From NCBI RefSeq assembly GCF_026409565.1, contig NZ_CP112881.1, positions 2,549,501 through 2,613,500 on the forward strand: a stretch of 64,000 nt of DNA, in the 5' to 3' direction. The position numbers and the translations under genes were made by a program. Below the pieces are notes generated by a model. That model was not told the origin of the DNA. It saw only the letters and a list, made by a program, of their open reading frames with translations, and did not search any database. Position 1 is the first letter of the stretch; every line of letters starts with the position of its first letter. Origin of the DNA: Sneathiella aquimaris (lineage in GTDB: Bacteria; Pseudomonadota; Alphaproteobacteria; Sneathiellales; Sneathiellaceae). This document shows, piece after piece, positions 1-64,000 of this stretch.

Positions 1-2
1 CC

Positions 3-923
3 GGACGTCCTGTAAAACTCGTCTGGACCCGTGAAAACGACATCCAGCACGACATGTATCGTCCTGCTGCAATGGCCGACTTCAAGGCAACACTGAACAA
101 TGGTGGAACCATTAATGGCTGGCATACCCGGTTGGCAAGCCCTTCTGTTGCACGCTCCTTTACCGAAAGGCTTCTACCTTGGGCCGGGGCGGATATGCCT
201 GACAACACAACAGCCGAAGGGGCAGCTGATATTGCCTATCAATTCCCGCATATGCTTGTCGAACATTTTCCGACCCAGATCCCCGTTCCCGTTGGCTTCT
301 GGCGAAGTGTTGGCCATTCCTACAATGGTTTTTTCACTGAGAGCTTTATGGACGAAATGGCCGTTGCTGCTAAACAGGATCCCATTGATTTTCGGTTATC
401 CCATCTTGGAAACCATCCCGATTATTCAGATGTCCTGAAAAAGCTGAAACAGGTCAGTGGATGGCAAAAACCCCTTGGAGAAAACCGGGGACGCGGCGTC
501 GCCCTTCATGAATCCTTCGGCACAATCGTCGGGCAGGTCGTTGAAATAACAATGCTTGACGATCAGACGATCAAGATTGACAAGGTTTATTGTGTTGTTG
601 ACTGCGGTGAAGTTGTTAATCCTGATACTGTCGCCGCTCAAATGGAAAGTGCTATAATATTTGGCCTGACAGCCGCTTTATTTGGCGAGATTACCCTTAA
701 AGATGGGCGCGTCGAGCAGAGTAACTTTCCAGATTACGAAATGATGCAGCTGGCTCATTGTCCGGATATTGAAGTTCATCTCGCGCCCTCTGGTCGTCCA
801 TTGGGGGGGATCGGAGAGCCGGGGACACCACCTATCGCGCCTGCCCTTACAAACGCAATTTTCAATGCATCGAAAACCAGAATACGGGAACTGCCGATCA
901 CTAAATCAGGTTTTTCTGTCTGA
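3..923 (+). CDS. Molybdenum hydroxylase large subunit, isoquinoline 1-oxidoreductase beta type (3' part only)
   Basis: This is the C-terminal ~306 residues of a xanthine dehydrogenase-family molybdopterin-binding subunit; the reading frame is open to the window edge, so the start lies upstream. The visible part begins with GRPVKLVWTRENDIQHD, a hallmark of the IorB-type branch. Near the C-terminus is GGIGEPGTPPIAPAL, which contains the active-site glutamate expected in this family. Such enzymes hydroxylate N-heterocycles or oxidise aldehydes with a Mo-molybdopterin cytosine dinucleotide cofactor, paired with a small 2Fe-2S subunit (IorA type) that would lie outside the window. Many members are Tat-exported, but the N-terminus is not visible here. 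The substrate cannot be told from the sequence. The gene converges on luxQ with a 25-bp gap. Confidence 0.88.
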   Translation, partial: GRPVKLVWTRENDIQHDMYRPAAMADFKATLNNGGTINGWHTRLASPSVARSFTERLLPWAGADMPDNTTAEGAADIAYQFPHMLVEHFPTQIPVPVGFWRSVGHSYNGFFTESFMDEMAVAAKQDPIDFRLSHLGNHPDYSDVLKKLKQVSGWQKPLGENRGRGVALHESFGTIVGQVVEITMLDDQTIKIDKVYCVVDCGEVVNPDTVAAQMESAIIFGLTAALFGEITLKDGRVEQSNFPDYEMMQLAHCPDIEVHLAPSGRPLGGIGEPGTPPIAPALTNAIFNASKTRIRELPITKSGFSV

Positions 924-931
924 GTATTAAA

Positions 932-970
932 CCTTCACGTCAAACGGCTTATCGCTTGTTGACGTGAAGG
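932..970 (-). terminator. 12-bp perfect inverted repeat spanning the luxQ stop codon
   Basis: Arms 932-943 (ccttcacgtcaa) and 959-970 (ttgacgtgaagg) pair perfectly around a 15-base loop that contains the luxQ stop codon (949-951). Read on the minus strand the right-hand arm is followed by TTTAAT, a weak U-tract, so it could be the luxPQ terminator. Because the arms include the last codons of luxQ, ribosomes would interfere with folding until release. Confidence 0.5.
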
Positions 971-3561
971 GCTTTATGCAATGCTTCTGACAACCTGATC
1001 TTGGTGAACGGCTTATATAATATCTCGATACCATCCGGCAGTTTCTCTTTAGATGAAATAGCATTTCCGGTAAAACCTGACATCAAGACAGCCGGTAGAT
1101 CAGGCCGGATTTCTTTTGCGGCTAAAATCAGCTCTAAACCATTTAATCCGTTCGGCAGGATTACGTCAGAGAGAAGAAGATCAACCGATTGGGTTTTCAA
1201 TATTTCGATGGCCGCACCACTATCAGAACATTCCAGATGATCATATCCAATAGAGCCTATCTGCTTTGAGACAAGGTTCAGTACATCAGGATTATCTTCC
1301 ACAATTAGTACCACCTCACCGTGACCTTCGTGCAAAAGCTGCTCTTTAGCATCTTTTTTGTTCTGTTTACCCATTTGAACACGCGGAAGATAAAGTTGGA
1401 TTGAGGTTCCTTTTCCAACTTCACTATAAACAGTAATGTGGCCGCCTGACTGTTTTACAAATCCAAAAACCATACTTAATCCAAGCCCACTTCCCTTCCC
1501 GACCTCTTTGGTGGTGAAGAAAGGCTCCAGGATTTTTTCCTTAATGTCTTCAGCAATCCCCTCACCTGTGTCACTGACGACGATACAGACATATTCACCC
1601 GCCTTAAGCTCCGGTATATTGTCAGTATATTCTTCATCTAAAGATGTTGTGAAGCATTCGATTAGCAATTCGCCGCCATTTGGCATCGCGTCCCGCGCAT
1701 TCACGGCAAGGTTCAAAAGAGCATTTTCGAGTTCGGCAGGATCAATCAGAACGTTGCAGTCATTCCTCAAATTTGTTTTCACGTGCACCAGCTCACCTAG
1801 TGCCCGCTCTAACAAACTGCGCATTTCAAGTATAACGGACCCGGCTTCGACGACGACTGGGTTCAATGTTTGTTGTCGCGAATAAGCCAGAAGCTGATGG
1901 GTCAGCAAGGCGCCGCGTTCGGCTCCTTTAATCGCATCCGCCAAATTCTTCGCAAATTCGCCCTCTAAAAGCTTGGTTTCCTCAATCAGTTCAAGATTAC
2001 CCAGAACAACAGACAATAAATTATTGAAATCATGAGCAACACCGCCCGTTAATTGTCCAACAATTTCAAGCTTTTGCGACTGCCGCAGCTGATCCTGAAT
2101 TTTATCTGCTTCCTTCTGAGCCTCTACTTCACTAGTGATATCTCTAGAAGTTCCGCGATAACCGATAAAGGTTCCGTCTTGATCGTATCTGGGTTTTCCA
2201 CTGGCTGACCAGTATTTAATACTTCCGTTTGGATCAATCCGGCGGAACACATAGTTTCGGAAGGGCATTTGCCTGGCCAAAGTCTGTCGATGATCATCCC
2301 AATCACTATACTCTTGATCAACACCCTGTATTTCCCAGCGTTTTTTCCCAACGATATTATTCAGATCCATATTCTGGCTGGAATTGGCCTCTCTGGACAC
2401 ATAGACATATCGGTTTTCCGCATCCGTTTCCCATACAGAATCCGACGACACAGATACGAAATCCTGAAACCGCTTTTCACTTTCTTGAAACGCGGTAATT
2501 ACATTTGCCAAATTCTGCCCGACGATATTAAAATCCTTAATTGGGGATTGCAGCAGTTGCGGTTTACTTTCCTGTCGTTCAGCCCGGCGTGCATAAACAA
2601 CAAGATCCCCGATTGGCTTCAAAAAAAGCTTTCTTGCCAACGTAGCGATCACAATCGATAATGCCAATATGACAACGACCGCGACCCCAACCGATATCAA
2701 GTAGAATTGATCAACACTTGCCTCGTCAGAAATCTCGTATCCGTGAAGAATATGAAATTGAGAGTCTGATATTTTCTCCGTCAGTACCTGCGATCCAAAA
2801 AGATAATGGACGTCCGGACCATGCTCAGTTAAATCGACACCGCTTTGCGTCAGGTGTCTTCCGATATCGTCAGGCAGTTCACCTGAATGCGTTAAGATGG
2901 CACCGCGAAACACAACCGCAGAAAAATCTGAACCCACCTGATTCCTTATGGATTGAATAAGTTCCTGATCACTATTTATAAAGAAGCCGCCGACCAAATG
3001 CCCGGCAACCCGTCCTGTAAGATTATCCAGAACTTCGCGTTTGAAATATACAAGAACGATCGGATCGGTGCCACTGGCCACTTGTGACACCCAGGCCCAT
3101 CTTCGTTCGTTCCCTCGCCTATTTTCAATTTTTGAAATTATTTCTTCTATCGGAAATAATTCATTATAAAATGACACTTGGACCTGATTGTCAGATGACA
3201 GTAACGCGAGAAATCCTAGATCTGTTTCTTTTTGCCCATAAAAGACACCGCGAAGATATGGCACAATGGCATTCTGATCGGCACGATCTCTGCTTCTTTG
3301 AAAGATCGCATCCTCAGCTGTTAAATTGACAATATTCTGGACACCCGTTAGTTGCGCATCGAAGACAAGGTCACTTACAACCTTCCCGAGATTTTTCTGA
3401 TATTCCCGTTTCTGGTCCAAAAGAATGAGAGAACTTTGATACGTTAAACCAAGAACCCCGAGCGTCAGGGCAAGCATAATCAGGAAAAGCCCCACCGCCA
3501 TTATAAAAGACAGCCGGTATTCCCGTTTTGGCATTTTTTTAGTTTGAGTATCTAAAGGCAC
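949..3561 (-). CDS. luxQ: LuxQ-like hybrid sensor histidine kinase/phosphatase
   Basis: An 870-residue inner-membrane hybrid kinase: TM1 about 17-47, periplasmic domain about 48-286, TM2 about 287-310, PAS domain about 361-480, dimerisation/phosphoacceptor domain with H510 in GGVAHDFNNLL, ATPase domain with N-box (NLAVNARDAMPNGG), G1 (DTGEGI) and G2 (GSGLGLS) motifs, and a receiver domain about 748-866 with D799 as phosphoacceptor. It overlaps luxP by 23 bp, so translation is likely coupled. In Vibrio, LuxQ binds apo/holo LuxP through its periplasmic domain and switches between kinase and phosphatase. The length (Vibrio LuxQ is about 859 residues), two-TM layout and luxP partner support the name. 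The kinase core differs: Vibrio LuxQ has an HEIRTP H-box, this one has the HDFNNLL H-box typical of CckA-like kinases. No LuxU or LuxO gene is in the window. Function as an AI-2 sensor is inferred mainly from the partner. Confidence 0.75.
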   Translation of the reverse strand: MPLDTQTKKMPKREYRLSFIMAVGLFLIMLALTLGVLGLTYQSSLILLDQKREYQKNLGKVVSDLVFDAQLTGVQNIVNLTAEDAIFQRSRDRADQNAIVPYLRGVFYGQKETDLGFLALLSSDNQVQVSFYNELFPIEEIISKIENRRGNERRWAWVSQVASGTDPIVLVYFKREVLDNLTGRVAGHLVGGFFINSDQELIQSIRNQVGSDFSAVVFRGAILTHSGELPDDIGRHLTQSGVDLTEHGPDVHYLFGSQVLTEKISDSQFHILHGYEISDEASVDQFYLISVGVAVVVILALSIVIATLARKLFLKPIGDLVVYARRAERQESKPQLLQSPIKDFNIVGQNLANVITAFQESEKRFQDFVSVSSDSVWETDAENRYVYVSREANSSQNMDLNNIVGKKRWEIQGVDQEYSDWDDHRQTLARQMPFRNYVFRRIDPNGSIKYWSASGKPRYDQDGTFIGYRGTSRDITSEVEAQKEADKIQDQLRQSQKLEIVGQLTGGVAHDFNNLLSVVLGNLELIEETKLLEGEFAKNLADAIKGAERGALLTHQLLAYSRQQTLNPVVVEAGSVILEMRSLLERALGELVHVKTNLRNDCNVLIDPAELENALLNLAVNARDAMPNGGELLIECFTTSLDEEYTDNIPELKAGEYVCIVVSDTGEGIAEDIKEKILEPFFTTKEVGKGSGLGLSMVFGFVKQSGGHITVYSEVGKGTSIQLYLPRVQMGKQNKKDAKEQLLHEGHGEVVLIVEDNPDVLNLVSKQIGSIGYDHLECSDSGAAIEILKTQSVDLLLSDVILPNGLNGLELILAAKEIRPDLPAVLMSGFTGNAISSKEKLPDGIEILYKPFTKIRLSEALHKALHVNKR

Positions 3562-4660
3562 GTTTTTTCAATTCCACAATCTGCTCTTTTGACATGCCTT
3601 TTTCAACAAGAATGATATCTCCTGAAAAAACAAGCGGGATCCTTTTATTCTTTCCAATTTGATCCAGATAGACAGCCTCTGCCATTGCGACACCATTATC
3701 ATCATTCATCCGCATGACCGTGAAATCCAGGTCACCTCGATTAATGGCCTCAAGCTCACTATCTCCCCCACCCCATCCATTGGTCATAACCTGACCAAGC
3801 TTGTTCCTCTCCTTCAACCCGTCAATTACCCCAAGGGCAATGTCTGTGGAACTACTGAAAATAAAATCGATTTCCGGATTATTATCCAAAATATCCAATG
3901 TTGCTCTATGTGCTTTCAATCGGTCAAAACCAACATAATATGAATCCGCAAGAACCATCCGGCTATGCTGCTGCATTTCCAACAGAAATGTTCCGCCCCT
4001 CATATCGTTCACATATCCGCGCGGCCCAAAAAGAATTGCGTAGTTTGCCTGAAAATTGGTTCTCCGCAAATATTCCTGCGCCAGAATTTCTGTTCCTGAC
4101 GCATGATCAAACCCAACATATTGAAACGGCTGTTGTTCGCCGAAAGATTTAAGCGGTGTTGTAATATTCTGTAAAATCAGTTTTGTCTTGTTTTGCGACA
4201 GGACGCTTCTGATCAGCTTTTTATGGCGTGATGCATTTAATGTAAAAACCAGATAATCGACATCGTTCGATAAGAAAGTCCCCAATTGCCGGGCCTGCTC
4301 TGCTATCGCCGTGTCTGGTGATGTGAATTGTGAGATAATTTCTACATTGGAGAACAATTCATCCAGTCGCGCCTTCATAGAAAGGACACTTCGGCGCCAA
4401 TAATCAGATGCTTGAAGGCCGGGATAAATAACACCAATTTTTATGGGGGTTGTAATTTTTTTCCCCCGATTGACTACACCCTGTCGAACCCGTTCAATAA
4501 AGGCAGCACTTTTCTCTTTCTCAGAGGGATAAAGCGTCTGATATTCTTCGACAGTCCAATAGTCCGCAAACCGGGTTTCTGCGGAGGTGTATTTAAAGAA
4601 AGAAAGACAAACTACCATGGCTAACACCATCGACAACGTGACTTTATTCAGTAAATACAT
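3539..4660 (-). CDS. luxP: LuxP-like periplasmic autoinducer-2 binding protein
   Basis: A 373-residue type I periplasmic binding protein with an N-terminal signal peptide (cleavage probably after TSA, residue 27). From memory of Vibrio harveyi LuxP, its ligand contacts are Q77, S79, W82, N159, R215, T266, W289 and R310; here the aligned residues are Q83, S85, W88 (in GLQASDYW), N165 (ILQNITTP), R221 (NDMRGGTF), T272 (SSTDIAL), W296 (NGWGGG) and R317 (VMRMNDD), with a constant offset of 6 then 7. The two arginines are those that hold the borate diester form of AI-2. The C-terminal KKRAFRYS also matches LuxP. First gene of a luxPQ operon; the preceding ~200 bp is AT-rich and must hold the promoter. 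A ribose/galactose-binding role is the main alternative but does not explain the full pocket match. Confidence 0.88.
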   Translation of the reverse strand: MYLLNKVTLSMVLAMVVCLSFFKYTSAETRFADYWTVEEYQTLYPSEKEKSAAFIERVRQGVVNRGKKITTPIKIGVIYPGLQASDYWRRSVLSMKARLDELFSNVEIISQFTSPDTAIAEQARQLGTFLSNDVDYLVFTLNASRHKKLIRSVLSQNKTKLILQNITTPLKSFGEQQPFQYVGFDHASGTEILAQEYLRRTNFQANYAILFGPRGYVNDMRGGTFLLEMQQHSRMVLADSYYVGFDRLKAHRATLDILDNNPEIDFIFSSSTDIALGVIDGLKERNKLGQVMTNGWGGGDSELEAINRGDLDFTVMRMNDDNGVAMAEAVYLDQIGKNKRIPLVFSGDIILVEKGMSKEQIVELKKRAFRYSN

Positions 4661-4869
4661 TTATGTACCCTTCCTCATCACCAAGACATATTATACAAAA
4701 TTATCGAAAAAATGTCCGTTTTTATAAAAATATAATTAAAAGGTATAAACTTCGTTTACAGATGCAGTAATGATACTTTGAAAAATCTCGTTTTTCAGGC
4801 ATATTTTCTAAAACTACCTCTCTCACCTTCTGTTCGTATAAAAACAGATTTTGCTAAGAAGAATTCCCA

Positions 4870-5997
4870 ATGAACGGCCCACTTGACGGTATCCTTGTTG
4901 TTTCTCTTGAACAGGCTGTCGCAGCCCCCTACCTTTCTTCGCGTTTGGCCGACGGTGGCGCACGCGTCATAAAAATTGAACGCCCTGAGGGTGATTTTGC
5001 AAGACGCTACGATGACGTTGTCAACGGTGAAAGCGCGTATTTTGTCTGGCTGAACCGCGGAAAAGAATCCATTCAGTTAGACATAAAAAATGACACTGAC
5101 CTTGCGTTGCTGAAACGGATGATCGCCAAAGCAGATGTTTTTATTCAAAATCTGGCACCCGGCGTTGTCAATCGCTTTGGATTAAACAGCGAGGCCTTAC
5201 GCTCCGCCAACAAACGCCTGATTACGGTGGATATTTCAGGCTATGGAGACGAGGGCCCTTTTGCAGACATGAAAGCATATGACATGCTGGTCCAGTCAGA
5301 GACCGGCCTTGCAGAAGTAACAGGCTCCCCGCAAGAGCCCGGGAGGGTCGGTGTTTCAGTTTGTGATATTGCTGCGGGAATGCATGGTTTGGTGGGCGTG
5401 CTTCAAGCCCTGTATGAACGAACGATTACCGGCGAGGGCAAGTCGATAAAATCCACTTTGTTCGCGGGAATGGCGGATTGGATGACGGTCCCTCTTTTAC
5501 ATCAGGAGTATGGAAAAAAAGCACCCGGTAGAGGGGGTCTTAGTCACCCTTCAATAGCCCCATACGAAGCCTTTGAAACCGGCGATGGCGGAAAAGTCGT
5601 CATCTCAATCCAAAATCAGACCGAATGGCATAATTTATGTGAAAAGGTCCTACGAAACCCGACCATGGCGGATGATCCCAGATTTCATAACAATATTGAA
5701 CGGGTAACGAACCGCAAATCACTGCATGCGGAAATCCACGCCATTTTCCAAACCATGGATCGGCCCGAAGCCGTCAAAAGACTGAAAGAAGCAAGAATTG
5801 CCTTTGGCTCTCTGAACACTGTTGCTGATTTAAGTGCCCACCCGCAATTGGAGCGAACAACCGTGCAATCGCCGTCGGGCCCCGTCAACCTGGTCTCTTC
5901 TCCCGTAAAGTTTGCGGGTGAAACAGATCAGTTTTCTGAAATCCCTGCCCTTGGCCAACATAACGATACTTTGCGCAACGAATTCGCAGACAAATGA
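4870..5997 (+). CDS. Family III CoA transferase (CaiB/BaiF)
   Basis: A 375-residue class III CoA transferase. The N-terminal Rossmann half has LADGGARVIKIERPEGD and the family's LNRGKESIQLD; the catalytic aspartate that carries the acyl anhydride is probably D166 in SVCDIAAGM. Such enzymes move CoA between a thioester donor and a carboxylic acid, often in carnitine, oxalate, mesaconate or aromatic-acid pathways. A purine-rich AAGAAG precedes the start. The stop overlaps the next gene's ATG by 4 bp, so the two are co-translated. Its neighbours (feruloyl-CoA synthase, FadB-like enzyme) suggest that it activates an aromatic or short-chain acid. Donor and acceptor are unknown. Confidence 0.9.
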   Translation: MNGPLDGILVVSLEQAVAAPYLSSRLADGGARVIKIERPEGDFARRYDDVVNGESAYFVWLNRGKESIQLDIKNDTDLALLKRMIAKADVFIQNLAPGVVNRFGLNSEALRSANKRLITVDISGYGDEGPFADMKAYDMLVQSETGLAEVTGSPQEPGRVGVSVCDIAAGMHGLVGVLQALYERTITGEGKSIKSTLFAGMADWMTVPLLHQEYGKKAPGRGGLSHPSIAPYEAFETGDGGKVVISIQNQTEWHNLCEKVLRNPTMADDPRFHNNIERVTNRKSLHAEIHAIFQTMDRPEAVKRLKEARIAFGSLNTVADLSAHPQLERTTVQSPSGPVNLVSSPVKFAGETDQFSEIPALGQHNDTLRNEFADK

Positions 5998-7457
5998 TTA
6001 ATAACCGCCACGCCATTTTGCAAGAAAAGTATGGGACCTCTTACAAATGGCTGGCCGGGTTTGCCGTTGTCATCGGGCTGCTCACAACGATTTTTTCGTC
6101 AACGATGATCACAGTGGCGCTCACGGACATCATGTCTGCCTTTGACATCACCCAGGGTTCCGTACAATGGATGGCAACAGGTTTCTTGTGTGCGTCCAGC
6201 GTAGCGATGTTGACCACCTCATGGTTCATGCGCACCCTGGGTGCCCGCTTAACCTTTATGATTGCATCCAGCCTTTTCATCGTTGGCAGTTTTATGGGTT
6301 GGCTCTCCCCGAATTTTGAAACCCTTGTTGCTGCCCGCATCCTTCAAGGCGCGGGCGCCGGTATTATCCAACCTCTTTCGATGGCCCTGGTTTTTATCCT
6401 CTTCCCACCAGAGGTAAGAGGCCGTGCGATGGGTTGGTTTGGTATGGGGGTCGTCCTTGGGCCCGCTCTTGGTCCGTTGATCGGTGGGATCGTCACGGAT
6501 GCTCTGGATTGGCATACAACTTTTCTTGTTGCGCTGCCTCTCTCTATTCTGTCGGTCATCCTCGGTTTTATTTTTCTGCCTGACCGCTCAAAAAAGGAAG
6601 ACGTGGGTCAATTTAACTTTGTCAGCTTCTTTCTGATAATGCTCGGCGTGGGCGGTCTGCTGTCGGGACTATCCAATAGTCAGTTCCACAGCTTTTCTCA
6701 TGTGACAGTTTTTCCAAACCTCTGCGTATCCCTGATCGCCTTTATTCTCTTTTTTAGACGTGAACTCCGCAGCAGCCAGCCGCTTGTCCAACTGGACTTG
6801 TTTAAAAGCCTGATTGTTGTGAGCACTGCTATGATTGGTGCCTTTACCAGCGCCGGCCTATTTTCCAGTGTCTATGCCCTGCCGTTATTTGCACGGTCTG
6901 TCCAACGCATGAACGCGACAGATGCCGGGCTTGTCCTTTTTCCGGCTGGTGTTGCTCTTGTTATTATTTTTCCAATTGTTGGACGGCTTGTCGACAAACT
7001 TCCAGCCTATAAGCTGATTGTCGTCGGACAGATTGTTTTCATCATCTCAATGATCATCCTGAGTTTCTCAACCCGTGACACCGGCTATCTTGCGCTTGCT
7101 GGCTGGTCGTTGGTAAGTCGGGTTGCCTTAGGGGCTATCATGCCCACCAACAGTACTTTTTCGCTCTCCAGTGTCCCACCAAGCCATGTTACACAGGCCT
7201 CCAGTGCTTTTAACTTCATCCGAATGCTCGGCGGTACTTTAGGGATCAATCTGACGGCCTTGCTGATCACCAACAGAATGGCCCAGCATACTACGGAATT
7301 AAAAGAAATGGGCCGCGATGTTCTGGCTGATGACTCTCAAATTCAGATTATGACATTGACGTTTCAAGACAGTTTTCTGTTTACTGGATTGGTTTTCTGC
7401 CTTGCGATCATTCCCACCCTGTATATCGCCTATCACACAAGAAGGGTGGGCGAATAA
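5994..7457 (+). CDS. MFS transporter of the DHA2 (EmrB/QacA) type
   Basis: A 487-residue integral membrane protein with about 14 predicted transmembrane helices and the antiporter motif C region GMGVVLGPALGPLIGG in TM5, as in the 14-TMS DHA2 drug/H+ antiporters. It starts inside the stop of the CoA transferase gene (ATGA overlap) and ends at a hairpin terminator. DHA2 proteins export hydrophobic compounds and aromatic acids. Placed beside a CoA transferase and opposite a feruloyl-CoA synthase operon, it may relieve toxicity of phenolic or fatty acids; that is inference. No EmrA-like adaptor is present in the window. Confidence 0.88.
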   Translation: MINNRHAILQEKYGTSYKWLAGFAVVIGLLTTIFSSTMITVALTDIMSAFDITQGSVQWMATGFLCASSVAMLTTSWFMRTLGARLTFMIASSLFIVGSFMGWLSPNFETLVAARILQGAGAGIIQPLSMALVFILFPPEVRGRAMGWFGMGVVLGPALGPLIGGIVTDALDWHTTFLVALPLSILSVILGFIFLPDRSKKEDVGQFNFVSFFLIMLGVGGLLSGLSNSQFHSFSHVTVFPNLCVSLIAFILFFRRELRSSQPLVQLDLFKSLIVVSTAMIGAFTSAGLFSSVYALPLFARSVQRMNATDAGLVLFPAGVALVIIFPIVGRLVDKLPAYKLIVVGQIVFIISMIILSFSTRDTGYLALAGWSLVSRVALGAIMPTNSTFSLSSVPPSHVTQASSAFNFIRMLGGTLGINLTALLITNRMAQHTTELKEMGRDVLADDSQIQIMTLTFQDSFLFTGLVFCLAIIPTLYIAYHTRRVGE

Positions 7458-7459
7458 AA

Positions 7460-7487
7460 AAAACCCTGCCATTGCTGACAGGGTTTT
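7460..7487. terminator. Bidirectional hairpin terminator
   Basis: Arms aaaaccctg (7460-7468) and cagggtttt (7479-7487) pair around a 10-base loop, with T-rich flanks on both strands. It sits between the convergent MFS and FadB-like genes and could stop both transcripts. Confidence 0.75.
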
Positions 7488-7508
7488 ATTTGCAATCTCA
7501 GTCAAAAA

Positions 7509-9587
7509 TCAACTGAAGGATTTTCCTTCTTTTACAAGCCGCTCCAACAACGCTGCCGGCTTGAAATAATCACCGAATTTTTCTTGATAGGCGACAAGGC
7601 TGTTATAGACAGTTTCCAGTCCAACCGCTTCGGCATAGCGCATAGGGCCGCCGCGATAAACAGGCCAACCGTAACCATATACCCAAATCACATCAATATC
7701 GCTTGCACGGGTCGCAATTCCTTCTTCAAGGATTTTCGCCCCTTCATTGATCATTGGATAGATGCACCGTTCCAGAATTTCCTGATCCGAAATTTCCCGA
7801 CGTTCAATGCCTGCATCGGCAGACGCTTTAAGGATAATTTCTTCGACAACAGGATCCGGTGTTGGTGTCCGGCTACCTTCTTTATAAAGGTAATAGCCCG
7901 AACCCGTTTTTTGGCCAAACCGTCCCAACTCGCAGATTGCATCAGCAATCGGGCTGGTTTCGCCTTTCCCCTGACGGATACGCCATCCCACATCATTTCC
8001 GGCTAAATCGGACATGGCAAATGGACCCATTGGCATACCAAAGTCAAACAGGACCCGATCCACATCCTGAGGGAGTGCCCCTTCCATGATCAGTTGGGTT
8101 GCCTGCTCGCTACGGCGGTGCAAAATACGGTTTCCAACAAATCCTTCACAGACACCAACCATGGCAGGAACTTTGCCAATCCTTTTTGCCAACGCCATAC
8201 ATGTTGCCATAACCGATTTACTGGTTTTTGTCGTCCGCACTTCTTCAAGCAGCTTCATAACATTGGCAGGGCTGAAGAAATGTAACCCGATCACATATTC
8301 AGGACGTTCAGTCACATCTCCAATTTCTTCAACATCCAGTGTCGATGTGTTGGTCGCCAAAATGGCACCGTCTTTACAGATACCGTCCAGTTTTGCGAAC
8401 AGTTCTTTTTTAACATCCATATTCTCGAAGATTGCCTCGATGACGATATCGACATCTTTAACATCTTCAAGTTCAGTCGTCGGGCTCAGTAAAGACATAC
8501 ATTTGTCCATTGCTTCCCGAGACATCCGCCCCTTGGAAACAGTTGCCGCATAATTCTTTTCAATCAGTGCGACACCTTTGTCCAAAGCCTCCTGCGTTGT
8601 TTCAACAATCGTTACAGGAATTCCTGCCTGCAGGAAGTTCATTGCGATCCCGCCGCCCATGGTTCCTGCACCAATGATCCCAACTTTGTTGATATCAATC
8701 AGCGGAGTGTCCTTTGGAACATCTGGAATTTTTGCAGCCTGACGTTCAGCAAAGAAGAAATAGCGCTGACTGATAGACTGCTCCCCTTCCATCAACTCGA
8801 TGAACAATTCGCGTTCGCGTTTAAGACCTTCTGGGAAAGGAAGCTCCGTGGATGCCTGAACCGCTTTGATGCAATTCTCTGGCGCTTCAAAATTCCGCGC
8901 TTTACGAGCGATTGACTTGCGGAAGTCGTCAAAGATACCCGGATTGTCTTTTGCTGCCTGTAGTTTTTCGTCACGATCACTGATCTTGATCAGCGGACGC
9001 CCTTCTGCGACTACTTTTTCGGCAAAGGCAATGGCTGTTGATTTCAAATCACCATCCGCAATCTCGTCAACAAGACCGACTTCCAAGGCTTTGTCTGCTT
9101 TAATCGGGTTCCCCGAAGTAATCATTTCCAATGCCATCGGAATGCCGACCACCCTTGGGAGCCGCTGGGTACCACCCGCTCCAGGAAGAATACCCAGTTT
9201 TACCTCAGGAAGGCCAACCTGTGCTTTTGGTGAGGCCACTCTGTAATGGCAGCCAAGGGCTGTTTCCAGTCCTCCGCCCAGTGCTGTCCCGTGAATTGCA
9301 GCAACAACAGGTTTGTTGGACATCTCAATTGAACCGATGACCTGATGCAGGCTTGGCTCTTGTGGTGGCTTGCCAAATTCGGTGATGTCAGCGCCAGCAA
9401 TAAAGGTGCGGCCATCACATACAATCACGACGGAACTAACACTGTCGTCCTTATTGGCAGCCTCAATCCCGCCTTGTATGCCGGCACGCACACCAACACT
9501 TAATGCATTTACGGGTGGGTTGTTGATCGTAATAACACCAACATTTCCTTCTGCGTGATAATTTACCTTATCTGTAATCGCAGTCAT
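7509..9587 (-). CDS. Bifunctional enoyl-CoA hydratase / 3-hydroxyacyl-CoA dehydrogenase (FadB/MFE-1 like)
   Basis: A 692-residue beta-oxidation multifunctional enzyme. Residues ~1-190 are a crotonase domain with GTALGGGLETALG and the GLPEVKLGILPGAGGTQRLP segment, which carry the oxyanion loop and the two expected catalytic glutamates. From ~300 there is an NAD-binding Rossmann fold (GIIGAGTMGGGIAMNF) followed by the hydroxyacyl-CoA dehydrogenase domain with LHFFSPANVMKLLE. It hydrates 2-enoyl-CoA and oxidises the 3-hydroxyacyl-CoA. The length fits the peroxisomal-type/short FadB family rather than the ~715-730 residue E. coli FadB. Last gene of a minus-strand operon with the reductase (41-bp gap) and feruloyl-CoA synthase. 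No thiolase is present nearby. Confidence 0.9.
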   Translation of the reverse strand: MTAITDKVNYHAEGNVGVITINNPPVNALSVGVRAGIQGGIEAANKDDSVSSVVIVCDGRTFIAGADITEFGKPPQEPSLHQVIGSIEMSNKPVVAAIHGTALGGGLETALGCHYRVASPKAQVGLPEVKLGILPGAGGTQRLPRVVGIPMALEMITSGNPIKADKALEVGLVDEIADGDLKSTAIAFAEKVVAEGRPLIKISDRDEKLQAAKDNPGIFDDFRKSIARKARNFEAPENCIKAVQASTELPFPEGLKRERELFIELMEGEQSISQRYFFFAERQAAKIPDVPKDTPLIDINKVGIIGAGTMGGGIAMNFLQAGIPVTIVETTQEALDKGVALIEKNYAATVSKGRMSREAMDKCMSLLSPTTELEDVKDVDIVIEAIFENMDVKKELFAKLDGICKDGAILATNTSTLDVEEIGDVTERPEYVIGLHFFSPANVMKLLEEVRTTKTSKSVMATCMALAKRIGKVPAMVGVCEGFVGNRILHRRSEQATQLIMEGALPQDVDRVLFDFGMPMGPFAMSDLAGNDVGWRIRQGKGETSPIADAICELGRFGQKTGSGYYLYKEGSRTPTPDPVVEEIILKASADAGIERREISDQEILERCIYPMINEGAKILEEGIATRASDIDVIWVYGYGWPVYRGGPMRYAEAVGLETVYNSLVAYQEKFGDYFKPAALLERLVKEGKSFS

Positions 9588-9628
9588 TTTTTCTTATTCC
9601 TTTCTTCGTCTCTCGACTGAAACGGTTT

Positions 9629-10663
9629 TTATTTTCGTGTGGGATCTTCTGAAACCTGAACAAGCAGTTTACCGAAGTTTGCCCCCTTCAACAGACCGAT
9701 GAAAGCTTCTGGAGCATTTTCGATACCTTTCACGATATCTTCCCGATATTTCACCTGACCAGAGCTCACCCAGCCGCCCATCTCGCGCAGGAATTCCGGT
9801 AACTTATGATAATGATCCGAAATAATGAACCCCCGCAATGTCATCCGCTTAACAAGCATTTGGCCCATGAAAGCCGGCAGCATGTCAGGGCCTTCAGGAT
9901 GACCGGTCATGTTGTAATTGGCAATCCGTCCACAAAGTGGAATACGGGCAAAGTCATTGAGCAACGGCAAAACTGTTTCAAAAACCATGCCGCCAACATT
10001 TTCATAATATATGTCGATGCCGTCCGGGCAGGCTTCCTTCAGCTTGTCTGCAAAGTCAGCGTCTTTGTAATTGAGGCAGATATCAAAGCCAAGTTCCTGT
10101 TCCACATAATCACATTTTTCTTTGGAACCTGCGATCCCGACAGCGCGGCACCCTTTGATTTTTGCAATCTGTCCAACCACACTGCCAACAGCGCCCGAAG
10201 CGGCCGCAACAACAACAGTTTCCCCTTCTTTTGGCTGGCCAATGTCCAACAAGCCGAAATAGGCTGTCAAACTTGGCATACCAAGGACACCAACTGCGGT
10301 TGAAATGGGCGCAAGCGATGGGTCCAGTTTCATGATGCCGGTACCATCTGACACGCTATAAGCCTGCCATTTGGTCATGCCCATAACATAGTCGCCTTCT
10401 TTAAACCCGCTATTGTTGGATTTGGTAACCACAGCAACGCCGCTGCCCAGCATAACGTCTCCCAGCTCAGCACGGGCAGAATAACTTTTCCCTGCATCCA
10501 TTCTGCCACGCATATACGGGTCAAGTGACATATAAATGGTTTTCATCAAAAACTCGCCCTCTCCCGGTTCTGGAACAGGGGTTTCAGCCAACTCGAAATT
10601 CTCGGGAGTGGGTTCTCCAACGGGGCGGGATTTCAGTAACCATTGCTTGTTCATTTCAGACAT
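9629..10663 (-). CDS. NADP-dependent oxidoreductase of the zinc-free MDR family (CurA-like)
   Basis: A 344-residue medium-chain reductase without structural or catalytic zinc ligands. The N-terminus (MNKQWLLKSRPVGEPTPENF) and YMSLDPYMRGRM are typical of the CurA / leukotriene-B4 12-hydroxydehydrogenase / plant double-bond reductase group. The nucleotide-binding motif is AAASGAVGSVVGQIAK. Members reduce alpha,beta-unsaturated ketones or aldehydes with NADPH. It follows the feruloyl-CoA synthase gene by 12 bp and precedes the FadB-like gene, so it may saturate the propenoid side chain, which is inference from context. Confidence 0.88.
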   Translation of the reverse strand: MSEMNKQWLLKSRPVGEPTPENFELAETPVPEPGEGEFLMKTIYMSLDPYMRGRMDAGKSYSARAELGDVMLGSGVAVVTKSNNSGFKEGDYVMGMTKWQAYSVSDGTGIMKLDPSLAPISTAVGVLGMPSLTAYFGLLDIGQPKEGETVVVAAASGAVGSVVGQIAKIKGCRAVGIAGSKEKCDYVEQELGFDICLNYKDADFADKLKEACPDGIDIYYENVGGMVFETVLPLLNDFARIPLCGRIANYNMTGHPEGPDMLPAFMGQMLVKRMTLRGFIISDHYHKLPEFLREMGGWVSSGQVKYREDIVKGIENAPEAFIGLLKGANFGKLLVQVSEDPTRK

Positions 10664-10675
10664 TTTTTTTCCTAT

Positions 10676-12544
10676 TTATTTAAATGAAAGGACCCCGGGG
10701 GTTGGGGTATCCTGGTAAAGCTGTTTCACAATCTGAGATCGATTTTCCAAAACAGCTGACTGGTTAATATATTGCTTGTCTGTGATCTCGTTCCGATCAA
10801 CGCTAAGGGGCGTTCCCAGAACGGCAACAGCCCCTACAAATCGGCTTTTTGCTGAATTCCTACTATTATGAACACGAACCTTCTGAGCGATCTCTTCTAT
10901 CAGATCATCGTTTAGAATGAGCGGCGCACTCCCATCCGTGGGATGTCCAAAAGACTGCGCCCGTGCCATCACACCTTCTGACGGAACCACGAGTATAGAC
11001 AGATATTCCTTATCATGACCAGCAATGACAATATCACGGGCAAGCGGATCCAGCGCATCGATCAAGGACAGACGGAGTGAACCCGTTTCAACCCAAGTTC
11101 CGTTTGCAAGTTTGAAGTCTTCAGATACCCGGCCACTGAAAACCAGTCCCTGCTCCAGATTTTCCGGATCCTCAAACTTAACCGCATCCCCAATGATATA
11201 AAACCCTTCTTCGTCAAAATACAGATCTGTCAAATCTGGCCGCTTATAATATTCGGTGTGGACATGTGGCCCTTTGATGCGAATTTCAAACTTGTCAGAA
11301 ACCGGCACCAGTTTTATTTCTACACCAGAATACGGCACCCCAATAAGCCCAACCTTGTCAGTTTCCCAGAACACGGCCGTTCCTGTTCCTGTGGTTTCAG
11401 TCGAACCCCAGCCAGTGCCAAACGGCATTCTCATCCCAATATGCCGAATGGAAAGAACCTGCATTCTTTCAAATAATTCCTGTGATAGAGCCGCGCCTCC
11501 ATAGCTGCAAATCCTGACCTGTTCCAAAAAGGTTTTTGCAAAGTCGTCATCTTGCTCCATAGCATCTAGAAGAAAACTGAAAGCTGTCGGAACACTGCTG
11601 AACCGTGTCGGTTTGACCCGCTTCAAATTCTCAATCGTTCTTTGAAACAGCCCCGGAATCGGCTTACCATCATCCAGATACATGGTTCCAACCTGTCGCA
11701 TGATGCCAAAGAAATTGACATTTCCGCCATATGTGTGATGCCAAGGCAACCAATCAAGAACAATTGTCGGGTTGTTGATCGGGTCTTTTGGCTCTGAAAT
11801 CAATTCGTGCATTTTTTGGGAGGAGCAGATCATCAGGTGTGTATTAGGGACCGCTTTTGGCATTCCCGTCGATCCTGATGTGAACAATATCTTAGCAAGA
11901 GTTTGCTCGTTGACACGGTTGAATGCCTTCTGAACAGTCTTTTCGTTTACCGCAATAAAAAGTGCTTCAAAATTGACGGCCCCGTCAGGGGTATCTTCAA
12001 CGGTTACAATATCCAGACTATCCGCCCGGATCGCATCGATCGCCCCTTTAAAAACGGTGCCACTTTCCGCGAAGATCATCTTTGGATCGGTCAGCTCAAT
12101 CGCATATTTTAACTTGGAATAATCTCCGGTCATCAGTGAATAAGACGGCGATACAGGTATAATCGGAACGCCAATTTGTAACGCCCCCATTGATAAAAGG
12201 GCATGTGCAAAACTATTTCCCGACAGGATCATAATGGGCGTCGTTGTGTCATATCCATTTTCAATGAGCCAAGTGCTGACCTGATCAGCTTTTACTTTTG
12301 CCTCACCATAGGTCAAACGGGGCCAATCTTCTGCTTCACTGCATTTGACCAGAAAATCACGATCCGGAAACTCTTCTGCGGCCTGCACCCAGTAAGCAGC
12401 TGCATTTTTTTCATAGTCGCCAATTGCAATATTGCTTTTTATCCTATAAGAGCCGTCCGTTGACTTAATTACGGAAATGTCTGGCAAAGGTCGATCAAGT
12501 TTCCTGAAAGGGATTGAATGAGTCATTCCGGACGTTTTCTCCAT
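10676..12544 (-). CDS. fcs: Feruloyl-CoA synthase-type acyl-CoA ligase
   Basis: A 622-residue ANL-superfamily adenylating enzyme. The AMP-binding P-loop is ILFTSGSTGMPKAVPN, followed by GWGSTETTGT and the D-containing hinge region (GDAVKFEDPENL). The opening PFRKLDRPLPDISV and overall length match the bacterial feruloyl-CoA synthase branch, which makes CoA thioesters of hydroxycinnamic acids (ATP to AMP + PPi). An internal ATG at 12526 has a GGAG at about 12 bp upstream, whereas the outer ATG lacks a Shine-Dalgarno match, so the true start may be 12526. It leads an operon with the reductase and FadB-like genes, divergent from a TetR gene. Absence of an ECH/vanillin dehydrogenase pair suggests a beta-oxidative route or a different acid substrate. 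Confidence 0.82.
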   Translation of the reverse strand: MEKTSGMTHSIPFRKLDRPLPDISVIKSTDGSYRIKSNIAIGDYEKNAAAYWVQAAEEFPDRDFLVKCSEAEDWPRLTYGEAKVKADQVSTWLIENGYDTTTPIMILSGNSFAHALLSMGALQIGVPIIPVSPSYSLMTGDYSKLKYAIELTDPKMIFAESGTVFKGAIDAIRADSLDIVTVEDTPDGAVNFEALFIAVNEKTVQKAFNRVNEQTLAKILFTSGSTGMPKAVPNTHLMICSSQKMHELISEPKDPINNPTIVLDWLPWHHTYGGNVNFFGIMRQVGTMYLDDGKPIPGLFQRTIENLKRVKPTRFSSVPTAFSFLLDAMEQDDDFAKTFLEQVRICSYGGAALSQELFERMQVLSIRHIGMRMPFGTGWGSTETTGTGTAVFWETDKVGLIGVPYSGVEIKLVPVSDKFEIRIKGPHVHTEYYKRPDLTDLYFDEEGFYIIGDAVKFEDPENLEQGLVFSGRVSEDFKLANGTWVETGSLRLSLIDALDPLARDIVIAGHDKEYLSILVVPSEGVMARAQSFGHPTDGSAPLILNDDLIEEIAQKVRVHNSRNSAKSRFVGAVAVLGTPLSVDRNEITDKQYINQSAVLENRSQIVKQLYQDTPTPGVLSFK

Positions 12545-12581
12545 TATTTTTTTATTCAGTTTTTTTTAGCAGACTGTTAAT

Positions 12582-12624
12582 CTGACGGATATTGACAAAT
12601 TGTCACCAGAATTTCCAGCGTCAG
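12582..12624. promoter_or_regulatory. Nested palindrome in the fcs-tetR divergent promoter (probable TetR operator)
   Basis: The 115-bp gap between fcs and the TetR gene holds a perfect 13-bp palindrome TGACAAATTGTCA (12593-12605), flanked by an outer inverted repeat CTGACG (12582-12587) / CGTCAG (12619-12624). Position and symmetry fit an operator for the adjacent TetR protein controlling both directions. Confidence 0.5.
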
Positions 12625-12659
12625 CCGCAAAAAAATAATAATGCGAAGGAAAGCGAACG

Positions 12660-13292
12660 ATGACGGATACAGCAGACAGTCCAATCACGACTGATCGTGC
12701 CAGTAAACGCAAGGCAGAAAAACGAGAGCGGCTACTGGCTGCGGCACGCAAATTGTTCATCCAGAGGGGTTACCATGAAACGCGCCCGCAAGACATTGCG
12801 CGTGAGGCGGATGTTGCGCATGGGACCTTCTATAGCCACTTCAATGACAAGCGGGAAATCTTCCTCGCCTTCGCGAGTGAGGCTCAGGAAGACCTTCACG
12901 TGTATGTTCAGGACCGAATTCCTGAGGTCAATAATTTTGAAGAATATTTACAATACGCGCTTACTGCCATTCAGGAATTTGCAGAACAAAATCCGGGTCT
13001 GCTCAGATCTGCACTCGTTGACACCAAGGTTTTTGATCCAACAGATTCCACCAGTAAGGTTGTCCGCAGCAAATTTGCCGCCGGCTTTATCAATGTACTG
13101 TCAAAGGCAAAAGAAAATAACGAGCTTTACGATGATGTTGACCCGGAATTGATGGGACACGCAATGATTGGGCTGATTCAATCCTCCGCCCCGCAATCCT
13201 ATCGGATGGGAAAAAGCCGTGAAGAATTTGTCCGCTTAATGGCCTGTCTCCTTGCTCGTGGCATGATCAAGAACCCGAAAAACCTGGACTAA
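12660..13292 (+). CDS. TetR/AcrR family transcriptional regulator
   Basis: A 210-residue one-component regulator. The N-terminal helix-turn-helix (about residues 19-65) has [20 protein letters not shown] and the family signature [14 protein letters not shown]; the C-terminal ~140 residues form the ligand-binding/dimerisation domain. A good AAGGAAAG precedes the start. Divergent from the feruloyl-CoA synthase operon with a palindrome between them, so it probably represses that operon and itself, relieved by an acyl-CoA or aromatic ligand. Its stop overlaps the htpX stop by 4 bp on the opposite strand. Confidence 0.9.
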
Positions 13293-14263
13293 TCCCAAGG
13301 TTTTTTCTTTCCCCTACCCGTCTTGGAAGGCGGGCTTTGCGTGTGCGGGACAGCCCCTGCCGACCGCCCGGTTGAACCGGGTGCGCCAGAACGTTTGGCC
13401 GTGGAAGATATTGGACCTTGCCTAAAAATATGAGCGGCCATTTCACGCAGTTTACGCACTCTATTTGCTGTGGCTGGATGGGTTGAGAATAAACTGTCCG
13501 CTCCTTTGCCGTGCAAAGGATTGATAATAAACAGACTGGCTGAGGCAGGATTCTGTTCTGCCACACGGTTTTCCACCCGGGCCGCTCCATTTTCCAGCTT
13601 TAAAAGCGCAGACGCCAACCATTCAGGATTACCGCAAATTTCTCCTCCGGCCTTATCGGCTGAATATTCGCGGGTTCGGCTTATTGCCATCTGCACCAGC
13701 ATGGCGGCAAAAGGCGCAATGATCATCAAGGCCAGTGTCCCGATAATTCCCATATTATTGTTTCGGTTCCCACCAAAAAACAGGGCGAAATTTGCCAACA
13801 TGCTGATCGCACCGGCAATCGTTGCCGTAATTGTCATGATTAAAGTATCGCGGTTTTTAATATGGGCCAGTTCATGTGCCATAACACCGGCCAGTTCCTC
13901 TTTAGTCATTATTTTCAGAAGGCCCGAGGTCGCCGCCACCGCTGCGTTTTGGGGGTTTCTGCCGGTGGCAAACGCATTAGGCTGCGGATTATCCATGATA
14001 TAAACCCGCGGCATCGGCAAATCAGCTCGCTTGGCAAGCTGCGCGACAAGGCCCACAAATTCTGGAGCGGTGTTCCGATCAACTTCCCTTGCCCCATACA
14101 TCCGCAAAACCATCTTGTCGGAATTCCAGTAAGCAAAACCGTTCATTCCGATTGCGATCATCAACGCAATTATCATACCCTGTTCGCCGCCGATCATAAA
14201 ACCGACGCCCAAAAACAAGGCCGTAATCACCGCGATTAACATTCCTGTTTTGACGAAATTCAT
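13289..14263 (-). CDS. htpX: Membrane zinc metalloprotease HtpX
   Basis: A 324-residue M48-family inner-membrane protease. Two N-terminal transmembrane helices (about 5-24 and 29-45) precede the zinc site HELAH (H130, E131, H134); further membrane segments follow at about 145-190. The [13 protein letters not shown] segment is diagnostic of HtpX. It helps FtsH in degrading misfolded membrane proteins. The C-terminal ~40 residues form a basic, serine/glycine/proline-rich tail that extends beyond the E. coli protein (293 residues). Upstream lies a sequence resembling a heat-shock sigma promoter. Confidence 0.95.
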
Positions 14264-14303
14264 GTGCTAATCCATTCCCAAAACAAACATTTCCATTTTT
14301 TTG

Positions 14304-14332
14304 TATATGTTATTTTGTCGGCATGTATTCAA
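14304..14332 (-). promoter_or_regulatory. Possible htpX promoter
   Basis: On the minus strand TTGAAT (complement of 14327-14332) is separated by 17 bp from CATATA (complement of 14304-14309), about 45 bp before the htpX start. This loosely resembles alphaproteobacterial RpoH promoters (CTTG...CYTATNT), which would suit a heat-shock gene. Confidence 0.3.
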
Positions 14333-14437
14333 TAAAGCGACGCACAAACCAGAATAAAAAAATCACTCGACAACATTCATCGCCCGGATACAGATCACCG
14401 GAAAGCGACATTTCTTTATAAGTGCCTTAAAAAATCC

Positions 14438-14466
14438 TTGTTCTTGCCATAACGCCGCCCTAGCTT
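14438..14466 (+). promoter_or_regulatory. Candidate sigma-70 promoter for the small RNA
   Basis: TTGTTC (14438-14443), a 17-bp spacer, then TAGCTT (14461-14466). Moderate match to TTGACA/TATAAT; its value is its position just before the folded region and the lack of any plus-strand gene upstream. Confidence 0.4.
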
Positions 14467-14472
14467 GTCATT

Positions 14473-14606
14473 AAGCGTAAAGTATCTTCTGCAAGATATT
14501 GAAACTTAACTAATATCGCAGAAGTTCCGAGCAAGTCTCTCGGAGGCGTCTGTGTTCCTGCTACACAGCAAAGCGGCGGAATTTATTCCGCCGCTTCTTT
14601 TTTTAT
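14473..14606 (+). ncRNA. Candidate structured small RNA between htpX and alaS
   Basis: A stretch with no credible ORF that folds into four successive hairpins: CTTCTGC 14486-14492 with GCAGAAG 14518-14524, extended inside by GATATT 14495-14500 with AATATC 14512-14517; CCGAG 14527-14531 with CTCGG 14539-14543; CTGTGT 14550-14555 with ACACAG 14563-14568; and a 10-bp GC-rich terminator stem followed by a T-run. It has its own possible promoter and its neighbours are both on the minus strand, so it is an isolated plus-strand unit of about 130 nt. It does not look like 4.5S, 6S, tmRNA or RNase P RNA, and I do not recognise the family. Confidence 0.65.
14572..14606 (+). terminator. Rho-independent terminator of the small RNA
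   Basis: AGCGGCGGAA (14572-14581) pairs with TTCCGCCGCT (14586-14595) around a 4-base loop and is followed by TCTTTTTTTAT on the plus strand. The minus-strand side lacks a strong U-tract, so it serves the plus strand better than alaS. Confidence 0.85.
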
Positions 14607-14608
14607 TC

Positions 14609-17257
14609 TCAGGCAACAAGAAACTGTTTGATGGCCTCGATGGCCTGATCCGCCTTTGAAGCATCCGGGCCGCCCGCTTGCGCCATGTCAGGGCGGCCAC
14701 CACCGCCCTTACCCCCAAGAGCTTCAGACCCGACACGGACAAGATCAACCGCGTTAAACTGGCTTGTCAGGTCTTCTGTCACACTAACCACGATGGAGGC
14801 TTTGCCGTCATTAGCCGCAATCAAGACGATCACGCCACTTTTCAGGGTTTTCTTGATTTCATCCGCCATAGGTTTCAAGTCCTTAGGCGGGACATCTTCC
14901 AGCAAACGGGAGGCGAAAGAAACATCACCCACTTTTTCCGCAGCCTGGTCAGAACCGCCACCCGTTGCAAGTTTCTTGCGGGTTTCCTTGAGTTCTTTCT
15001 CCAGCCGTTTGCGTTCCTCAACCAAGCCGTTTACGCGACTTGCAAGTTCGGCGGGCGATGTTTTAAGAACGTCTGATGCGTCACTCAGGATCTGTTCGCG
15101 TTCGTTCACATAATCAAGAGCCGCGGCCCCTGCCACTGCCTCAATCCGCCGAACGCCCGCAGCCAGGCCTCCTTCACTGACAATCTTAACAAACCCAATG
15201 TCCCCGGTTCGTTTAACGTGGGTACCGCCGCAAAGTTCGGTAGAATAAGACTGTCCAGCCCCTTTATTTGCATCGGGCCCGCCCATTGAAACAACGCGAA
15301 CTTCGTCCCCGTATTTTTCGCCAAATAAGGCCATTGCGCCGGCTTTTATCGCCTCTTCCGGTGTTGTTAGATGAACATCCACCTCGGCATTGATGCGGAT
15401 ATGATCATTCACATCTTTTTCGACCAGACGCAGCTGTTCCTCAGTCACAGGGCGTGGATGCGCAATATCAAAGCGCAGACGATCCTCTGCGACCAGTGAG
15501 CCTTTTTGTGTTACGTGATCACCAAGACGCTGACGCAAGGCTTCATGCAGCAAATGAGTAGCAGAATGATGGGCCCGCAAACGATCACGACGATCAGAAT
15601 TTACCTGTGTTTCGACCACATCAGCAACTTTTACACTTCCCGTTTCCACGGTCCCAATATGGATGAACAGATTTTCTTTTTTCTGTGTATCCCTGATGAT
15701 GACCTTGAGACCGCTCTCAGAAACCAGAACGCCAGTATCCCCTTCCTGACCACCAGATTCACCGTAAAAGGCTGTTTGGTTCAGAACAATCATAACATCG
15801 GTGCCTGCATCCGCGGCACTCACCTCTTTGCCGTCGACCAAAATCGCCTGCACCTGACCTTCAGCTGTGTTTGTCTGATAGCCTAAAAACTCGGTTGCGC
15901 CTTCCCGGTCATGAATATCAAACCAGATCCGATCCGTTGCGGCATCACCAGAGCCTGTCCAGGCGGCCCGGGCGGCGTCTTTCTGTTTTTGCATGGCGGC
16001 ATCAAAACCAGCTTCGTCGAGATCCCGTTCCTGACCGCGCAGAATATCCTTGGTCAGATCAAGCGGGAAACCGAAGGTATCATAGAGTTTAAACGCCACA
16101 TCTCCGGGCAACGCTTCATCTTCCTCCAGTTTGTCCGTGGCGTCACCCAACAATTTAAGGCCACGACCCAGAGTTTCCTTAAACCGCGTTTCTTCAAGCT
16201 TCAGTGTTTCAGTGATAAGTGATTGCGCGCGCTCCAACTCCGGAAAAGCAGATCCCATTTCATCTACCAGCGAAGGAACAAGTTTATAAACCAGTGGGTC
16301 TTTTGCACCCAGAATATGGGCATGGCGCATGGCCCGGCGCATGATCCGTCGCAAAACATATCCACGCCCCTCATTGGACGGGAGAACACCATCAGCGATC
16401 AAGAAAGAGGATGACCTTAAGTGATCAGCAATGACCCGATGCGAAACCGCAAACTCTCCATCTGAAGCAACATTCGACATCTCTGCAGATGCCTGAATGA
16501 TTTTCTGCATCAGATCGATATCATAATTGTCATGCTTTCCCTGAAGAACAGCGGCGAGCCGCTCCAGTCCCATGCCAGTGTCAATTGACGGTCGCGGCAG
16601 GCTCAAGCGATCGCCATTGGCCTGCTGTTCGAACTGCATGAAAACAAGGTTCCAGATCTCGATAAAACGATCACCATCTTCATCCGGTGATCCGGGAGGT
16701 CCGCCGGGAATACCTTCACCATGATCAAAGAAAATTTCAGAACATGGACCACACGGCCCCGTATCGCCCATGGACCAAAAATTGTCCGATGTGGCAATTC
16801 GAATGATCCGATCGTCTTTAAGTCCGGCAATCTTCTTCCATAAATCAACCGCTTCCTCATCGTCGTGATAGACGGTAACCAGCAGTTTTTCTTGCGGTAG
16901 GCCATATTCACGGGTCAGCAAATTCCAAGCGAGCTCAATAGCATTTTCCTTGAAATAATCACCAAATGAGAAATTTCCCAGCATTTCAAAGAATGTATGG
17001 TGGCGCGCGGTATAACCGACATTTTCAAGGTCATTATGCTTACCGCCTGCACGAACACATTTCTGCGTTGTCACCGCGCGGTCATAGGGCCGTTTTTCCT
17101 GGCCAGTAAAAACATTTTTAAACTGCACCATGCCGGCGTTTGTAAACAACAACGTAGGGTCGTTCTGCGGCACAAGCGGCGAACTGGCGACGACTTCATG
17201 ATCATTCCTGGCGAAATAGTCCAAAAAAGCCGAGCGAATTTCTTTTGCTGTTGTCAT
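14609..17257 (-). CDS. alaS: Alanyl-tRNA synthetase
   Basis: A class II synthetase of 882 residues that charges tRNA-Ala. The N-terminal catalytic domain shows [31 protein letters not shown] and GMGLERL; the editing domain has [12 protein letters not shown] and the CGGTH motif ([15 protein letters not shown]), which bind the zinc for deacylation of Ser/Gly-tRNA-Ala; the C-Ala domain ends with [13 protein letters not shown]. An upstream in-frame extension exists, but the ATG at 17257 ([15 protein letters not shown]) has GGAG about 9 bp upstream and matches the family N-terminus. The MoxR gene is divergent. Confidence 0.97.
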
Positions 17258-17493
17258 ATCGTAAACTCCGTCGCCTTGGCGGCAGACCCATAAATCCATG
17301 CGAAAATTAATACAAACCTGATGAAGCAGGTAGCCTTGCCTTTTACCGCGCTGCAATCGTCATGTCCAGACGGCAGCCGCCTAAAAGCTGGCATTACCCC
17401 CTTATTCCTGATATGGAGTGTGTAACTCTAGACACAACAATAAACAAAAATACTGTCAGGGCGTATCGCCCCCAGACGAGATGGAAGAACTTC

Positions 17494-18441
17494 GTGACAT
17501 TTATAGATAAAGACCCCGCTGCGGCCATTGATACGATTAAACAGGGTTTTGAAAAATCTGGTTACATCTGTGACACACATATCGCAACCTCCATATACCT
17601 TTCCCAGAAATTGGACAAACCAATCCTTGTAGAAGGCCCTCCGGGCGTGGGTAAGACTGAATTGGCAAAAGCCACATCCGAGTTATTTGATGCCGATCTC
17701 ATCCGCCTTCAATGCTATGAAGGTCTGGACGAATCCAAGGCGCTATATGAATGGAAATACGGTAAGCAGCTTCTATACACACAGATCCTGAAAGAGAAAC
17801 TGGGCGACCTGCTGGAAGACGCCCAAGGGCTGGACGCGTCGATGGACAAACTTCACCAGTTTGGCGACCATTTTTTCTCTGAACAGTTTTTAGAGGCACG
17901 GCCCTTACTGCAAGCTCTGAAATCGGAAAAACAATCTGTTTTGCTGATTGACGAAATCGATAAATCCGATCACGAATTTGAAGCCTATCTGCTTGAAATA
18001 CTCTCAGATTATCAAATTACAGTCCCGGAAATCGGAACGATCAAAGCAAAAACAAAACCCATCGTATTCCTGACCAGTAACAACAGCCGGGAAATGGGGG
18101 ATGCCCTTAAACGTCGCTGCCTGCATTTATATATTCCCTTTCCTGATAGTGCGCGAGAGCGCCAGATCATTCAGGCCCGAGTGCCAGAGTTGGACGAAAA
18201 TTTGCGTCATCAGCTGGTCTCATTTGTGCAGCAGCTTCGGACTCAGGACTTGAAAAAGCTGCCTGCGGTAAGTGAAACGATCGATTGGGCCAGAACCCTA
18301 TTGCTTTTACATGCCGAGCAACTTGACACGGAACTGGTTCGGAACACCCTGAACATGCTTCTCAAATTTGAGGACGATATCGACAATATCGATAGTGAAG
18401 TCCCCAAAATGGTTATCGAGGCTAAAAAGGCAAACCGCTAA
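17494..18441 (+). CDS. MoxR-family AAA+ ATPase (CoxD-like)
   Basis: AAA+ ATPase with Walker A GPPGVGKTE, Walker B SVLLIDEIDKSD and sensor FLTSNNSREMGDALKRRC. The frame is open from 17362, but the GTG at 17494 (reading TFIDKDPAAAIDTI next) has GGAAG 7 bp upstream and fits the usual ~300-residue MoxR length; the longer start at 17362 cannot be excluded. MoxR proteins work with VWA proteins to insert metals or activate enzymes; in carbon monoxide dehydrogenase clusters CoxD/CoxE mature the Mo-Cu site. The next gene, overlapping by 1 bp, is such a VWA protein. Confidence 0.88.
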   Translation: MTFIDKDPAAAIDTIKQGFEKSGYICDTHIATSIYLSQKLDKPILVEGPPGVGKTELAKATSELFDADLIRLQCYEGLDESKALYEWKYGKQLLYTQILKEKLGDLLEDAQGLDASMDKLHQFGDHFFSEQFLEARPLLQALKSEKQSVLLIDEIDKSDHEFEAYLLEILSDYQITVPEIGTIKAKTKPIVFLTSNNSREMGDALKRRCLHLYIPFPDSARERQIIQARVPELDENLRHQLVSFVQQLRTQDLKKLPAVSETIDWARTLLLLHAEQLDTELVRNTLNMLLKFEDDIDNIDSEVPKMVIEAKKANR

Positions 18442-19907
18442 TGGACCGGCCACTTGCTGAATTCGTTGACATGCTGCGTTATTCTGACGTCCCGGTTTCC
18501 ATAGGCGAAGCCCTCGATGCGGGTCGTACCATCCAGTTATTGGGCTATGAAGACAGAGATTTACTCAAGGCCGCACTGTCTCAAGTCATGGCCAAAACTG
18601 TCGATGAGATGGAAAGCTTTGATCGCTGTTTCGACCAGTTTTTTACAAGCAACGTCAATATCAACCTGACAGAGCAGACCGGCGAAGAAGACAGCGGGCA
18701 ATCTGACGACCCGCAAAATGCTGCAGAAAACGAAGAAACTCAGTCAACGCTGGAAACCCTGAGTGATTTACCGCCCCCACCAGCAGGCGGAAGTGATGGT
18801 TCGGGAAGTGGCGGCGGAGAAAGCACTGAACCTGCCGATGGCAATGCAGGTGGCGTCCCTAGAAGCCTACTTGAAATGCTGGAACAAGGGGACCGCACGG
18901 AACTCAGCATGGCAATGACGGCCGCCGCTGAACGGGTCAACCTTTCAAGCATTGTCCTGATGACACAGCGTGGTCTTTTTTCGCGCCGTATCATGGAAGA
19001 AATGGGCCTCAATGATGTCAATCAGGAGATCAATGATCGCCGCCGGGATGGAGACGATGAACGGGCCGACGCATTGGCAACCCGCCTTGATCTTCTTTTT
19101 GATGCCGTCCGGGATATGGTCGAACGTCAATTGGCACTGACGGCTGATGGCAAAGGCAATCAGTTCCGACAGGATATCCTCAAGAAAGTAAAATTATCAA
19201 ATATTGAAACCCGCGATTTCCGCCTCATGCGAGAAATGGTTCGGCGGATGGCCAAGCGCCTGACAGATATGAACTCGCGGGTAAAAAAGGTGAAAAACCG
19301 GGGCCATCTGGATATCCGGAAAACCATGCGGCGAAATGTTGCTTATGATGGTTTGTTGTTTGAAACCCATTGGAAGCAAAAAGAAAAAGATCGTCCGAAG
19401 GTCCTTGCTGTCTGTGATGTCAGCGGCTCTGTTGCCTCTGTCGCCCGTTTTTTATTGCTGTTTCTGTACAGCATGAACGAAGTCCTGCCCAACGTACGCT
19501 CTTTCGCCTTTTCTGGAACGTTGGGGGAAATAACGGATCTTTTCGATCGTTATGGTCCTGAAGAAGCCGTCCCGCATGCGATCGAGATGTTTGGTGGACG
19601 ATCAACTGACTATGGGCGCGCCATGGAAGATTTCAAAGAGCTGGTCTTCAACGAAATTGACAACCGAACCACCGTTATCATTCTCGGTGATGGTCGTTCC
19701 AATGGCGCGGATCCCCGCACCGACATTCTGAAAGAAATCAAGGCCCGAGCGAAACGAGTGATCTGGCTCAATCCTGAAAGAAAAAGTGTTTGGGGAAGTG
19801 GGGACTCGGAAATGTTGAAAATTGCCCCATATTGTACAAAAGCAGATGTCTGCAACTCTTTGAACAAACTTGAACTGGTGATCCGGGATCTCCTGAAATC
19901 CAGTTAA
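18441..19907 (+). CDS. VWA-domain protein, CoxE-like
   Basis: A 488-residue cytoplasmic protein. The C-terminal half is a von Willebrand factor A domain with an intact MIDAS start DVSGS (D326, S328, S330), then the TDYG and GDGRSNGADPR segments. Residues about 80-140 form an acidic, Gly/Ser/Pro-rich linker that is probably disordered; the region between holds arginine-rich helices. CoxE/YehP-type proteins pair with MoxR ATPases as metal-dependent chaperones. The start codon overlaps the MoxR stop by one base. A client enzyme is not adjacent; the Mo hydroxylase at the window start is a possible but distant candidate. Confidence 0.88.
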   Translation: MDRPLAEFVDMLRYSDVPVSIGEALDAGRTIQLLGYEDRDLLKAALSQVMAKTVDEMESFDRCFDQFFTSNVNINLTEQTGEEDSGQSDDPQNAAENEETQSTLETLSDLPPPPAGGSDGSGSGGGESTEPADGNAGGVPRSLLEMLEQGDRTELSMAMTAAAERVNLSSIVLMTQRGLFSRRIMEEMGLNDVNQEINDRRRDGDDERADALATRLDLLFDAVRDMVERQLALTADGKGNQFRQDILKKVKLSNIETRDFRLMREMVRRMAKRLTDMNSRVKKVKNRGHLDIRKTMRRNVAYDGLLFETHWKQKEKDRPKVLAVCDVSGSVASVARFLLLFLYSMNEVLPNVRSFAFSGTLGEITDLFDRYGPEEAVPHAIEMFGGRSTDYGRAMEDFKELVFNEIDNRTTVIILGDGRSNGADPRTDILKEIKARAKRVIWLNPERKSVWGSGDSEMLKIAPYCTKADVCNSLNKLELVIRDLLKSS

Positions 19908-19926
19908 GCGACAGGAACAGTGCAAT

Positions 19927-20241
19927 ATGTCCCTCTTACCTGTTTTAATTTCGTCGTCTTATTTACTGGCCCAGTCTGCCGTTCCAACGGAAGAATTTGG
20001 CATTCTACTAGATACCATGCCGATCACCTATCCTGCGCAAAAAATAACAAAAAGAGATTTTTATCAACGGCACAAAGGAGAAGGAACCCTCCCTCCCCTT
20101 AGCCAGTCAAACTCTTCAACACCAACATTCCGCCCCCAAAATCGTTTCGTGGACCGAACTTTCACCCGCGGCTCAACCCTACCACCAGTGCCAGACATGC
20201 CATTTCTGCACGCGCCTTCGCGCTTTTCAAGACCACGCTAG
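19927..20241 (+). CDS. Small proline/serine-rich hypothetical protein
   Basis: A 104-residue ORF of unknown function. A short hydrophobic N-terminus (MSLLPVLISSSYLLAQSA) could be a weak signal sequence; the rest is basic and rich in Pro, Thr, Ser and Arg with no recognised domain. AGGAAC lies about 10 bp before the ATG, and it follows the VWA gene by 19 bp in the same direction. The composition is unlike a folded enzyme, so it may be a non-conserved or spurious ORF. Confidence 0.4.
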   Translation: MSLLPVLISSSYLLAQSAVPTEEFGILLDTMPITYPAQKITKRDFYQRHKGEGTLPPLSQSNSSTPTFRPQNRFVDRTFTRGSTLPPVPDMPFLHAPSRFSRPR

Positions 20242-20350
20242 TTTTCCGCCTGACAGAAAAATTCTGGCGATTTCTCCTGTTCCTTTGATAGCGTCAATGG
20301 TAACAAACAACAGGCGCCCCTATGGTATCGTAATCAGGAACCGTTTTTAA

Positions 20351-21178
20351 ATGTTCGAAAATATTGAACTCCCTCTTCTTATTGGTTTGGTTGTCGCCTT
20401 AATTTCCACCGGCGTCGTCGCTGGCGTTCTTGCGGGGCTATTGGGGGTTGGCGGCGGAATTGTGATTGTCCCGGTTCTGTTCCACATTCTTCCTTTTTTT
20501 GATGTTGATAATGATGTTCGTATTCATGTTGCCGTCGGGACTTCCCTTGCCACCATTATACTGACATCCATCTCTTCGGCCCGCTCCCATCACAAAAAAG
20601 GGGCAATCGACTGGCCACTCTTAAAACGATGGGGACCAGCCATCTTTATCGGTGTTCTGGGTGGCACCTGGGCCGCTAGCATTGCTGACGCCTTTGTCTT
20701 GACCCTGGTATTTGCTGTTCTTGCGTTGATTGTCGCTGCGAATATGGCGTTCAGGCCGGAAAACGCTCATTTGTCCGACACACTTCCCTCCTCCCCCATA
20801 AAGGAGCTTCTTGGGGTCTTTATTGGTTGGTTTTCTGCAATGATGGGCATTGGCGGCGGGACCTTTACCGTTCCGATTTTGACATTGTTTAAATATCCCA
20901 TCCGTCAAGCTGTTGGAACGGCATCAGCCATTGGGTTAATCATTGCCATTCCGGGAACGACCGGATTTTTGATCTCAGGCTTTTCGGCTGACAATCTGCC
21001 GCCCGGTAATATTGGTTATGTCAATATTCTGGGCTTTCTGGCAATCGTCCCGATGACCATTCTGTTTGCGCCTCTTGGGGCCCATATCGCGCATTCCATC
21101 AACACAAACCGTCTCAAAAAACTGTTTGCGTTCTTCCTGTTCGTGACGTCAATCCGCATGTTCTACGATTTAATGTAG
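20351..21178 (+). CDS. TSUP family permease (TauE/SafE)
   Basis: A 275-residue membrane protein with about eight hydrophobic segments and the duplicated TSUP signature: GVLAGLLGVGGGIVIVPVL near the N-terminus and GWFSAMMGIGGGTFTVPIL in the middle. Family members move sulfite, sulfoacetate, taurine breakdown products or other organic anions across the inner membrane. AGGAACC precedes the start. It lies 4-25 bp upstream of the DUF1853 gene. Substrate unknown. Confidence 0.88.
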   Translation: MFENIELPLLIGLVVALISTGVVAGVLAGLLGVGGGIVIVPVLFHILPFFDVDNDVRIHVAVGTSLATIILTSISSARSHHKKGAIDWPLLKRWGPAIFIGVLGGTWAASIADAFVLTLVFAVLALIVAANMAFRPENAHLSDTLPSSPIKELLGVFIGWFSAMMGIGGGTFTVPILTLFKYPIRQAVGTASAIGLIIAIPGTTGFLISGFSADNLPPGNIGYVNILGFLAIVPMTILFAPLGAHIAHSINTNRLKKLFAFFLFVTSIRMFYDLM

Positions 21179-21203
21179 ATCCATGCATTTTGGAGGCGAT
21201 GTA

Positions 21204-22100
21204 ATGGACGACAAACTCAAAGCCGCTCTTCCCTTTCTCGCTGGCGATCTTGAATGGGTGATAAAAACACCCTTCATTTTGAAAGACACCCCCCAACCGG
21301 ATCTTGCATCACTTGCCGAAACTGACCGCCTTCTTGAAAAAATACGGCAGAACCCAATGCCACTTGCGTTATATCTACAAGATATTAAGCGTCATACGCT
21401 GGGCACCTATTTCGAGTTTTTAGTCTTTTTCTGGCTGACACATTTACCGAGCGTTTCCATCCTATCAAAGAACCTGCAAATACAGTCGGAAAAACAGACG
21501 GTTGGCGAACTGGATTTGATATTTTCTTTCGATGGTCAAATATATCATTGGGAACTTGCTGTTAAATTCTATGCGTCCATTGGCGACGCAAAGGAAGAAG
21601 CCAACTGGTTTGGACCGTTAAAAAAGGACACGCTGAAAAGAAAACTTGATCACTTGAGAAACCATCAGCTTCCACTCGCCAACACAGTGGCCGCAAAACA
21701 GAGCCTTATCCCAATGGAAGCAACCGAACTCATTTCCTATCCGTTCGTTAAAGGAATGCTGTTTAGCCCACATCATTCGGCTGAATTTATTCATCCCGTT
21801 TCTGTTTCGCACACCTGCCAAAAAGGACAGTGGATCGAGATATCTGATCTAAAAAATCTTCCAAAATTCAGAGATGTTTCATTTTCACACAGGGCTAAAC
21901 CCCGTTGGTTCAGTCAAATTGAACAACGGGAATGGATCCACCCCACAAGGACCTTTTCCCTTGTTGAGGCCGCTGAAAACAGCCTGTCTCAATCAGATAT
22001 CCCGGTGTTATATGCTTATCGTCCTCCCCACAATCCAAACACGAATGCTTATGCATCCCTATTTATTATGCCGGATGGTTGGCGGCAAAAATCTGACTAA
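21204..22100 (+). CDS. DUF1853 family protein
   Basis: A 298-residue soluble protein resembling the DUF1853 family: FLAGDLEWVIKTPFIL near the N-terminus, then LGTYFEFLVFFWL and VGELDLIFSFDGQIYHWELAVKFY. The last segment, with E/D...E-x-K spacing, resembles a PD-(D/E)XK nuclease core (D and E/K in strands), which has been suggested for this family but is not established. GGAGG is 7 bp before the ATG at 21204, so this start is preferred over an upstream in-frame one at 21183. Co-directional with the TSUP gene. Function unknown. Confidence 0.75.
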   Translation: MDDKLKAALPFLAGDLEWVIKTPFILKDTPQPDLASLAETDRLLEKIRQNPMPLALYLQDIKRHTLGTYFEFLVFFWLTHLPSVSILSKNLQIQSEKQTVGELDLIFSFDGQIYHWELAVKFYASIGDAKEEANWFGPLKKDTLKRKLDHLRNHQLPLANTVAAKQSLIPMEATELISYPFVKGMLFSPHHSAEFIHPVSVSHTCQKGQWIEISDLKNLPKFRDVSFSHRAKPRWFSQIEQREWIHPTRTFSLVEAAENSLSQSDIPVLYAYRPPHNPNTNAYASLFIMPDGWRQKSD

Positions 22101-22149
22101 TGACGTTGTCGAACAGGCTATAATCGCTTAGAAGCCGCGTCCAAAAAAG

Positions 22150-22500
22150 TTACTTTTTATCGTGTTTTTCGCTGCTGTCCTTGGGTGCCTGATCGCGTTC
22201 GTTCATGCCATAATCTCTTATAACGCTTGCGATACGTAAACGGTAGTTGCTGAAAAATACATTCCGTCCAAGGGACTGGGCTTCACGATGTACTTCTGTT
22301 TTTCGCCACTGGTTTACAGCTTCCTCATCTGCGAAAAAAGACAATGACAAAATCTTGCCGGGATTTGTAAGGCTTTGAAAGCGTTCAACAGAAATAAAGC
22401 CCTTTATCTCTTTCAGCACAGGAAGCAGATCGGCCGCTGTATCCAGATACTGATCTTTAAATTCGTTCTTCGGTTCGACTTCAAATATAATTGCAATCAT
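22150..22500 (-). CDS. Antibiotic biosynthesis monooxygenase (ABM)-fold protein
   Basis: A 116-residue protein with the dimeric alpha/beta-barrel ABM fold: MIAIIFEVEP strand, a helix region KDQYLDTAADLLPVLKEIKGF, then SLSFFADEEAVNQWRKTEVH with the typical His before the last helix. Such proteins include quinol monooxygenases and haem-degrading enzymes, but many have unknown substrates. The final ~15 residues are charged (K/D/E). It follows the NIPSNAP gene by 2 bp, so they form an operon divergent from an ArsR-type regulator. Confidence 0.8.
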   Translation of the reverse strand: MIAIIFEVEPKNEFKDQYLDTAADLLPVLKEIKGFISVERFQSLTNPGKILSLSFFADEEAVNQWRKTEVHREAQSLGRNVFFSNYRLRIASVIRDYGMNERDQAPKDSSEKHDKK

Positions 22501-22502
22501 TC

Positions 22503-22826
22503 CTACTCTCCAATTCCATGCGGTCCCGAAGCAAGTTTCAAAAAGGTTCTATCTTCCTTGATTAAAAACTTTTCCCGTTGAGCAAATTCGTAGTTTTCTT
22601 TTCCTAATTTATCAGACATTAAACGGGCACGGTAGGCCTCATATTCCGCCAGATTTTCAATTGAATAGACACCATAGGCAAGACTACTCGACCCTTCATA
22701 CGGCGAATAGTACCCAATTAGATTAGCACCACATCGGGGAATGGCTTGTCCCCAATTTCGGGCATATTGTTCAAATAATTCTTTTTTTGTGGGGTCAATC
22801 TGGTAGCGAATAAAGCAGGTAATCAT
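22503..22826 (-). CDS. NIPSNAP-family protein
   Basis: A 107-residue single-domain NIPSNAP protein with the ferredoxin-like dimeric barrel: MITCFIRYQIDP, FEQYARNWGQAIPRCGANLIGYYSP and SLAYGVYSIENLAEYEAYRARL. Eukaryotic NIPSNAPs are mitochondrial; bacterial ones are mostly uncharacterised and often sit near oxidative or detoxification genes. AGGAGAG precedes the start. First gene of the NIPSNAP-ABM pair facing the ArsR-type gene. Confidence 0.8.
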   Translation of the reverse strand: MITCFIRYQIDPTKKELFEQYARNWGQAIPRCGANLIGYYSPYEGSSSLAYGVYSIENLAEYEAYRARLMSDKLGKENYEFAQREKFLIKEDRTFLKLASGPHGIGE

Positions 22827-22882
22827 AAAATCTCTCCTAAAAATATACCGTCACTTTTTGCCATATTGATCAGGGATAATGC

Positions 22883-22898
22883 TTCGATTATGATCGAA
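22883..22898. promoter_or_regulatory. Inverted repeat in the NIPSNAP-arsR divergent promoter
   Basis: TTCGAT (22883-22888) and ATCGAA (22893-22898) form a perfect 6-bp inverted repeat with a 4-base spacer, midway in the 155-bp gap. The form suits an operator for the winged-helix regulator starting at 22982. Confidence 0.45.
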
Positions 22899-22981
22899 CT
22901 ATGTGATGTTTCCTTTCCTTTTCCCTTAAACGCCAAATAAATATATCAAACCCGTCAACCTTTGATTTCGGAGGAGGCATA

Positions 22982-23665
22982 ATGAAAGAAGGACCTGATA
23001 TTGCTCTCATTGGATCGCTGATCGGTGACCCGGCACGGGCAAATATGCTGACGGCATTAATGAGCGGAAAAGCTCTGACGGCAACCGAACTTGCCAACGT
23101 TGCCGGGATCACACCACAAACCGCAACCAGCCATCTGAAACAACTTCAAACGAACGGTATGCTGATCCCACGAAAACAGGGGCGGCACAAATATTTTGCC
23201 CTTGCGGATGATGACATTGCGCACTTACTGGAAACTCTCCTCGGATATGCAGACAAAAAAGGGTTTACCCGCGTTCGCACCGGTCCAAAAGACCCCGCGT
23301 TGCGACATGCCAGAGTTTGCTACAACCATTTGGCCGGTGAGCTTGGGGTTCAATTGATGGATGGCTTATCGTCCCGACAGCTGATCAAAGGGGATGTTGA
23401 AACGGTTTATCTGACAAAAAAAGGACGTCGTTTTTTAATAGATTTCGGGATTGACCCAGCCAACATCGAAAAACCCGGACGACCCATGTGCCTATCTTGT
23501 CTGGATTGGAGCGAAAGACGAAGCCATCTTGCCGGAAGTGTGGGGGATGCCTTGTTGCAGCAAATTCTATCAAAGGGCTGGGCGCGCCGGGAAACGGGGA
23601 GCAGAATTATTTCGTTTTCCGTATCTGGCGAAAAAAAATTCCTGCAAACCTTTGCAAATGCTTAG
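22982..23665 (+). CDS. ArsR-family winged-helix transcriptional regulator
   Basis: A 227-residue regulator. The N-terminal ~100 residues are an ArsR-type winged helix (LIGDPARANMLTALMSG, then ELANVAGITPQTATSHLKQL recognition helix and the wing PRKQGRHKYFAL). The C-terminal ~120 residues contain a CYNHLAGELGVQLMD motif and PMCLSCLDWSERRSHLAG, found in a long-form ArsR subgroup; cysteines and histidines here might sense metal or redox state. GGAGGAGG-like ribosome site. It is divergent from NIPSNAP-ABM and likely controls them. Ends with a 4-bp overlap with tadG on the other strand. Confidence 0.88.
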   Translation: MKEGPDIALIGSLIGDPARANMLTALMSGKALTATELANVAGITPQTATSHLKQLQTNGMLIPRKQGRHKYFALADDDIAHLLETLLGYADKKGFTRVRTGPKDPALRHARVCYNHLAGELGVQLMDGLSSRQLIKGDVETVYLTKKGRRFLIDFGIDPANIEKPGRPMCLSCLDWSERRSHLAGSVGDALLQQILSKGWARRETGSRIISFSVSGEKKFLQTFANA

Positions 23666-24981
23666 AAAACTGTATCCAATGAAGTAAGTCGCCCTTTTTG
23701 CAAGGACTGCAACACCGTCGCAAAGCGATGACCGAGTGCCCCTGCATCCGGTATTTCAAAATATCGTCCGCCGTGCGTCACACATTCTGACAGTAAGGGA
23801 TCCTCAATCATCGACAGGCGATAATCCAGAATATATAGGTCAGTTCCCTGATTTTTCATCTCGCTACATTTCCGGCGAAAGACTTCCTGCGTCGTCTGCT
23901 CACCAAGACCGCTACCGACCATCAAAACAACTACTTTCCTAACCTTATCCAAAGACCCTGTGCGCTCTTCACTCCTCCAATGCAGTTGCCATTGGTCAGA
24001 CAATAATCGATCAGCCCAAACTAACGATCGCCCAAAGTCCGTATTTCCATGCCCTGCTAACAGACTGATCTTATCGCGCACCATTGAGTACTGATACGAT
24101 AATGGCGATACCGGCTCGGCAGGACAGGCTTCCGGGGTTGCAATAAAGTACTCCGGCAATCCAGTAATCTCATGCGCTCTCGTCTCGATTGATAGAACCA
24201 GGGGAAACGGCATCTCAGTCGGCACTTCATTATTTTCAGACGCCTCTCCGCCGCGCATCCCAACGCACCACCTCTGTTCTATTAAAGGTCCCGCCCAGGC
24301 AACAGTGCCCGGTACGGTGGGAGGCAGATTATCAGGCCAGCTGCCAGGAGGAACCCAGTCTTCATAGGGTCCCACATTTACCAATTGATCAACCGCAGGA
24401 AGCAAGGCTACTCTGATTCTCTCCTGCCTTTCCGGAACGGCGGCAATTTGACTGAGCCACATCATCGCGGCTGTTTTAAAAGGCGAAAGGTGTCCAGCAT
24501 CTGCTGCTGCAAGGCTTCGGTCCATTACTAAGACAATGTCGGCCTTTAATGTTGACGCTTTGGATTGCGCACGTGCCTGAATGGACAAATCCGTCACATC
24601 GGTAAATCCACCCCCCAAAGACAAAGACAATGAAAATTCTGCTGAAACAATTACTTGCCGCGGGTCATTTGCCCGTTTAACGGAGACAGTCTCGATCTTT
24701 AATCCGGTCGGATCTGAAAGCAGGAACATACTATCGGTCAGACCTGTTCCGATAAATTCTTCAACAAATGACGAGAGATGGTCATCAGCGAGAATGTCCA
24801 AATTCTGAGCCGCAAGCAGGCTCGCATCTTTCACAATCCCCGTCAGCTTGGAATGGACGGAATAGTAACGCGTATATTCAAACGCAACCGACAAAACGCC
24901 GGCCAGCATTATAAAAAGCCCGACCCAGACGATTGTCAGTGCGCCCCGTTTATCTCTTGCAAATCTCTGAAAACTAATCAC
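23662..24981 (-). CDS. tadG: TadG-like pilus assembly protein with degenerate VWA domain
   Basis: A 439-residue protein with an N-terminal Tad-type hydrophobic segment (KRGALTIVWVGLFIMLAG, about 11-35) that anchors it in the membrane, then an extracytoplasmic region with a VWA-like fold. The MIDAS start reads DRSLA (D154, S156, A158) instead of DxSxS, so metal binding may be weakened. Starts with GTG. Last gene of the tad locus. TadG proteins are pseudopilin-related factors needed for Flp pilus assembly or surface adhesion. Confidence 0.82.
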   Translation of the reverse strand: MISFQRFARDKRGALTIVWVGLFIMLAGVLSVAFEYTRYYSVHSKLTGIVKDASLLAAQNLDILADDHLSSFVEEFIGTGLTDSMFLLSDPTGLKIETVSVKRANDPRQVIVSAEFSLSLSLGGGFTDVTDLSIQARAQSKASTLKADIVLVMDRSLAAADAGHLSPFKTAAMMWLSQIAAVPERQERIRVALLPAVDQLVNVGPYEDWVPPGSWPDNLPPTVPGTVAWAGPLIEQRWCVGMRGGEASENNEVPTEMPFPLVLSIETRAHEITGLPEYFIATPEACPAEPVSPLSYQYSMVRDKISLLAGHGNTDFGRSLVWADRLLSDQWQLHWRSEERTGSLDKVRKVVVLMVGSGLGEQTTQEVFRRKCSEMKNQGTDLYILDYRLSMIEDPLLSECVTHGGRYFEIPDAGALGHRFATVLQSLQKGRLTSLDTVF

Positions 24982-24987
24982 CAGTCG

Positions 24988-25536
24988 CTACACTCCGTGC
25001 TTAAAGGCAGGAGTGCCGGAATGTCTGGAAATACTCGCGTAGTTTTTCTGACCATGCGCCCGATAAGAAGACAGATAGAAATCATCCACAGGTGAAATGC
25101 AGGTCCGAATAACAAGAAAATCCTGTTGTGGCCAATAGACTCCCTGTCCATCAATCGCGGCATAGGAAGGAAACGTGCCGTCCTGATCACAGGAAACATT
25201 AGGCTCACCTACTGCTGTCGACCAGTTTTCGCCGCGACCATTCAGAGGATCAAGCGTGATTGACGAGACCCTTATCATGATGCGCACATCCCTTTTGTAA
25301 TATCCCAATGAAGCCTGAATTTGAGGTACAAGATCGGCAATATCCTGGTCGTCCACTTCCTCGCGTATCGCAAGACTGCCTCCTAAACTTTTGGTTACAA
25401 GATCTACGCGGTGCATAAGCTGGATCGTTCGTAAAATATCCAGCCCTGTAAAAACAATAAGCACTAATATTGGTAGTAGCAGAGCCGTTTCCACAAGCGC
25501 GCTGCCCTGTTCATTGGAAAATAACCGACAGGTCAA
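24988..25536 (-). CDS. tadF: TadE/TadF-family pseudopilin (second copy)
   Basis: A 182-residue minor pilin-like protein. The N-terminus has the prepilin processing pattern G|SALVE followed by a hydrophobic stretch (TALLLPILVLIVFTGLDILR), with glutamate at +5 after the glycine. The remaining ~145 residues form an extracytoplasmic domain. Starts inside the end of the preceding tadE-like gene (4-bp overlap) and precedes tadG. Assignment as TadF rather than TadE is by order only. Confidence 0.8.
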   Translation of the reverse strand: MTCRLFSNEQGSALVETALLLPILVLIVFTGLDILRTIQLMHRVDLVTKSLGGSLAIREEVDDQDIADLVPQIQASLGYYKRDVRIMIRVSSITLDPLNGRGENWSTAVGEPNVSCDQDGTFPSYAAIDGQGVYWPQQDFLVIRTCISPVDDFYLSSYRAHGQKNYASISRHSGTPAFKHGV

Positions 25537-25991
25537 TGGACCTCACCTTTCTGGTGACCCTGCGGCGAGGCCAGCGGCAACATGAACTTGCGCTGAACAA
25601 GGGCATCCCCAAACAGATTTGTGACCAGTGGCGTTGAGAGATCGACCGTATATTTGACATATATCTGTTGAAAGCTTTGATCATCAGTGGGCGTGACAGT
25701 GAGGTCAATCTTTTGCGGATCGACCCAGAACTGGTGCAAGTCGTCAAATACAGACATGAACGTCTCCTGTAAGGACGACGTATCAGGTTCCTGATCAAGA
25801 GGTCCGATCCGTTGAACCAGCGTTCCAAGAGAAGATTGGAGAATGCCATCCACAATCATAATTCGCCCAATATCAACAAATAATAAACTGACGATCACCA
25901 GAAATGGGCATATGCCGGCAAGTTCCAAAGCAGAAATTCCAAGACGGTTCTGCCTGAATTTTGTAATGGACCTCGCGACAACCGCTGTCAT
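25533..25991 (-). CDS. tadE: TadE-family pseudopilin
   Basis: A 152-residue minor pilin-like protein with the prepilin-type site G|ISALE and a following hydrophobic helix (CPFLVIVSLLFVDIGRIMI). The rest is a small extracytoplasmic domain. In Aggregatibacter, TadE and TadF are processed by TadV and are required for Flp pilus formation. Overlaps tadD and the next tadF-like gene by 4 bp each. Confidence 0.82.
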   Translation of the reverse strand: MTAVVARSITKFRQNRLGISALELAGICPFLVIVSLLFVDIGRIMIVDGILQSSLGTLVQRIGPLDQEPDTSSLQETFMSVFDDLHQFWVDPQKIDLTVTPTDDQSFQQIYVKYTVDLSTPLVTNLFGDALVQRKFMLPLASPQGHQKGEVH

Positions 25992-26791
25992 GTCGAACTC
26001 TTCCCATAAGCAAAAAGAGCCCTCAACGTTGATGCATTTTTATGGAGGCTTGCCAGTTGATAGTATGAAATCATGGGTTTGATCTCGTCGGGGCTATAGT
26101 CCAGTGACGCCACATGAACCGCGGCCTCCTGATCCCCACTTAGAACATATGCAATGGTCAGGTTCTGACGAATGCGAACATTGGAATTAACCCCAAATGC
26201 AAGAGCGCTAAGAATGTCGATGGCAGGTTGAAAGTCGCCTGATTGAAGCAGAGACAAAGCGTAATTATTTTGCAAAGCGACATCTGTTGGATTTGCCTTC
26301 AGGGACCGTTCGTATAATGGCTTCGATCGGTCGTATTGCCCCATCAGATCAAAGCTGATCGCCAAAAGTTTCATCGCATTGCGGCTTTCAGCCTCCAGGC
26401 CCAAACATTTCTGTAATACGATCACTGCGGATGCAGGGCGCACCTGCCGTAAATACAACCGGGCCAGACCCAAATAAACAACGCAGTCACCCTTTTTTTG
26501 AGATAACAGCTTTTCATAAGTGGAAAGCGCCTCATTATAAGAGCCCAATTCATACAGCAACTCGGCAGAAGACTGCAGCGCATCCGCATTGTCAGGGTCT
26601 TTTTCCAGTAACTTCTGATATAAAAGGAGTGATGTGTATTTATCCCCATTCTGACGCAAGGCGTTGGCGACTTTCACCCCCTGAAGCTTATCTTCTTGGT
26701 GATTGGATTTAAGGGATGAACTGGTCGCCCCTAATCCTGAACATCCCCCTAGTAAAATGGAGAAACTGACAATCAAGAGCAACACACGCAT
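25988..26791 (-). CDS. tadD: TadD TPR lipoprotein
   Basis: A 267-residue lipoprotein: signal peptide with lipobox LGGC (C17), then tetratricopeptide repeats across about 45-230 (QKLLEKDPDNADALQSSAEL, ALSTYEKLLS, LYERSLKANPTDVALQNNYAL). TadD is a pilotin-like factor that helps the secretin assemble in the outer membrane. GGAGGGG-type ribosome site; its start shares one base with the tadC stop. Confidence 0.85.
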   Translation of the reverse strand: MRVLLLIVSFSILLGGCSGLGATSSSLKSNHQEDKLQGVKVANALRQNGDKYTSLLLYQKLLEKDPDNADALQSSAELLYELGSYNEALSTYEKLLSQKKGDCVVYLGLARLYLRQVRPASAVIVLQKCLGLEAESRNAMKLLAISFDLMGQYDRSKPLYERSLKANPTDVALQNNYALSLLQSGDFQPAIDILSALAFGVNSNVRIRQNLTIAYVLSGDQEAAVHVASLDYSPDEIKPMISYYQLASLHKNASTLRALFAYGKSST

Positions 26792-27795
26792 TATCCGGCC
26801 CCTCCGATTGTTCGCAGCATATTCATAAAACCAGGGCCCGCGGAAATGGCTACGACCGGTGGCAAAATCAGCAGCATCAGAGGAACACTCAAAATCACAG
26901 GTAATCTTGCGGCTTTCCGATCCAGCCTATTAAACGTCTTCTTCCGACTATCCTTAGCAACAATTGCCAAGGAGGCTGCGATGGGCGTCCCGTATTTTTC
27001 GCCTTGGGAAAGCGCCACAGCAAGGTAACGAAAGGTGTCGGACCCCGTTCGCTTCACCAGCGCCGAAAACGCCTGGTTCCGATCCGGAAGAAGGGCAAGC
27101 TCAGCAGACAACAGCGCCAATGCCTCCGCCGTGTGTTTCGAATAGTGGACAATATGGGTTTTCACCTGTTTTAAAGCGCTATCAAATGACATGCCCGCTT
27201 CAACGGCGAGAACCAACAAGTCAATAACGTCTGGCGCACTTTGTTCAATGGATTGGCGTATGAGTTTTTGCCGGATGAGCCCAATACCTGCCGGTAAAAA
27301 ATATCCGGCGATTGCGAAAGAAAGCAATCCAATAAACCAAGACTGGCCACCACTGAGCAAGGCTCCTGCCACTGTGTTGGTTAAAATATAAACAGCGGCG
27401 CTCACCATCCCCATACTAAGGCCCAGCACCACCGGGCGAATGACGACGTTGTTTTTTCCAGTTCGGTGATCCTGCAAGGACAAAGAATTGATATCAAGGC
27501 GCGTGGCATCCTGGTTTTGTGAACTCTGCCATAGAAAGCTGTTGATCTTAATGTCCAGCCTGCTACGCCACCCGCCGCCCATTGCCATTAAATAAGGCGG
27601 TGTATTTGGGAGCATATTTTGATAAGACGCGACCAACTGGCCAAAGTCTACCGATCCGTTCAATCGAGAGGCCCACCGTTCCCGGCGCTTGTTCTGCACG
27701 CCTTTCGCAAGAAAGAAGCCTGCCAGCGCAAGGCAGCCTCCGACTACCAAAAGGACAGGCAATCCTGCCTTTAATGACAGAAATACCTCGGTCAT
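26791..27795 (-). CDS. tadC: TadC inner-membrane platform protein
   Basis: A 334-residue type II secretion F-domain protein. Hydrophobic helices occur at about 12-30, 130-180 and 300-325, and the GspF domain includes DVIDLLVLAVEAGMSFDSAL and ALSQGEKYGTPIAASL. With TadB it forms the membrane platform that couples the TadA ATPase to pilus extrusion. Overlaps tadB by 4 bp. Confidence 0.92.
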   Translation of the reverse strand: MTEVFLSLKAGLPVLLVVGGCLALAGFFLAKGVQNKRRERWASRLNGSVDFGQLVASYQNMLPNTPPYLMAMGGGWRSRLDIKINSFLWQSSQNQDATRLDINSLSLQDHRTGKNNVVIRPVVLGLSMGMVSAAVYILTNTVAGALLSGGQSWFIGLLSFAIAGYFLPAGIGLIRQKLIRQSIEQSAPDVIDLLVLAVEAGMSFDSALKQVKTHIVHYSKHTAEALALLSAELALLPDRNQAFSALVKRTGSDTFRYLAVALSQGEKYGTPIAASLAIVAKDSRKKTFNRLDRKAARLPVILSVPLMLLILPPVVAISAGPGFMNMLRTIGGAG

Positions 27796-28706
27796 TTCAC
27801 GCTCCTGACCAGTATGTATAAGCTGACCACACCAAGTAAAAGGCTAGTAAAACTATAAAACAGGATAGACTGCCCACTTGGGTCACGGAACAGAAACTCA
27901 AACTGGGAAGGGTTGGTCAAATACAGCATCAGGACAGATAATCCAACGATCCCCACAATCAGGCTGGAAGCAAGCCGGGGTTCAGCGGTTACTGATTTCA
28001 CCTTTTCATCCAGCTCCTGCCGTTCACGTAGAACACGCGCCAAATTCTCTAGCGTATCGCCATATTGACCGCCACTTTTACGTTGTATGGAAAGTGTCGC
28101 AACAAGATATCGAAACTCCCGTATCTGGAACTTAACCGGAATTTCAACGAACAATCCTTCAAACGGAACGCCGATTTCAAGCAACTCGCTCACTCGTTTA
28201 AACAGGCCGGAAACGGGCTCTGGCATTTCATTGCCAACAGCACAAATATTCTGTTCAAGGGAAACGCCAACCCGCGCGCCGCGCACCAGAAGATCCAATG
28301 CCTCGGGGAATTGTTCCCCCAACTGTTTCGCTCTTTGGGCAGACTGGCGTTTTGTTACTAGCAAATATCCACCCCCAATGGTCCAGCAGATGACACTTAA
28401 GAACACCCAATGGGCCGAAGAAGGTGTAAAAAGAAGGGCGGCCGCCCCAATAGCACATAAGAGCCACGCATAGAAATTCAGAGAAACGAGCACGTCAAAG
28501 CCAGTGTTTTTTAGTGGCCCGGATACCAAGGCCAAATTTTCCTTTTTTTTCACAACACCCTGCCGATTAGCCGTCAAACGCTTATTGATCTTCTGATATC
28601 GGGCGTTTTTGTGACTTCGCAGGGCTGCAAACAAGAAGGCACCTCCCCCTAGTATAAAAAAACCCATCAGAAATATGGCTCCATATATGCTGAGAAATTG
28701 GGTCAT
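27792..28706 (-). CDS. tadB: TadB inner-membrane platform protein
   Basis: A 304-residue GspF-domain protein, paralogous to TadC: N-terminal helix, a pair of helices at about 75-115, the F-domain EALDLLVRGARVGVSLEQNI and LSIQRKSGGQYGDTLENLA, and C-terminal helices. Partner of TadC in the Flp pilus platform. Overlaps tadA and tadC by 4 bp each. Confidence 0.92.
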   Translation of the reverse strand: MTQFLSIYGAIFLMGFFILGGGAFLFAALRSHKNARYQKINKRLTANRQGVVKKKENLALVSGPLKNTGFDVLVSLNFYAWLLCAIGAAALLFTPSSAHWVFLSVICWTIGGGYLLVTKRQSAQRAKQLGEQFPEALDLLVRGARVGVSLEQNICAVGNEMPEPVSGLFKRVSELLEIGVPFEGLFVEIPVKFQIREFRYLVATLSIQRKSGGQYGDTLENLARVLRERQELDEKVKSVTAEPRLASSLIVGIVGLSVLMLYLTNPSQFEFLFRDPSGQSILFYSFTSLLLGVVSLYILVRSVK

Positions 28707-30088
28707 CCGTTATTCAGGACCTTTTCCAGTGCGTCTCCTAAATGGTACCGCCGAACTTTGGCTTCACAGCAAGGCCGAATTTTGGAAAACACGAAATCAC
28801 CTTCAAAAATCCCTTCATCTCCGCCGGTAGTTCGCTCAAAAGTAAACAGATCCTGAGTTGTGATCACATCCCCTTCAAGACCGCTGACTTCTGTAATTGA
28901 GTGAATATACCGGTGACCCGTATAATCTCTGGCAACATGGACGATCAGGTCCAGTGCAGAAGCGATCTGTCGTTTAACCGCGCCCGCATTGAAATTCTGT
29001 TGATAGGACAACAACAAATCTTCAACCCTCAAGAGGGCATCCCGCGCAGAGTTTGCATGAATTGTCGACATGGAACCATCATGCCCCGTATTCATCGCCT
29101 GAAGCATTTCATGCACTTCATTCCCTCTGACTTCCCCAATGATGATCCTGTCCGGCCGCATCCTTAAGGCATTTCTCAACAGGTCCCTTTGACAGACTTC
29201 ACCTGCCCCTTCAGAGTTTTTCTGACGTGTTTCAAGACTGATTACATGAGGTTGCTGCAAATCGATCTCTGCCGCGTCTTCAATAGTGACAACCCGTTCT
29301 GTCACGCCAATCTCTCCGGAAAGGGCATTAAGAACTGTTGTTTTCCCGGCACCCGTTCCACCAGAAATCAGAATATTCAAATGAGCTTTTGCAGCAATTT
29401 TCAGAAAGTCCGCCATCAATTCCGTCAGGCTCGTTTTTTGAACCAAAGAAGACAGATTGATCTGCTTGGATGGAAATTTTCGAATTGAAATAACCGTTCC
29501 ACAAACAGAAAGCGGTGGAATGATGATATTGACACGGCTTCCATCGACCAAACGGGCATCCACCATTGGGCTACTTTCGTCAATGCGGCGACCCGCCGAA
29601 ATAGCGATCCGCCGAGCGACCTGCAAGAGATGAGCCTCGTCACGGAAAGATAAATCCGTCTGTTCCAACTGCCCGTTTTTCTCAATAAAGATGGTATCCG
29701 GGCCATTGACGAGGATGTCCGTGACACTCTCATTCTGTAACAGGGCTTCAATTGGCCCCAAACCAATCAGATCGTTCAGTAGTTCAGTCGCGATCTGACT
29801 TTGTTCTTGCCAATTCAAGGGAACTTTTTGCTGATCCACAATTTTTGCAACGGCTTCAATCACCTTGATTGATAAGCTTTCCTTTGGTAACGCGAGCGCT
29901 ATTGCAGGATTGATTATCTTAAAAAACTGCTCCCGAACAAGGGCACTAAGCTCAGGGTCGACAATGGACTTCGCTGATGTGACCCTGTCTGAATTACCTT
30001 CCAGCGGGGCTCCAATCCAGTCTTGCGCTTCGTCCTGCAACCCCCGAAATCCTGTCTCCGGGTCAGTTTCATTTTTTCTTCCGAACAT
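28703..30088 (-). CDS. tadA: TadA/CpaF secretion ATPase
   Basis: A 461-residue PilT/VirB11-type hexameric ATPase that powers Flp pilus polymerisation (and retraction in some bacteria). Walker A is SGGTGAGKTTVLNAL, the Asp box and Walker B (RMRPDRIIIGEVRGNE) follow, with the His box GHDGSMSTIHANSARD. The N-terminal region has the CpaF signature ELLNDLIGLGPIEALL. Starts 20 bp inside tadZ. Confidence 0.95.
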   Translation of the reverse strand: MFGRKNETDPETGFRGLQDEAQDWIGAPLEGNSDRVTSAKSIVDPELSALVREQFFKIINPAIALALPKESLSIKVIEAVAKIVDQQKVPLNWQEQSQIATELLNDLIGLGPIEALLQNESVTDILVNGPDTIFIEKNGQLEQTDLSFRDEAHLLQVARRIAISAGRRIDESSPMVDARLVDGSRVNIIIPPLSVCGTVISIRKFPSKQINLSSLVQKTSLTELMADFLKIAAKAHLNILISGGTGAGKTTVLNALSGEIGVTERVVTIEDAAEIDLQQPHVISLETRQKNSEGAGEVCQRDLLRNALRMRPDRIIIGEVRGNEVHEMLQAMNTGHDGSMSTIHANSARDALLRVEDLLLSYQQNFNAGAVKRQIASALDLIVHVARDYTGHRYIHSITEVSGLEGDVITTQDLFTFERTTGGDEGIFEGDFVFSKIRPCCEAKVRRYHLGDALEKVLNNG

Positions 30089-31301
30089 GCATCCCCTGCC
30101 TTCCTTTGAAAAATGAGAAAACAGAATGCTTCTCGTTCTTTAATTCCTGCCCACTCAATCGGCCTGCCAGAAGCATAACCTGGTGTGAAAATTTACCTTT
30201 TATCTGGCTCGGAGGAACTGCGTTCAGCTCTGCCTGTCCGACAGACGCGGCGTCAAACGGAATAATGTGATCAATCTGTCTTTCTAAATAAGCTTCGATT
30301 TGATCTAAAGCCGGCCCTGATTTTTTTAGAGGCCTGCTGTGATTTAAAATAACCGTCATCTGAAACGGGTGCCCCAAATCGTTAGAACAATAATCCATTA
30401 TTTTTTTTGTATTTCGAATGGACTGTATGCTCGGTTCAACGATAAAAAGGCCATGATCACATAGCCTTACTGGCGTTAAACCGGTTTGCGCCAAATGGTA
30501 TGGAACGTCCAAAATAACATAATGGTATTTTGGTTTTAAAACGCCCAGTAATGCCGCATATTCTTCCTCTGAAAAATTCGAAGAATTGACCGTTACTTCA
30601 GAGCTTCCCAAAAATTCCAGCCTTGGATTTATCTGCTGGGCCGCGCGCTGCACGAGTAAATCATCCATGCGTTCAGGATGTTTAAAAAGATCAGCCGCCC
30701 CTTTATTCCCATTGAGTCCGAAAAGCAGGCTTGCGCCTCCCGACCCGACATCCAAATCCAATAACATTATTCGCCGACCGAATTCCGCTGACAAAACATG
30801 CGATAACGAACACGCAATCGTTGTTGCCCCTGCCCCCCCGCTGGCATGAAATACGCCCAGAACTTTTCCGGCTTTGGGATCAGATGCAGAGGCGGGCGAT
30901 CCCAGTGCAATTTTAGAGATCGTCGCCTGCAATAATTCCTGCGGCAAAGGCGTTACAAGATACTCAGAAACGCCGCGCATGATTAGATTTCGGTACAATC
31001 CCACTTTGTCTTCTACGCCAATCGCCAAGACTTTTACATAAGGAGCACAGACTTTTGCCAACTCTTCCATGCCTGACAAAGGCATATCGGAATGTGAAAT
31101 ATCAACAATCAATAGCGAAGGAGAGGGTTCCTCCCGAAACACCCTGATGGCATCTTCCAATCCACCCTGCATTATTTGATAATTTGTCAGGTCAAAAGCC
31201 TCAAAACAGGATTTGAGCTGCCCTTCCGCAGCGCTATCGTGAACAAAAGCCTGTATGGTCTCGATCTGGTTGTCCGGCGTTTTGAAATTCTCTGGCCTCA
31301 T
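30069..31301 (-). CDS. tadZ: TadZ/CpaE pilus-localisation ATPase
   Basis: A 410-residue protein with an N-terminal atypical receiver-like domain (about 15-135) and a MinD/ParA-type ATPase domain from about 145, with deviant Walker A ASGGAGATT and LLDLDVGSGGASLLFG. CpaE/TadZ places the Tad machine at the cell pole. It lies between cpaD and tadA, overlapping tadA by 20 bp and cpaD by 4 bp. Confidence 0.92.
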   Translation of the reverse strand: MRPENFKTPDNQIETIQAFVHDSAAEGQLKSCFEAFDLTNYQIMQGGLEDAIRVFREEPSPSLLIVDISHSDMPLSGMEELAKVCAPYVKVLAIGVEDKVGLYRNLIMRGVSEYLVTPLPQELLQATISKIALGSPASASDPKAGKVLGVFHASGGAGATTIACSLSHVLSAEFGRRIMLLDLDVGSGGASLLFGLNGNKGAADLFKHPERMDDLLVQRAAQQINPRLEFLGSSEVTVNSSNFSEEEYAALLGVLKPKYHYVILDVPYHLAQTGLTPVRLCDHGLFIVEPSIQSIRNTKKIMDYCSNDLGHPFQMTVILNHSRPLKKSGPALDQIEAYLERQIDHIIPFDAASVGQAELNAVPPSQIKGKFSHQVMLLAGRLSGQELKNEKHSVFSFFKGRQGMHVRKKK

Positions 31302-31930
31302 TGGTCGTTCACCGACATGTTCTGGCTTCCTAACGGACGCACTTTGTCCATTTTTGCATCCAGCACTGTTTTTTCTTCGAATACCCCCAATGGGTTCGCA
31401 AGGCGCCTCCCTCTAAGCAGTTCTGCAGGGTCCGCCAAAATCAAGGCGCGATTGGCGGCCACCGCACACCCTGATTGACCTGAACCAAAATGGACGTTGC
31501 ATAAATCAGTGGAAAGCCCCAGCCGGGTTACCTGCATCTTGAAAGCATATAGCCCCTGCTGCCTGTCAATCATGCCAAGATATACAGGCTTCCTGAATTT
31601 CGTCGCCTCGATCGTTCCGACCATCCGTCTGGACATTTCCTGCTTATGCCAGTCTGATTGCGGAATAAGTATAATCTGATGGATATTTGTTTGATCAAGG
31701 TTGCCAAAATAATCAGTGAACGAGACAGACTGCGCGGTGACATACTCTTTATCGATACCACGAAAATAAAAAGCCTCCTCTGATATAGTCTGAACCAATG
31801 TCGGATATACTGTTGAACTTCGAAATATCTGTGAGGGTCTTTTGTCTGGTAAACATCCCGCTAATAATAGGGTCAGGACAAGGACATAGCCCGACGCCGT
31901 TTTCCTAGATCGTGTTAATCCCATAATCAC
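31298..31930 (-). CDS. cpaD: CpaD-like pilus lipoprotein
   Basis: A 210-residue secreted lipoprotein: basic N-terminus, hydrophobic core and lipobox LAGC (C26). The C-terminal part NVHFGSGQSGCAVAANRALILADPAELL is typical of CpaD, which occupies the place of RcpB in alphaproteobacterial tad loci and supports the secretin. An ATG two codons downstream is an equally possible start. Gap of 13 bp from the secretin gene. Confidence 0.87.
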   Translation of the reverse strand: MIMGLTRSRKTASGYVLVLTLLLAGCLPDKRPSQIFRSSTVYPTLVQTISEEAFYFRGIDKEYVTAQSVSFTDYFGNLDQTNIHQIILIPQSDWHKQEMSRRMVGTIEATKFRKPVYLGMIDRQQGLYAFKMQVTRLGLSTDLCNVHFGSGQSGCAVAANRALILADPAELLRGRRLANPLGVFEEKTVLDAKMDKVRPLGSQNMSVNDQ

Positions 31931-31943
31931 CGTTCATATCCCT

Positions 31944-33311
31944 TCAATAAATATATCCGTGTGTCTTCGGTGGGGAATTTCCGGAAGGCGTATTAAGTTG
32001 TTTTAACGTCGCGGGAGATTGTTCATTCAGCAGTTTTCCAGTCTTTTGAATAACATCCGGTGACGATAGGTTCAGCCCTTCCAGCGGAGATCTGAAGTCA
32101 TCTGTATCCCGAGGCCGAACGATATGGGCCGTTGCAATCATCACAAGCTCGGTTTCAGATTTCTGAAATTTCTGAGAGCGAAACAAGGCTCCCAACACAT
32201 CGATATCGGCCAACCACGGGACCTCGCTCACCAGATTTCGTTGCTGGTTTTGCAACAAACCCGCTACTGAAAAGCTTTGTCCGCTTGCCAGCTCGATTGT
32301 TGCTTCGGTTCGTCGAATGGAAATTCCAGGAACCGTAATATCTTGAATGACAACTGCGCCCGCTGTCGACAATTCGCTTACCTCCGGGCGAATATGCAGG
32401 CGGATACGATTATTTGACAGCACCGTTGGGGTCATATCGAGAATGACGCCGAATTTTTTAAATTCGACAGTAATGCGATCGTTAGACGCCGCCACAGGAA
32501 TTGGAAACTCGCCCCCCGCAAAGAAACTGGCCGTTTTTCCCGATCGTGAGGTCAGATTTGGCTCTGCCAGAACCGTCACGAGGTTATCTTCAACCATCGC
32601 ATCAATCACCGCATTCAGACTTCCCGAACTTCCGTCCAGCCCAATTAGCCCACTACTACCCTGCCCGCTCAACCCCAGTTTCGGCAGAATCGAGTCGTTC
32701 AGCGTAAGCGGGTTGCGGCCAGCAACCAATCCAATCGCAAATGAACCAGGCTTTAGAAGAATATCCCAATTGATACCCAGATCCTTGGTTGCCCTTCGGT
32801 TCATTTCCATAATTCGAACCTTCAGGTTCACTTGCAATGCAGAGGCAAGCGTCATCTTGTTGATAAGTGTCTCCTCTTTGCCAAGATAACCTTTCACCAC
32901 AGACAGCATTTGATCCATGATCTGAGGATCCGACACTTCCCCAGACATCATCAAACTCCCAGGCGAAACAGAGACCGCAATATTTTCATTGGGAAACTCC
33001 GCTTTCAGCACGGCTCTCAGGCGTCCCAAATCTCGCTGCACCTCGATTATTCGGTCAAACAAGATTTTGTCCCCGGCCCCCAACGCGACGATGTGGGTAA
33101 CACCCGGGATCTTTCCATAAATAAAAAGTCCATTTCCCTGTGTAATCTGGACGTCCGCTATTTCCGGATTTGTGATTAAAATATCCTGTACTGGCTGGTT
33201 TGGTTTTTGAAGATGTCCCTCGTTCACATTCAGATAAAGGGTCGGACGCGCCTGAACCCCGACCATACAGGAAAAAAACAGAAATATTGTCAGAAGCAGG
33301 CGCATCCTCAT
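31944..33311 (-). CDS. cpaC: CpaC/RcpA outer-membrane secretin
   Basis: A 455-residue secretin with signal peptide (cleaved near VQA, residue 21), an N-terminal pilus-type domain (NVNEGHLQKPNQPVQDILIT), BON-like segment, and the secretin core (about 230-400) including VTVLAEPNLTSRSGKTASFFAGGEFP and VPWLADIDVLGALFRS. It forms the outer-membrane gate for Flp pili. Overlaps cpaB by 4 bp. Confidence 0.94.
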   Translation of the reverse strand: MRMRLLLTIFLFFSCMVGVQARPTLYLNVNEGHLQKPNQPVQDILITNPEIADVQITQGNGLFIYGKIPGVTHIVALGAGDKILFDRIIEVQRDLGRLRAVLKAEFPNENIAVSVSPGSLMMSGEVSDPQIMDQMLSVVKGYLGKEETLINKMTLASALQVNLKVRIMEMNRRATKDLGINWDILLKPGSFAIGLVAGRNPLTLNDSILPKLGLSGQGSSGLIGLDGSSGSLNAVIDAMVEDNLVTVLAEPNLTSRSGKTASFFAGGEFPIPVAASNDRITVEFKKFGVILDMTPTVLSNNRIRLHIRPEVSELSTAGAVVIQDITVPGISIRRTEATIELASGQSFSVAGLLQNQQRNLVSEVPWLADIDVLGALFRSQKFQKSETELVMIATAHIVRPRDTDDFRSPLEGLNLSSPDVIQKTGKLLNEQSPATLKQLNTPSGNSPPKTHGYIY

Positions 33312-34150
33312 TGGCTTATTCCTCGCTTCAGATCAGGCTGTCTTTCAAAAACAAACCGATCCTGACCCCGTTGGATAATAATAGGTCGAGCCGGGATATT
33401 TGCAGGCTGAACGAGGGCTTCCAATGATTTTTGCAACCGCTGAAGAGATGCCGAAATGATCTGCTGCTTGTTTGCGTGCCCCTGCGGTGTTTGACTATTC
33501 GGTAAAACCGACACTGACAGTTGCCCCCGTGTCTTCCAGTTCTGAAAGGTCGTGACTTGCCCGTCCGGTATTTCTACGGTTAAATCGGACAGGCGACCCA
33601 CGTCCGCGGTGGTTTCAGGATAGGTTTTAAGAACGCGGATATTGGATGCGAGCAGGACAGTTTCTGTTTTCGGTGTCTGACCGTTCAACGCAACCGTAAG
33701 ATAAAGATCCAGATAGTCTCCCGGATTAATATCAGCCCGGTTCAGCGCCACTTCACGGCCACTCAAAGAGAGCGCCTGATGCCCTGCTCGGAGGGTTTTT
33801 CGAAGAAACTCATTTTCGGAAATCCAGGTGATTGCGCCAACCGGTATTGGCTCCCCGCGGAAAAGGGCGGCATTAACAGAAAAATATCGATCCACGCGCG
33901 CTTCAACATCGCTCAACAGATAGAATTTATGGGTTGGGTCGGGCCGACGTGATCCAGATAAACTGTCAATGCCAAGAATGCTGCCGGGCGCCATATCTTC
34001 TGTCACCACCGCCAGCTTCTCTAACTGAGTGATCTGGTTGTTTGCCCGTGTCGGTGCAATTACATGCGACCAGCCGGGCAGCATAAACCCCAAATATATG
34101 GCGGCGCCCAAGAACAGGATGCAGCAAAAGAAAAAGATGAATGACTTCAT
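33308..34150 (-). CDS. cpaB: CpaB/RcpC pilus assembly protein
   Basis: A 280-residue protein with one N-terminal transmembrane helix (about 3-25) and a SAF-like domain followed by the RcpC domain (REVALNRADINPGDYLDLYLTV). CpaB is thought to link the secretin to the inner-membrane platform. It follows the prepilin peptidase gene by 6 bp and overlaps cpaC. Confidence 0.9.
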   Translation of the reverse strand: MKSFIFFFCCILFLGAAIYLGFMLPGWSHVIAPTRANNQITQLEKLAVVTEDMAPGSILGIDSLSGSRRPDPTHKFYLLSDVEARVDRYFSVNAALFRGEPIPVGAITWISENEFLRKTLRAGHQALSLSGREVALNRADINPGDYLDLYLTVALNGQTPKTETVLLASNIRVLKTYPETTADVGRLSDLTVEIPDGQVTTFQNWKTRGQLSVSVLPNSQTPQGHANKQQIISASLQRLQKSLEALVQPANIPARPIIIQRGQDRFVFERQPDLKRGISQ

Positions 34151-34156
34151 TTTCGA

Positions 34157-34678
34157 TTACACCACATAGGCTTGCCATATCCCGTATGAGGCGCCGACCG
34201 CGATGGCCAGACCGTAGGGTACCGAATATTGGTTCGGAAACAGGAACAGGCTTTCGGACAAATTGAACCGAATTTTTGCCCACTCCCATAACGCCTGAGA
34301 CATTGGAAAAATGGCAACCAACGCCAGTACGCCACCGAACAAACTCGTCAGCAGTAAAAATTCTGGCCCCGCTATAGGCCCGCACCATAGGGCAGCGGAT
34401 GCCAACAATTTTACATCGCCGCCGCCAAGCCTGTTGATGGCATATAACCCGAGCAAAAATAAAAAAGTAATACCGCCCCATAACAAATGAAGGGGCAGGT
34501 CAATTTTACGGGCTGACAGACCATAAAAACTGAAAAACAGAATAATCAGGAATACCGATACCCGGTTCGGTATAATCCGAAACCGCAAATCCATGACGCC
34601 AGCAAAGCAAAGGAGAAAGATTGCAATGATGGGTATCAAAAACGTCATGAATTTGAGAAAAGTTAGCGATTCCGGCAT
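34157..34678 (-). CDS. cpaA: CpaA/TadV prepilin peptidase
   Basis: A 173-residue A24-family aspartic membrane peptidase with about six hydrophobic helices. The two catalytic aspartates are in GVMDLRFRIIPN and the GGGDVKLLA (GxGD) motif. It cleaves the leader of the Flp pilin and TadE/F pseudopilins. An internal Met (position 11) is an alternative start. Located between flp and cpaB. Confidence 0.92.
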   Translation of the reverse strand: MPESLTFLKFMTFLIPIIAIFLLCFAGVMDLRFRIIPNRVSVFLIILFFSFYGLSARKIDLPLHLLWGGITFLFLLGLYAINRLGGGDVKLLASAALWCGPIAGPEFLLLTSLFGGVLALVAIFPMSQALWEWAKIRFNLSESLFLFPNQYSVPYGLAIAVGASYGIWQAYVV

Positions 34679-34700
34679 CGGCCCCGTCCGTCCTTAACCG

Positions 34701-34889
34701 TTAATCGCCACTCGATGCGCCGCCACCGGCACCACCACCAAACTGAATATTTCCCATGGCTTCGCTGACACGGCCATAAAAGGCACTTCCCGCAGTTCCG
34801 ACAACAGCCGCCGCCGCTGCTGCGAGCAGTGCATATTCCACCGATGTAACGCCGCTTTCACATTTATAAAAACTCTTAATGAAATTCAT
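34701..34889 (-). CDS. flp: Flp-type pilin
   Basis: A 62-residue prepilin, the major subunit of the Tad pilus. The short leader ends at a glycine (CESG|VTSVEYALL), with Glu5/Tyr6 of the mature protein as in all Flp pilins, followed by an alanine-rich helix and a Gly-rich C-terminus (GGGAGGGASSGD). Strong AGAGGTGAT ribosome site. First gene of the locus and presumably the most highly expressed. Confidence 0.94.
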   Translation of the reverse strand: MNFIKSFYKCESGVTSVEYALLAAAAAAVVGTAGSAFYGRVSEAMGNIQFGGGAGGGASSGD

Positions 34890-35475
34890 ATTAAATCACC
34901 TCTTGATTGCTTTTTATTATTATGCCCATGCCGCACACCTGTCTGTGCTGTTAAAAGGCAGAGCTGTATAGACAATTCATCGCATTCAGAAAAAAAGACC
35001 CGACGCCTTAGGCTAATAGAGGCCTGCATATTGGCAAAAACCCTGAAAAAGAACGCCATATAATCAACCAAACTAATGAATCATCAAATTTTATATAAAA
35101 AATTTATATTAAAGAGTCATCAATTTTTTTCTAAAAAAGAGAATTAAAATGTTATTTATTATCGGAAAGGTATTTAAAGGGTGAAAATAAAAGGCATATT
35201 AGATGGTCAAGTATACCCTTATATGGAAATAATAATTGAACCATTACAGCATTATTCTTCTCTATTTACGTGTGCATTTTCGATCACAGAATCGCCAAAT
35301 AACAAGTCCCCCTAAAAACCCAATCGGAAAAATGGGGCAGACCAATTTGCCCGGTAACACCAAAAATCTGAAATCAGCGGCCAATTTCCGGGTGCATTCT
35401 GATGTTAAGGAGGCTATACCGGATTAAGATACTTGAGGTGGTTGCTTGACTCCGAATACGGAGAGGAAAGGCATA
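34890..35475. other. AT-rich non-coding region upstream of flp
   Basis: About 590 bp with no credible gene. It must contain the flp/tad promoter (leftward) and the promoter of the glycosyltransferase gene (rightward). It holds a direct repeat GAATCATCAA (35078-35087) / GAGTCATCAA (35114-35123), two TTTATAT blocks between them (35090-35096, 35103-35109), and a small hairpin CTCCG-AATA-CGGAG (35450-35463) just before the glycosyltransferase ribosome site. Confidence 0.6.
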
Positions 35476-36705
35476 ATGACGAAAGACAGCGCACGGCGCA
35501 TCCTGATTTATAGCCACGACTCTTTTGGTCTGGGGCATCTGAGAAGATGCCGGACACTTGCCCATGCCCTTGTCGAACAGAACCAAAATCTGTCAGTCCT
35601 AATTTTATCAGGCTCTCCAATTATTGGGAGTTTTGATTTTAAAGCGCGGGTAGATTTCGTTAGAATTCCAGGCATCATTAAACTGAGAAACGGTGAATAT
35701 ACGTCTTTAAGCCTGCACATTGATACAGAGCAGACTTTGGCAATGCGTGCCTCCATCATTCGCCACACAGCAGAGACGTTCGATCCGGACATCCTTATTG
35801 TCGACAAGGAACCTTTTGGACTAAGAGGAGAGGTGGAAGAAACTCTCAGGTTCCTGAAAACAAAAGGAACACGGCTTGTTTTAGGTCTTCGGGACGTACT
35901 GGATGATCCCGCGCTGCTGGTGCCCGAATGGAAACGCAAAAACGTTCTGCCCGCCCTTCAGGATCTCTATGATGATATCTGGGTTTTTGGTATCGAGCAG
36001 TTATACAATCCGCTACAGGAAATCGCCCTGCCCGCAGATGTAAAACGTAAAATCACCTATACTGGATACTTGCCGCGAGCGGTATCGGTTGGCGCGGAAC
36101 CTGCAATACTTGAGGAACTGGACGCACCTTATGCCCTGATTACTGTTGGCGGCGGCGGCGATGGTGAGGTCCTTGTGGACTGGGTCTTGAGAGCCTACGA
36201 ATCTGGTGATCCGCCCCCTATCAACGCGCTCTTTGTATTCGGTCCGTTCATGCCGCCTGAAACGCAAAACTCTTTTCGAGACCGGATTTCAAAACTGGAT
36301 ATGGTAAGGGCTGTCACGTTTGACAATCATATGGAAAGCCTGATGTCCAAGGCTTCTGCTGTCGTCGCAATGGGAGGCTATAATACCTTTTGCGAAGTCC
36401 TTTCGATGGATAAAAGAGCGCTTATTATTCCGCGAACGGTCCCTCGTCTGGAACAGTATATTCGGGCGACTCGGGCGGCTGAACTGGGCTTGATTAGTGT
36501 CCTTATTGACGATGGCGTTCGATCAGCGTCGACGATGACCACCGCCCTTAAACATCTTTCGCAACAGAAAAAACCGTCCGAAACTGTAATTCCAGGACTT
36601 TTGGACGGCCTGACAAATGTAAACCGACTAGCACAATTGCGGTTTCAGGAAAGAGACAAAGCGAGAGAAAAAAATACACTTTCCTTTCGCAAAGCAGACG
36701 GATAG
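35476..36705 (+). CDS. Predicted glycosyltransferase of the MurG-like GT-B type
   Basis: A 409-residue protein resembling the predicted glycosyltransferases grouped with COG4671. The N-terminus ILIYSHDSFGLGHLRRCRTLAH carries the glycine-rich loop of GT-B enzymes and the C-terminal half has ITVGGGGDG and VAMGGYNTFCEVLSMDKRALIIPR, the usual nucleotide-sugar site. ATG at 35476 with GAGAGGAAAGG upstream is preferred over a TTG 30 bp earlier. Next to the Flp pilin promoter and a Bax-like gene; acceptor unknown. Possibly part of a surface polysaccharide or pilin-glycosylation path, which is speculation. Confidence 0.8.
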   Translation: MTKDSARRILIYSHDSFGLGHLRRCRTLAHALVEQNQNLSVLILSGSPIIGSFDFKARVDFVRIPGIIKLRNGEYTSLSLHIDTEQTLAMRASIIRHTAETFDPDILIVDKEPFGLRGEVEETLRFLKTKGTRLVLGLRDVLDDPALLVPEWKRKNVLPALQDLYDDIWVFGIEQLYNPLQEIALPADVKRKITYTGYLPRAVSVGAEPAILEELDAPYALITVGGGGDGEVLVDWVLRAYESGDPPPINALFVFGPFMPPETQNSFRDRISKLDMVRAVTFDNHMESLMSKASAVVAMGGYNTFCEVLSMDKRALIIPRTVPRLEQYIRATRAAELGLISVLIDDGVRSASTMTTALKHLSQQKKPSETVIPGLLDGLTNVNRLAQLRFQERDKAREKNTLSFRKADG

Positions 36706-36707
36706 CC

Positions 36708-37643
36708 CTAGCCTGCAAAAACAGAGGGTATGAATTCCACAGTTGGGCCAGAAGATAACCTGGCCCGATCAAACGGTGCTAGTTTGTTGGAAGCGATAAT
36801 CGAACGGATAGACGATATATATTCTTCACCCCGTTCCGAATAGGATTTGAGAAAAGCAATCATTGATGCCCCTTTTAGCGCCTCTCCCGCATTTAATCGT
36901 CGACTACGTTCTTTTCGAAAAGCGGCATATGCCTGATTTGTGTTCAGGTTCAGTATATATGCTCGGACAGAGTCTAACGGGGTCTTGAAAGAGCGAATGC
37001 GGTAATCCCCTTTTTCTGCTCGCTGCTCTTTGGGCTTCATACCTTTAGAAAAACTCCATTGGCCAAATAATGCATTGCCCTCAATGGCGAAACGTGAAGT
37101 TCCCCAACCGCTTTCTTCAATCATTTGGGCAACCCCCATAGACACAGGAATTGGGCCAACCCGGGTTTTAAGCTGAGCCAATAATTTCCGAAGGGGGATG
37201 TCCTCATCCAGCTTATATTTCTGCGCAAGACGCCTGACCCGTTTTTTGTCGCCGTCGTCCAACTCCGTTTTTGAAAGAAATCTCATTACTGTCTTGCGTT
37301 CCGCTTTAATTTCTTCGTTAGCGATCAGCACGAGAGGAATGGAAAACCTTAAAAACAGCGCCTTCTTTTTCTCAACCGTCACATTTTCCAAGGCATGTTC
37401 TGGCCATTTCGAAGGAATGTCCTGAATCAAAATTCTAGGGATCTGGACCTCCCCTGCTCGCCATTTCTCTACCGATATTTCATGAAGAGTGAAATACTTG
37501 TCCAAATCTTTAATCGTCGAAAAACGCACCGTTTCCCTAGGATGGGCATCCCCTTTGGAAGAGAAAAATCCGCCATAGTTATAATATCCGACCAGCCCGA
37601 CAATCAAGATGCCAAGAATAAAAGTTACAAGAGCCTGCTTCAA
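36708..37643 (-). CDS. Bax-like glucosaminidase-domain protein
   Basis: A 311-residue protein with one N-terminal membrane/signal helix (about 4-22) and a C-terminal glucosaminidase domain (about 165-290): VPVSMGVAQMIEESGWGTSRF with the catalytic glutamate, then GNALFGQWSF and YILNLNTNQAYAAFR. This resembles E. coli Bax, a putative peptidoglycan N-acetylglucosaminidase. It faces away from the small secreted protein gene and converges with the glycosyltransferase (2-bp gap). Confidence 0.85.
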   Translation of the reverse strand: MKQALVTFILGILIVGLVGYYNYGGFFSSKGDAHPRETVRFSTIKDLDKYFTLHEISVEKWRAGEVQIPRILIQDIPSKWPEHALENVTVEKKKALFLRFSIPLVLIANEEIKAERKTVMRFLSKTELDDGDKKRVRRLAQKYKLDEDIPLRKLLAQLKTRVGPIPVSMGVAQMIEESGWGTSRFAIEGNALFGQWSFSKGMKPKEQRAEKGDYRIRSFKTPLDSVRAYILNLNTNQAYAAFRKERSRRLNAGEALKGASMIAFLKSYSERGEEYISSIRSIIASNKLAPFDRARLSSGPTVEFIPSVFAG

Positions 37644-37763
37644 TATCTATTCCCTATTTTAAAGTGACCAGTGCACAATATTGTCGACTGCTCCTGTACT
37701 TCTTTAGGCAACCGCTCAATAATAAGCCTTATTCTCTTGTAGTTTAACGCAAATGGTGAGCAA

Positions 37764-38102
37764 ATGAAGAAATTCTCAGTAATGGCAGCAATGATTGCCG
37801 TTTTGTCAGTGGGAATAACAACAACATCCTTAGCGCAAAACGCCCATGGAAACCTTCAATGTGACGCCAATTTACAAGAAGCTCAGTCAGGAATAGATCT
37901 GGCCGGCAAATCTGTTCGCGCCGTCTCAATTCTGGACCGTTTGGAAACCCATGCCAGTGGCAGCATCGTCAACGGAAAAGAATATTGGGTTTCTTTTCGT
38001 GAATGCAAAGGCAACCTTGTCGTTATTTTTGACCGCAACTGCGCTCTGGAAAATATGTACACGACAGGGAATTGCACGATTGAAACGCTGCCGTCCTATT
38101 AA
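37764..38102 (+). CDS. Small secreted protein with four cysteines
   Basis: A 112-residue protein with a clear Sec signal peptide (MKKFSVMAAMIAVLSVGITT..., cleavage probably after LAQ or SLA near residue 25). The mature part has four cysteines (in LQCDAN, FRECKG, DRNCAL, GNCTIE), enough for two disulfides, and a predicted beta-rich core (EYWVSF, LVVIFDRN). I do not recognise the family. A GGTGAG lies 4-9 bp before the ATG. It ends 5 bp from the convergent glycosyltransferase. Confidence 0.7.
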   Translation: MKKFSVMAAMIAVLSVGITTTSLAQNAHGNLQCDANLQEAQSGIDLAGKSVRAVSILDRLETHASGSIVNGKEYWVSFRECKGNLVVIFDRNCALENMYTTGNCTIETLPSY

Positions 38103-38107
38103 TCACT

Positions 38108-39772
38108 TTATTCAGCTTTCACCACCGATACCAGGTTCATTTTCGCGAGCCAACCTGCGATCCTGATCATTTTCCCAATGGGCATTTTAAAAGCTGTTGC
38201 CAGCTCCTGAAGCGACAGTGTTTCAGCATCTGCGATGGCTTTAACGAAGTCTTCGATGGTGGCAGCGTTTGGCATGATTATCGATGCCCCATTGCCCATT
38301 GTGTCCCCCAGATAGTTTTCGACCTTTCCTACAGCTTTTTCACAAATCCTTACTCTGGTCTGAGGTTTCATCAGTTCCGTCGGATAATGCGCAAAAAGTT
38401 TAAAGGGATCGTCCCGTAACGGAACAGGTGTTCGAAAAACATTTTTCTCCGCCTTTATGCGGCGGTCTGCAAGATCGGCCCATAAATCCTGATAGGTCGG
38501 AATTAGAACGTTCCAGTCGTACACCTCATTGGCCCGTGCTTTACCTGCTGCCCCCATCCTGTTTCGCAAAGCACTGTCTTCAATCAGAGTTAGGTAAGCG
38601 TTGGCGCAGTCCTGTGTGTCGACATTGGTAAACAGCCCGACCTGACCGACATACCGGTCATAGCTATCAATGCCAACCTGATATCGATAGGCCAAATCCA
38701 AACCGCACCCAGCGGCCGGCATGGTCGTTCTGACCAGCAATCCATCAATCCCGTGACGCACGGTTTCACGATACCCATCCCAATCGGTTGCAACAACAGG
38801 TAACCCTGCGGCCATCGCCTCGACCGGTGTTATACCAAACGTTTCCTGAATGTTATCCGACAAGGAAGTAAAGATGTCGGCAGCCTGCCAGATATTCGTA
38901 CGGACATCCATATCCCGACCGTCCAGAAAGATACAATTCACAGACGGACAAAATTTTCGCGCACCACTTCTAAACTGATTTTCAATTGCCGCTGTTGCAA
39001 ACCAGCCGGCTTGTACCAAATGCAATTTTTTGTTGGTTTTTGCAGCTGCAATTTCCAGAGCCTGATACATCGGAAGAGGATGCGCCTTTGCATGTGCGGC
39101 AAGTCTGCCAACATATAAGATAACAATATCATCCGCGCCAATCTTGTGACTTTCTCTGAACGTCTTACGCCATGCCAATTTTTCAGGCGTCTCAGCAAAA
39201 TCGTCACAATTAATTCCAAGTGGAATGATCGGCAGCTGAACGGGTAATTTTACCTTTCCACCATTTCTCTGCTCCAGATACTCGGAATAGTTTGCGAGCA
39301 CGTGTTCGACCGTTTTTTTCACCGAAACAGATGTGCAGATCAAGGCATCCCATTCTTCAAAGGGTGCAATAGCAAGATCGCCAAACGTATCCATGACTTC
39401 CATCGACGAAATGGTATGCGTCAATCCACAAAGGCTAAAACTATTGGTCCCGATATGTCGCCGTTGCCAGGCGAACGGACCGATTGAAGGTCCAGAATAA
39501 AACAGACACCCCGGCTCGCTCATACGCCCGAGCGTCATGGGGTTTATCCATGTTGACGGCGGAGCCTGATTAGACCAGGACGCGATCTGGCTTTCGAATG
39601 CCTTAAATTTTCCCGGGTGGTCCGTATAGCAATAAAGCTGATCCTGATCCCCAAACTTCAAATACCCTTTGAGAAAGCTTTCTCCAGCAGATTGCCGTCC
39701 CAGAAGACGTTCACCGCCAGTGCTAAATCCTTCTTGCTCGTAGAAAATAGCTGCATTTCGTTTATTGCTCAC
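38108..39772 (-). CDS. Glycosyltransferase (GT4-like) with C-terminal helical extension
   Basis: A 554-residue GT-B protein starting with GTG. The N-terminal acceptor domain has EEWDALICTSVSVKKTVEHV; the donor domain has ILYVGRLAAHAKAHPLPMYQAL and TFGITPVEAMAAGLPVVATDWDGY, the E-x7-E type signature of GT4. After about residue 450 comes an extra segment ending in a small helix-turn-helix-like region (LSLQELATAFKMPIGKMIRIAGWLAKMNLV). Acceptor unknown. It stands alone on the minus strand between the small secreted protein and paaE. Confidence 0.85.
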   Translation of the reverse strand: MSNKRNAAIFYEQEGFSTGGERLLGRQSAGESFLKGYLKFGDQDQLYCYTDHPGKFKAFESQIASWSNQAPPSTWINPMTLGRMSEPGCLFYSGPSIGPFAWQRRHIGTNSFSLCGLTHTISSMEVMDTFGDLAIAPFEEWDALICTSVSVKKTVEHVLANYSEYLEQRNGGKVKLPVQLPIIPLGINCDDFAETPEKLAWRKTFRESHKIGADDIVILYVGRLAAHAKAHPLPMYQALEIAAAKTNKKLHLVQAGWFATAAIENQFRSGARKFCPSVNCIFLDGRDMDVRTNIWQAADIFTSLSDNIQETFGITPVEAMAAGLPVVATDWDGYRETVRHGIDGLLVRTTMPAAGCGLDLAYRYQVGIDSYDRYVGQVGLFTNVDTQDCANAYLTLIEDSALRNRMGAAGKARANEVYDWNVLIPTYQDLWADLADRRIKAEKNVFRTPVPLRDDPFKLFAHYPTELMKPQTRVRICEKAVGKVENYLGDTMGNGASIIMPNAATIEDFVKAIADAETLSLQELATAFKMPIGKMIRIAGWLAKMNLVSVVKAE

Positions 39773-39880
39773 CCGTTCCCCCTATACCGGCCTTTATTCA
39801 AGGCCCGCTAAATAACTTGCGGTAGGGTAAGGGAATAACGGTCGAAAATAAATATATCCTGAAGAGAAGAGGATTATTTA

Positions 39881-40960
39881 TTATGCATCAAAGTCTACAA
39901 TGACATCATCACTTGTCGGGTGAGACTGACAGGTAAGGACAAACCCCTCCGCGACTTCGTCATCTTCAAGTGCATAGTTCAGATCCATCCGAACCTCTCC
40001 TTGAATAACTTTAGCGCGGCATGTACTGCATACCCCGCCTTTACAGGCAAAGGGCAGATCGACACCTTTTTCAAGAGCCGCGTCCAGTATGGACACACCT
40101 TCTTCTGGTATGCCGACTTCTGTTGTTTGTCCGTCGAGAATTACCGAAACAGTATGTTCGGGCCCTGCATCATTGGCATGTGGGTCCTGTTTCGGTTTAT
40201 TGGCGGCAGCGATCGCAGCGTCTGTTATGAAAAGCTCAAAATGAATATGGTCTTTTGGCAGACCGTTATCGATTAGAAAGCCCTGAACATCCATGATCAT
40301 ACTTTCAGGGCCACAGATGAACGCATCATCGAATGACCGGACATCCAGGGCCCCGTCGAACAATGTTTCGCATTTCTCCCGATTTATCCGACCATTAAAC
40401 AGGGCCGCGTCCTGTTCTTCTCTACTCAGTATATGAATCAGGTTCAGCCGATTTTGATACTGGTTTTTAAGGTCTTCAATCTGCTCAAGAAACAGGATAC
40501 TCGACACTGTCCGGTTTCCGTATATCAGCGTCACTTTGCTTTTTTCTTCAGTTTTCAAGATCGTTTTAAGAATAGAAATAATCGGTGTTATTCCGCTTCC
40601 AGCAGCGACAAGCAGGTAGTTTTTCGAATGGTGCGGATCAAGTGGCGTGTTAAACCGTCCTTGCGGCACCATGACATCCATCACCTGTCCTGGTTTAAAA
40701 TTTTCATTGGCGAATGTGGAAAAAACACCATCATCGATTTTTTTAATGGCCACTTTAAGTTCCGGATCCCCAACGGCACTGCAAATCGAGTAGGACCTTC
40801 TTACATCCTCCCCGTTTATTTCAGCTTTTAAGGTCAAATGCTGACCTTGCTCAAATCGATAGGCATCGCGCAGTTTTTCAGGAACATCAAATGATACAGA
40901 AATCGCATCTTTCGTTTCCCGCACAACATCTGAAATCGTTAAACTATGAAAAACACTCAT
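39881..40960 (-). CDS. paaE: Phenylacetyl-CoA epoxidase reductase PaaE
   Basis: A 359-residue electron-transfer protein: FAD-binding domain (about 5-105, RRSYSICS), NAD-binding domain (about 110-230, LLVAAGSGITPIISIL), and C-terminal plant-type ferredoxin (about 270-359) with CKGGVCSTC and a fourth Cys in VLTCQS. It passes electrons from NADPH to the PaaA di-iron site. Last gene of paaABCDE, 9 bp after paaD. Confidence 0.96.
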   Translation of the reverse strand: MSVFHSLTISDVVRETKDAISVSFDVPEKLRDAYRFEQGQHLTLKAEINGEDVRRSYSICSAVGDPELKVAIKKIDDGVFSTFANENFKPGQVMDVMVPQGRFNTPLDPHHSKNYLLVAAGSGITPIISILKTILKTEEKSKVTLIYGNRTVSSILFLEQIEDLKNQYQNRLNLIHILSREEQDAALFNGRINREKCETLFDGALDVRSFDDAFICGPESMIMDVQGFLIDNGLPKDHIHFELFITDAAIAAANKPKQDPHANDAGPEHTVSVILDGQTTEVGIPEEGVSILDAALEKGVDLPFACKGGVCSTCRAKVIQGEVRMDLNYALEDDEVAEGFVLTCQSHPTSDDVIVDFDA

Positions 40961-40969
40961 ATTCGTTCC

Positions 40970-41464
40970 CTAGACACATTTGAAATAATCGAACGGTTCA
41001 AGACAATCGACACATTTATAGAGCGCCTTACATGCCGTCGAACCAAATTCACTAACTTTTTCTGTATTTTCAGACTTGCATTGCGGGCACCGCACCGTTT
41101 CGTGCCCCAACAATGCCGCCTTTGCACTGGATGACGGCGGCGCAATGCCAAATTCTTCCAGTTTTTTCTTGCCGTTTTCTGAAATAAGGTCAGTCGACCA
41201 AGCGGGCGACAACACTGTTTTAATGTCAACGTCCTTATATCCATGCAATGTCAAGGCGACCCGAATATCCTCGGCAATCGTATCCATCGCCGGGCAGCCT
41301 GAATAGGTTGGCGTAATCGAGACCCGAACCCCGTCTCCCGGAAACTCGATCCCCTGCACAATGCCCATATCTTCTATTGTCAAAACGGGAATTTCCGGAT
41401 CTTTCACCTGTTCCAGCACCTGCCTGACCGCCTCTATGTCCCCTTTTACATTATTCTGTTCCAT
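40970..41464 (-). CDS. paaD: PaaD, maturation factor of phenylacetyl-CoA epoxidase
   Basis: A 164-residue SufT/MIP18-type protein (VKDPEIPVLTIEDMGIVQGIE, YSGCPAMDTIAEDI) with a C-terminal zinc-ribbon-like part holding CPQC and CVDC pairs. PaaD is needed for epoxidase activity in vivo, probably by iron-sulfur or metal delivery. The start MEQNNVKGDIEAVR at 41464 lies 7 bp after the paaC stop; an upstream in-frame extension to 41554 lies inside paaC and lacks family similarity. Confidence 0.93.
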   Translation of the reverse strand: MEQNNVKGDIEAVRQVLEQVKDPEIPVLTIEDMGIVQGIEFPGDGVRVSITPTYSGCPAMDTIAEDIRVALTLHGYKDVDIKTVLSPAWSTDLISENGKKKLEEFGIAPPSSSAKAALLGHETVRCPQCKSENTEKVSEFGSTACKALYKCVDCLEPFDYFKCV

Positions 41465-41471
41465 CAGACGT

Positions 41472-42230
41472 CTACCATTTTGCGTCAGGATAAGCCCTAG
41501 GAAGAAATTGCATTTCCGCCAAAATATATCCAAGATGTTCAGAATGCTTGCCAACCTTACTACCGCGGACGGACCAGGTCACCTCTGGACGCACCAAGGT
41601 TGCTTCTTCCAAAACAGCGTCAACCATGGCATTCCATTTCTCCTGCAAGGAAGCCGTATCAACGCCAATACCAGCTTTGGCCATCGCATCGTCAACCGCA
41701 TCCATATCAAACATTTCAGGTGTGAACCCCCAAAGTTCATTGATCGCGGTTTGCATGCGTTCATGGCTTTCTTCATTACCATCCCCTAACCGAATAACCC
41801 AGTCACTGCTGTGACGTCGGTGATAGGTGATTTCTTTCAACGATTTTACGGCAATTTCAGAGAGCGTTTGATCGGCAGAAGAACAAAGGGCTTCAAATTG
41901 CACATACTGAAAACAATCAAAGAAAAACTGACGGGCCATTGTTTTGGCGAAATCGCCATTCGGCTGTTCGACCAATAGAAGGTTTCGCCATGCTTGCGCA
42001 TCCCGATGAAACGCCAAAGCGTCTTCGTCGCGACCTTTTCCTTCAACCTTCCCGGCATAATCAAGCAATAACCGAGCCTGTCCAACCAGATCCAGCCCGA
42101 CATTCATCAAGGCCAGCTCCTCTTCCAGAACAGGTGCCTTACCGCACCATTCCGCAAGGCGTTGACCCAAAATCAGACTGTTATCCCCGAGCCGAACCAG
42201 ATACTCGAATAAATCTTCGTTATTTGACAT
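41472..42230 (-). CDS. paaC: PaaC, structural subunit of phenylacetyl-CoA epoxidase
   Basis: A 252-residue ferritin-like helical protein (LVRLGDNSLILGQRLAEWCG, ELALMNVGLDLVGQARLLLDYAG, YHRRHSSDWVIRLGDG) that forms the PaaA-PaaC heterodimer core without its own di-iron centre. The ATG at 42230 (MSNNEDLFEYL) has GGGAA upstream; the longer in-frame start at 42329 would overlap paaB. Confidence 0.95.
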   Translation of the reverse strand: MSNNEDLFEYLVRLGDNSLILGQRLAEWCGKAPVLEEELALMNVGLDLVGQARLLLDYAGKVEGKGRDEDALAFHRDAQAWRNLLLVEQPNGDFAKTMARQFFFDCFQYVQFEALCSSADQTLSEIAVKSLKEITYHRRHSSDWVIRLGDGNEESHERMQTAINELWGFTPEMFDMDAVDDAMAKAGIGVDTASLQEKWNAMVDAVLEEATLVRPEVTWSVRGSKVGKHSEHLGYILAEMQFLPRAYPDAKW

Positions 42231-42255
42231 TATCATTTCCCAAATTCTGTTCTGA

Positions 42256-42555
42256 TCACATATGGCCGACTTCATCGGGAATGTCGTAAAATGTTGGATG
42301 ACGATACATTTTCTCGTCATTTGGATCATAAAAAGCCCCTTTATCTTCAGGGCTTGAGGTCACGATATCTTCTGTTTTCACAACCCAGATACTAACGCCT
42401 TCACTGCGGCGTGTATAAACATCACGGGCGTTGGTGAGGGCCATTTCAGCGTCGGGGGCGTGTAAACTACCGACATGTTTATGATGCAGCCCGTTTTTGC
42501 TTCGAATAAAGACTTCGAAAAGCGGGAATTCAGATTTACGTTGAGTTTCTGACAT
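42256..42555 (-). CDS. paaB: PaaB, bridging subunit of phenylacetyl-CoA epoxidase
   Basis: A 99-residue protein with the PaaB motif PLFEVFIRSKNGLHHKHVGSL and the DNARDVYTRR-like segment (ALTNARDVYTRRSEGVSIWV). It joins PaaAC dimers into the larger complex. Preceded by AAGGAAATC; 14 bp after paaA and 25 bp before paaC. Confidence 0.95.
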   Translation of the reverse strand: MSETQRKSEFPLFEVFIRSKNGLHHKHVGSLHAPDAEMALTNARDVYTRRSEGVSIWVVKTEDIVTSSPEDKGAFYDPNDEKMYRHPTFYDIPDEVGHM

Positions 42556-42569
42556 TATGATTTCCTTCG

Positions 42570-43529
42570 TTAAGCTGCTTTGGCAGCTTGCGCGCGTTTA
42601 CGCTTTTTCTCTGCATGGGCAAGGGCTGCATCCCGAACCCACTGACCACCATCATGAGCATCTCTGCGGGTTTGCAAACGCTCTCGATTGCATAAACCAT
42701 TGCCAGCAACAACATTTGCAAACTCGTCCCAATCGATTTCACCCCAATCGTAGGACTTTTTTTCTTCATTCCATGCAAGTTTTTCATCCGGTATACTCAG
42801 GCCCAGATAATCGGCCTGCGGAACAGTCGCATCAATAAACCGCTGACGGAGTTCATCATTGGATGTGCGTTTAATTTTCCATTTCATGGACTGGCCCGTC
42901 CTCGGGCTGTCTGCATCATGTGGCCCAAACATCATTAAAGCAGGCCACCACCAGCGATTAATCGCATCTTGGGCCATCTCTTTCTGTTCAGCTGTCCCTT
43001 GCGCCATCTTTATCATGATTTCGTATCCCTGACGCTGATGAAAGCTTTCTTCTTTACAGACTTTCACCATAGCGCGGGCATAAGGACCATAAGAACAACG
43101 GCAAAGGGCGATCTGATTGGTAATGGCGGCACCATCAACGAGCCAGCCAATCGCACCGATATCGGCCCAGTTCAATGTTGGGTAATTGAATATGCTGGAA
43201 TATTTTGCTTTCCCGGTGTGAAGCTGCTCATACATTTCGTCGCGGGAGATCCCGAGTGTCTCGGCTGCACTGTATAGGTAAAGACCATGTCCGCCTTCAT
43301 CCTGGATTTTTGCCATTAAAATAGCTTTGCGTTTCAAGGACGGCGCCCGTGTCAGCCAGTTTCCTTCTGGCAGCATGCCGACGACTTCCGAATGGGCATG
43401 CTGAGAAATTTGCCGGATCAGTGATTTACGATACCCCTCGGGCATCCAGTCTTTCGGCTCGATTTTTAACTCAGCGTCCACTTTCGCCTGAAAGGCCTCT
43501 TCAAGCGCGGCCAAATTCTGCTCATCCAT
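42570..43529 (-). CDS. paaA: PaaA, catalytic subunit of phenylacetyl-CoA epoxidase
   Basis: A 319-residue di-iron monooxygenase that makes ring-1,2-epoxyphenylacetyl-CoA. Iron ligands lie in [12 protein letters not shown] and [13 protein letters not shown] (ExxH motifs), with [20 protein letters not shown] before. The ATG at 43529 ([13 protein letters not shown]) has GGAGAGG upstream; an in-frame extension to 43607 is not family-like. First gene of paaABCDE; the downstream pathway genes (paaG, H, J, Z, K) are not in the window. Confidence 0.96.
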
Positions 43530-43567
43530 CCCGGTTTTCCTCTCCAGCTCAATCCTGATTTCTAATA

Positions 43568-43606
43568 TGATACATAATTTTTCCAAAATCAATAAATAAT
43601 GTATCA
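43568..43606. promoter_or_regulatory. Inverted repeat upstream of paaA
   Basis: TGATACAT (43568-43575) and ATGTATCA (43599-43606) are perfect inverted copies whose centres lie 31 bp apart, about three helical turns, in an AT-rich gap 40-77 bp before the paaA start. This looks like a paired operator for a repressor (PaaX-, TetR- or GntR-type) of the paa operon. Confidence 0.5.
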
Positions 43607-43697
43607 TTTAAATATACTGTGTTCAAAAGCCCGGAATTTTTGTTTTACTTGAAAATTTGAAAAGCTTGGGTATTTTCTGGCGAACAGGAGAACGCGA

Positions 43698-44339
43698 ATG
43701 TGTGATAAGCCAACACCAGAAGATTTATTCGAGCGCAATAAAGAATGGGCGCAATCCAAACTGGAGCTCGATCAGGAATATTTTTCGCGCTTGCGCGATA
43801 TTCAGCGACCAAACTATTTGTGGATTGGCTGCTCAGACAGCCGCGTGCCGGCTAATGAAATTGTCGGTATGGATCCTGGAGAACTTTTCGTACACCGGAA
43901 TGTCGCGAATATCGTACCGCATAGTGACATGAATTGTCTGGCGGTTATTCAATACGCGGTCGAGATCCTAAAGGTTGAGCATATCATTGTCACCGGTCAT
44001 TATAATTGCGGCGGCATACGGGCAGCAATCAGCGACAGTGATCATGGCCAGATCGACAATTGGCTCGCCAACATCAAAGATATCCTGAAGGCAAATTACG
44101 AAGAATTATCGGCCATTGAAGACGAACAGGCCAAGGTCGACAGGCTTTGTGAGTTGAACGTCATTCAACAGGTACGTAACGTTGGCAAAACATCGATTTT
44201 GCAAAAGGCATGGCGTAACAATCAAAAAGTGACCGTCCATGGATGGGTCTACGGCCTACATGATGGCCTTATCCGTGACATGAATGTCGACATTTCGAGC
44301 ATCGATCAAATCCACGAAGCCTATCAGATCAGAAGCTAA
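43698..44339 (+). CDS. can: Beta-class carbonic anhydrase
   Basis: A 213-residue zinc enzyme interconverting CO2 and bicarbonate. Zinc ligands are C45 (in CSDSRV, with the D47/R49 dyad), H101 and C104 (GHYNCGG). GELFVHRNVANIV is also diagnostic. Length and motifs match E. coli Can/CynT. AGGAGA lies 7 bp before the start. Divergent from paaA; no functional link is evident. Confidence 0.96.
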   Translation: MCDKPTPEDLFERNKEWAQSKLELDQEYFSRLRDIQRPNYLWIGCSDSRVPANEIVGMDPGELFVHRNVANIVPHSDMNCLAVIQYAVEILKVEHIIVTGHYNCGGIRAAISDSDHGQIDNWLANIKDILKANYEELSAIEDEQAKVDRLCELNVIQQVRNVGKTSILQKAWRNNQKVTVHGWVYGLHDGLIRDMNVDISSIDQIHEAYQIRS

Positions 44340-44368
44340 AGACGCCTGGCGATTTGGCTTTTTGGCGG

Positions 44369-45124
44369 TCAGGCAACTTTGGTCTGAAAATGAGGCGTCG
44401 ATTTTTTTGGACCAAGAAGGAGCGACCGCTCGTTTTCTATCAGGTTATGAAAAAGCCGTTCGGCCGAAACACCGTCCCTTGCCATTATCTTCTCGACGGC
44501 AAGACGATACCATCCTGCCATTCCAAATGCCTGACGCTCCAGACAGTTGTCTGTCGTTTGGTAAAGCGCCACCAATACAACATCCACCACATCGTTAAGG
44601 CGGCTTGCAAGGTCATTCTGGCAGCAATCAAACAGACATCCGTGGAAATTTCTTACCGCCTTAAAGAAAAGCACCTGATCCCTGACTTCTTCAGCATTCT
44701 CCATCTGGCGTTGAAATCCATCCAACAATGCCAGTTGATCAAGACTGCCCCTTTGGGCCGCAAGATTTGCAATACCGGGTTGAAAACATTGACGCAACTC
44801 CATCATTTGAATAACCGATCCGTGGTCCTGCTGAACTTCTGACTGCCACGCCAAAATATCCGGATCCAGAAGGTTCCAGCAGCTTCGCGGTCGAACACGT
44901 GTCCCCGCCCGCTGCTTTGCCTCCAGCAACCCCTTTGCCGTTAAAACCCTGAATGCTTCGCGGATCGCCGTTCGGCTGCCCTTGAACATTTCCAGAAATT
45001 CACCCTCTCCGGGTAACTTGTCTCCCGGTTTATAGCGACCACTGACAATATCCTGCCCCAATTCATGCACCACCCTTCCATGGATGCCCCCACGTGGATA
45101 GTGCCGATTACCTAGCTGTGTCAT
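44369..45124 (-). CDS. GntR-family regulator, FadR/FCD subgroup
   Basis: A 251-residue regulator: winged helix at about 12-80 (GRVVHELGQDIVSGRYKPGDKLP, SRTAIREAFRVLTAKGLLEAK) and a helical FCD domain (about 95-235) with ELRQCFQPGIANLAAQRG and the His residues (FHGCLF, LFHNLIE) that usually bind a metal and a carboxylic acid. ATG at 45124 has GGGGGCGG before it; a GTG at 45136 is the alternative. Divergent from the glutathione-dependent formaldehyde dehydrogenase gene; target unknown. Closest relatives of this type often control sugar-acid genes. Confidence 0.87.
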   Translation of the reverse strand: MTQLGNRHYPRGGIHGRVVHELGQDIVSGRYKPGDKLPGEGEFLEMFKGSRTAIREAFRVLTAKGLLEAKQRAGTRVRPRSCWNLLDPDILAWQSEVQQDHGSVIQMMELRQCFQPGIANLAAQRGSLDQLALLDGFQRQMENAEEVRDQVLFFKAVRNFHGCLFDCCQNDLASRLNDVVDVVLVALYQTTDNCLERQAFGMAGWYRLAVEKIMARDGVSAERLFHNLIENERSLLLGPKKSTPHFQTKVA

Positions 45125-45163
45125 TTCCGCCCCCACTATAAATGACGCCTTTAAACTTTGCCC

Positions 45164-45178
45164 GCTTACACAGTAAGC
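45164..45178. promoter_or_regulatory. Palindrome between gntR and the formaldehyde dehydrogenase gene
   Basis: GCTTAC-ACA-GTAAGC is a perfect 15-bp palindrome 40 bp before the GntR start, a plausible autoregulatory operator. A second, AT-only palindrome (TATAAATT-T-AATTTATA) is at 45244-45260. Confidence 0.35.
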
Positions 45179-45363
45179 AGCACACGTTGAAATAGCATAA
45201 TATTAATAAAATATAAATCAATATACTAAGTTTTTTATTTTACTATAAATTTAATTTATAAATGATATATACCGGGACCTTCCCACATTTAAAGTCTTGC
45301 ACTTCATCCTTGGAACTGCGAAGAATTAACCCAATAGACCAGTCTTCAGAAAGGCCAATTCCG

Positions 45364-46476
45364 ATGGATGTAAAAGCAGCTGTTGCCGTAAAAGCCGGCG
45401 CCCCCCTTTCAATTGAAACAGTGACACTGGATGGCCCGAGAGCTGGAGAAGTTCTTGTTGAAATCAAAGCAAGCGGCATTTGCCATACGGATGCTTTCAC
45501 ACTTTCTGGCGACGATCCTGAAGGTATTTTTCCAGCTATTCTAGGCCACGAAGGTGCCGGTATCGTTGTCGATGTAGGGCCCGGTGTGACATCGCTTGAA
45601 AAAGGCGATCATGTTATTCCGCTCTACACACCGGAATGCCGTCAATGCAGTTATTGCACCAGTGGAAAAACCAATTTGTGTCAGGCAATTCGTGAAACGC
45701 AGGGTCAGGGATTGATGCCCGACGGTAGCAGTCGTTTCAAGATAAACGGTGAAAAAATTTACCACTATATGGGCTGTTCCACTTTCGCCAATTATACGGT
45801 CGTCCCGGAAATTGCGCTTGCCAAAATCCGCAAAGATGCCCCCTTTGAAAAGGTTTGTTATATCGGCTGCGGTGTGACCACGGGCATTGGCGCGGTGATC
45901 AATACAGCGCAAGTCAAACCAGGCGACAATGTTGTTATCTTTGGTCTGGGTGGAATTGGTCTGAACGTTATACAGGGCGCCCGGCTTGCAGGTGCCAACA
46001 TGATCGTTGGTATCGACCTGAACAATAGTCGGAAGGACCTTGCCACACAATTTGGTATGACCCATTTTGTAAACCCGAACGAGGTTGAGGGAGATCTGGT
46101 CAGCTATCTTGTGGACCTTACAAAGGGTGGTGCCGACTATTCATTCGAATGTATTGGCAATGTCCACACCATGCGGCAGGCCCTTGAATGTTGTCATAAA
46201 GGCTGGGGTGAAAGTATCATTGTGGGCGTGGCAGGCGCTGGACAGGAGATTTCAACCCGCCCCTTCCAACTTGTCACAGGGCGCGTATGGAAAGGCACCG
46301 CTTTTGGCGGGGCCAAAGGCCGGACAGATGTGCCTAAAATCGTCGATTGGTATATGGATGGGAAAATCAACATCGACGAAATGATCACGCATGTCATGCC
46401 GATTGAGGATATCAACAAAGGATTTGACCTGATGCACGAAGGTAAATCTATTCGTAGCGTTGTAACGTTTGACTGA
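45364..46476 (+). CDS. frmA: S-(hydroxymethyl)glutathione dehydrogenase (class III alcohol dehydrogenase)
   Basis: A 370-residue zinc-dependent MDR enzyme that oxidises S-hydroxymethylglutathione to S-formylglutathione with NAD+. Catalytic zinc cysteine in [24 protein letters not shown], four structural cysteines in [15 protein letters not shown], cofactor loop [14 protein letters not shown], and [14 protein letters not shown] are all class III hallmarks. ATG at 45364 ([12 protein letters not shown]) matches the family N-terminus. Followed 3 bp later by the S-formylglutathione hydrolase gene. Confidence 0.96.
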
Positions 46477-46479
46477 CCC

Positions 46480-47319
46480 ATGAAAACACGATCAGAACAA
46501 AGCTGCTTTGGCGGAACTCAGGGTTTTTACGAACACCGCTCACAAGAAACCGGTACAGACATGCAGTTTGCCGTTTATACACCACCGTCTGCCAAGAACG
46601 AACCTGTTCCGGTGGTATATTATCTGGCAGGGCTGACCTGTACAGACGAAACCGCAACTATCAAAGCCGGCGCACAGCGAGTAGCCGCGCAGCTTGGGTT
46701 AATGCTTGTGATGCCCGATACCAGTCCGCGCGGCGCAATGATCGATGGTGAGGATGAGAGCTGGGATTTTGGAACCGGGGCCGGGTTTTATCTGGATGCT
46801 ACCCAAGCGCCCTGGTCAAAAAACTACCGAATGTATTCCTATATAACAAAGGAACTTCCTTCCCTTATTGCCGCGCATTTTCCATCGGATAATGGCCCCG
46901 CTGGCATCATGGGGCATTCCATGGGAGGCCACGGGGCCCTGACGATCGGGCTTAAAAATACAGAGCAATACGCTTCCATTACCGCATTTGCCCCGATTTG
47001 TGCGCCCAGCCAATGTCCGTGGGGCCAAAAAGCGTTTAACGGCTATCTGGGAGATAACAAAGCCGAGTGGGACGAGTATGATGCTGTTGCGTTGGTAAAT
47101 AACATTCAGACGGCGCATCCAATTCTCATTGATCAAGGAAAGGCAGATCCGTTTCTTGAACAGGAACTGAACCCCCACCTATTTGAACAGGCATGCAAGG
47201 CAGCGGACCAACCACTTATCTATCGTAGCCATTCTGGCTATGATCACAGCTATTATTTTATCCAGTCTTTTATGGAAGACCATTTACTGCATCATTCAAA
47301 GATATTGAAAGCCCTATAG
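46480..47319 (+). CDS. fghA: S-formylglutathione hydrolase
   Basis: A 279-residue alpha/beta-hydrolase that releases formate and glutathione. Nucleophile serine in GHSMGGHGAL, then the Asp (DQGKADPFLEQ) and His (SGYDHSYYFI) of the triad; YYLAGLTCTDE is diagnostic of the family. Together with the preceding dehydrogenase it completes glutathione-dependent formaldehyde detoxification. Its stop overlaps the convergent sugar kinase gene by 6 bp. Confidence 0.95.
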   Translation: MKTRSEQSCFGGTQGFYEHRSQETGTDMQFAVYTPPSAKNEPVPVVYYLAGLTCTDETATIKAGAQRVAAQLGLMLVMPDTSPRGAMIDGEDESWDFGTGAGFYLDATQAPWSKNYRMYSYITKELPSLIAAHFPSDNGPAGIMGHSMGGHGALTIGLKNTEQYASITAFAPICAPSQCPWGQKAFNGYLGDNKAEWDEYDAVALVNNIQTAHPILIDQGKADPFLEQELNPHLFEQACKAADQPLIYRSHSGYDHSYYFIQSFMEDHLLHHSKILKAL

Positions 47320-48216
47320 CTCTTTCAGGGCTTTCTCTATTTTTTCTTTGGTTGGAAGACTAGACTGCGCGCCCGCCACCGAACAGGTCAAGCCTGCGCC
47401 CGCAGTTGCGGCCTGCAACGCATCATGGAGATTTTTTCCATCAGACAAGGCGGCTGCGAAAACGCCAATAAAACAATCTCCGGCCGCAGTGGTATCAACG
47501 GGCGTGATCTTCATCGCTGGCACGCGCGTCAACCACCCCTCTTCCGCAGCAACAACACCGCGTGCACCCAATGTCAGGATGGCGCATAGATCATATCGCG
47601 ATGCCAGCTCAATAACCAGTTCATCGCCGGAAAGAGTGTCCAGACCGTGTTGCCTGGCTATTGCCGCCGCTTCTCCTTCATTGACAACCAGATAATCCAG
47701 ATCGTGCAATACTGATTCCGGTATTAAGCCCGCGGGTGCAAGGTTCAAAATACTTTTAACACCGACCTTCTTTGCCCGTGATATCAACGTCCAATTTTCT
47801 GAACTGGGGACCTCCATTTGCAACAAAAGATAGGCTGCACTTTCCAGCACATCATCACTAACCTGATCTGCCGTCGCATCATTATTGGCTCCAGAAACAA
47901 CAACAATGGAGTTTTCCGCATTTTGATCAACCCAAATAGACGCACAGCCTGTGGGTCTAATCGTTTTTTTAAGAGATGATAATTCTACCCCGCCCTCAAC
48001 CATTAATGAGACGGCTGCGCCCGCATTCACATCATCACCAACGGCACCGATCATAGTAACATCCGCACCAGCCCGCCGGGCTGCCAAAGCTTGATTAGCC
48101 CCTTTTCCCCCGGGAACTTGCATATACTGATCCCCAAGGATCGTCTCGCCCGGTGCCGGTAAGGACTGCATTTGATAGACTTGATCAATATTAATGGATC
48201 CGAAAACAACAATCAT
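47314..48216 (-). CDS. PfkB-family sugar kinase (ribokinase-like)
   Basis: A 300-residue kinase: N-terminal MIVVFGSINIDQVYQMQSLP with the PfkB signature 1 region GGKGANQALAARRAGADV, and signature 2 DTTAAGDCFIGVFAAAL with the catalytic aspartate. The closest recognisable type is ribokinase, which phosphorylates ribose. The start at 48216 fits the family; the open frame extends upstream to 48300 without family match. Likely last gene of the ABC-importer operon (58-bp gap), suggesting that the importer could bring in a sugar or nucleoside moiety. Confidence 0.85.
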   Translation of the reverse strand: MIVVFGSINIDQVYQMQSLPAPGETILGDQYMQVPGGKGANQALAARRAGADVTMIGAVGDDVNAGAAVSLMVEGGVELSSLKKTIRPTGCASIWVDQNAENSIVVVSGANNDATADQVSDDVLESAAYLLLQMEVPSSENWTLISRAKKVGVKSILNLAPAGLIPESVLHDLDYLVVNEGEAAAIARQHGLDTLSGDELVIELASRYDLCAILTLGARGVVAAEEGWLTRVPAMKITPVDTTAAGDCFIGVFAAALSDGKNLHDALQAATAGAGLTCSVAGAQSSLPTKEKIEKALKEL

Positions 48217-48274
48217 TTTTACTGTAAATCCTATCTTATTAATGAAGGGGCGCCCCGTCCTGTTTTGCCATCCG

Positions 48275-49117
48275 CTAGCTGCGGCTGACCCCACTTGCAA
48301 AGACTTCTTCTTTCAACACCCGTTGACTAAAGGCCAAAAACAACAACCCCGGTACCGTAATTATTAACGTAAAGGCAGCGGCGACAGGATCAAGAGCCCC
48401 GCCGCCACTTATTTTGGTAAACAGAAGTGTTGCCAGTGTATCCACCTGTCCTTGACCAATGTAAAAGGTAAGCAGAAAAATATTGGTCGAGATCAGCACT
48501 GAAAATAATGCAGCGGCCAAAATGCCCGGCAGCATTAAAGGCATTTCAATAAACCAGAAAACCTGTATTCGAGAAGCACCTAAAAGCTCGGCCTGTTCTA
48601 GCATCCCCTTATCCAACTCCGCGTATACAGAGGTCAAAACCCGGATCATATAAGGAAGCACGGGGATAAGGTGAGCCGCGGTGACAGCAAACAGATTCCC
48701 TTGAAGTCCAAATTGTAAAAAGATCAGTAACATCCCGATACCAAAAGCTATTTCCGGGACAATCAGTGGTGTACTGAGAAGAAGTTCGACGCCAGGTTTT
48801 CCCGCGAACCGGTGACGCGCCAGAACCCGGGCAGCTGGAATAGAAAAAAGCAAGGCCACCACGGTCACCAGCACAGCGATCAAGACCGTATTTTGCAGGG
48901 CTGGCAGCAACCTTGAAACCGGGTCAAAAACGTAATCCCAGGCGAGTGGGAGGCGTGCGCTTTCACGTTTTTCCCACCACCAGATAGACGGCAGCAAATC
49001 AGGCCAGCCCCACCGAAAGGAGACAGACGCCACCGCAAGGGGCACGAAAGGTCCTACAATCGCCCCGATAAAAAAAGCTAACGCGATCTTCTGCCAGGTT
49101 CTTAACCGCTGGATCAT
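48275..49117 (-). CDS. ABC transporter permease (second)
   Basis: A 280-residue permease with six predicted membrane helices and the cytoplasmic EAA loop AELLGASRIQVFWFIEMPLM. It belongs to the spermidine/iron/thiamine-type BPD_transp_1 family. It overlaps the first permease gene by 4 bp, and the two should form a heterodimer. Confidence 0.9.
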   Translation of the reverse strand: MIQRLRTWQKIALAFFIGAIVGPFVPLAVASVSFRWGWPDLLPSIWWWEKRESARLPLAWDYVFDPVSRLLPALQNTVLIAVLVTVVALLFSIPAARVLARHRFAGKPGVELLLSTPLIVPEIAFGIGMLLIFLQFGLQGNLFAVTAAHLIPVLPYMIRVLTSVYAELDKGMLEQAELLGASRIQVFWFIEMPLMLPGILAAALFSVLISTNIFLLTFYIGQGQVDTLATLLFTKISGGGALDPVAAAFTLIITVPGLLFLAFSQRVLKEEVFASGVSRS

Positions 49118-50001
49118 ATCCGCCCCCTCTTTCTTTCAAGGCGACGGTAAAATGTCAAATACCCCAAAAGGCAAATCGCAGAAACAATTGTAATGACCGT
49201 CGTGACAGCCATCGCTGAAGGGCGGTTGGTATAATCAGCATCACTAAATAACCGCCATGCCTCAACGGTCAGTGTGTTCGGGTAACCAGCACCCAAAATA
49301 AACGGGACTTCAAAGCCGCCAAAATTAAACGCAAACACAATTAGCGTCGCCCCAACTAGTGACGGCGTTAAGCGCGGAAAGGTGACGTGCCAGAAAATCT
49401 GCCAGCCGGAAGCCCCCAGCAACATCGCGCTTTCCTCCTGCTCTCGCCCCAGCACAAGCAAATTGGAATACAGCATCAGGGTCATGAAGGGGACCTGTTT
49501 CCAAAGATAGACAACCATTATCCCAATGCCGCTTGAACTTTGTAAAAGACGCGGGAACTCAGACGGGCTTTCAATCACACCCACGGCATAAAACAGCCGT
49601 GCAAACAACCCTCCGTTTGTGAAAAGCAGCAAAACAAGGCTAACACCAACAAGATAAGGGACAACCATCGGAATTTTATACAAAAACAGGAACAGTCCAC
49701 GCGCCTTGAACCGCCGCGCAAGGATCACGCTTAAAATCAGGCTTAGCACTGCCCCTACCAGGGTCGGAACAACAGAATAATAAAATGTCAGTCCAAGTGA
49801 TTTCCAAAATCCGGTTCCTGCAAATAATTGCTGGTAATATTTAACGGTCGGAAATTCATTAACGCCATATTGGGGCGCATAGCCAAAACTTTGCACAATG
49901 CCCAGCGATAACGCTCCCAGAAAAAGAACGGCCAACAGTATGATCGCCGGTGCAAGCCCCGCGATAATCTTGACGGTCGAGGTTGGCGCTCGTTTTACCA
50001 T
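49114..50001 (-). CDS. ABC transporter permease (first)
   Basis: A 295-residue permease with about six membrane helices and the EAA loop SAMLLGASGWQIFWHVTFPRL. E. coli YnjC is a fused double permease; here the two halves are separate genes. Lies 9 bp after the binding-protein gene. Confidence 0.9.
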   Translation of the reverse strand: MVKRAPTSTVKIIAGLAPAIILLAVLFLGALSLGIVQSFGYAPQYGVNEFPTVKYYQQLFAGTGFWKSLGLTFYYSVVPTLVGAVLSLILSVILARRFKARGLFLFLYKIPMVVPYLVGVSLVLLLFTNGGLFARLFYAVGVIESPSEFPRLLQSSSGIGIMVVYLWKQVPFMTLMLYSNLLVLGREQEESAMLLGASGWQIFWHVTFPRLTPSLVGATLIVFAFNFGGFEVPFILGAGYPNTLTVEAWRLFSDADYTNRPSAMAVTTVITIVSAICLLGYLTFYRRLERKRGRI

Positions 50002-50010
50002 GACAAATGA

Positions 50011-51351
50011 CTATGTCTTCATTGCCTCACGGACAATCTGTTCAAAAGGTTTGCTTGACCGCCTTTCGATATACTCGATCCAGATTTTTTCAATGACCTT
50101 TACCAGCGACGCATTTGTGTCGGCCACGGCCCCTTGCCCCAATTCTTCAGTCGTAACACCGTAATGAGAGGGGGCCGCCGCTTTGACGGCTTTAAGATCA
50201 ATGGGTGACAAAGTCTGCACGTCGATACCCAACGGGTATCCAATTGTTTTCAACTTGGACACCTGCAACGTGACAGAAGACATGATGTTCGCAAACACGA
50301 GAGCTGCAGCCGGATGCGGCGTGTTAGCGGGAATTGCCAGAAAGTTCTTATTCTTGATCATACCATTTTTCGGGAACGCCAAGGTTTCCGCTGTTTCCGG
50401 AAAGGATCCGTTTTCTCGCTTGTTAGCAACAAGATAAAGGCCAAACTCACAGCCCATATCGATTTCGCCGTTATTGAACATGGCCTGCAAGGCCGCTTGA
50501 TTTTGAGGATAAATCGCTTTACCACTCCCCAGCAGGTTAGGTTCTATTCGTTTCAAATAATCGAAACCCGGGCGCACCAATTCAGTAAATGCCTCGGCTG
50601 TAAATTCATCAATCGATTTCTGGAAATCGACATATCCCTTACCTGAAGGATTAAACGCATATAAGGCCGTCTGAACAAAGGTGTTTCCAACATAGTGGGG
50701 CGGTTTAACATACGTAAAACGGCCCGGATTATTATTCAGCCACTTTTCAAGCCCGCCAAAGTCTGTGGGGGCGTCGGCCCGTTTCAATCGGGCAGTATCA
50801 ATATAACAGACATACTGTTCCCCGGACCAGGGCATTTCGCGCGCCAAGGTCGGCGTTCCAAAATCAGAAAGATTTAATTGCGACGCCGGATTATTTGTAT
50901 CAAAAATGAAATTCCTTGCATTGGGGACCTTATCCGCAAAAGATCCGAAAAGAGCATTTTGACTGGCCAGAGTATAAAAATTGTCACCGTTCAACCAAAT
51001 CGCGTCAACGGTTCCCTCGCCAATCCCTTTACCGGCCTGCATTTCCGCCAGCACCAGATCAACGGCTTCACGGGTGCCGGAAATCCGGGTCGTTTTTAAG
51101 GTAATTCCTTTTTTCTTCAAACGAGGAACAACAGCCGATTCAATCCAGGCATTCAGTTCTTCGCTGCCACCCCAGTGAAACCAGTTGATCACGCCTTCTT
51201 TTTTGGCCCGGGTTTCAACCTTTCCCCAAGACATTTTCCCAGAATTAAACTGGTCTCGAAAATTCTCCAGCTCCTTCTCAGCGGCAATGACTGGTGAGAG
51301 TGCGGAGACGCCCATAACAAAGGCAAGACCCAAAGATTGAAGTAATTTCAT
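50011..51351 (-). CDS. ABC transporter substrate-binding protein, YnjB type
   Basis: A 446-residue periplasmic binding protein with a Sec signal peptide (cleavage after VIA, about residue 23). WGKVETRAKKEGVINWFHWGGSEELNAWI and VDAIWLNGDNFYTLASQNALFG resemble the E. coli YnjB family, whose ligand is unknown. It sits between the ATPase and permease genes, completing an importer. Ligand not predictable; sugar/nucleoside is hinted by the kinase in the operon, and thiamine-like or polyamine ligands are alternatives. Confidence 0.85.
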   Translation of the reverse strand: MKLLQSLGLAFVMGVSALSPVIAAEKELENFRDQFNSGKMSWGKVETRAKKEGVINWFHWGGSEELNAWIESAVVPRLKKKGITLKTTRISGTREAVDLVLAEMQAGKGIGEGTVDAIWLNGDNFYTLASQNALFGSFADKVPNARNFIFDTNNPASQLNLSDFGTPTLAREMPWSGEQYVCYIDTARLKRADAPTDFGGLEKWLNNNPGRFTYVKPPHYVGNTFVQTALYAFNPSGKGYVDFQKSIDEFTAEAFTELVRPGFDYLKRIEPNLLGSGKAIYPQNQAALQAMFNNGEIDMGCEFGLYLVANKRENGSFPETAETLAFPKNGMIKNKNFLAIPANTPHPAAALVFANIMSSVTLQVSKLKTIGYPLGIDVQTLSPIDLKAVKAAAPSHYGVTTEELGQGAVADTNASLVKVIEKIWIEYIERRSSKPFEQIVREAMKT

Positions 51352-51366
51352 GGAACCTTATTCCTG

Positions 51367-52419
51367 TTAAAATCGAATTGGTTTCTCCGGGATAACCCAA
51401 AGAAAATGAGTATTTAACTGGAGCCAAACCTGCGCTCCTACCGGGAAATGTTCGGCACTCTGATGTTGAACAGCGATCATTTCTTCTGCAATTTTTACGA
51501 TATAAACAACATATCCGCCGTGATAGCGTGCCGACAACACCTCCCCGCAAAGAGACCCTGTTTGAGTTCCGGACAATGCAATATTTTCTGGCCGGATCAT
51601 TACCGTGACCGCCTCACCCATCGCATAGGCAGAAGCTTCCCGACAGGTAAGCTCTCCCAATGGGCAGCGGACCGTTTCACGGCCAGAAATAGTTGCTGGT
51701 AAAAAATTGGTCGCCCCCATAAATTCTGCAACAGATCGATGCCGCGGCTTTTCGAAGACGTCTTTTGCAGTCCCTTGCTGTAAGGCCGATCCGTTTTCCA
51801 TAACAACAACCTGATCGGCAAGCATCATTGCTTCATTCTGATCATGTGTCACGAAAACTGTTGTCAGCGACAAATCCTGTTGCAGTTCTTTAATAAACAG
51901 GGCGACTTCTTCTCTCAAATTTGCATCAAGATTTGAAAGTGGCTCATCCAGCAAAAGAATTTCCGGATCCATCACTAACGTTCGCGCAAGGGCCACCCGT
52001 TGTTTCTGCCCCCCTGAAAGTGTCGTTGAAAATCGGTTTTCCAATCCCTGAAGGTGTGTTTTTTCAACAATCCACTTTAGTTTTTCATTGTTTTTATCTT
52101 TACTCCCTCCCCCCATTCGCAATCCGAAGGTAATATTATCAGCCACATTGAGATGGGGAAACAGTCCGAAATTCTGAAACACCATACCGACTTTTCGTTG
52201 GCGAACAGACAGGTCTGTGACATCCCGACCACCAAAGAGTAAGGTACCGTCATTAATTGGGCTTAGTCCGGCAATCATACGAAGAGTCGTCGTTTTACCG
52301 GACCCTGATGCTCCCAGAAGAGCCAGCATCTGACCATTGGGCAGACTTAGATCAATCGGACCGATCGACCTTCCATCCTCAAACGCGGTGATACACCCAA
52401 TCAAACGCAGTCCACTCAT
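51367..52419 (-). CDS. ABC transporter ATP-binding protein with TOBE domain
   Basis: A 350-residue ATPase of the Pot/Fbp/Cys type: Walker A GASGSGKTTT, Q-loop FQNFGLFPHLNV, signature LSGGQKQRVALARTL, Walker B EILLLDEPLSNLD and switch His in FVTHDQNEA; a C-terminal TOBE regulatory domain from about 240. ATG at 52419 is preferred over a TTG one codon earlier. First gene of the importer operon; it is larger than E. coli YnjD (217 residues), which lacks TOBE. Confidence 0.92.
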   Translation of the reverse strand: MSGLRLIGCITAFEDGRSIGPIDLSLPNGQMLALLGASGSGKTTTLRMIAGLSPINDGTLLFGGRDVTDLSVRQRKVGMVFQNFGLFPHLNVADNITFGLRMGGGSKDKNNEKLKWIVEKTHLQGLENRFSTTLSGGQKQRVALARTLVMDPEILLLDEPLSNLDANLREEVALFIKELQQDLSLTTVFVTHDQNEAMMLADQVVVMENGSALQQGTAKDVFEKPRHRSVAEFMGATNFLPATISGRETVRCPLGELTCREASAYAMGEAVTVMIRPENIALSGTQTGSLCGEVLSARYHGGYVVYIVKIAEEMIAVQHQSAEHFPVGAQVWLQLNTHFLWVIPEKPIRF

Positions 52420-52620
52420 CAAACTCTCATAGTTTCTATATTATCGATTTGATTTAGTGTACTGAGTTTATTTAAGAAATCCTATCAAAACAGCGTGAAA
52501 GAAAAATTCAGGTTTATTCTCAAATCACTGCCACGCATTTATCAAATGACAGAGATTGCCAAGACCGTGTTTTCATTCTACAGTTTTCAAACAAACAATG
52601 AAAAGAAAACGGAAAGTTTC

Positions 52621-53034
52621 ATGAAATCTATACCAGAAGGGTTTACGCCCCTTCCTCATACCACGGGGTTTATTGGTCATCTTGGCCCCTACTATTTACA
52701 TCAACAGGAAGACGGCAACTTTTTGTTTGGCTTTCAGACCGATGATCGTCATTCCAATCCCAATAATGTCATTCACGGCGGCGCCCTCGTCGGTTTTGCC
52801 GATACAGCTATGGGCCATTGTGTTTTCAGATCCTGTGACAGGCTTTGCGCGACCATCACTCTCAATACAGAATTTGCGGCTGGCGCACCAGCGGGCAGCT
52901 GGATCACAGCCCATCCAGAACTTCGCAAAAAGACAAATAGTCTGGCCTTTGTAAGAACAGATCTATGGGCTGAGGAAGCGTTAATCATGAGCGCGACAGC
53001 CGTCTTCAAACTCTTTCCCGCAAGCCGGTCTTAA
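52621..53034 (+). CDS. PaaI-family hotdog thioesterase
   Basis: A 137-residue hotdog-fold acyl-CoA thioesterase of the PaaI/4HBT type, with NPNNVIHGGALVGFADTAMG (the HGG motif) and TITLNTEFAAGAPAGSWI. ATG at 52621 with GGAAAG upstream is preferred; the frame is open from a GTG at 52495 but the extra 42 residues are not family-like. Divergent from the ABC importer. Substrate unknown. Confidence 0.82.
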   Translation: MKSIPEGFTPLPHTTGFIGHLGPYYLHQQEDGNFLFGFQTDDRHSNPNNVIHGGALVGFADTAMGHCVFRSCDRLCATITLNTEFAAGAPAGSWITAHPELRKKTNSLAFVRTDLWAEEALIMSATAVFKLFPASRS

Positions 53035-53166
53035 AGAGGGCCACCTCGGTAACGTTAGATCGGCAAACCAGAATGTCAGTGGCTGCATGGCAGGTTACTT
53101 TGACGGGTGACCGGTGCCTAACAAGAGCTCCTCTTCCTTGATAGAAGAAGTATCAGAAATAGCGCA
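53035..53166 (+). other. Unassigned stretch between the thioesterase and its terminator
   Basis: About 130 bp with no ORF between the thioesterase stop and a hairpin terminator. It contains a short hairpin AAGAG-CTC-CTCTT (53126-53140 region) and several GC-rich segments. It could be a long 3' untranslated region or a processed 3' UTR-derived RNA; I cannot assign it. Confidence 0.3.
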
Positions 53167-53199
53167 GAAAACGATCCGTGAACCGGACCGTTTTCTTTT
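53167..53199 (+). terminator. Hairpin terminator after the thioesterase
   Basis: GAAAACG (53167-53173) pairs with CGTTTTC (53189-53195), extended by imperfect GC pairs toward the loop, and is followed by TTTTCCTT on the plus strand. It lies 22 bp from the convergent phnY stop and may stop both transcripts. Confidence 0.65.
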
Positions 53200-53220
53200 C
53201 CTTATCAATACTTGTCGGGA

Positions 53221-54657
53221 TCAGGACCAGGGCAGCGAATAAGTTTTCACATTTGTGAAGCTCTTCATTGCTTCCAGAACACCTTCCTTATACCCCAATC
53301 CAGAATCCTTAATACCCCCGAACGGAGACATTTCAATACGATAACCAGGCACTTCCCAGACATTGACGGTTCCGACTTTCAGGTCGCGGATCAACCGCTG
53401 GATAGCAGGCCAGTTATCTGTACAGACGCCCGAGGACAGTCCAAATGCTGTTGAATTGGAAATGCGAATAGCGTCGTCCAGGTCCGTGAATCGGATAACC
53501 GGCGCAACAGGTCCAAATGTTTCTTCACGCACAAGTTCGCAATCAAATGGCACATGATCCACAACCGTCGGAGAATAAACCGCACCATCCCGCTTGTTGC
53601 CGATTTTCAGGACCGCCCCTTTTTCAATCGCGTCATTCACACGATTTTCAAATTGGATGGCAGATGCTTCATTAATGACCGTTCCCATATCCATGGTTTC
53701 ATCGAACGGGTCACCATATTTTATTTTTGCTGTTTTTTCTGTCAGCAATGCAACAAACTCATCTGCAATGCTATCGGCAACCAAAATGCGTTTCACTGCT
53801 GTGCAGCGCTGACCCGAGTTTTTATAGGCCCCCGCGACAGCCAGATCGGAAGCCTTATCAAGATCCGCATCCTCCAGAACGATGAGAGGATCATTTCCTC
53901 CCAGTTCAAGAATTTTGCGTTTGTAGCCTGCTTTTTCAGCAATATATTTTCCAATAGGGACACCGCCTGTAAAGGTCACAAGTTCAGCATCTTTATTGAT
54001 CAGCATTTCATCTGCGATATCTTCCGGGTGACCGGTCACGACAGAGAACATCGCCGGTGGCAACCCGGCTTCGTACAGAATATCAGCCAGCAACAAAGCC
54101 GTGAGCGGCGTTTTCTCGGTTGGCTTGAGAACCATGCAGTTATTTGTTGCGATAGACGGCGCGACTTTATGCGCGACCTGATTGAGCGGATGATTGAACG
54201 GCGTAATTGCACTGATCGCCGACAATGGCTCCCGTAAGGTAAAGATTTTCCGCTCTTTACCATGAGGGGTGATGTCACAGGAATAGACCTCGCCATCGTC
54301 CAGAATGCACAGCCGTGCAGAAAGACTGAACACATCATAGGCCCGGCCTACTTCATACAGACTATCTTTCTTACAAAGTCCAGCTTCCGCTGTAATCAGG
54401 TCAGAAATTTCATCTTTGCGTTCAACAAGCAAATCCGCTGTTTTTTGCAAAATGGCGTACCGGTCGTGGCGCGAAAGGGTCGGCTGGTAATCAGATGCAG
54501 TTTGAAACGCCGCTCTTACATGCTCGACCTTACCTGCTGGAATTGTACCGACAACCTTGTTACTAAAGGGATTAACCACATTAATAACGTCCGGTGTCGC
54601 TACTTTTTCGCCTGCGATCCGCATTGTTTCAACACGGATATCCGTTGGATGTCCCAT
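53221..54657 (-). CDS. phnY: Phosphonoacetaldehyde dehydrogenase
   Basis: A 478-residue aldehyde dehydrogenase that oxidises phosphonoacetaldehyde to phosphonoacetate with NAD+. It closely follows the Sinorhizobium PhnY sequence as I recall it: [58 protein letters not shown], catalytic glutamate in LELGGNDP, nucleophile cysteine in [13 protein letters not shown], and [19 protein letters not shown] near the end. GGGGG lies just before the ATG. It follows phnA by 14 bp, so both steps are made from one mRNA. Confidence 0.94.
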
Positions 54658-54671
54658 TTAGGCCCCCTTTT

Positions 54672-55910
54672 TTATTGAGCGTAATTCAGCGCCAAATCAA
54701 AGATATCGAAATTCCGAAGAGCGCGCCCTTCTTCCAGTCCGACAACAGGCTTGTTACACAACAACGGCACGCGCTGTTCTGAAATACCACCATGCGAGCG
54801 AAGCGGCTCTTTCAAGGCACTTAGATCGTGGCGGCTCGCGCTGGTCCCCAATACTTTATGGGCTGTAGACACAAGGATAACGTCCCCGGTTCTGTCTTCT
54901 CGCAGTTCGAACCTGGCGCACCCTTCTTCACGCGAGAGGCTTTCCATAATCCCGTCCAGGCCTTTCAGACGGGCAATGATCTCGTCCCGATTTTCTTCTG
55001 GCAAATAGGCTGTCGCAAACGAGCCAAGTGCACCGTGGTGAACAACATAAGGGTCCGTAATCGGCAGGATAACCCGTGCAGCCCCTTCCCCTAACCATTC
55101 GTCCAGAACGTCCTGAAGGAAAATGACATCCGGTTCACCCGCGTCTGTATGCTTGGATTTCATACCATGATCCGCCGTGAGGGCAATCACCGCACCGCGG
55201 GCATCCAACTCTGCCATATATTTGTCAAGCATGGCGTAGAATTCGTTCGCTACAGGCGTCCCTGGTGCATGTTTATGCTGAATATAATCTGTGGTTGATA
55301 GATACATCAAATCAGGTGCATATTCGTCCATCAGCTTAACACCACAAGCAAAGATAAACTCGCTCAGTTCGGCGGAATAAACAGAGGGTACGTCCCGGCC
55401 AATCCACTCAGCAGCATTATCGATGCCATTTTCAGCTAAGGTCGCCTCAGCTGATTTTTCTGAGGAAAAACAGATGGCCCGGCCAGATGTCACGTCCAAC
55501 CCGTTCCCCAGCAAAGTCCGCAGCTTATCCTTAGCGGTTACCACTGCTATTTTTGCACCCTTATCAAAAAATGCTTTAAAAATTGTCGGCACCCGCAGGA
55601 ATTTGGGGTCATTCATCATGACTTCTGCGTCAGCTTCCACGTCGTAGAAATAGTTCCCGCAAATGCCGTGAACCTTTGGCGGCTGGCCGGTAACAATGGA
55701 CAGATTATTTGGGTTAGTAAAGCTCGGCACGACACAATCAGCCCGCAAATCTGCACCGGAAGCTAACGCCTTTTCCATATAAGGCATGACACCATCTTTT
55801 ATAGCCTGTTCGATATAAGCAGGCTCACTTCCGTCGATACACACGACGACAACGGGTTTTTCAGGCCAGGCATAGGTCCGATCATTTACGGAAACCGGGG
55901 CATTTGACAT
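54672..55910 (-). CDS. phnA: Phosphonoacetate hydrolase
   Basis: A 412-residue alkaline-phosphatase-superfamily enzyme that splits the C-P bond of phosphonoacetate to acetate and phosphate. Metal and nucleophile residues: D26 in VVVCIDGSEP and T65 in VPSFTNPNNLSIVTG (Asp29/Thr68 in the Sinorhizobium enzyme), then DYIQHKHAPGTP and LTADHGMKSKH for the second metal site, and a later His in SHGGISEQRVPLL. ATG at 55910 has AAGGA upstream; a GTG five codons earlier is possible. Forms an operon with phnY; a phnW transaminase is absent. Confidence 0.95.
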   Translation of the reverse strand: MSNAPVSVNDRTYAWPEKPVVVVCIDGSEPAYIEQAIKDGVMPYMEKALASGADLRADCVVPSFTNPNNLSIVTGQPPKVHGICGNYFYDVEADAEVMMNDPKFLRVPTIFKAFFDKGAKIAVVTAKDKLRTLLGNGLDVTSGRAICFSSEKSAEATLAENGIDNAAEWIGRDVPSVYSAELSEFIFACGVKLMDEYAPDLMYLSTTDYIQHKHAPGTPVANEFYAMLDKYMAELDARGAVIALTADHGMKSKHTDAGEPDVIFLQDVLDEWLGEGAARVILPITDPYVVHHGALGSFATAYLPEENRDEIIARLKGLDGIMESLSREEGCARFELREDRTGDVILVSTAHKVLGTSASRHDLSALKEPLRSHGGISEQRVPLLCNKPVVGLEEGRALRNFDIFDLALNYAQ

Positions 55911-56087
55911 GGAGGGGTCCTTCACTGTTCATCACTGCTTGAATTGATTGTTCTGCACTTTAAAAACAAACAATCTTACTGGTTCTGTATTTCAGAATTG
56001 TGAGGAGTATGGGAAGGAAAGGAAAATAAATCAAATCGATATTTATAATCATTTTGATCATTTCAACTTATATAATAAAAACACCCT

Positions 56088-56816
56088 CTATCGGACTGCT
56101 CCCACCAAATTGGCCCCGCGAGAAGCCATAAAATAAAGCCCCATATAATGCGTAATATCCTGTGGGTGCGCCGCCACCTCTGGAAGCCCCGCCCCGATCG
56201 CAACGTCTTTTGGCAAATCGTAGGTCGAACAGCCTTTATCATAAACGTGGATTTCCTTAAGGCCTGGCATCATATCGTGATTGCGCGCGCTCAGACTGGT
56301 CAACACAAAATCCATAACGCAGATATCTGTACAAATCCCCACAACCAGAATATCTGTAAGATTATGCTGCCTGACCCAGTCAACAACGGCATTTTTCCCG
56401 GACCTATCGAATGCGCCGATAAAACCGTTAATGCAATCTTTGCGGACTAATAGAGTATTCGGGTCCGTTTCAAGCCATTTAAGCTCTGGTACAAGTTCCT
56501 CCTCACCCGTTCCCTGTTCACAATGCGGCGGGTAAGGCGGCTCAGGTTTTCCCGGCTCGTGAGTATCAAGAAACGCAAGCATGGGCCATCCTTGCCCTGT
56601 AAACAACTTGGCCAACCGGTCCGTCTCCGAGACCATAACGGATACTTGTTCGTTCGGCACAGGCGGTGCCAGGTTACCCGCACCGACAGACGCAAATCCG
56701 TTCACTTCATCAACAATAATCAATCCCACCCGCTCGCAATCTTGTTCAAGATCAAGCTGGCCAATTTCCAATGGCATCTGATCGGCCAATGCATTTGTGA
56801 TGTCCTGTTGTTTCAT
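56088..56816 (-). CDS. Isochorismatase-fold cysteine hydrolase, nicotinamidase-like
   Basis: A 242-residue cysteine amidohydrolase. Expected triad: Asp in LIIVDEVNGFASVGAGNLAP, Lys in VRKDCINGF, and Cys in VVGICTDICVMDF. VNGF-VGAGNLAP resembles plant-type nicotinamidases, which turn nicotinamide into nicotinate and ammonia, but other amides are possible. GGAGGAGTAG ribosome site. It lies between a LivK-type binding protein (105-bp gap) and phnA (177-bp gap), all on one strand, so it may release ammonia from an imported amide. Confidence 0.8.
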   Translation of the reverse strand: MKQQDITNALADQMPLEIGQLDLEQDCERVGLIIVDEVNGFASVGAGNLAPPVPNEQVSVMVSETDRLAKLFTGQGWPMLAFLDTHEPGKPEPPYPPHCEQGTGEEELVPELKWLETDPNTLLVRKDCINGFIGAFDRSGKNAVVDWVRQHNLTDILVVGICTDICVMDFVLTSLSARNHDMMPGLKEIHVYDKGCSTYDLPKDVAIGAGLPEVAAHPQDITHYMGLYFMASRGANLVGAVR

Positions 56817-56921
56817 TCTACTCCTCCGCCCATCAATTTCTGGCGACCCTGCAGTGCAGATTATACAGAAAAGGGACTAATTCGAGGCGAACCAATCCCT
56901 TTCCTGCAGAACAGGATCGTG

Positions 56922-58091
56922 TTATCCGCATTGCCCTTCAGGGGCAATAACACCCAGTTTTTTCTCAACGTTCAGGGTACCGTTCCCGGTCTTGCCGATA
57001 TACATATTCATGGCGACATGATGGTCATTCTCAGTAATCATGGCCTTACCGGTTGGGATATCAAATGACAGACCGCCCATGCCATCGATCATGGCTTCTT
57101 TATCCACCTTGCCCGCTTTTTCGATGCCTGCTTTCACAGCCATCAACGAGTTATAATGGGTCATTACATAAAACGAAACAACAGCGTCATCGCCTTCTTT
57201 TTTACGAATTTTGGAGACAAATTCCTGAACGCCGGCTTCATCTGAATTTGCAACCATCGGCAATCCAGCATACATGCCCTCCCCTTTTCCGGGTCCAAAA
57301 GCCCCAAGATAGGTTTCCGCAAATCCCAGAAAAGCGATCGTTACCTTTTTTGTCAGCCCAAACTCTTCGGCTTGTTTGATGAAGGTAATACCGTCCGCAC
57401 CGGGCAGGGCAAACAACAAAATCTTAGCGCCGGAATCCGCGATTTTACGAATGACTGAAGAAAAATCTTTCACGCCAAAAGGTGTATACTCTTCGCCAAC
57501 TGTCTCGCCGCCAACTGTTTTGATCATCGCGCCAGCCGCTTTAAACATATTACGGGGCCACACATAATCAGCGCCGAACATGTAATAACTATTTCCAACC
57601 CCTTCTTCTTTCAAAAAGGGAATGAGCGGTGCTGTATCCTGATTAGGAACGGTGTTAAACGAGAAAAGATACCGGTCACAAATCCCCCCTTCGTAGTTGG
57701 TCGCATATAAAAGAGGGGTTTTCAGTCGTTTCATAGTGCCTGCCATCGCATCGCGGGCAGCCGATGTAATCGGACCCGAAACTGCCATGACTTCATCCCG
57801 TTGAATGACTTTCCTTGCCCGTTCGACAGAGGTTTTAGGGTCGGTTTTATTGTCTTCGTAAAGCACTTCCACCTTGTGCCCCATAATACCGCCTGCGGCG
57901 TTTATTTCAGAAGCAGCGAGATCCAACCCCATCTGCGCTTGTTTACCAAACAGCTCCAACCCCCCTGAAAATGGTTGAACAGCCCCAATTTTGATTGTTT
58001 TTCCAGCGGCAATCGCTGGCATCCCAAATCCTGCTGTCGCCGCAACGGCGCCGGCTGAGGCTACAAAACTTCTACGCGAAATCTTTATCAT
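56922..58091 (-). CDS. ABC transporter substrate-binding protein, branched-chain amino acid/amide type
   Basis: A 389-residue periplasmic type I binding protein with a twin-arginine signal (ISRRSFVASAGAVAATAGF, cleavage after AIA near residue 28). IKIGAVQPFSGGLELFGKQAQMGLDLAASEINAAGGI is typical of LivK/UrtA/AmiC-like proteins. It is divergent from livGFHM, which is likely its membrane complex. The set resembles importers for amides, urea or aromatic acids as well as amino acids; ligand unknown. Confidence 0.88.
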   Translation of the reverse strand: MIKISRRSFVASAGAVAATAGFGMPAIAAGKTIKIGAVQPFSGGLELFGKQAQMGLDLAASEINAAGGIMGHKVEVLYEDNKTDPKTSVERARKVIQRDEVMAVSGPITSAARDAMAGTMKRLKTPLLYATNYEGGICDRYLFSFNTVPNQDTAPLIPFLKEEGVGNSYYMFGADYVWPRNMFKAAGAMIKTVGGETVGEEYTPFGVKDFSSVIRKIADSGAKILLFALPGADGITFIKQAEEFGLTKKVTIAFLGFAETYLGAFGPGKGEGMYAGLPMVANSDEAGVQEFVSKIRKKEGDDAVVSFYVMTHYNSLMAVKAGIEKAGKVDKEAMIDGMGGLSFDIPTGKAMITENDHHVAMNMYIGKTGNGTLNVEKKLGVIAPEGQCG

Positions 58092-58260
58092 TGATTACCC
58101 CCTAAAATTATTCGTTTACAAATGATATCTTCTCATAAAAAATAGGACATCACCAGCAACTTCTGTCACCCTTTATGTAGAAAAACCGGAACATCACAAG
58201 AGAACAAAATCAAAATGCGCAAAAAAGTGATTATATGATCAAAATTCAGGCATATTCTTA

Positions 58261-58328
58261 TGTATACCTACGATAGTTTCATAGGTTTGCTGATGAATTT
58301 AAACCAAAGACCATCTGTATACTTACGA
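58261..58328. promoter_or_regulatory. Direct repeat in the divergent promoter of the LivK-type gene and livG
   Basis: TGTATACCTACGA (58261-58273) and TGTATACTTACGA (58316-58328) match at 12 of 13 positions and start 55 bp apart, about five helical turns. The second copy ends 15 bp before the livG start. A shorter inverted repeat ACCTA/TAGGT (58267-58287) overlaps the first copy. Likely regulator-binding sites. Confidence 0.45.
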
Positions 58329-58343
58329 AAATGAACAAACCTT

Positions 58344-59084
58344 ATGGCTTTTCTTGAAATAACTTCCCTCCAGAAAAGATTCGGCGGTTTAAAAGCCGCA
58401 GACAATGTCTCCCTGTCTTTGGAAAAAGGAAGCCTGACGGCGTTAGTCGGACCAAACGGATGCGGCAAATCCACATTATTCAATCTCATTACAGGGGCGA
58501 TCAAACCAGACGCCGGGAAAATTCTTTTTGATGGTCGCGACATTACAGGCGGTGCCCCGCAGCAAATTGCACGGCACGGCGTTGGTCGCAAATTTCAAGT
58601 CCCCGCCATTTTCTCCGAACTGACGGTTCGTGAAAACCTGACCGTCCCCTTCTTAAGGCACCGCCGGTTATTTGGCCATAAAACCGCCGACCTGAACCGG
58701 ATCAATCAAATCCTGAAGACCATTAAACTGACGGACAAATCAGACAGCACCGCAGAAGCTCTCTCCCATGGTGAAAAACAGTGGCTTGAAATCGGGATGA
58801 TCCTAGGACAATCCCCCTCACTCATCCTCCTCGACGAGCCAACCGCCGGTATGACGGCCAATGAAACAGCGGCAACAGCCCTGCTTATCCGGGAAATCAA
58901 TATGAAAGAGAATGTGACGTTACTGGTGATCGAACATGATATCGGGTTTATTGAACAACTGGATTGCCCGGTCAGTGTAATGGCCCGCGGCGCGATTTTA
59001 AAATCCGGCAATTTCAAAAGCATCAGAAACGACCCAGAAGTACAGGAATTATATTTTGGAAGCGCTGAGACCTCTCATGCTTGA
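58344..59084 (+). CDS. livG: ABC transporter ATP-binding protein LivG type
   Basis: A 246-residue ATPase: Walker A GPNGCGKST, signature LSHGEKQWLEIGMIL, Walker B SLILLDEPTAGM, His switch in VIEHDIGFI. The LSHGEKQWLE signature is common in the urea/amide-type LivG branch. First gene of livGFHM; no strong Shine-Dalgarno is visible before the ATG. Overlaps livF. Confidence 0.92.
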   Translation: MAFLEITSLQKRFGGLKAADNVSLSLEKGSLTALVGPNGCGKSTLFNLITGAIKPDAGKILFDGRDITGGAPQQIARHGVGRKFQVPAIFSELTVRENLTVPFLRHRRLFGHKTADLNRINQILKTIKLTDKSDSTAEALSHGEKQWLEIGMILGQSPSLILLDEPTAGMTANETAATALLIREINMKENVTLLVIEHDIGFIEQLDCPVSVMARGAILKSGNFKSIRNDPEVQELYFGSAETSHA

Positions 59085-59778
59085 AATAAAGGGCCTTAAT
59101 TCTGGGTATGGCGAAGCTCTGGTATTGCAGGAATTTTCCTGTTTTATTCCGGAAGGAAAAATCACTGCCCTAATGGGACGGAATGGCATGGGGAAAACCA
59201 CTCTGCTCAAAACCATCATGGGCCTGATCAGAGCCAGTAGCGGGCAGATCTGCCTGCAGGATGTCCCCATCCAAAAATTGGAAACCTACAAAATTTCACA
59301 GTCTGGTATAGGCTATGTCCCACAAGGCCGTGAGGTTTTTGAGCAATTTACCGTCTATGAAAATTTACGTCTGGCTGCCCTTGGCTCATCCCTGAAGAAC
59401 CTGGAAATCCTACCGCAGATTTACAATTGGTTTCCTATTCTTGAGGAAAGAAGAGATCAAAGGGCGGGAACATTTTCCGGCGGTCAGCAACAGATTCTGG
59501 CAATTGCGCGAGCCCTCGTCACACGGCCCAAACTACTGCTGCTGGATGAGCCTACCGAAGGAATACAGCCCAGCATAGTCCATGAAATTGGCGTAAAGTT
59601 GTCTGAAATTGCCTCGACAACAGGCCTGACAGTCCTTTTGGTCGAACAAAATGTCGACATGGTGAAAACAATGGCAAATACCGTTGCCTTTATTGAAAAC
59701 GGAAAGTTAATGGAACAGGTGGACATCCATGACCTTGAAGAAAATGATGCGCTTTTACAGCGTTACCTATCGATATAG
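59077..59778 (+). CDS. livF: ABC transporter ATP-binding protein LivF type
   Basis: A 233-residue ATPase: Walker A GRNGMGKTTLLKTIMGL, signature FSGGQQQILAIARAL, Walker B KLLLLDEPTEGIQPSIV. The GRNGMGKTT variant is typical of LivF and UrtE. The ATG at 59077 overlaps the livG stop by 8 bp; an in-frame TTG at 59056 is possible. Confidence 0.92.
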   Translation: MLEIKGLNSGYGEALVLQEFSCFIPEGKITALMGRNGMGKTTLLKTIMGLIRASSGQICLQDVPIQKLETYKISQSGIGYVPQGREVFEQFTVYENLRLAALGSSLKNLEILPQIYNWFPILEERRDQRAGTFSGGQQQILAIARALVTRPKLLLLDEPTEGIQPSIVHEIGVKLSEIASTTGLTVLLVEQNVDMVKTMANTVAFIENGKLMEQVDIHDLEENDALLQRYLSI

Positions 59779-59787
59779 GAAGGCATT

Positions 59788-60639
59788 ATGGACATATTTC
59801 TATCGCTAATCGATGCCGCATCCTATATCCTGATCCTCGTCTTGATCGCCTTGGGCCTGATGATTGTGTTTGGCATGATGGGCGTCATCAATATGGCGCA
59901 TGGCGAGCTTTTTATGATCGGTGCCTATGTCATGGTGGTTTGCCAATCAGTGGGCCTGCCTTTTTTTGTTGGGCTAATTGCTGCGCCGTTGGTTGTCGGA
60001 CTTCTTGGACTGGTTATTGAAACCCTCCTTATCCGGCACATATACCTTCGCCCGCTCGATACAATTCTTGCGACCTGGGGGTTATCAATCGCCCTTAAAC
60101 AGGCCATCGTCCTGATCTTCGGTCCAGAATCCCAAAGTATCGCCAGTCCTATAAATGAAACACTGACGATCGGGGAATTCTCGTATCCGGCCTACCGCTT
60201 ACTCGTGATGTTAGCCTCGCTATTACTGATCGGCGGCACTTTCTGGGTTTTTCTGAAAACTGATTTCGGACTAAAAGCCCGCGCGGTTATCTCGCGGCCG
60301 GATACGGCGGCCACTCTGGGCATCAACACCCGTTATCTCTATCGCTGGAGCTTTATTATCGGGACGGCCTTGGCCGGACTGGCCGGTGCGCTGATAGCCC
60401 CGACCATCAGCGTGGATCCTCAAATGGGATTGGGCTACCTGATCCCTGGCTTCCTCTCCATATTGGTTGGCGGCGCCGGGCCGTTGGCTGGCGTGCTGGT
60501 CGGGGGGGCTGCGGTTGGCGGAACAAACAGCCTGCTTACTGTTTGGATTTCTCCGGTTGCCGCTCAAATAGCCGTGTTTTTGCTGGCAATCCTTGTTATT
60601 CGCCTTCGCCCCGAGGGGATTTTGGGAGGAAAGAAATGA
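59788..60639 (+). CDS. livH: Branched-chain-type ABC transporter permease LivH
   Basis: A 283-residue permease with about eight helices, starting ALGLMIVFGMMGVINMAHGELFMIGAY (shown here in part), a LivH/UrtB hallmark, and GINTRYLYRWSFIIGTALAG in the cytoplasmic loop. AGGAAGG precedes the start. It shares 4 bp with livM. Confidence 0.92.
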   Translation: MDIFLSLIDAASYILILVLIALGLMIVFGMMGVINMAHGELFMIGAYVMVVCQSVGLPFFVGLIAAPLVVGLLGLVIETLLIRHIYLRPLDTILATWGLSIALKQAIVLIFGPESQSIASPINETLTIGEFSYPAYRLLVMLASLLLIGGTFWVFLKTDFGLKARAVISRPDTAATLGINTRYLYRWSFIIGTALAGLAGALIAPTISVDPQMGLGYLIPGFLSILVGGAGPLAGVLVGGAAVGGTNSLLTVWISPVAAQIAVFLLAILVIRLRPEGILGGKK

Positions 60640-61607
60640 GACATCTCCTACCCATACTGATCCTTGGCGCATTATTCGCTATCGCCCCATTTTTTCTGGG
60701 AAGTTACTGGGTTTCGCAATTGAGCTATTACCTGATCTACGGGTTGCTGGCGTTATCCTTATCCCTCGTGTGGGGTTTTGGGGGCATCCTATGCTTTGGG
60801 CAGGCTATTTTCTTTGGCATCGGCGGGTATGTTATGGCGGTCATGACCAAGGGGATGATCTCGCCGCTCCTTATCAACAGTTATCTGGGATTGTTTACCG
60901 CAGTTTTTTCATCTGCGCTTTTTGCCATTATTCTTGGTTATTTTCTATTTGCCGGAAAAGGGATCAGCGGTCCTTATTTGGCAATCGTCACCTTGGCGAT
61001 TGCCATCGTTCTCGAACGATTGATGAGTAATTGGTATGATTTGGGCGGATATAACGGATTGCTGGATATTCCCCCGCTCAATATCGGGCTTTTCTGGTTT
61101 GACTATGAACTTTGGGACACGGTACCGATTTTCTACACGCTCCTGACAATCGTGTTCAGTGTCTTCATCGCTGTTTCCCTGCTGACAAAATCATCTTTCG
61201 GGATATTACTCACAGCGCTAAAAACCCACGAAAATCGCCTTTCATTCTTTGGTTTTAGTGTTTTACAAATCAAACTGACAGTCTTCGCCATCAGTGCAGC
61301 CATGGCTGGTCTTGCGGGTGCTTTATTTGTGACCGTGGATGGGTTTGCCTCGCCAACACTTATCGGGTTCACCCTTTCAACAGAAATCCTGATATGGGTG
61401 GCTCTTGGTGGCAAAGAGATGTTGATGGCCGCTTTTTTAGGGGCCGTTCTGACCAGATTTGCTGAAAACTGGCTATCCGAAATTTTTGGTGATTTCTGGA
61501 TCCTATTGTTAGGCAGCGCGTTTATGATCAGTGTGGTTTTACTGCCAAAAGGGCTAATTGCAACCCCTTTGGCACTCTTGGCGAAAAGAACAGGGCTTAA
61601 GCTTTAG
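60636..61607 (+). CDS. livM: Branched-chain-type ABC transporter permease LivM
   Basis: A 323-residue permease with about nine helices; SLSLVWGFGGILCFGQAIFFG and SKSSFG-like loop residues (LLTKSSFGILLTALKTHENR) match LivM/UrtC. GGGAGGAAAG lies before the ATG at 60636, preferred over an upstream in-frame start. It converges on hyuB with an 11-bp overlap of coding ends. Confidence 0.92.
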   Translation: MRHLLPILILGALFAIAPFFLGSYWVSQLSYYLIYGLLALSLSLVWGFGGILCFGQAIFFGIGGYVMAVMTKGMISPLLINSYLGLFTAVFSSALFAIILGYFLFAGKGISGPYLAIVTLAIAIVLERLMSNWYDLGGYNGLLDIPPLNIGLFWFDYELWDTVPIFYTLLTIVFSVFIAVSLLTKSSFGILLTALKTHENRLSFFGFSVLQIKLTVFAISAAMAGLAGALFVTVDGFASPTLIGFTLSTEILIWVALGGKEMLMAAFLGAVLTRFAENWLSEIFGDFWILLLGSAFMISVVLLPKGLIATPLALLAKRTGLKL

Positions 61608-63324
61608 CCCTTCGTTTTTCGGTTTCAGACCGCAGAACCTGCCCGGTTTCATCCAGGAGAACGCCAAATCGTTCTTCTGCCTGTCCTGCTGAATAATATC
61701 CGCGCATGACATCCTCGGCGACCTGATCAGGGTCTCGCTTGAACGCCGAACCGAAGCCACCGCCGCCCGGCGTGGAAACAGAAATACTATCCCCGACTTC
61801 AATTTGAATATCCTGATCTTTTGATAAATGCGGGGGAATGTAATCCTTTCCATCCGCATGAACCAAAACGGTGTTCAAGCCACCATCTTTGCCGCCTAAC
61901 GCACCCAGCGGCCCGTATCGCCCGTGATCCATTACCATGGAAGCCCGTGCCTGCCCCCGGCGTAATCTGATTTTATAATTTACGCCGAAACCGCCACGAT
62001 ATTCACCAGCCCCGCCAGACCCTTCATGAAGGGAATATTCTTCGAACAAAACAGGGTAATATTGTTCCATGACTTCAATAGGAGTCGTCTTAGAGATCCC
62101 AATGGTCGAGCAGCCATTCGATAGACCGTCACCGCCCTGATAGCCACCATAACCGCCTCCTGAAATGACGTACATGACATAGGCTTTATCCCGTTCAGGA
62201 TCATAACCGCCAACAGCCAGATTGCCTGATGTGCCCGCTGGCGCGGCAAATAATAGTTCCGGCATAACATCAACAAGCGCGTTAAATACAGCTTCGGCAA
62301 TACGCTGGCTTACTTCAGCCGCACAGCCGGAAACCGGTCTTGGATATTTCGCATAGAGGAATGTTCCCTCCGGATCCGTTATTTTTAACGGCTCAAAGGT
62401 ACCTGCATTAATCGGAACTTCTGGAAAAATATGCTTTATTGCCAAATAGATAGAAGACTTTGTTGTCGCAATAACTGAATTCATCGGACCCATGCAAGGG
62501 TCACTGGACCCGGACATATCAAAATGAAGCTCGCCCCCTTTGGATGTAACCTTCATGTCAATTTTCAGGGGCTCATCCACAACACCATCAGAATCCACAT
62601 AAGCGACCCCATGATAGTCGCCATCTGGAATATCCGCGATTTTCGAGCGCATCTGTTCTGATGCACGCGCCTTCAGTTCCTTGATTGACTGGCTGACAAC
62701 ATCTTCGCCATAACGATCCAGCAGATCTGTAAGGCGCTGCTCTCCAATTGATAGAGCCGCGGCCTGTGCCTTGATATCACCAATTCTTTGATCTGCTATT
62801 CGAATATTCGACAGAATAATCGACAGAATTTCCTCATCCAGCACACCTTCTTTAAACAGTTTAACGGGCGGCAGACGCAAGCCTTCCTGTTCAACCTCAG
62901 TGGCATTTGCCGAAAAGCCTCCTGGAACTGAGCCCCCCAGATCAGGCCAGTGCCCTGTATTTGCCAGCCAGGACCACAGTTTTCCTTTATAGAAGAAGGG
63001 CCGAACAAATTTAACATCCATAAGATGCGTGCCGCCCAAATAGGGATCATTTACAATAAAAATGTCCCCAGGCTTTACATCTTTCGCGCGCTCAATCACT
63101 GCTTGCGTCGAAAACTGCATTGTCCCGACAAAGATGGGAAGGCCCAACTCACCCTGGGCAATCAACTCCCCCGTATCCGCAGCATAAATCCCGTCTGAAC
63201 GGTCGAGTGCTTCTGAAATCACCGGACTGAAAGCCGACCTGACAAATGCCAGATCCATTTCGTTGCAAACCTGAATAAGGCCGTTTTGAATCACGGCCAG
63301 CGTAATTGGATCAAGTTCTTTCAT
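61597..63324 (-). CDS. hyuB: Hydantoinase B / oxoprolinase-family beta subunit
   Basis: A 575-residue HyuB-type subunit: DPITLAVIQNGLIQVCNEMD at the N-terminus, VNDPYLGGTHLMDV, FDMSGSSDPCMGPMNS, and the C-terminal glycine-rich HEGSGGAGEYRGGFG and SVSTPGGGGFG motifs. With HyuA it forms ATP-dependent hydantoinases, 5-oxoprolinases or acetone/acetophenone carboxylases. ATG at 63324 has GGAGGTG 7 bp upstream and begins 1 bp after the hyuA stop. The substrate could be a hydantoin-like compound brought in by the adjacent importer; this is inference. Confidence 0.9.
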   Translation of the reverse strand: MKELDPITLAVIQNGLIQVCNEMDLAFVRSAFSPVISEALDRSDGIYAADTGELIAQGELGLPIFVGTMQFSTQAVIERAKDVKPGDIFIVNDPYLGGTHLMDVKFVRPFFYKGKLWSWLANTGHWPDLGGSVPGGFSANATEVEQEGLRLPPVKLFKEGVLDEEILSIILSNIRIADQRIGDIKAQAAALSIGEQRLTDLLDRYGEDVVSQSIKELKARASEQMRSKIADIPDGDYHGVAYVDSDGVVDEPLKIDMKVTSKGGELHFDMSGSSDPCMGPMNSVIATTKSSIYLAIKHIFPEVPINAGTFEPLKITDPEGTFLYAKYPRPVSGCAAEVSQRIAEAVFNALVDVMPELLFAAPAGTSGNLAVGGYDPERDKAYVMYVISGGGYGGYQGGDGLSNGCSTIGISKTTPIEVMEQYYPVLFEEYSLHEGSGGAGEYRGGFGVNYKIRLRRGQARASMVMDHGRYGPLGALGGKDGGLNTVLVHADGKDYIPPHLSKDQDIQIEVGDSISVSTPGGGGFGSAFKRDPDQVAEDVMRGYYSAGQAEERFGVLLDETGQVLRSETEKRRAKA

Positions 63325-63325
63325 C

Positions 63326-64000
63326 TTACACCTCCACAATCAGGTTGCCGATAGGATCTGCCGTTACCTTGCAACCGGGCTCCACAATAATTGTGGTATC
63401 CAATTGCTCAATGATTGCGGGTCCCGCAAAGTCAAGCCGGCTTGGCAATGCATCCCTTTGATAAACCGGTGTGTCGAACAACGTGCCGTCAAACATCACA
63501 GGACGCCGTGTTCTTTCAGCCTCCTCCAGGGTTTTCTTTTGATTGCGACCGATCAAGACAGCAAGGTCAAGGCTTTCCCGACGACCAATAACCGCCGTAT
63601 GTAAATTCACCAGGACGGCCTTGATCTCCGGTAACTCCACCGCAAAGCGCGCCCAGTATACTTCATCAAAGCGCTTTTGGAGCTCTTCGAGAGTCACATC
63701 AGGCCCGCTGATTTCGACACTGAGCATATGGCTCTGTCCTTGGAATTGCATATCGGCGGTAAAAAGAAACACCAATTCCTCGGTTTTAACGCGGTCCCGC
63801 TCTATCATTTTTTTACCGTCTTCAATTTGCTGACGGATGATTTCCTGCACCTGATCTATATCAAGAGATGCAAGCGGCGTATTCACAGTGTTTACAAAAT
63901 CATGACGCAAGTCAGACACGACACACCCCAGTGCATTCGTGATGCCTGGCCGGGCGGGCATGACCACCCGCGGAATAGAAAGCTCTTTTGCAAGGGCAAC
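63326..64000 (-). CDS. hyuA: Hydantoinase A / oxoprolinase-family alpha subunit (C-terminal part)
   Basis: The last ~224 codons of a HyuA-type subunit; the frame is open to the window edge, so the N-terminal ATPase-like part lies beyond it. Visible motifs are ELSIPRVVMPARPGITNALGC, HDFVNTVNTPL, the SVEISGPDVTLEELQKRFDEVY region and the terminal PAIIEQLDTTIIVEPG, all typical of the HyuA C-terminal domain. Partner of hyuB immediately downstream. Confidence 0.9.
   Translation of the reverse strand, partial: VALAKELSIPRVVMPARPGITNALGCVVSDLRHDFVNTVNTPLASLDIDQVQEIIRQQIEDGKKMIERDRVKTEELVFLFTADMQFQGQSHMLSVEISGPDVTLEELQKRFDEVYWARFAVELPEIKAVLVNLHTAVIGRRESLDLAVLIGRNQKKTLEEAERTRRPVMFDGTLFDTPVYQRDALPSRLDFAGPAIIEQLDTTIIVEPGCKVTADPIGNLIVEV

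Follow-up and report, generated by a model that had tools for sequence, protein, structure and literature searches.

The luxP gene and its predicted AI-2 pocket

We analyzed a 64,000-nucleotide stretch of the Sneathiella aquimaris genome (the window), in which two genes on the reverse strand encode a predicted periplasmic binding protein and a hybrid histidine kinase (Table 1). A phmmer search of the PDB with the 373-residue binding protein returned Vibrio harveyi LuxP as the best match (E = 2e-89) and a sugar-binding protein as the runner-up (E = 1.5e-13), which places it with LuxP rather than with the ribose- and allose-binding proteins. The protein shares 43% sequence identity with LuxP from the V. 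harveyi genome (locus L095, 364 positions compared) and belongs, by domain search, to the sugar-binding superfamily. On these sequence grounds we assign the gene as a luxP orthologue.

Table 1. Features of the luxP/luxQ-like locus (window coordinates unless residues are given)
Feature	Position	Strand	Details and basis
luxP, periplasmic AI-2-binding protein (predicted)	3539..4660	-	373 aa; phmmer, contact residues, LuxP tree
LuxP signal peptide, N-terminal	residues ~1-29		judged by eye
LuxP Q83, S85, W88 codons (V. harveyi Q77, S79, W82)	4397..4414	-	alignment
LuxP N165 codon (V. harveyi N159)	4166..4168	-	alignment
LuxP R221 codon (V. harveyi R215)	3998..4000	-	alignment
LuxP T272 codon (V. 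harveyi T266)	3845..3847	-	alignment
LuxP W296 codon (V. harveyi W289)	3773..3775	-	alignment
LuxP R317 codon (V. harveyi R310)	3710..3712	-	alignment
luxQ-like hybrid histidine kinase	949..3561	-	870 aa, GTG start, 23-nt overlap with luxP
LuxQ-type periplasmic domain, residues ~44-280	2722..3432	-	Pfam PF09308, 5.4e-7; AlphaFold fold match
PAS_4 domain, cytoplasmic	2125..2451	-	domain search
HisKA (H510 in HDFNN) and HATPase_c transmitter, CckA-like	1381..2058	-	domain and profile searches
Receiver domain, D799 the likely phospho-acceptor	979..1311	-	domain search; sequence

Eight residues of V. harveyi LuxP that contact AI-2 in the published structure all have identical counterparts in the protein encoded in the window. 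As the original prediction had stated, they are offset by +6 (Q77, S79, W82, N159, R215, and T266) and then by +7 (W289 and R310). Three of the eight, N159, R215, and R310, are described as hydrogen-bonding the ligand (PMC6452917). The protein did not fall within the ribose/galactose-binding proteins, the outcome that the prediction had named against itself; it groups with LuxP and carries the full contact set. Averaged over 83 LuxPs, the proportion of residues matching the window protein is 0.997 in the pocket and 0.48 over all positions, and none of 200,000 random position sets equaled the conservation of the pocket, which is thus beyond chance (W289 lies inside the search pattern that gathered these sequences, and the result is the same when it is left out). 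The complete set of eight is present in 81 of the 83.

Matching contact residues fall short of proving the identity of a ligand. The sugar-binding ancestry of LuxP, the lack of LuxS in the organism, and the highly divergent LuxQ sensor domain (see below) would also suit a LuxP/LuxQ homologue pair that senses some other small sugar-like or boron-containing molecule. We consider this unlikely, since the eight contact residues are kept family-wide while the remainder of the protein drifts, and since a 2025 survey of AI-2 receptors reports AI-2 binding by three LuxPs from Proteobacteria and Deferribacterota, distant ones among them (PMC12268683). We infer that the ligand is AI-2, most likely in its borated form.

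A LuxQ-type sensor joined to a CckA-like transmitter

The overlap of luxP with a two-transmembrane hybrid kinase of LuxQ length, noted in the original prediction, is confirmed by the reading frames. The two transmembrane helices flank a periplasmic domain that scores above the cut-off of the LuxQ-periplasm family. We modeled this part with AlphaFold (mean pLDDT of 85, from an alignment containing one Vibrio LuxQ row) and found that its six best Foldseek matches are all LuxQ structures. The five best matches in VIA-align are likewise LuxQ (3c30, 3c38, 2hje, 2hj9, and 1zhh_B; Z-scores 17.9-19.4, the highest for V. cholerae LuxQ), compared with a Z-score of 14.0 for the best protein other than LuxQ. 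Despite the fold match, the domain shares only ∼12% sequence identity with the LuxQ structures, and identity inside the genus is ∼25-38%. Because the domain is so variable even among close relatives, we propose rather than assert a contact between LuxP and LuxQ. The NCBIfam equivalog for Vibrio LuxQ (NF041947) gives 138.6 bits against a cut-off of 1200, its best-matching segment being the generic kinase region, and we therefore call the kinase LuxQ-like and not Vibrio LuxQ. LuxP orthology, together with a LuxQ periplasmic domain recognized by both Pfam and fold, bears out the prediction of a luxP-luxQ pair in an alphaproteobacterium.

What that prediction had overlooked is that the kinase, judged by its profile and tree affinities, is not LuxQ-like in its cytoplasmic half. 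Another protein encoded in the genome matches residues 356-866 at 43% identity. When we searched with a profile built from the Sneathiella LuxQ transmitter, eleven paralogues from its own genome scored 242-298 bits, other LuxQs at most 196 bits, and V. harveyi LuxQ 43 bits. In the transmitter tree, the Sneathiella LuxQ falls among its own-genome paralogues, and the other LuxQs are separate (branch support 99/96). The AU test did not formally reject a topology constrained to unite all LuxQ transmitters (p-values of 0.06 and 0.07), and we therefore base the case for a transmitter swap on the bit scores and on branch support. The chimeric kinase is most simply explained if the output module was exchanged in the Sneathiella lineage. 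In one member of the genus (L015:10541-12766, same as L026), LuxQ stops after the ATPase domain and has no receiver.

Distribution of LuxP and outputs of its partner proteins

LuxP relatives occur at no fewer than 236 genome loci, the best 80 of which come from Alphaproteobacteria, desulfo-bacteria, Arcobacter, Oceanospirillales, Aeromonadales, and Vibrionales; the alphaproteobacterial carriers among these 80 include Sneathiella, Kiloniella, Terasakiella, Stappia, Labrenzia/Roseibium, and Nisaea. Our search of viral contigs returned no LuxP relative. The suggestion that the pair is exceptional outside Vibrio did not survive this count, which agrees with the LuxP homologues already described from outside Vibrio in a 2008 paper (PMC2561040) and in the 2025 survey (PMC12268683). 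LuxP itself is thus ordinary and its family broader than Vibrio; the kinase joined to it is the real variant.

Within the genus, luxP is followed directly by the LuxQ-like kinase gene at nine of ten loci, the tenth lying at a contig end. Where the contig is long enough, the pair has a molybdenum-hydroxylase-type gene on one side and a gene for a CoA-transferase on the other. Seven relatives lacking luxPQ (L143-L149) have nearly the same flanks with another short gene in between; the one that we checked (L144:6881-7549) encodes a methyladenine glycosylase family protein. This arrangement is compatible with gain and with loss of luxPQ alike. The luxP gene of S. glossodoripedis (L020:9917-10954, also L038) has an apparent frame break near its 3' end, and another genome of the genus (G017; L011/L021) carries a remnant of luxP that contains two TAG stops; decay or sequencing error are possible causes in both.

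The occurrence of luxP is patchy. In an evenly drawn sample of the class it is present in 6 of 387 alphaproteobacterial genomes, and in the genus in 11 of 25 (ten clear copies and one fragment), a pattern that a recent horizontal transfer of luxPQ from Vibrio could produce. We regard such a transfer as highly improbable, because a branch of the LuxP tree (support 96/86) sets the Alphaproteobacteria on one side and the Vibrionales form a separate clade (100/100), because identity to Vibrio LuxP is just 43%, and because the carriers in the genus share the same locus neighbors. The tree is unrooted, as two outgroup sequences were left out.

We scanned the genes downstream of luxP that encode at least 300 residues and found that all 49 proteins encoded directly after it, selected for that position, contain the LuxQ-periplasm domain (PF09308). 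Their outputs differ: 36 have a histidine kinase, 18 a receiver, 8 a GGDEF, 8 an EAL, 3 an Hpt, and 1 a SpoIIE domain. Kiloniella and Nisaea have kinases lacking a receiver, and in a Desulfococcaceae bacterium (L034:7227-9464) the LuxQ sensor is joined to a SpoIIE-type phosphatase. Labrenzia, Stappia, and Oceanospirillum (L041, L045, and L070) encode partners in which the LuxQ periplasmic domain is followed by PAS, GGDEF, and EAL domains, and these are predicted to be direct AI-2 to c-di-GMP receptors. In 39 kinase-type pairs, LuxP distances correlate with LuxQ-sensor distances at r = 0.87 and with transmitter distances at r = 0.75, kinship being ignored. These data are best explained if LuxP and the LuxQ periplasmic domain form a sensing cassette whose two parts stay together as its output is exchanged between lineages. 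It is about an even bet that this AI-2-sensing cassette is old and portable, and that many luxS-free marine bacteria keep it as a dedicated detector of neighbors whose output has been swapped repeatedly, for host-type hybrid kinases, for direct c-di-GMP turnover by GGDEF-EAL, or for a SpoIIE phosphatase.

The luxS gene was found in 18 of 59 luxP genomes (13 gammaproteobacteria, 4 Arcobacter-like, and 1 Desulfobacterium) and in none of the 29 alphaproteobacterial ones; several of these genomes are incomplete metagenome assemblies, and any single absence is weak. Alphaproteobacterial genomes in general carry luxS in 2 of 289 cases. Since the gene is rare throughout the class, its absence alone is no argument for evolved eavesdropping, and against this background our data document receivers that lack the LuxS synthase rather than a link between carrying luxP and losing luxS.

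A predicted one-way AI-2 circuit and its known relatives

The source genome is complete (3.94 Mb). The original prediction had no luxS, luxU, or luxO in view, and this holds genome-wide: our searches returned no luxS, and family models and domain searches identified no LuxU or LuxO orthologue. A SAH hydrolase is encoded. With this gene content, the organism should be incapable of AI-2 synthesis by LuxS; AI-2-like molecules may arise by a non-LuxS route. Our search for LsrB led to one candidate, the genome's top-scoring Peripla_BP_4 protein, for which no NCBIfam model gives a match at E = 1e-20. Its gene adjoins those for an ABC transporter, a probable methylthioribose kinase, MtnA, and a class II aldolase (L133, C1:2373001-2381000), and we therefore did not assign it as LsrB. 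This sugar ABC transporter operon is likely devoted to methylthioribose uptake and salvage.

The kinase, a hybrid of LuxQ length with a receiver, might signal in Vibrio fashion through a LuxU/LuxO-like relay, and the genome does contain five sigma-54 regulators that resemble LuxO and, among six Hpt matches, a single short free-standing protein of 126 residues. For all five regulators, however, LuxO is a poorer fit than NtrC, NtrX, FlbD, or another family. Three of them exceed the cut-offs for NtrC, NtrX, and FlbD, and none scores above 351 bits with the LuxO model, whose cut-off is 800. The lone Hpt protein gives no match to the LuxU model, which does recognize V. harveyi LuxU, and the transmitter is CckA-like, so we hold a Vibrio-type relay to be very unlikely. 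The genome also encodes one ChpT-type phosphotransferase.

We favor, with a probability of roughly 0.78, a LuxP-LuxQ type AI-2 sensor in a marine alphaproteobacterium that lacks AI-2 synthesis by LuxS and that reads the AI-2 of its neighbors through a host network with a swapped output. Exported LuxP would bind AI-2 in the conserved pocket. Judging from the fold and from the conservation of the gene pair, LuxP would sit on the periplasmic domain of LuxQ, which is two-lobed and of the Cache type, and ligand binding would shift the receptor arrangement. The signal would then pass via the PAS domain to the CckA-like transmitter, which is typical of the host lineage and not of Vibrio. The domains present point to a phosphoryl group being passed by H510 to the attached receiver, at D799, and then, as a guess, to a phosphotransferase of the host, perhaps the lone Hpt protein or ChpT, instead of LuxU/LuxO. 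The cell would thereby read AI-2 made by others and answer through its own network. The organism probably listens to other species, and this proposed eavesdropping may, but need not, be an adaptation.

AI-2 is termed an interspecies signal, yet its marine receivers are poorly known. With LuxPQ-type receptors in bacteria that lack the synthase, one-way listening can be tested directly, and an exchange of outputs behind one conserved sensor reveals how listening is wired, in some lineages to c-di-GMP.

In their 2008 paper, Rezzonico and Duffy (PMC2561040) describe LuxP homologues beside other sensor proteins in luxS-negative bacteria, already propose that such carriers read the AI-2 of others, and regard complete LuxPQ systems as confined to the Vibrionales. 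The 2025 survey counts 267 LuxPs, mainly from Proteobacteria and marine (PMC12268683), and a 2026 review still gives LuxPQ as a Vibrio system (PMC13220807). One open library yielded no report on LuxP in Sneathiella and, in the text that it makes available, none on output-module exchange behind LuxP. LuxP outside Vibrio is thus already known; the swapping of its output modules seems to have been little noticed.

Compared with the LuxP-LuxQ systems of V. harveyi and V. cholerae, the window pair has the same LuxP contact set, adjacent genes, and LuxQ periplasmic fold, and its kinase is likewise a hybrid of similar length with a receiver. It differs in its divergent sensor sequence, in a PAS domain and transmitter that are CckA-like rather than Vibrio-like, and in a genome in which LuxU, LuxO, and LuxS were not found. 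LsrB of Sinorhizobium meliloti, which belongs to a different receptor family, works with ABC import and without a kinase. S. meliloti is, like our organism, a luxS-less alphaproteobacterium, and it responds to the AI-2 of others (Pereira 2008, as cited in PMC11796354). The LuxPs of the 2025 survey resemble ours in lying beyond Vibrio; its accessible sections treat LuxP as a sensor domain only and are silent on LuxQ partners and their output modules (PMC12268683). In the luxS-negative Neptuniibacter, Marinomonas, and Desulfuromonas, a LuxP homologue stands beside a PAS-containing sensor as in the window, but these bacteria belong to other classes and use different output proteins (PMC2561040).

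Follow-up and report, generated by a model that had tools for sequence, protein, structure and literature searches.

Introduction

The closest described counterparts of the RNA presented here are the alphaproteobacterial trans-encoded small RNAs (sRNAs) EcpR1, AbcR, and MmgR, each a stand-alone intergenic gene that combines several hairpins and an intrinsic terminator with its own promoter-like site and vertical inheritance inside a clade. The cores of sRNAs of this type are typically anti-Shine-Dalgarno (anti-SD)-like. A locus beside alaS in Sneathiella aquimaris resembles these systems in gene layout, promoter-like site, and inheritance, but has no sequence match to them, is confined to one genus among the genomes searched, and carries a core that is SD-like (GGAGG). 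Two Rfam families share single traits with it: suhB/MmgR (RF00519) has a similar terminator-proximal hairpin layout but lacks any of the conserved core of the Sneathiella RNA, and 6S RNA (RF00013) is of similar length and differs in topology. A literature search on Sneathiella sRNAs, whose coverage excluded most subscription papers, returned nothing relevant. As judged from sequence comparison, the predicted RNA is a real and new sRNA family of an ordinary kind, restricted to its genus.

Results

Architecture of the predicted RNA

The window, a 64-kb stretch of DNA that forms a portion of one 3.94-Mb contig, has as a whole zero Rfam matches at gathering score. Between two of its minus-strand genes, htpX and alaS, lies a predicted plus-strand RNA of ~130 nt, convergent with alaS and divergent from htpX, which consists of three hairpins followed by an intrinsic terminator (Table 1). 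A sequence-only reading had proposed a plus-strand unit between two minus-strand genes, with three inner hairpins, two stacked stems in the first of them, and a strong terminator; sequence inspection, folding, and scanning recovered every one of these parts at the place proposed. The 5′ end near position 14473 is inferred from the promoter-like boxes. If these are right, a further helix that appears in the fold of 14438–14606, pairing 14452–14456 with 14545–14549, would lie partly upstream of the start; by eye, this helix has no clear counterpart in relatives. A model search found the locus in single copy in the genome, terminator-like matches aside, and the covariance model R1, of which the window copy is itself part, matches the window at 14475–14599 with 89 bits.

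Table 1 Features of the htpX–alaS intergenic region (positions in the window)
Feature	Position	Strand	Description and basis
htpX	13289–14263	minus	gene on one side of the RNA locus
Upstream block CTTAAAAAATCCTTGTTCTTGCC	14426–14448	plus	overlaps the −35-like box; counterpart of type 2 CAYRAAATAACCCCGAAATTGCC; alignment of upstream regions
−35-like box TTGTTC	14438–14443	plus	sequence
−10-like box TAGCTT	14461–14466	plus	sequence; 17-nt spacer after TTGTTC
Predicted small RNA	14473–14604	plus	5′ end placed by the promoter-like boxes, 3′ end by the terminator
Hairpin H1	14486–14524	plus	two stacked 7-bp stems, 14486–14492/14518–14524 and 14495–14501/14511–14517 (one G–U); six of nine consensus pairs change on both sides
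Hairpin H2	14526–14544	plus	loop CAAGTCT; stem 14526–14531/14539–14544
Conserved core AGTCTCTCGGAGGCG	14534–14548	plus	includes linker AGGCG; proposed contact site
Hairpin H3	14550–14568	plus	stem 14550–14555/14563–14568; folding and type 1 alignment
Intrinsic terminator H4 and T run	14571–14604	plus	stem 14571–14596; T run 14598–14604
alaS	stop at 14609	minus	gene on the other side of the RNA locus

The predicted folding energy of 14438–14606 is −57.1 kcal/mol, whereas dinucleotide shuffles average −37.0 (z = −5.56), and none of 200 such shuffles folds as well. This excess stems largely from the terminator, since without it the z-score of the window copy drops to −2.05 and 11 of 200 shuffles equal it, a moderately unusual value. 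Ten relatives folded in the same truncated form gave z-scores from −0.83 (G011) to −5.43; eight of them were equaled by 0–4 of 200 shuffles, one by 5, and G011 by 41. In several relatives T runs flank the terminator hairpin on either side, and H4 is probably common to the RNA and the convergent alaS; such an arrangement would account for the constant linkage to alaS without any regulatory tie. Many relatives have short U tails, a feature that speaks against a strong reliance on Hfq.

Covariation in two structural types

Homologs in the genus fall into two structural types. The alignment of type 1 comprises 10 sequences and 33 consensus pairs in four helices, with 93.3% of cells able to pair. 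Fourteen of these pairs changed on both sides, compared with a shuffled mean of 6.6 (0 of 500 shuffles as high) and a best slid control of 9. The changes are spread over helix 1 (six), helix 3 (three), and helix 4 (five), with zero in helix 2 because that helix is nearly invariant. For type 2, aligned from eight sequences with G012 and G017 left out, changes on both sides affect 12 of 29 pairs, whereas shuffles average 5.5, with none of 500 as high, and the best slid control reaches 5. Both structures were derived from the alignments on which they were scored, which favors them over their slid versions in the counts of 14 against 9 and 12 against 5. The proposal of a structured RNA is thus borne out by compensatory changes in relatives, in excess of shuffles and slid controls for both types.

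A conserved SD-like core

Conservation is highest in the second hairpin and the linker that follows it, AGUC-N-CUCGGAGGCG. Its longer form, AGUC-N-CUCGGAGGCG-N(1–2)-CUGUG, is common to all 10 type 1 sequences and spans the loop and 3′ arm of H2, the linker, and the start of hairpin 3. Every column of the core but one is invariant across these sequences, the AGUC of the H2 loop is invariant in type 1, and 98.3% of the H2 alignment cells are paired. Type 2 has at the corresponding place a shorter form, AAGUC-N(2–3)-GGGAG(G/A), carried on another scaffold. In type 1 the core occupies a hairpin loop, but in type 2 it lies next to stem H1 or forms part of it, a difference that leaves a single exposed seed unproven. 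Two single-stranded seeds had been suggested from sequence; the one at 14532–14538, in the H2 loop, is strongly conserved, but that at 14501–14511 is variable. Pairing of GGAG with the H3 loop to form a pseudoknot was considered by eye and dropped because GGA is paired in the H2 stem and the loop varies.

Promoter-like site and changing upstream genes

Four relatives (MAG.259, G004, G016, and G011) have TTGATC or TTGATA at the −35 position and share an identical TAGCTT with the window, at a spacing of 16–17 nt, so that 5 of the 11 type 1 copies have the promoter-like site. The remaining six type 1 relatives lack TTGATC-like and TAGCTT boxes, as does type 2. The boxes of the possible promoter with 17-bp spacing in the sequence-only reading are present and are echoed in four relatives, from which its support comes; a generic promoter scan of the stretch found no promoter.

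The neighboring upstream gene, htpX in the window, varies. MAG.259 and G004 have htpX farther off with other genes in between, which by eye resemble a TetR regulator and thiC; the promoter-like site and the RNA are retained in both. At gathering score, Rfam has no match in the window or in the loci of 20 relatives, in agreement with the earlier remark that the element resembles no nameable RNA family. Together with the covariation, this lack of a match and the retention of the promoter-like site next to different upstream genes point to an independent structured RNA. A low-threshold Rfam scan of six relatives' loci returned one match, to an animal microRNA family, which we took as chance.

Distribution in Sneathiella and beyond

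The C-terminus of AlaS was found in 21 of 24 Sneathiella genomes, and in 18 of these 21 regions the pattern AGTC-N(2–6)-(G/C)GGAG occurs immediately past the end of alaS, on the other strand; the regions of G011, G013, and G017 do not have it. We built two covariance models, R1 from nine type 1 copies and R2 from eight type 2 copies. R1 finds nine genomes with E ≤ 4.3e-20 and, weakly, G011 (1.1e-4); R2 finds ten with E ≤ 3.7e-7. Strong homologs thus lie beside alaS, in the same place, in 19 of 24 genomes (E = 3.7e-7 or better), of which 17 contributed to R1 or R2 and match their own model by construction. MAG.259, which stands outside the model, scores 82.9 bits with R1 (E = 5.1e-20); the other independent members are G017 (R2, E = 1.2e-18) and G012 (R2, E = 3.7e-7). 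The alaS site of G013 gives marginal matches (R1 0.0209, R2 0.0018), and G006, G010, and G015, where alaS was likewise not found, match neither model.

On reading, the G017 locus (L047) keeps the type 2 hairpin and terminator parts with the AAGUC..GGGAGG core gone, and the region downstream of alaS in G013 (L049) looks degenerate. The seeming loss of the core in G017, and perhaps in G013, with other parts kept, suggests that the RNA is not indispensable.

G024, the only other genus of the family examined, has a different gene facing alaS and no such RNA. We extended the model search to 386 genomes of the class, 24 in the genus and 362 outside it. Of the 362, 20 have an R1 match at E up to 0.1 and 4 have an R2 match at E up to 0.01. 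The core is absent from the matches at all 26 loci checked, 22 of them outside the genus; one locus has a chance copy of it ~550 bases away from the match. Two loci, L071 and L072, proved on reading to be plain terminators. A search for the core pattern, for which we roughly estimate 2 to 4 chance matches, found none in viral contigs and 10 stretches in genome contigs. Seven of these are Sneathiella or alphaproteobacterial, and all seven adjoin AlaS; matches in Paenibacillus, Gemmatimonadaceae, and Natronomonas have no AlaS beside them and were taken as chance. By these comparisons the predicted RNA family is genus-restricted, as matches outside the genus are only terminator-like, and vertically inherited.

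Relationship of the two types

Scanned with a weight matrix built on nine type 2 cores, 8 of 10 type 1 regions give the core as the best match, but only 3 reach the level of 0–4 in 300 shuffles. Upstream, a matrix from seven type 2 sequences locates the block in the window, where 7 of 300 shuffles equal it; its best match has a similar position in 13 of 15 regions, and 8 of 15 are equaled by 7 of 300 shuffles or fewer. On the AlaS tree the types cluster, with two changes each against a shuffled mean of ~8, a result that bootstrapping has not settled. Comparison shows that the Sneathiella RNA descends within the genus in two structural types, and types 1 and 2 are likely of common origin, as judged from their synteny, the upstream block, and a core that matches in part.

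Discussion

We favor a noncoding sRNA of ~130 nt that has its own promoter, shares its terminator with alaS, and acts in trans through its core, a reading to which sequence analysis leads us to give a probability of roughly 0.5. Transcription from its own promoter would end at a terminator that also serves alaS from the opposite direction. Base pairing with a partner would involve the exposed H2 loop (CAAGUC) and the AGGCG linker, with the hairpins and terminator acting as scaffold and stabilizer. The partner could be an mRNA or another sRNA with a CCUCC-like pairing site, the latter being conceivable because the core has an SD-like GGAGG. No target emerged: in a search of nine genomes, complements of a 14-nt core with up to two mismatches were no commoner than matches to the reversed pattern, a result that applies to 14-nt sites and leaves room for short seeds. 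In every genome the RNA gene itself gives the best match, and the surroundings of five other complementary loci share no gene by inspection; most of these sites fall within open frames or where a contig ends.

The missing mRNA complement would also be expected if the RNA bound a protein or the 30S ribosome and acted by titration, with GGAGG pairing to the 16S anti-SD or the AGUC loop serving as a protein site. The core is conserved in both sequence and structure, and its 5-nt SD has no conserved reading frame behind it; GGAGG, however, is short by itself and partly paired in H2, and the core contains no known protein motif that we recognize, so we regard such binding as unlikely. In a related proposal, which we hold to be quite doubtful, the SD-like core was kept while the surrounding scaffold was rebuilt, and the RNA would capture anti-SD-like sequences, either as a sponge of CCUCC-type sRNAs or at the 16S 3′ end. 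The same GGAGG could instead precede a tiny peptide, making the element its leader or mRNA, and a GTG indeed stands 5–6 nt past GGAGG in all 10 type 1 copies that have GGAGG. That GTG belongs to H3, however, most type 2 copies have no start there (by eye), and the candidate frames of type 1 copies range from 3 to 59 aa with neither length nor sequence conserved, which makes a coding role very improbable.

It is also rather improbable that the element is nothing more than the convergent alaS terminator with incidental sequence upstream. The constant alaS linkage, the T runs that often flank the terminator on both sides, and the matches of our models to terminators elsewhere fit such a view, but the covariation in H1 and H3 does not depend on the terminator, the core is invariant, and the promoter-like site recurs in the window and four relatives. 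Membership of a known class as a divergent 6S, GibS, or suhB/MmgR RNA would rest on sub-threshold, chance-level Rfam scores, 24.5 bits for GibS (RF04182, gathering 115) and 21.7 bits for RF00519 (gathering 41), and seems scarcely credible: neither the window nor the 20 relatives' loci reach gathering level, GibS is a Bacteroides RNA whose match here comes mainly from the terminator, and the sole 6S match in the genome, a genuine 6S gene (59 bits), lies away from the RNA locus at 3109102–3109260. For the predicted RNA we consider action in trans through the core, with trans action already raised as a possibility by the sequence-only reading, the most likely. The locus adds a well-supported sRNA family to Sneathiella, together with a model that can be used directly and a core that is short and invariant. 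If this core acted as an SD-like decoy, the regulation would be of an unusual kind; if not, the RNA is one more genus-specific sRNA.

Two observations concern the flanking sequence. On the minus strand of the window, htpX is preceded by a promoter-like TTGAAT-N17-CATATA at 14304–14332, and type 2 relatives have CTTGAT..CATATA-like boxes in the corresponding position. Type 2 loci (e.g., L051 and L056) carry a conserved block, CAYRAAATAACCYCGAAANTGCC, 50–60 nt upstream of the RNA, bounded by inverted arms that differ among species and, by eye, retain their complementarity; these arms possibly form a further 5′ hairpin or an operator.
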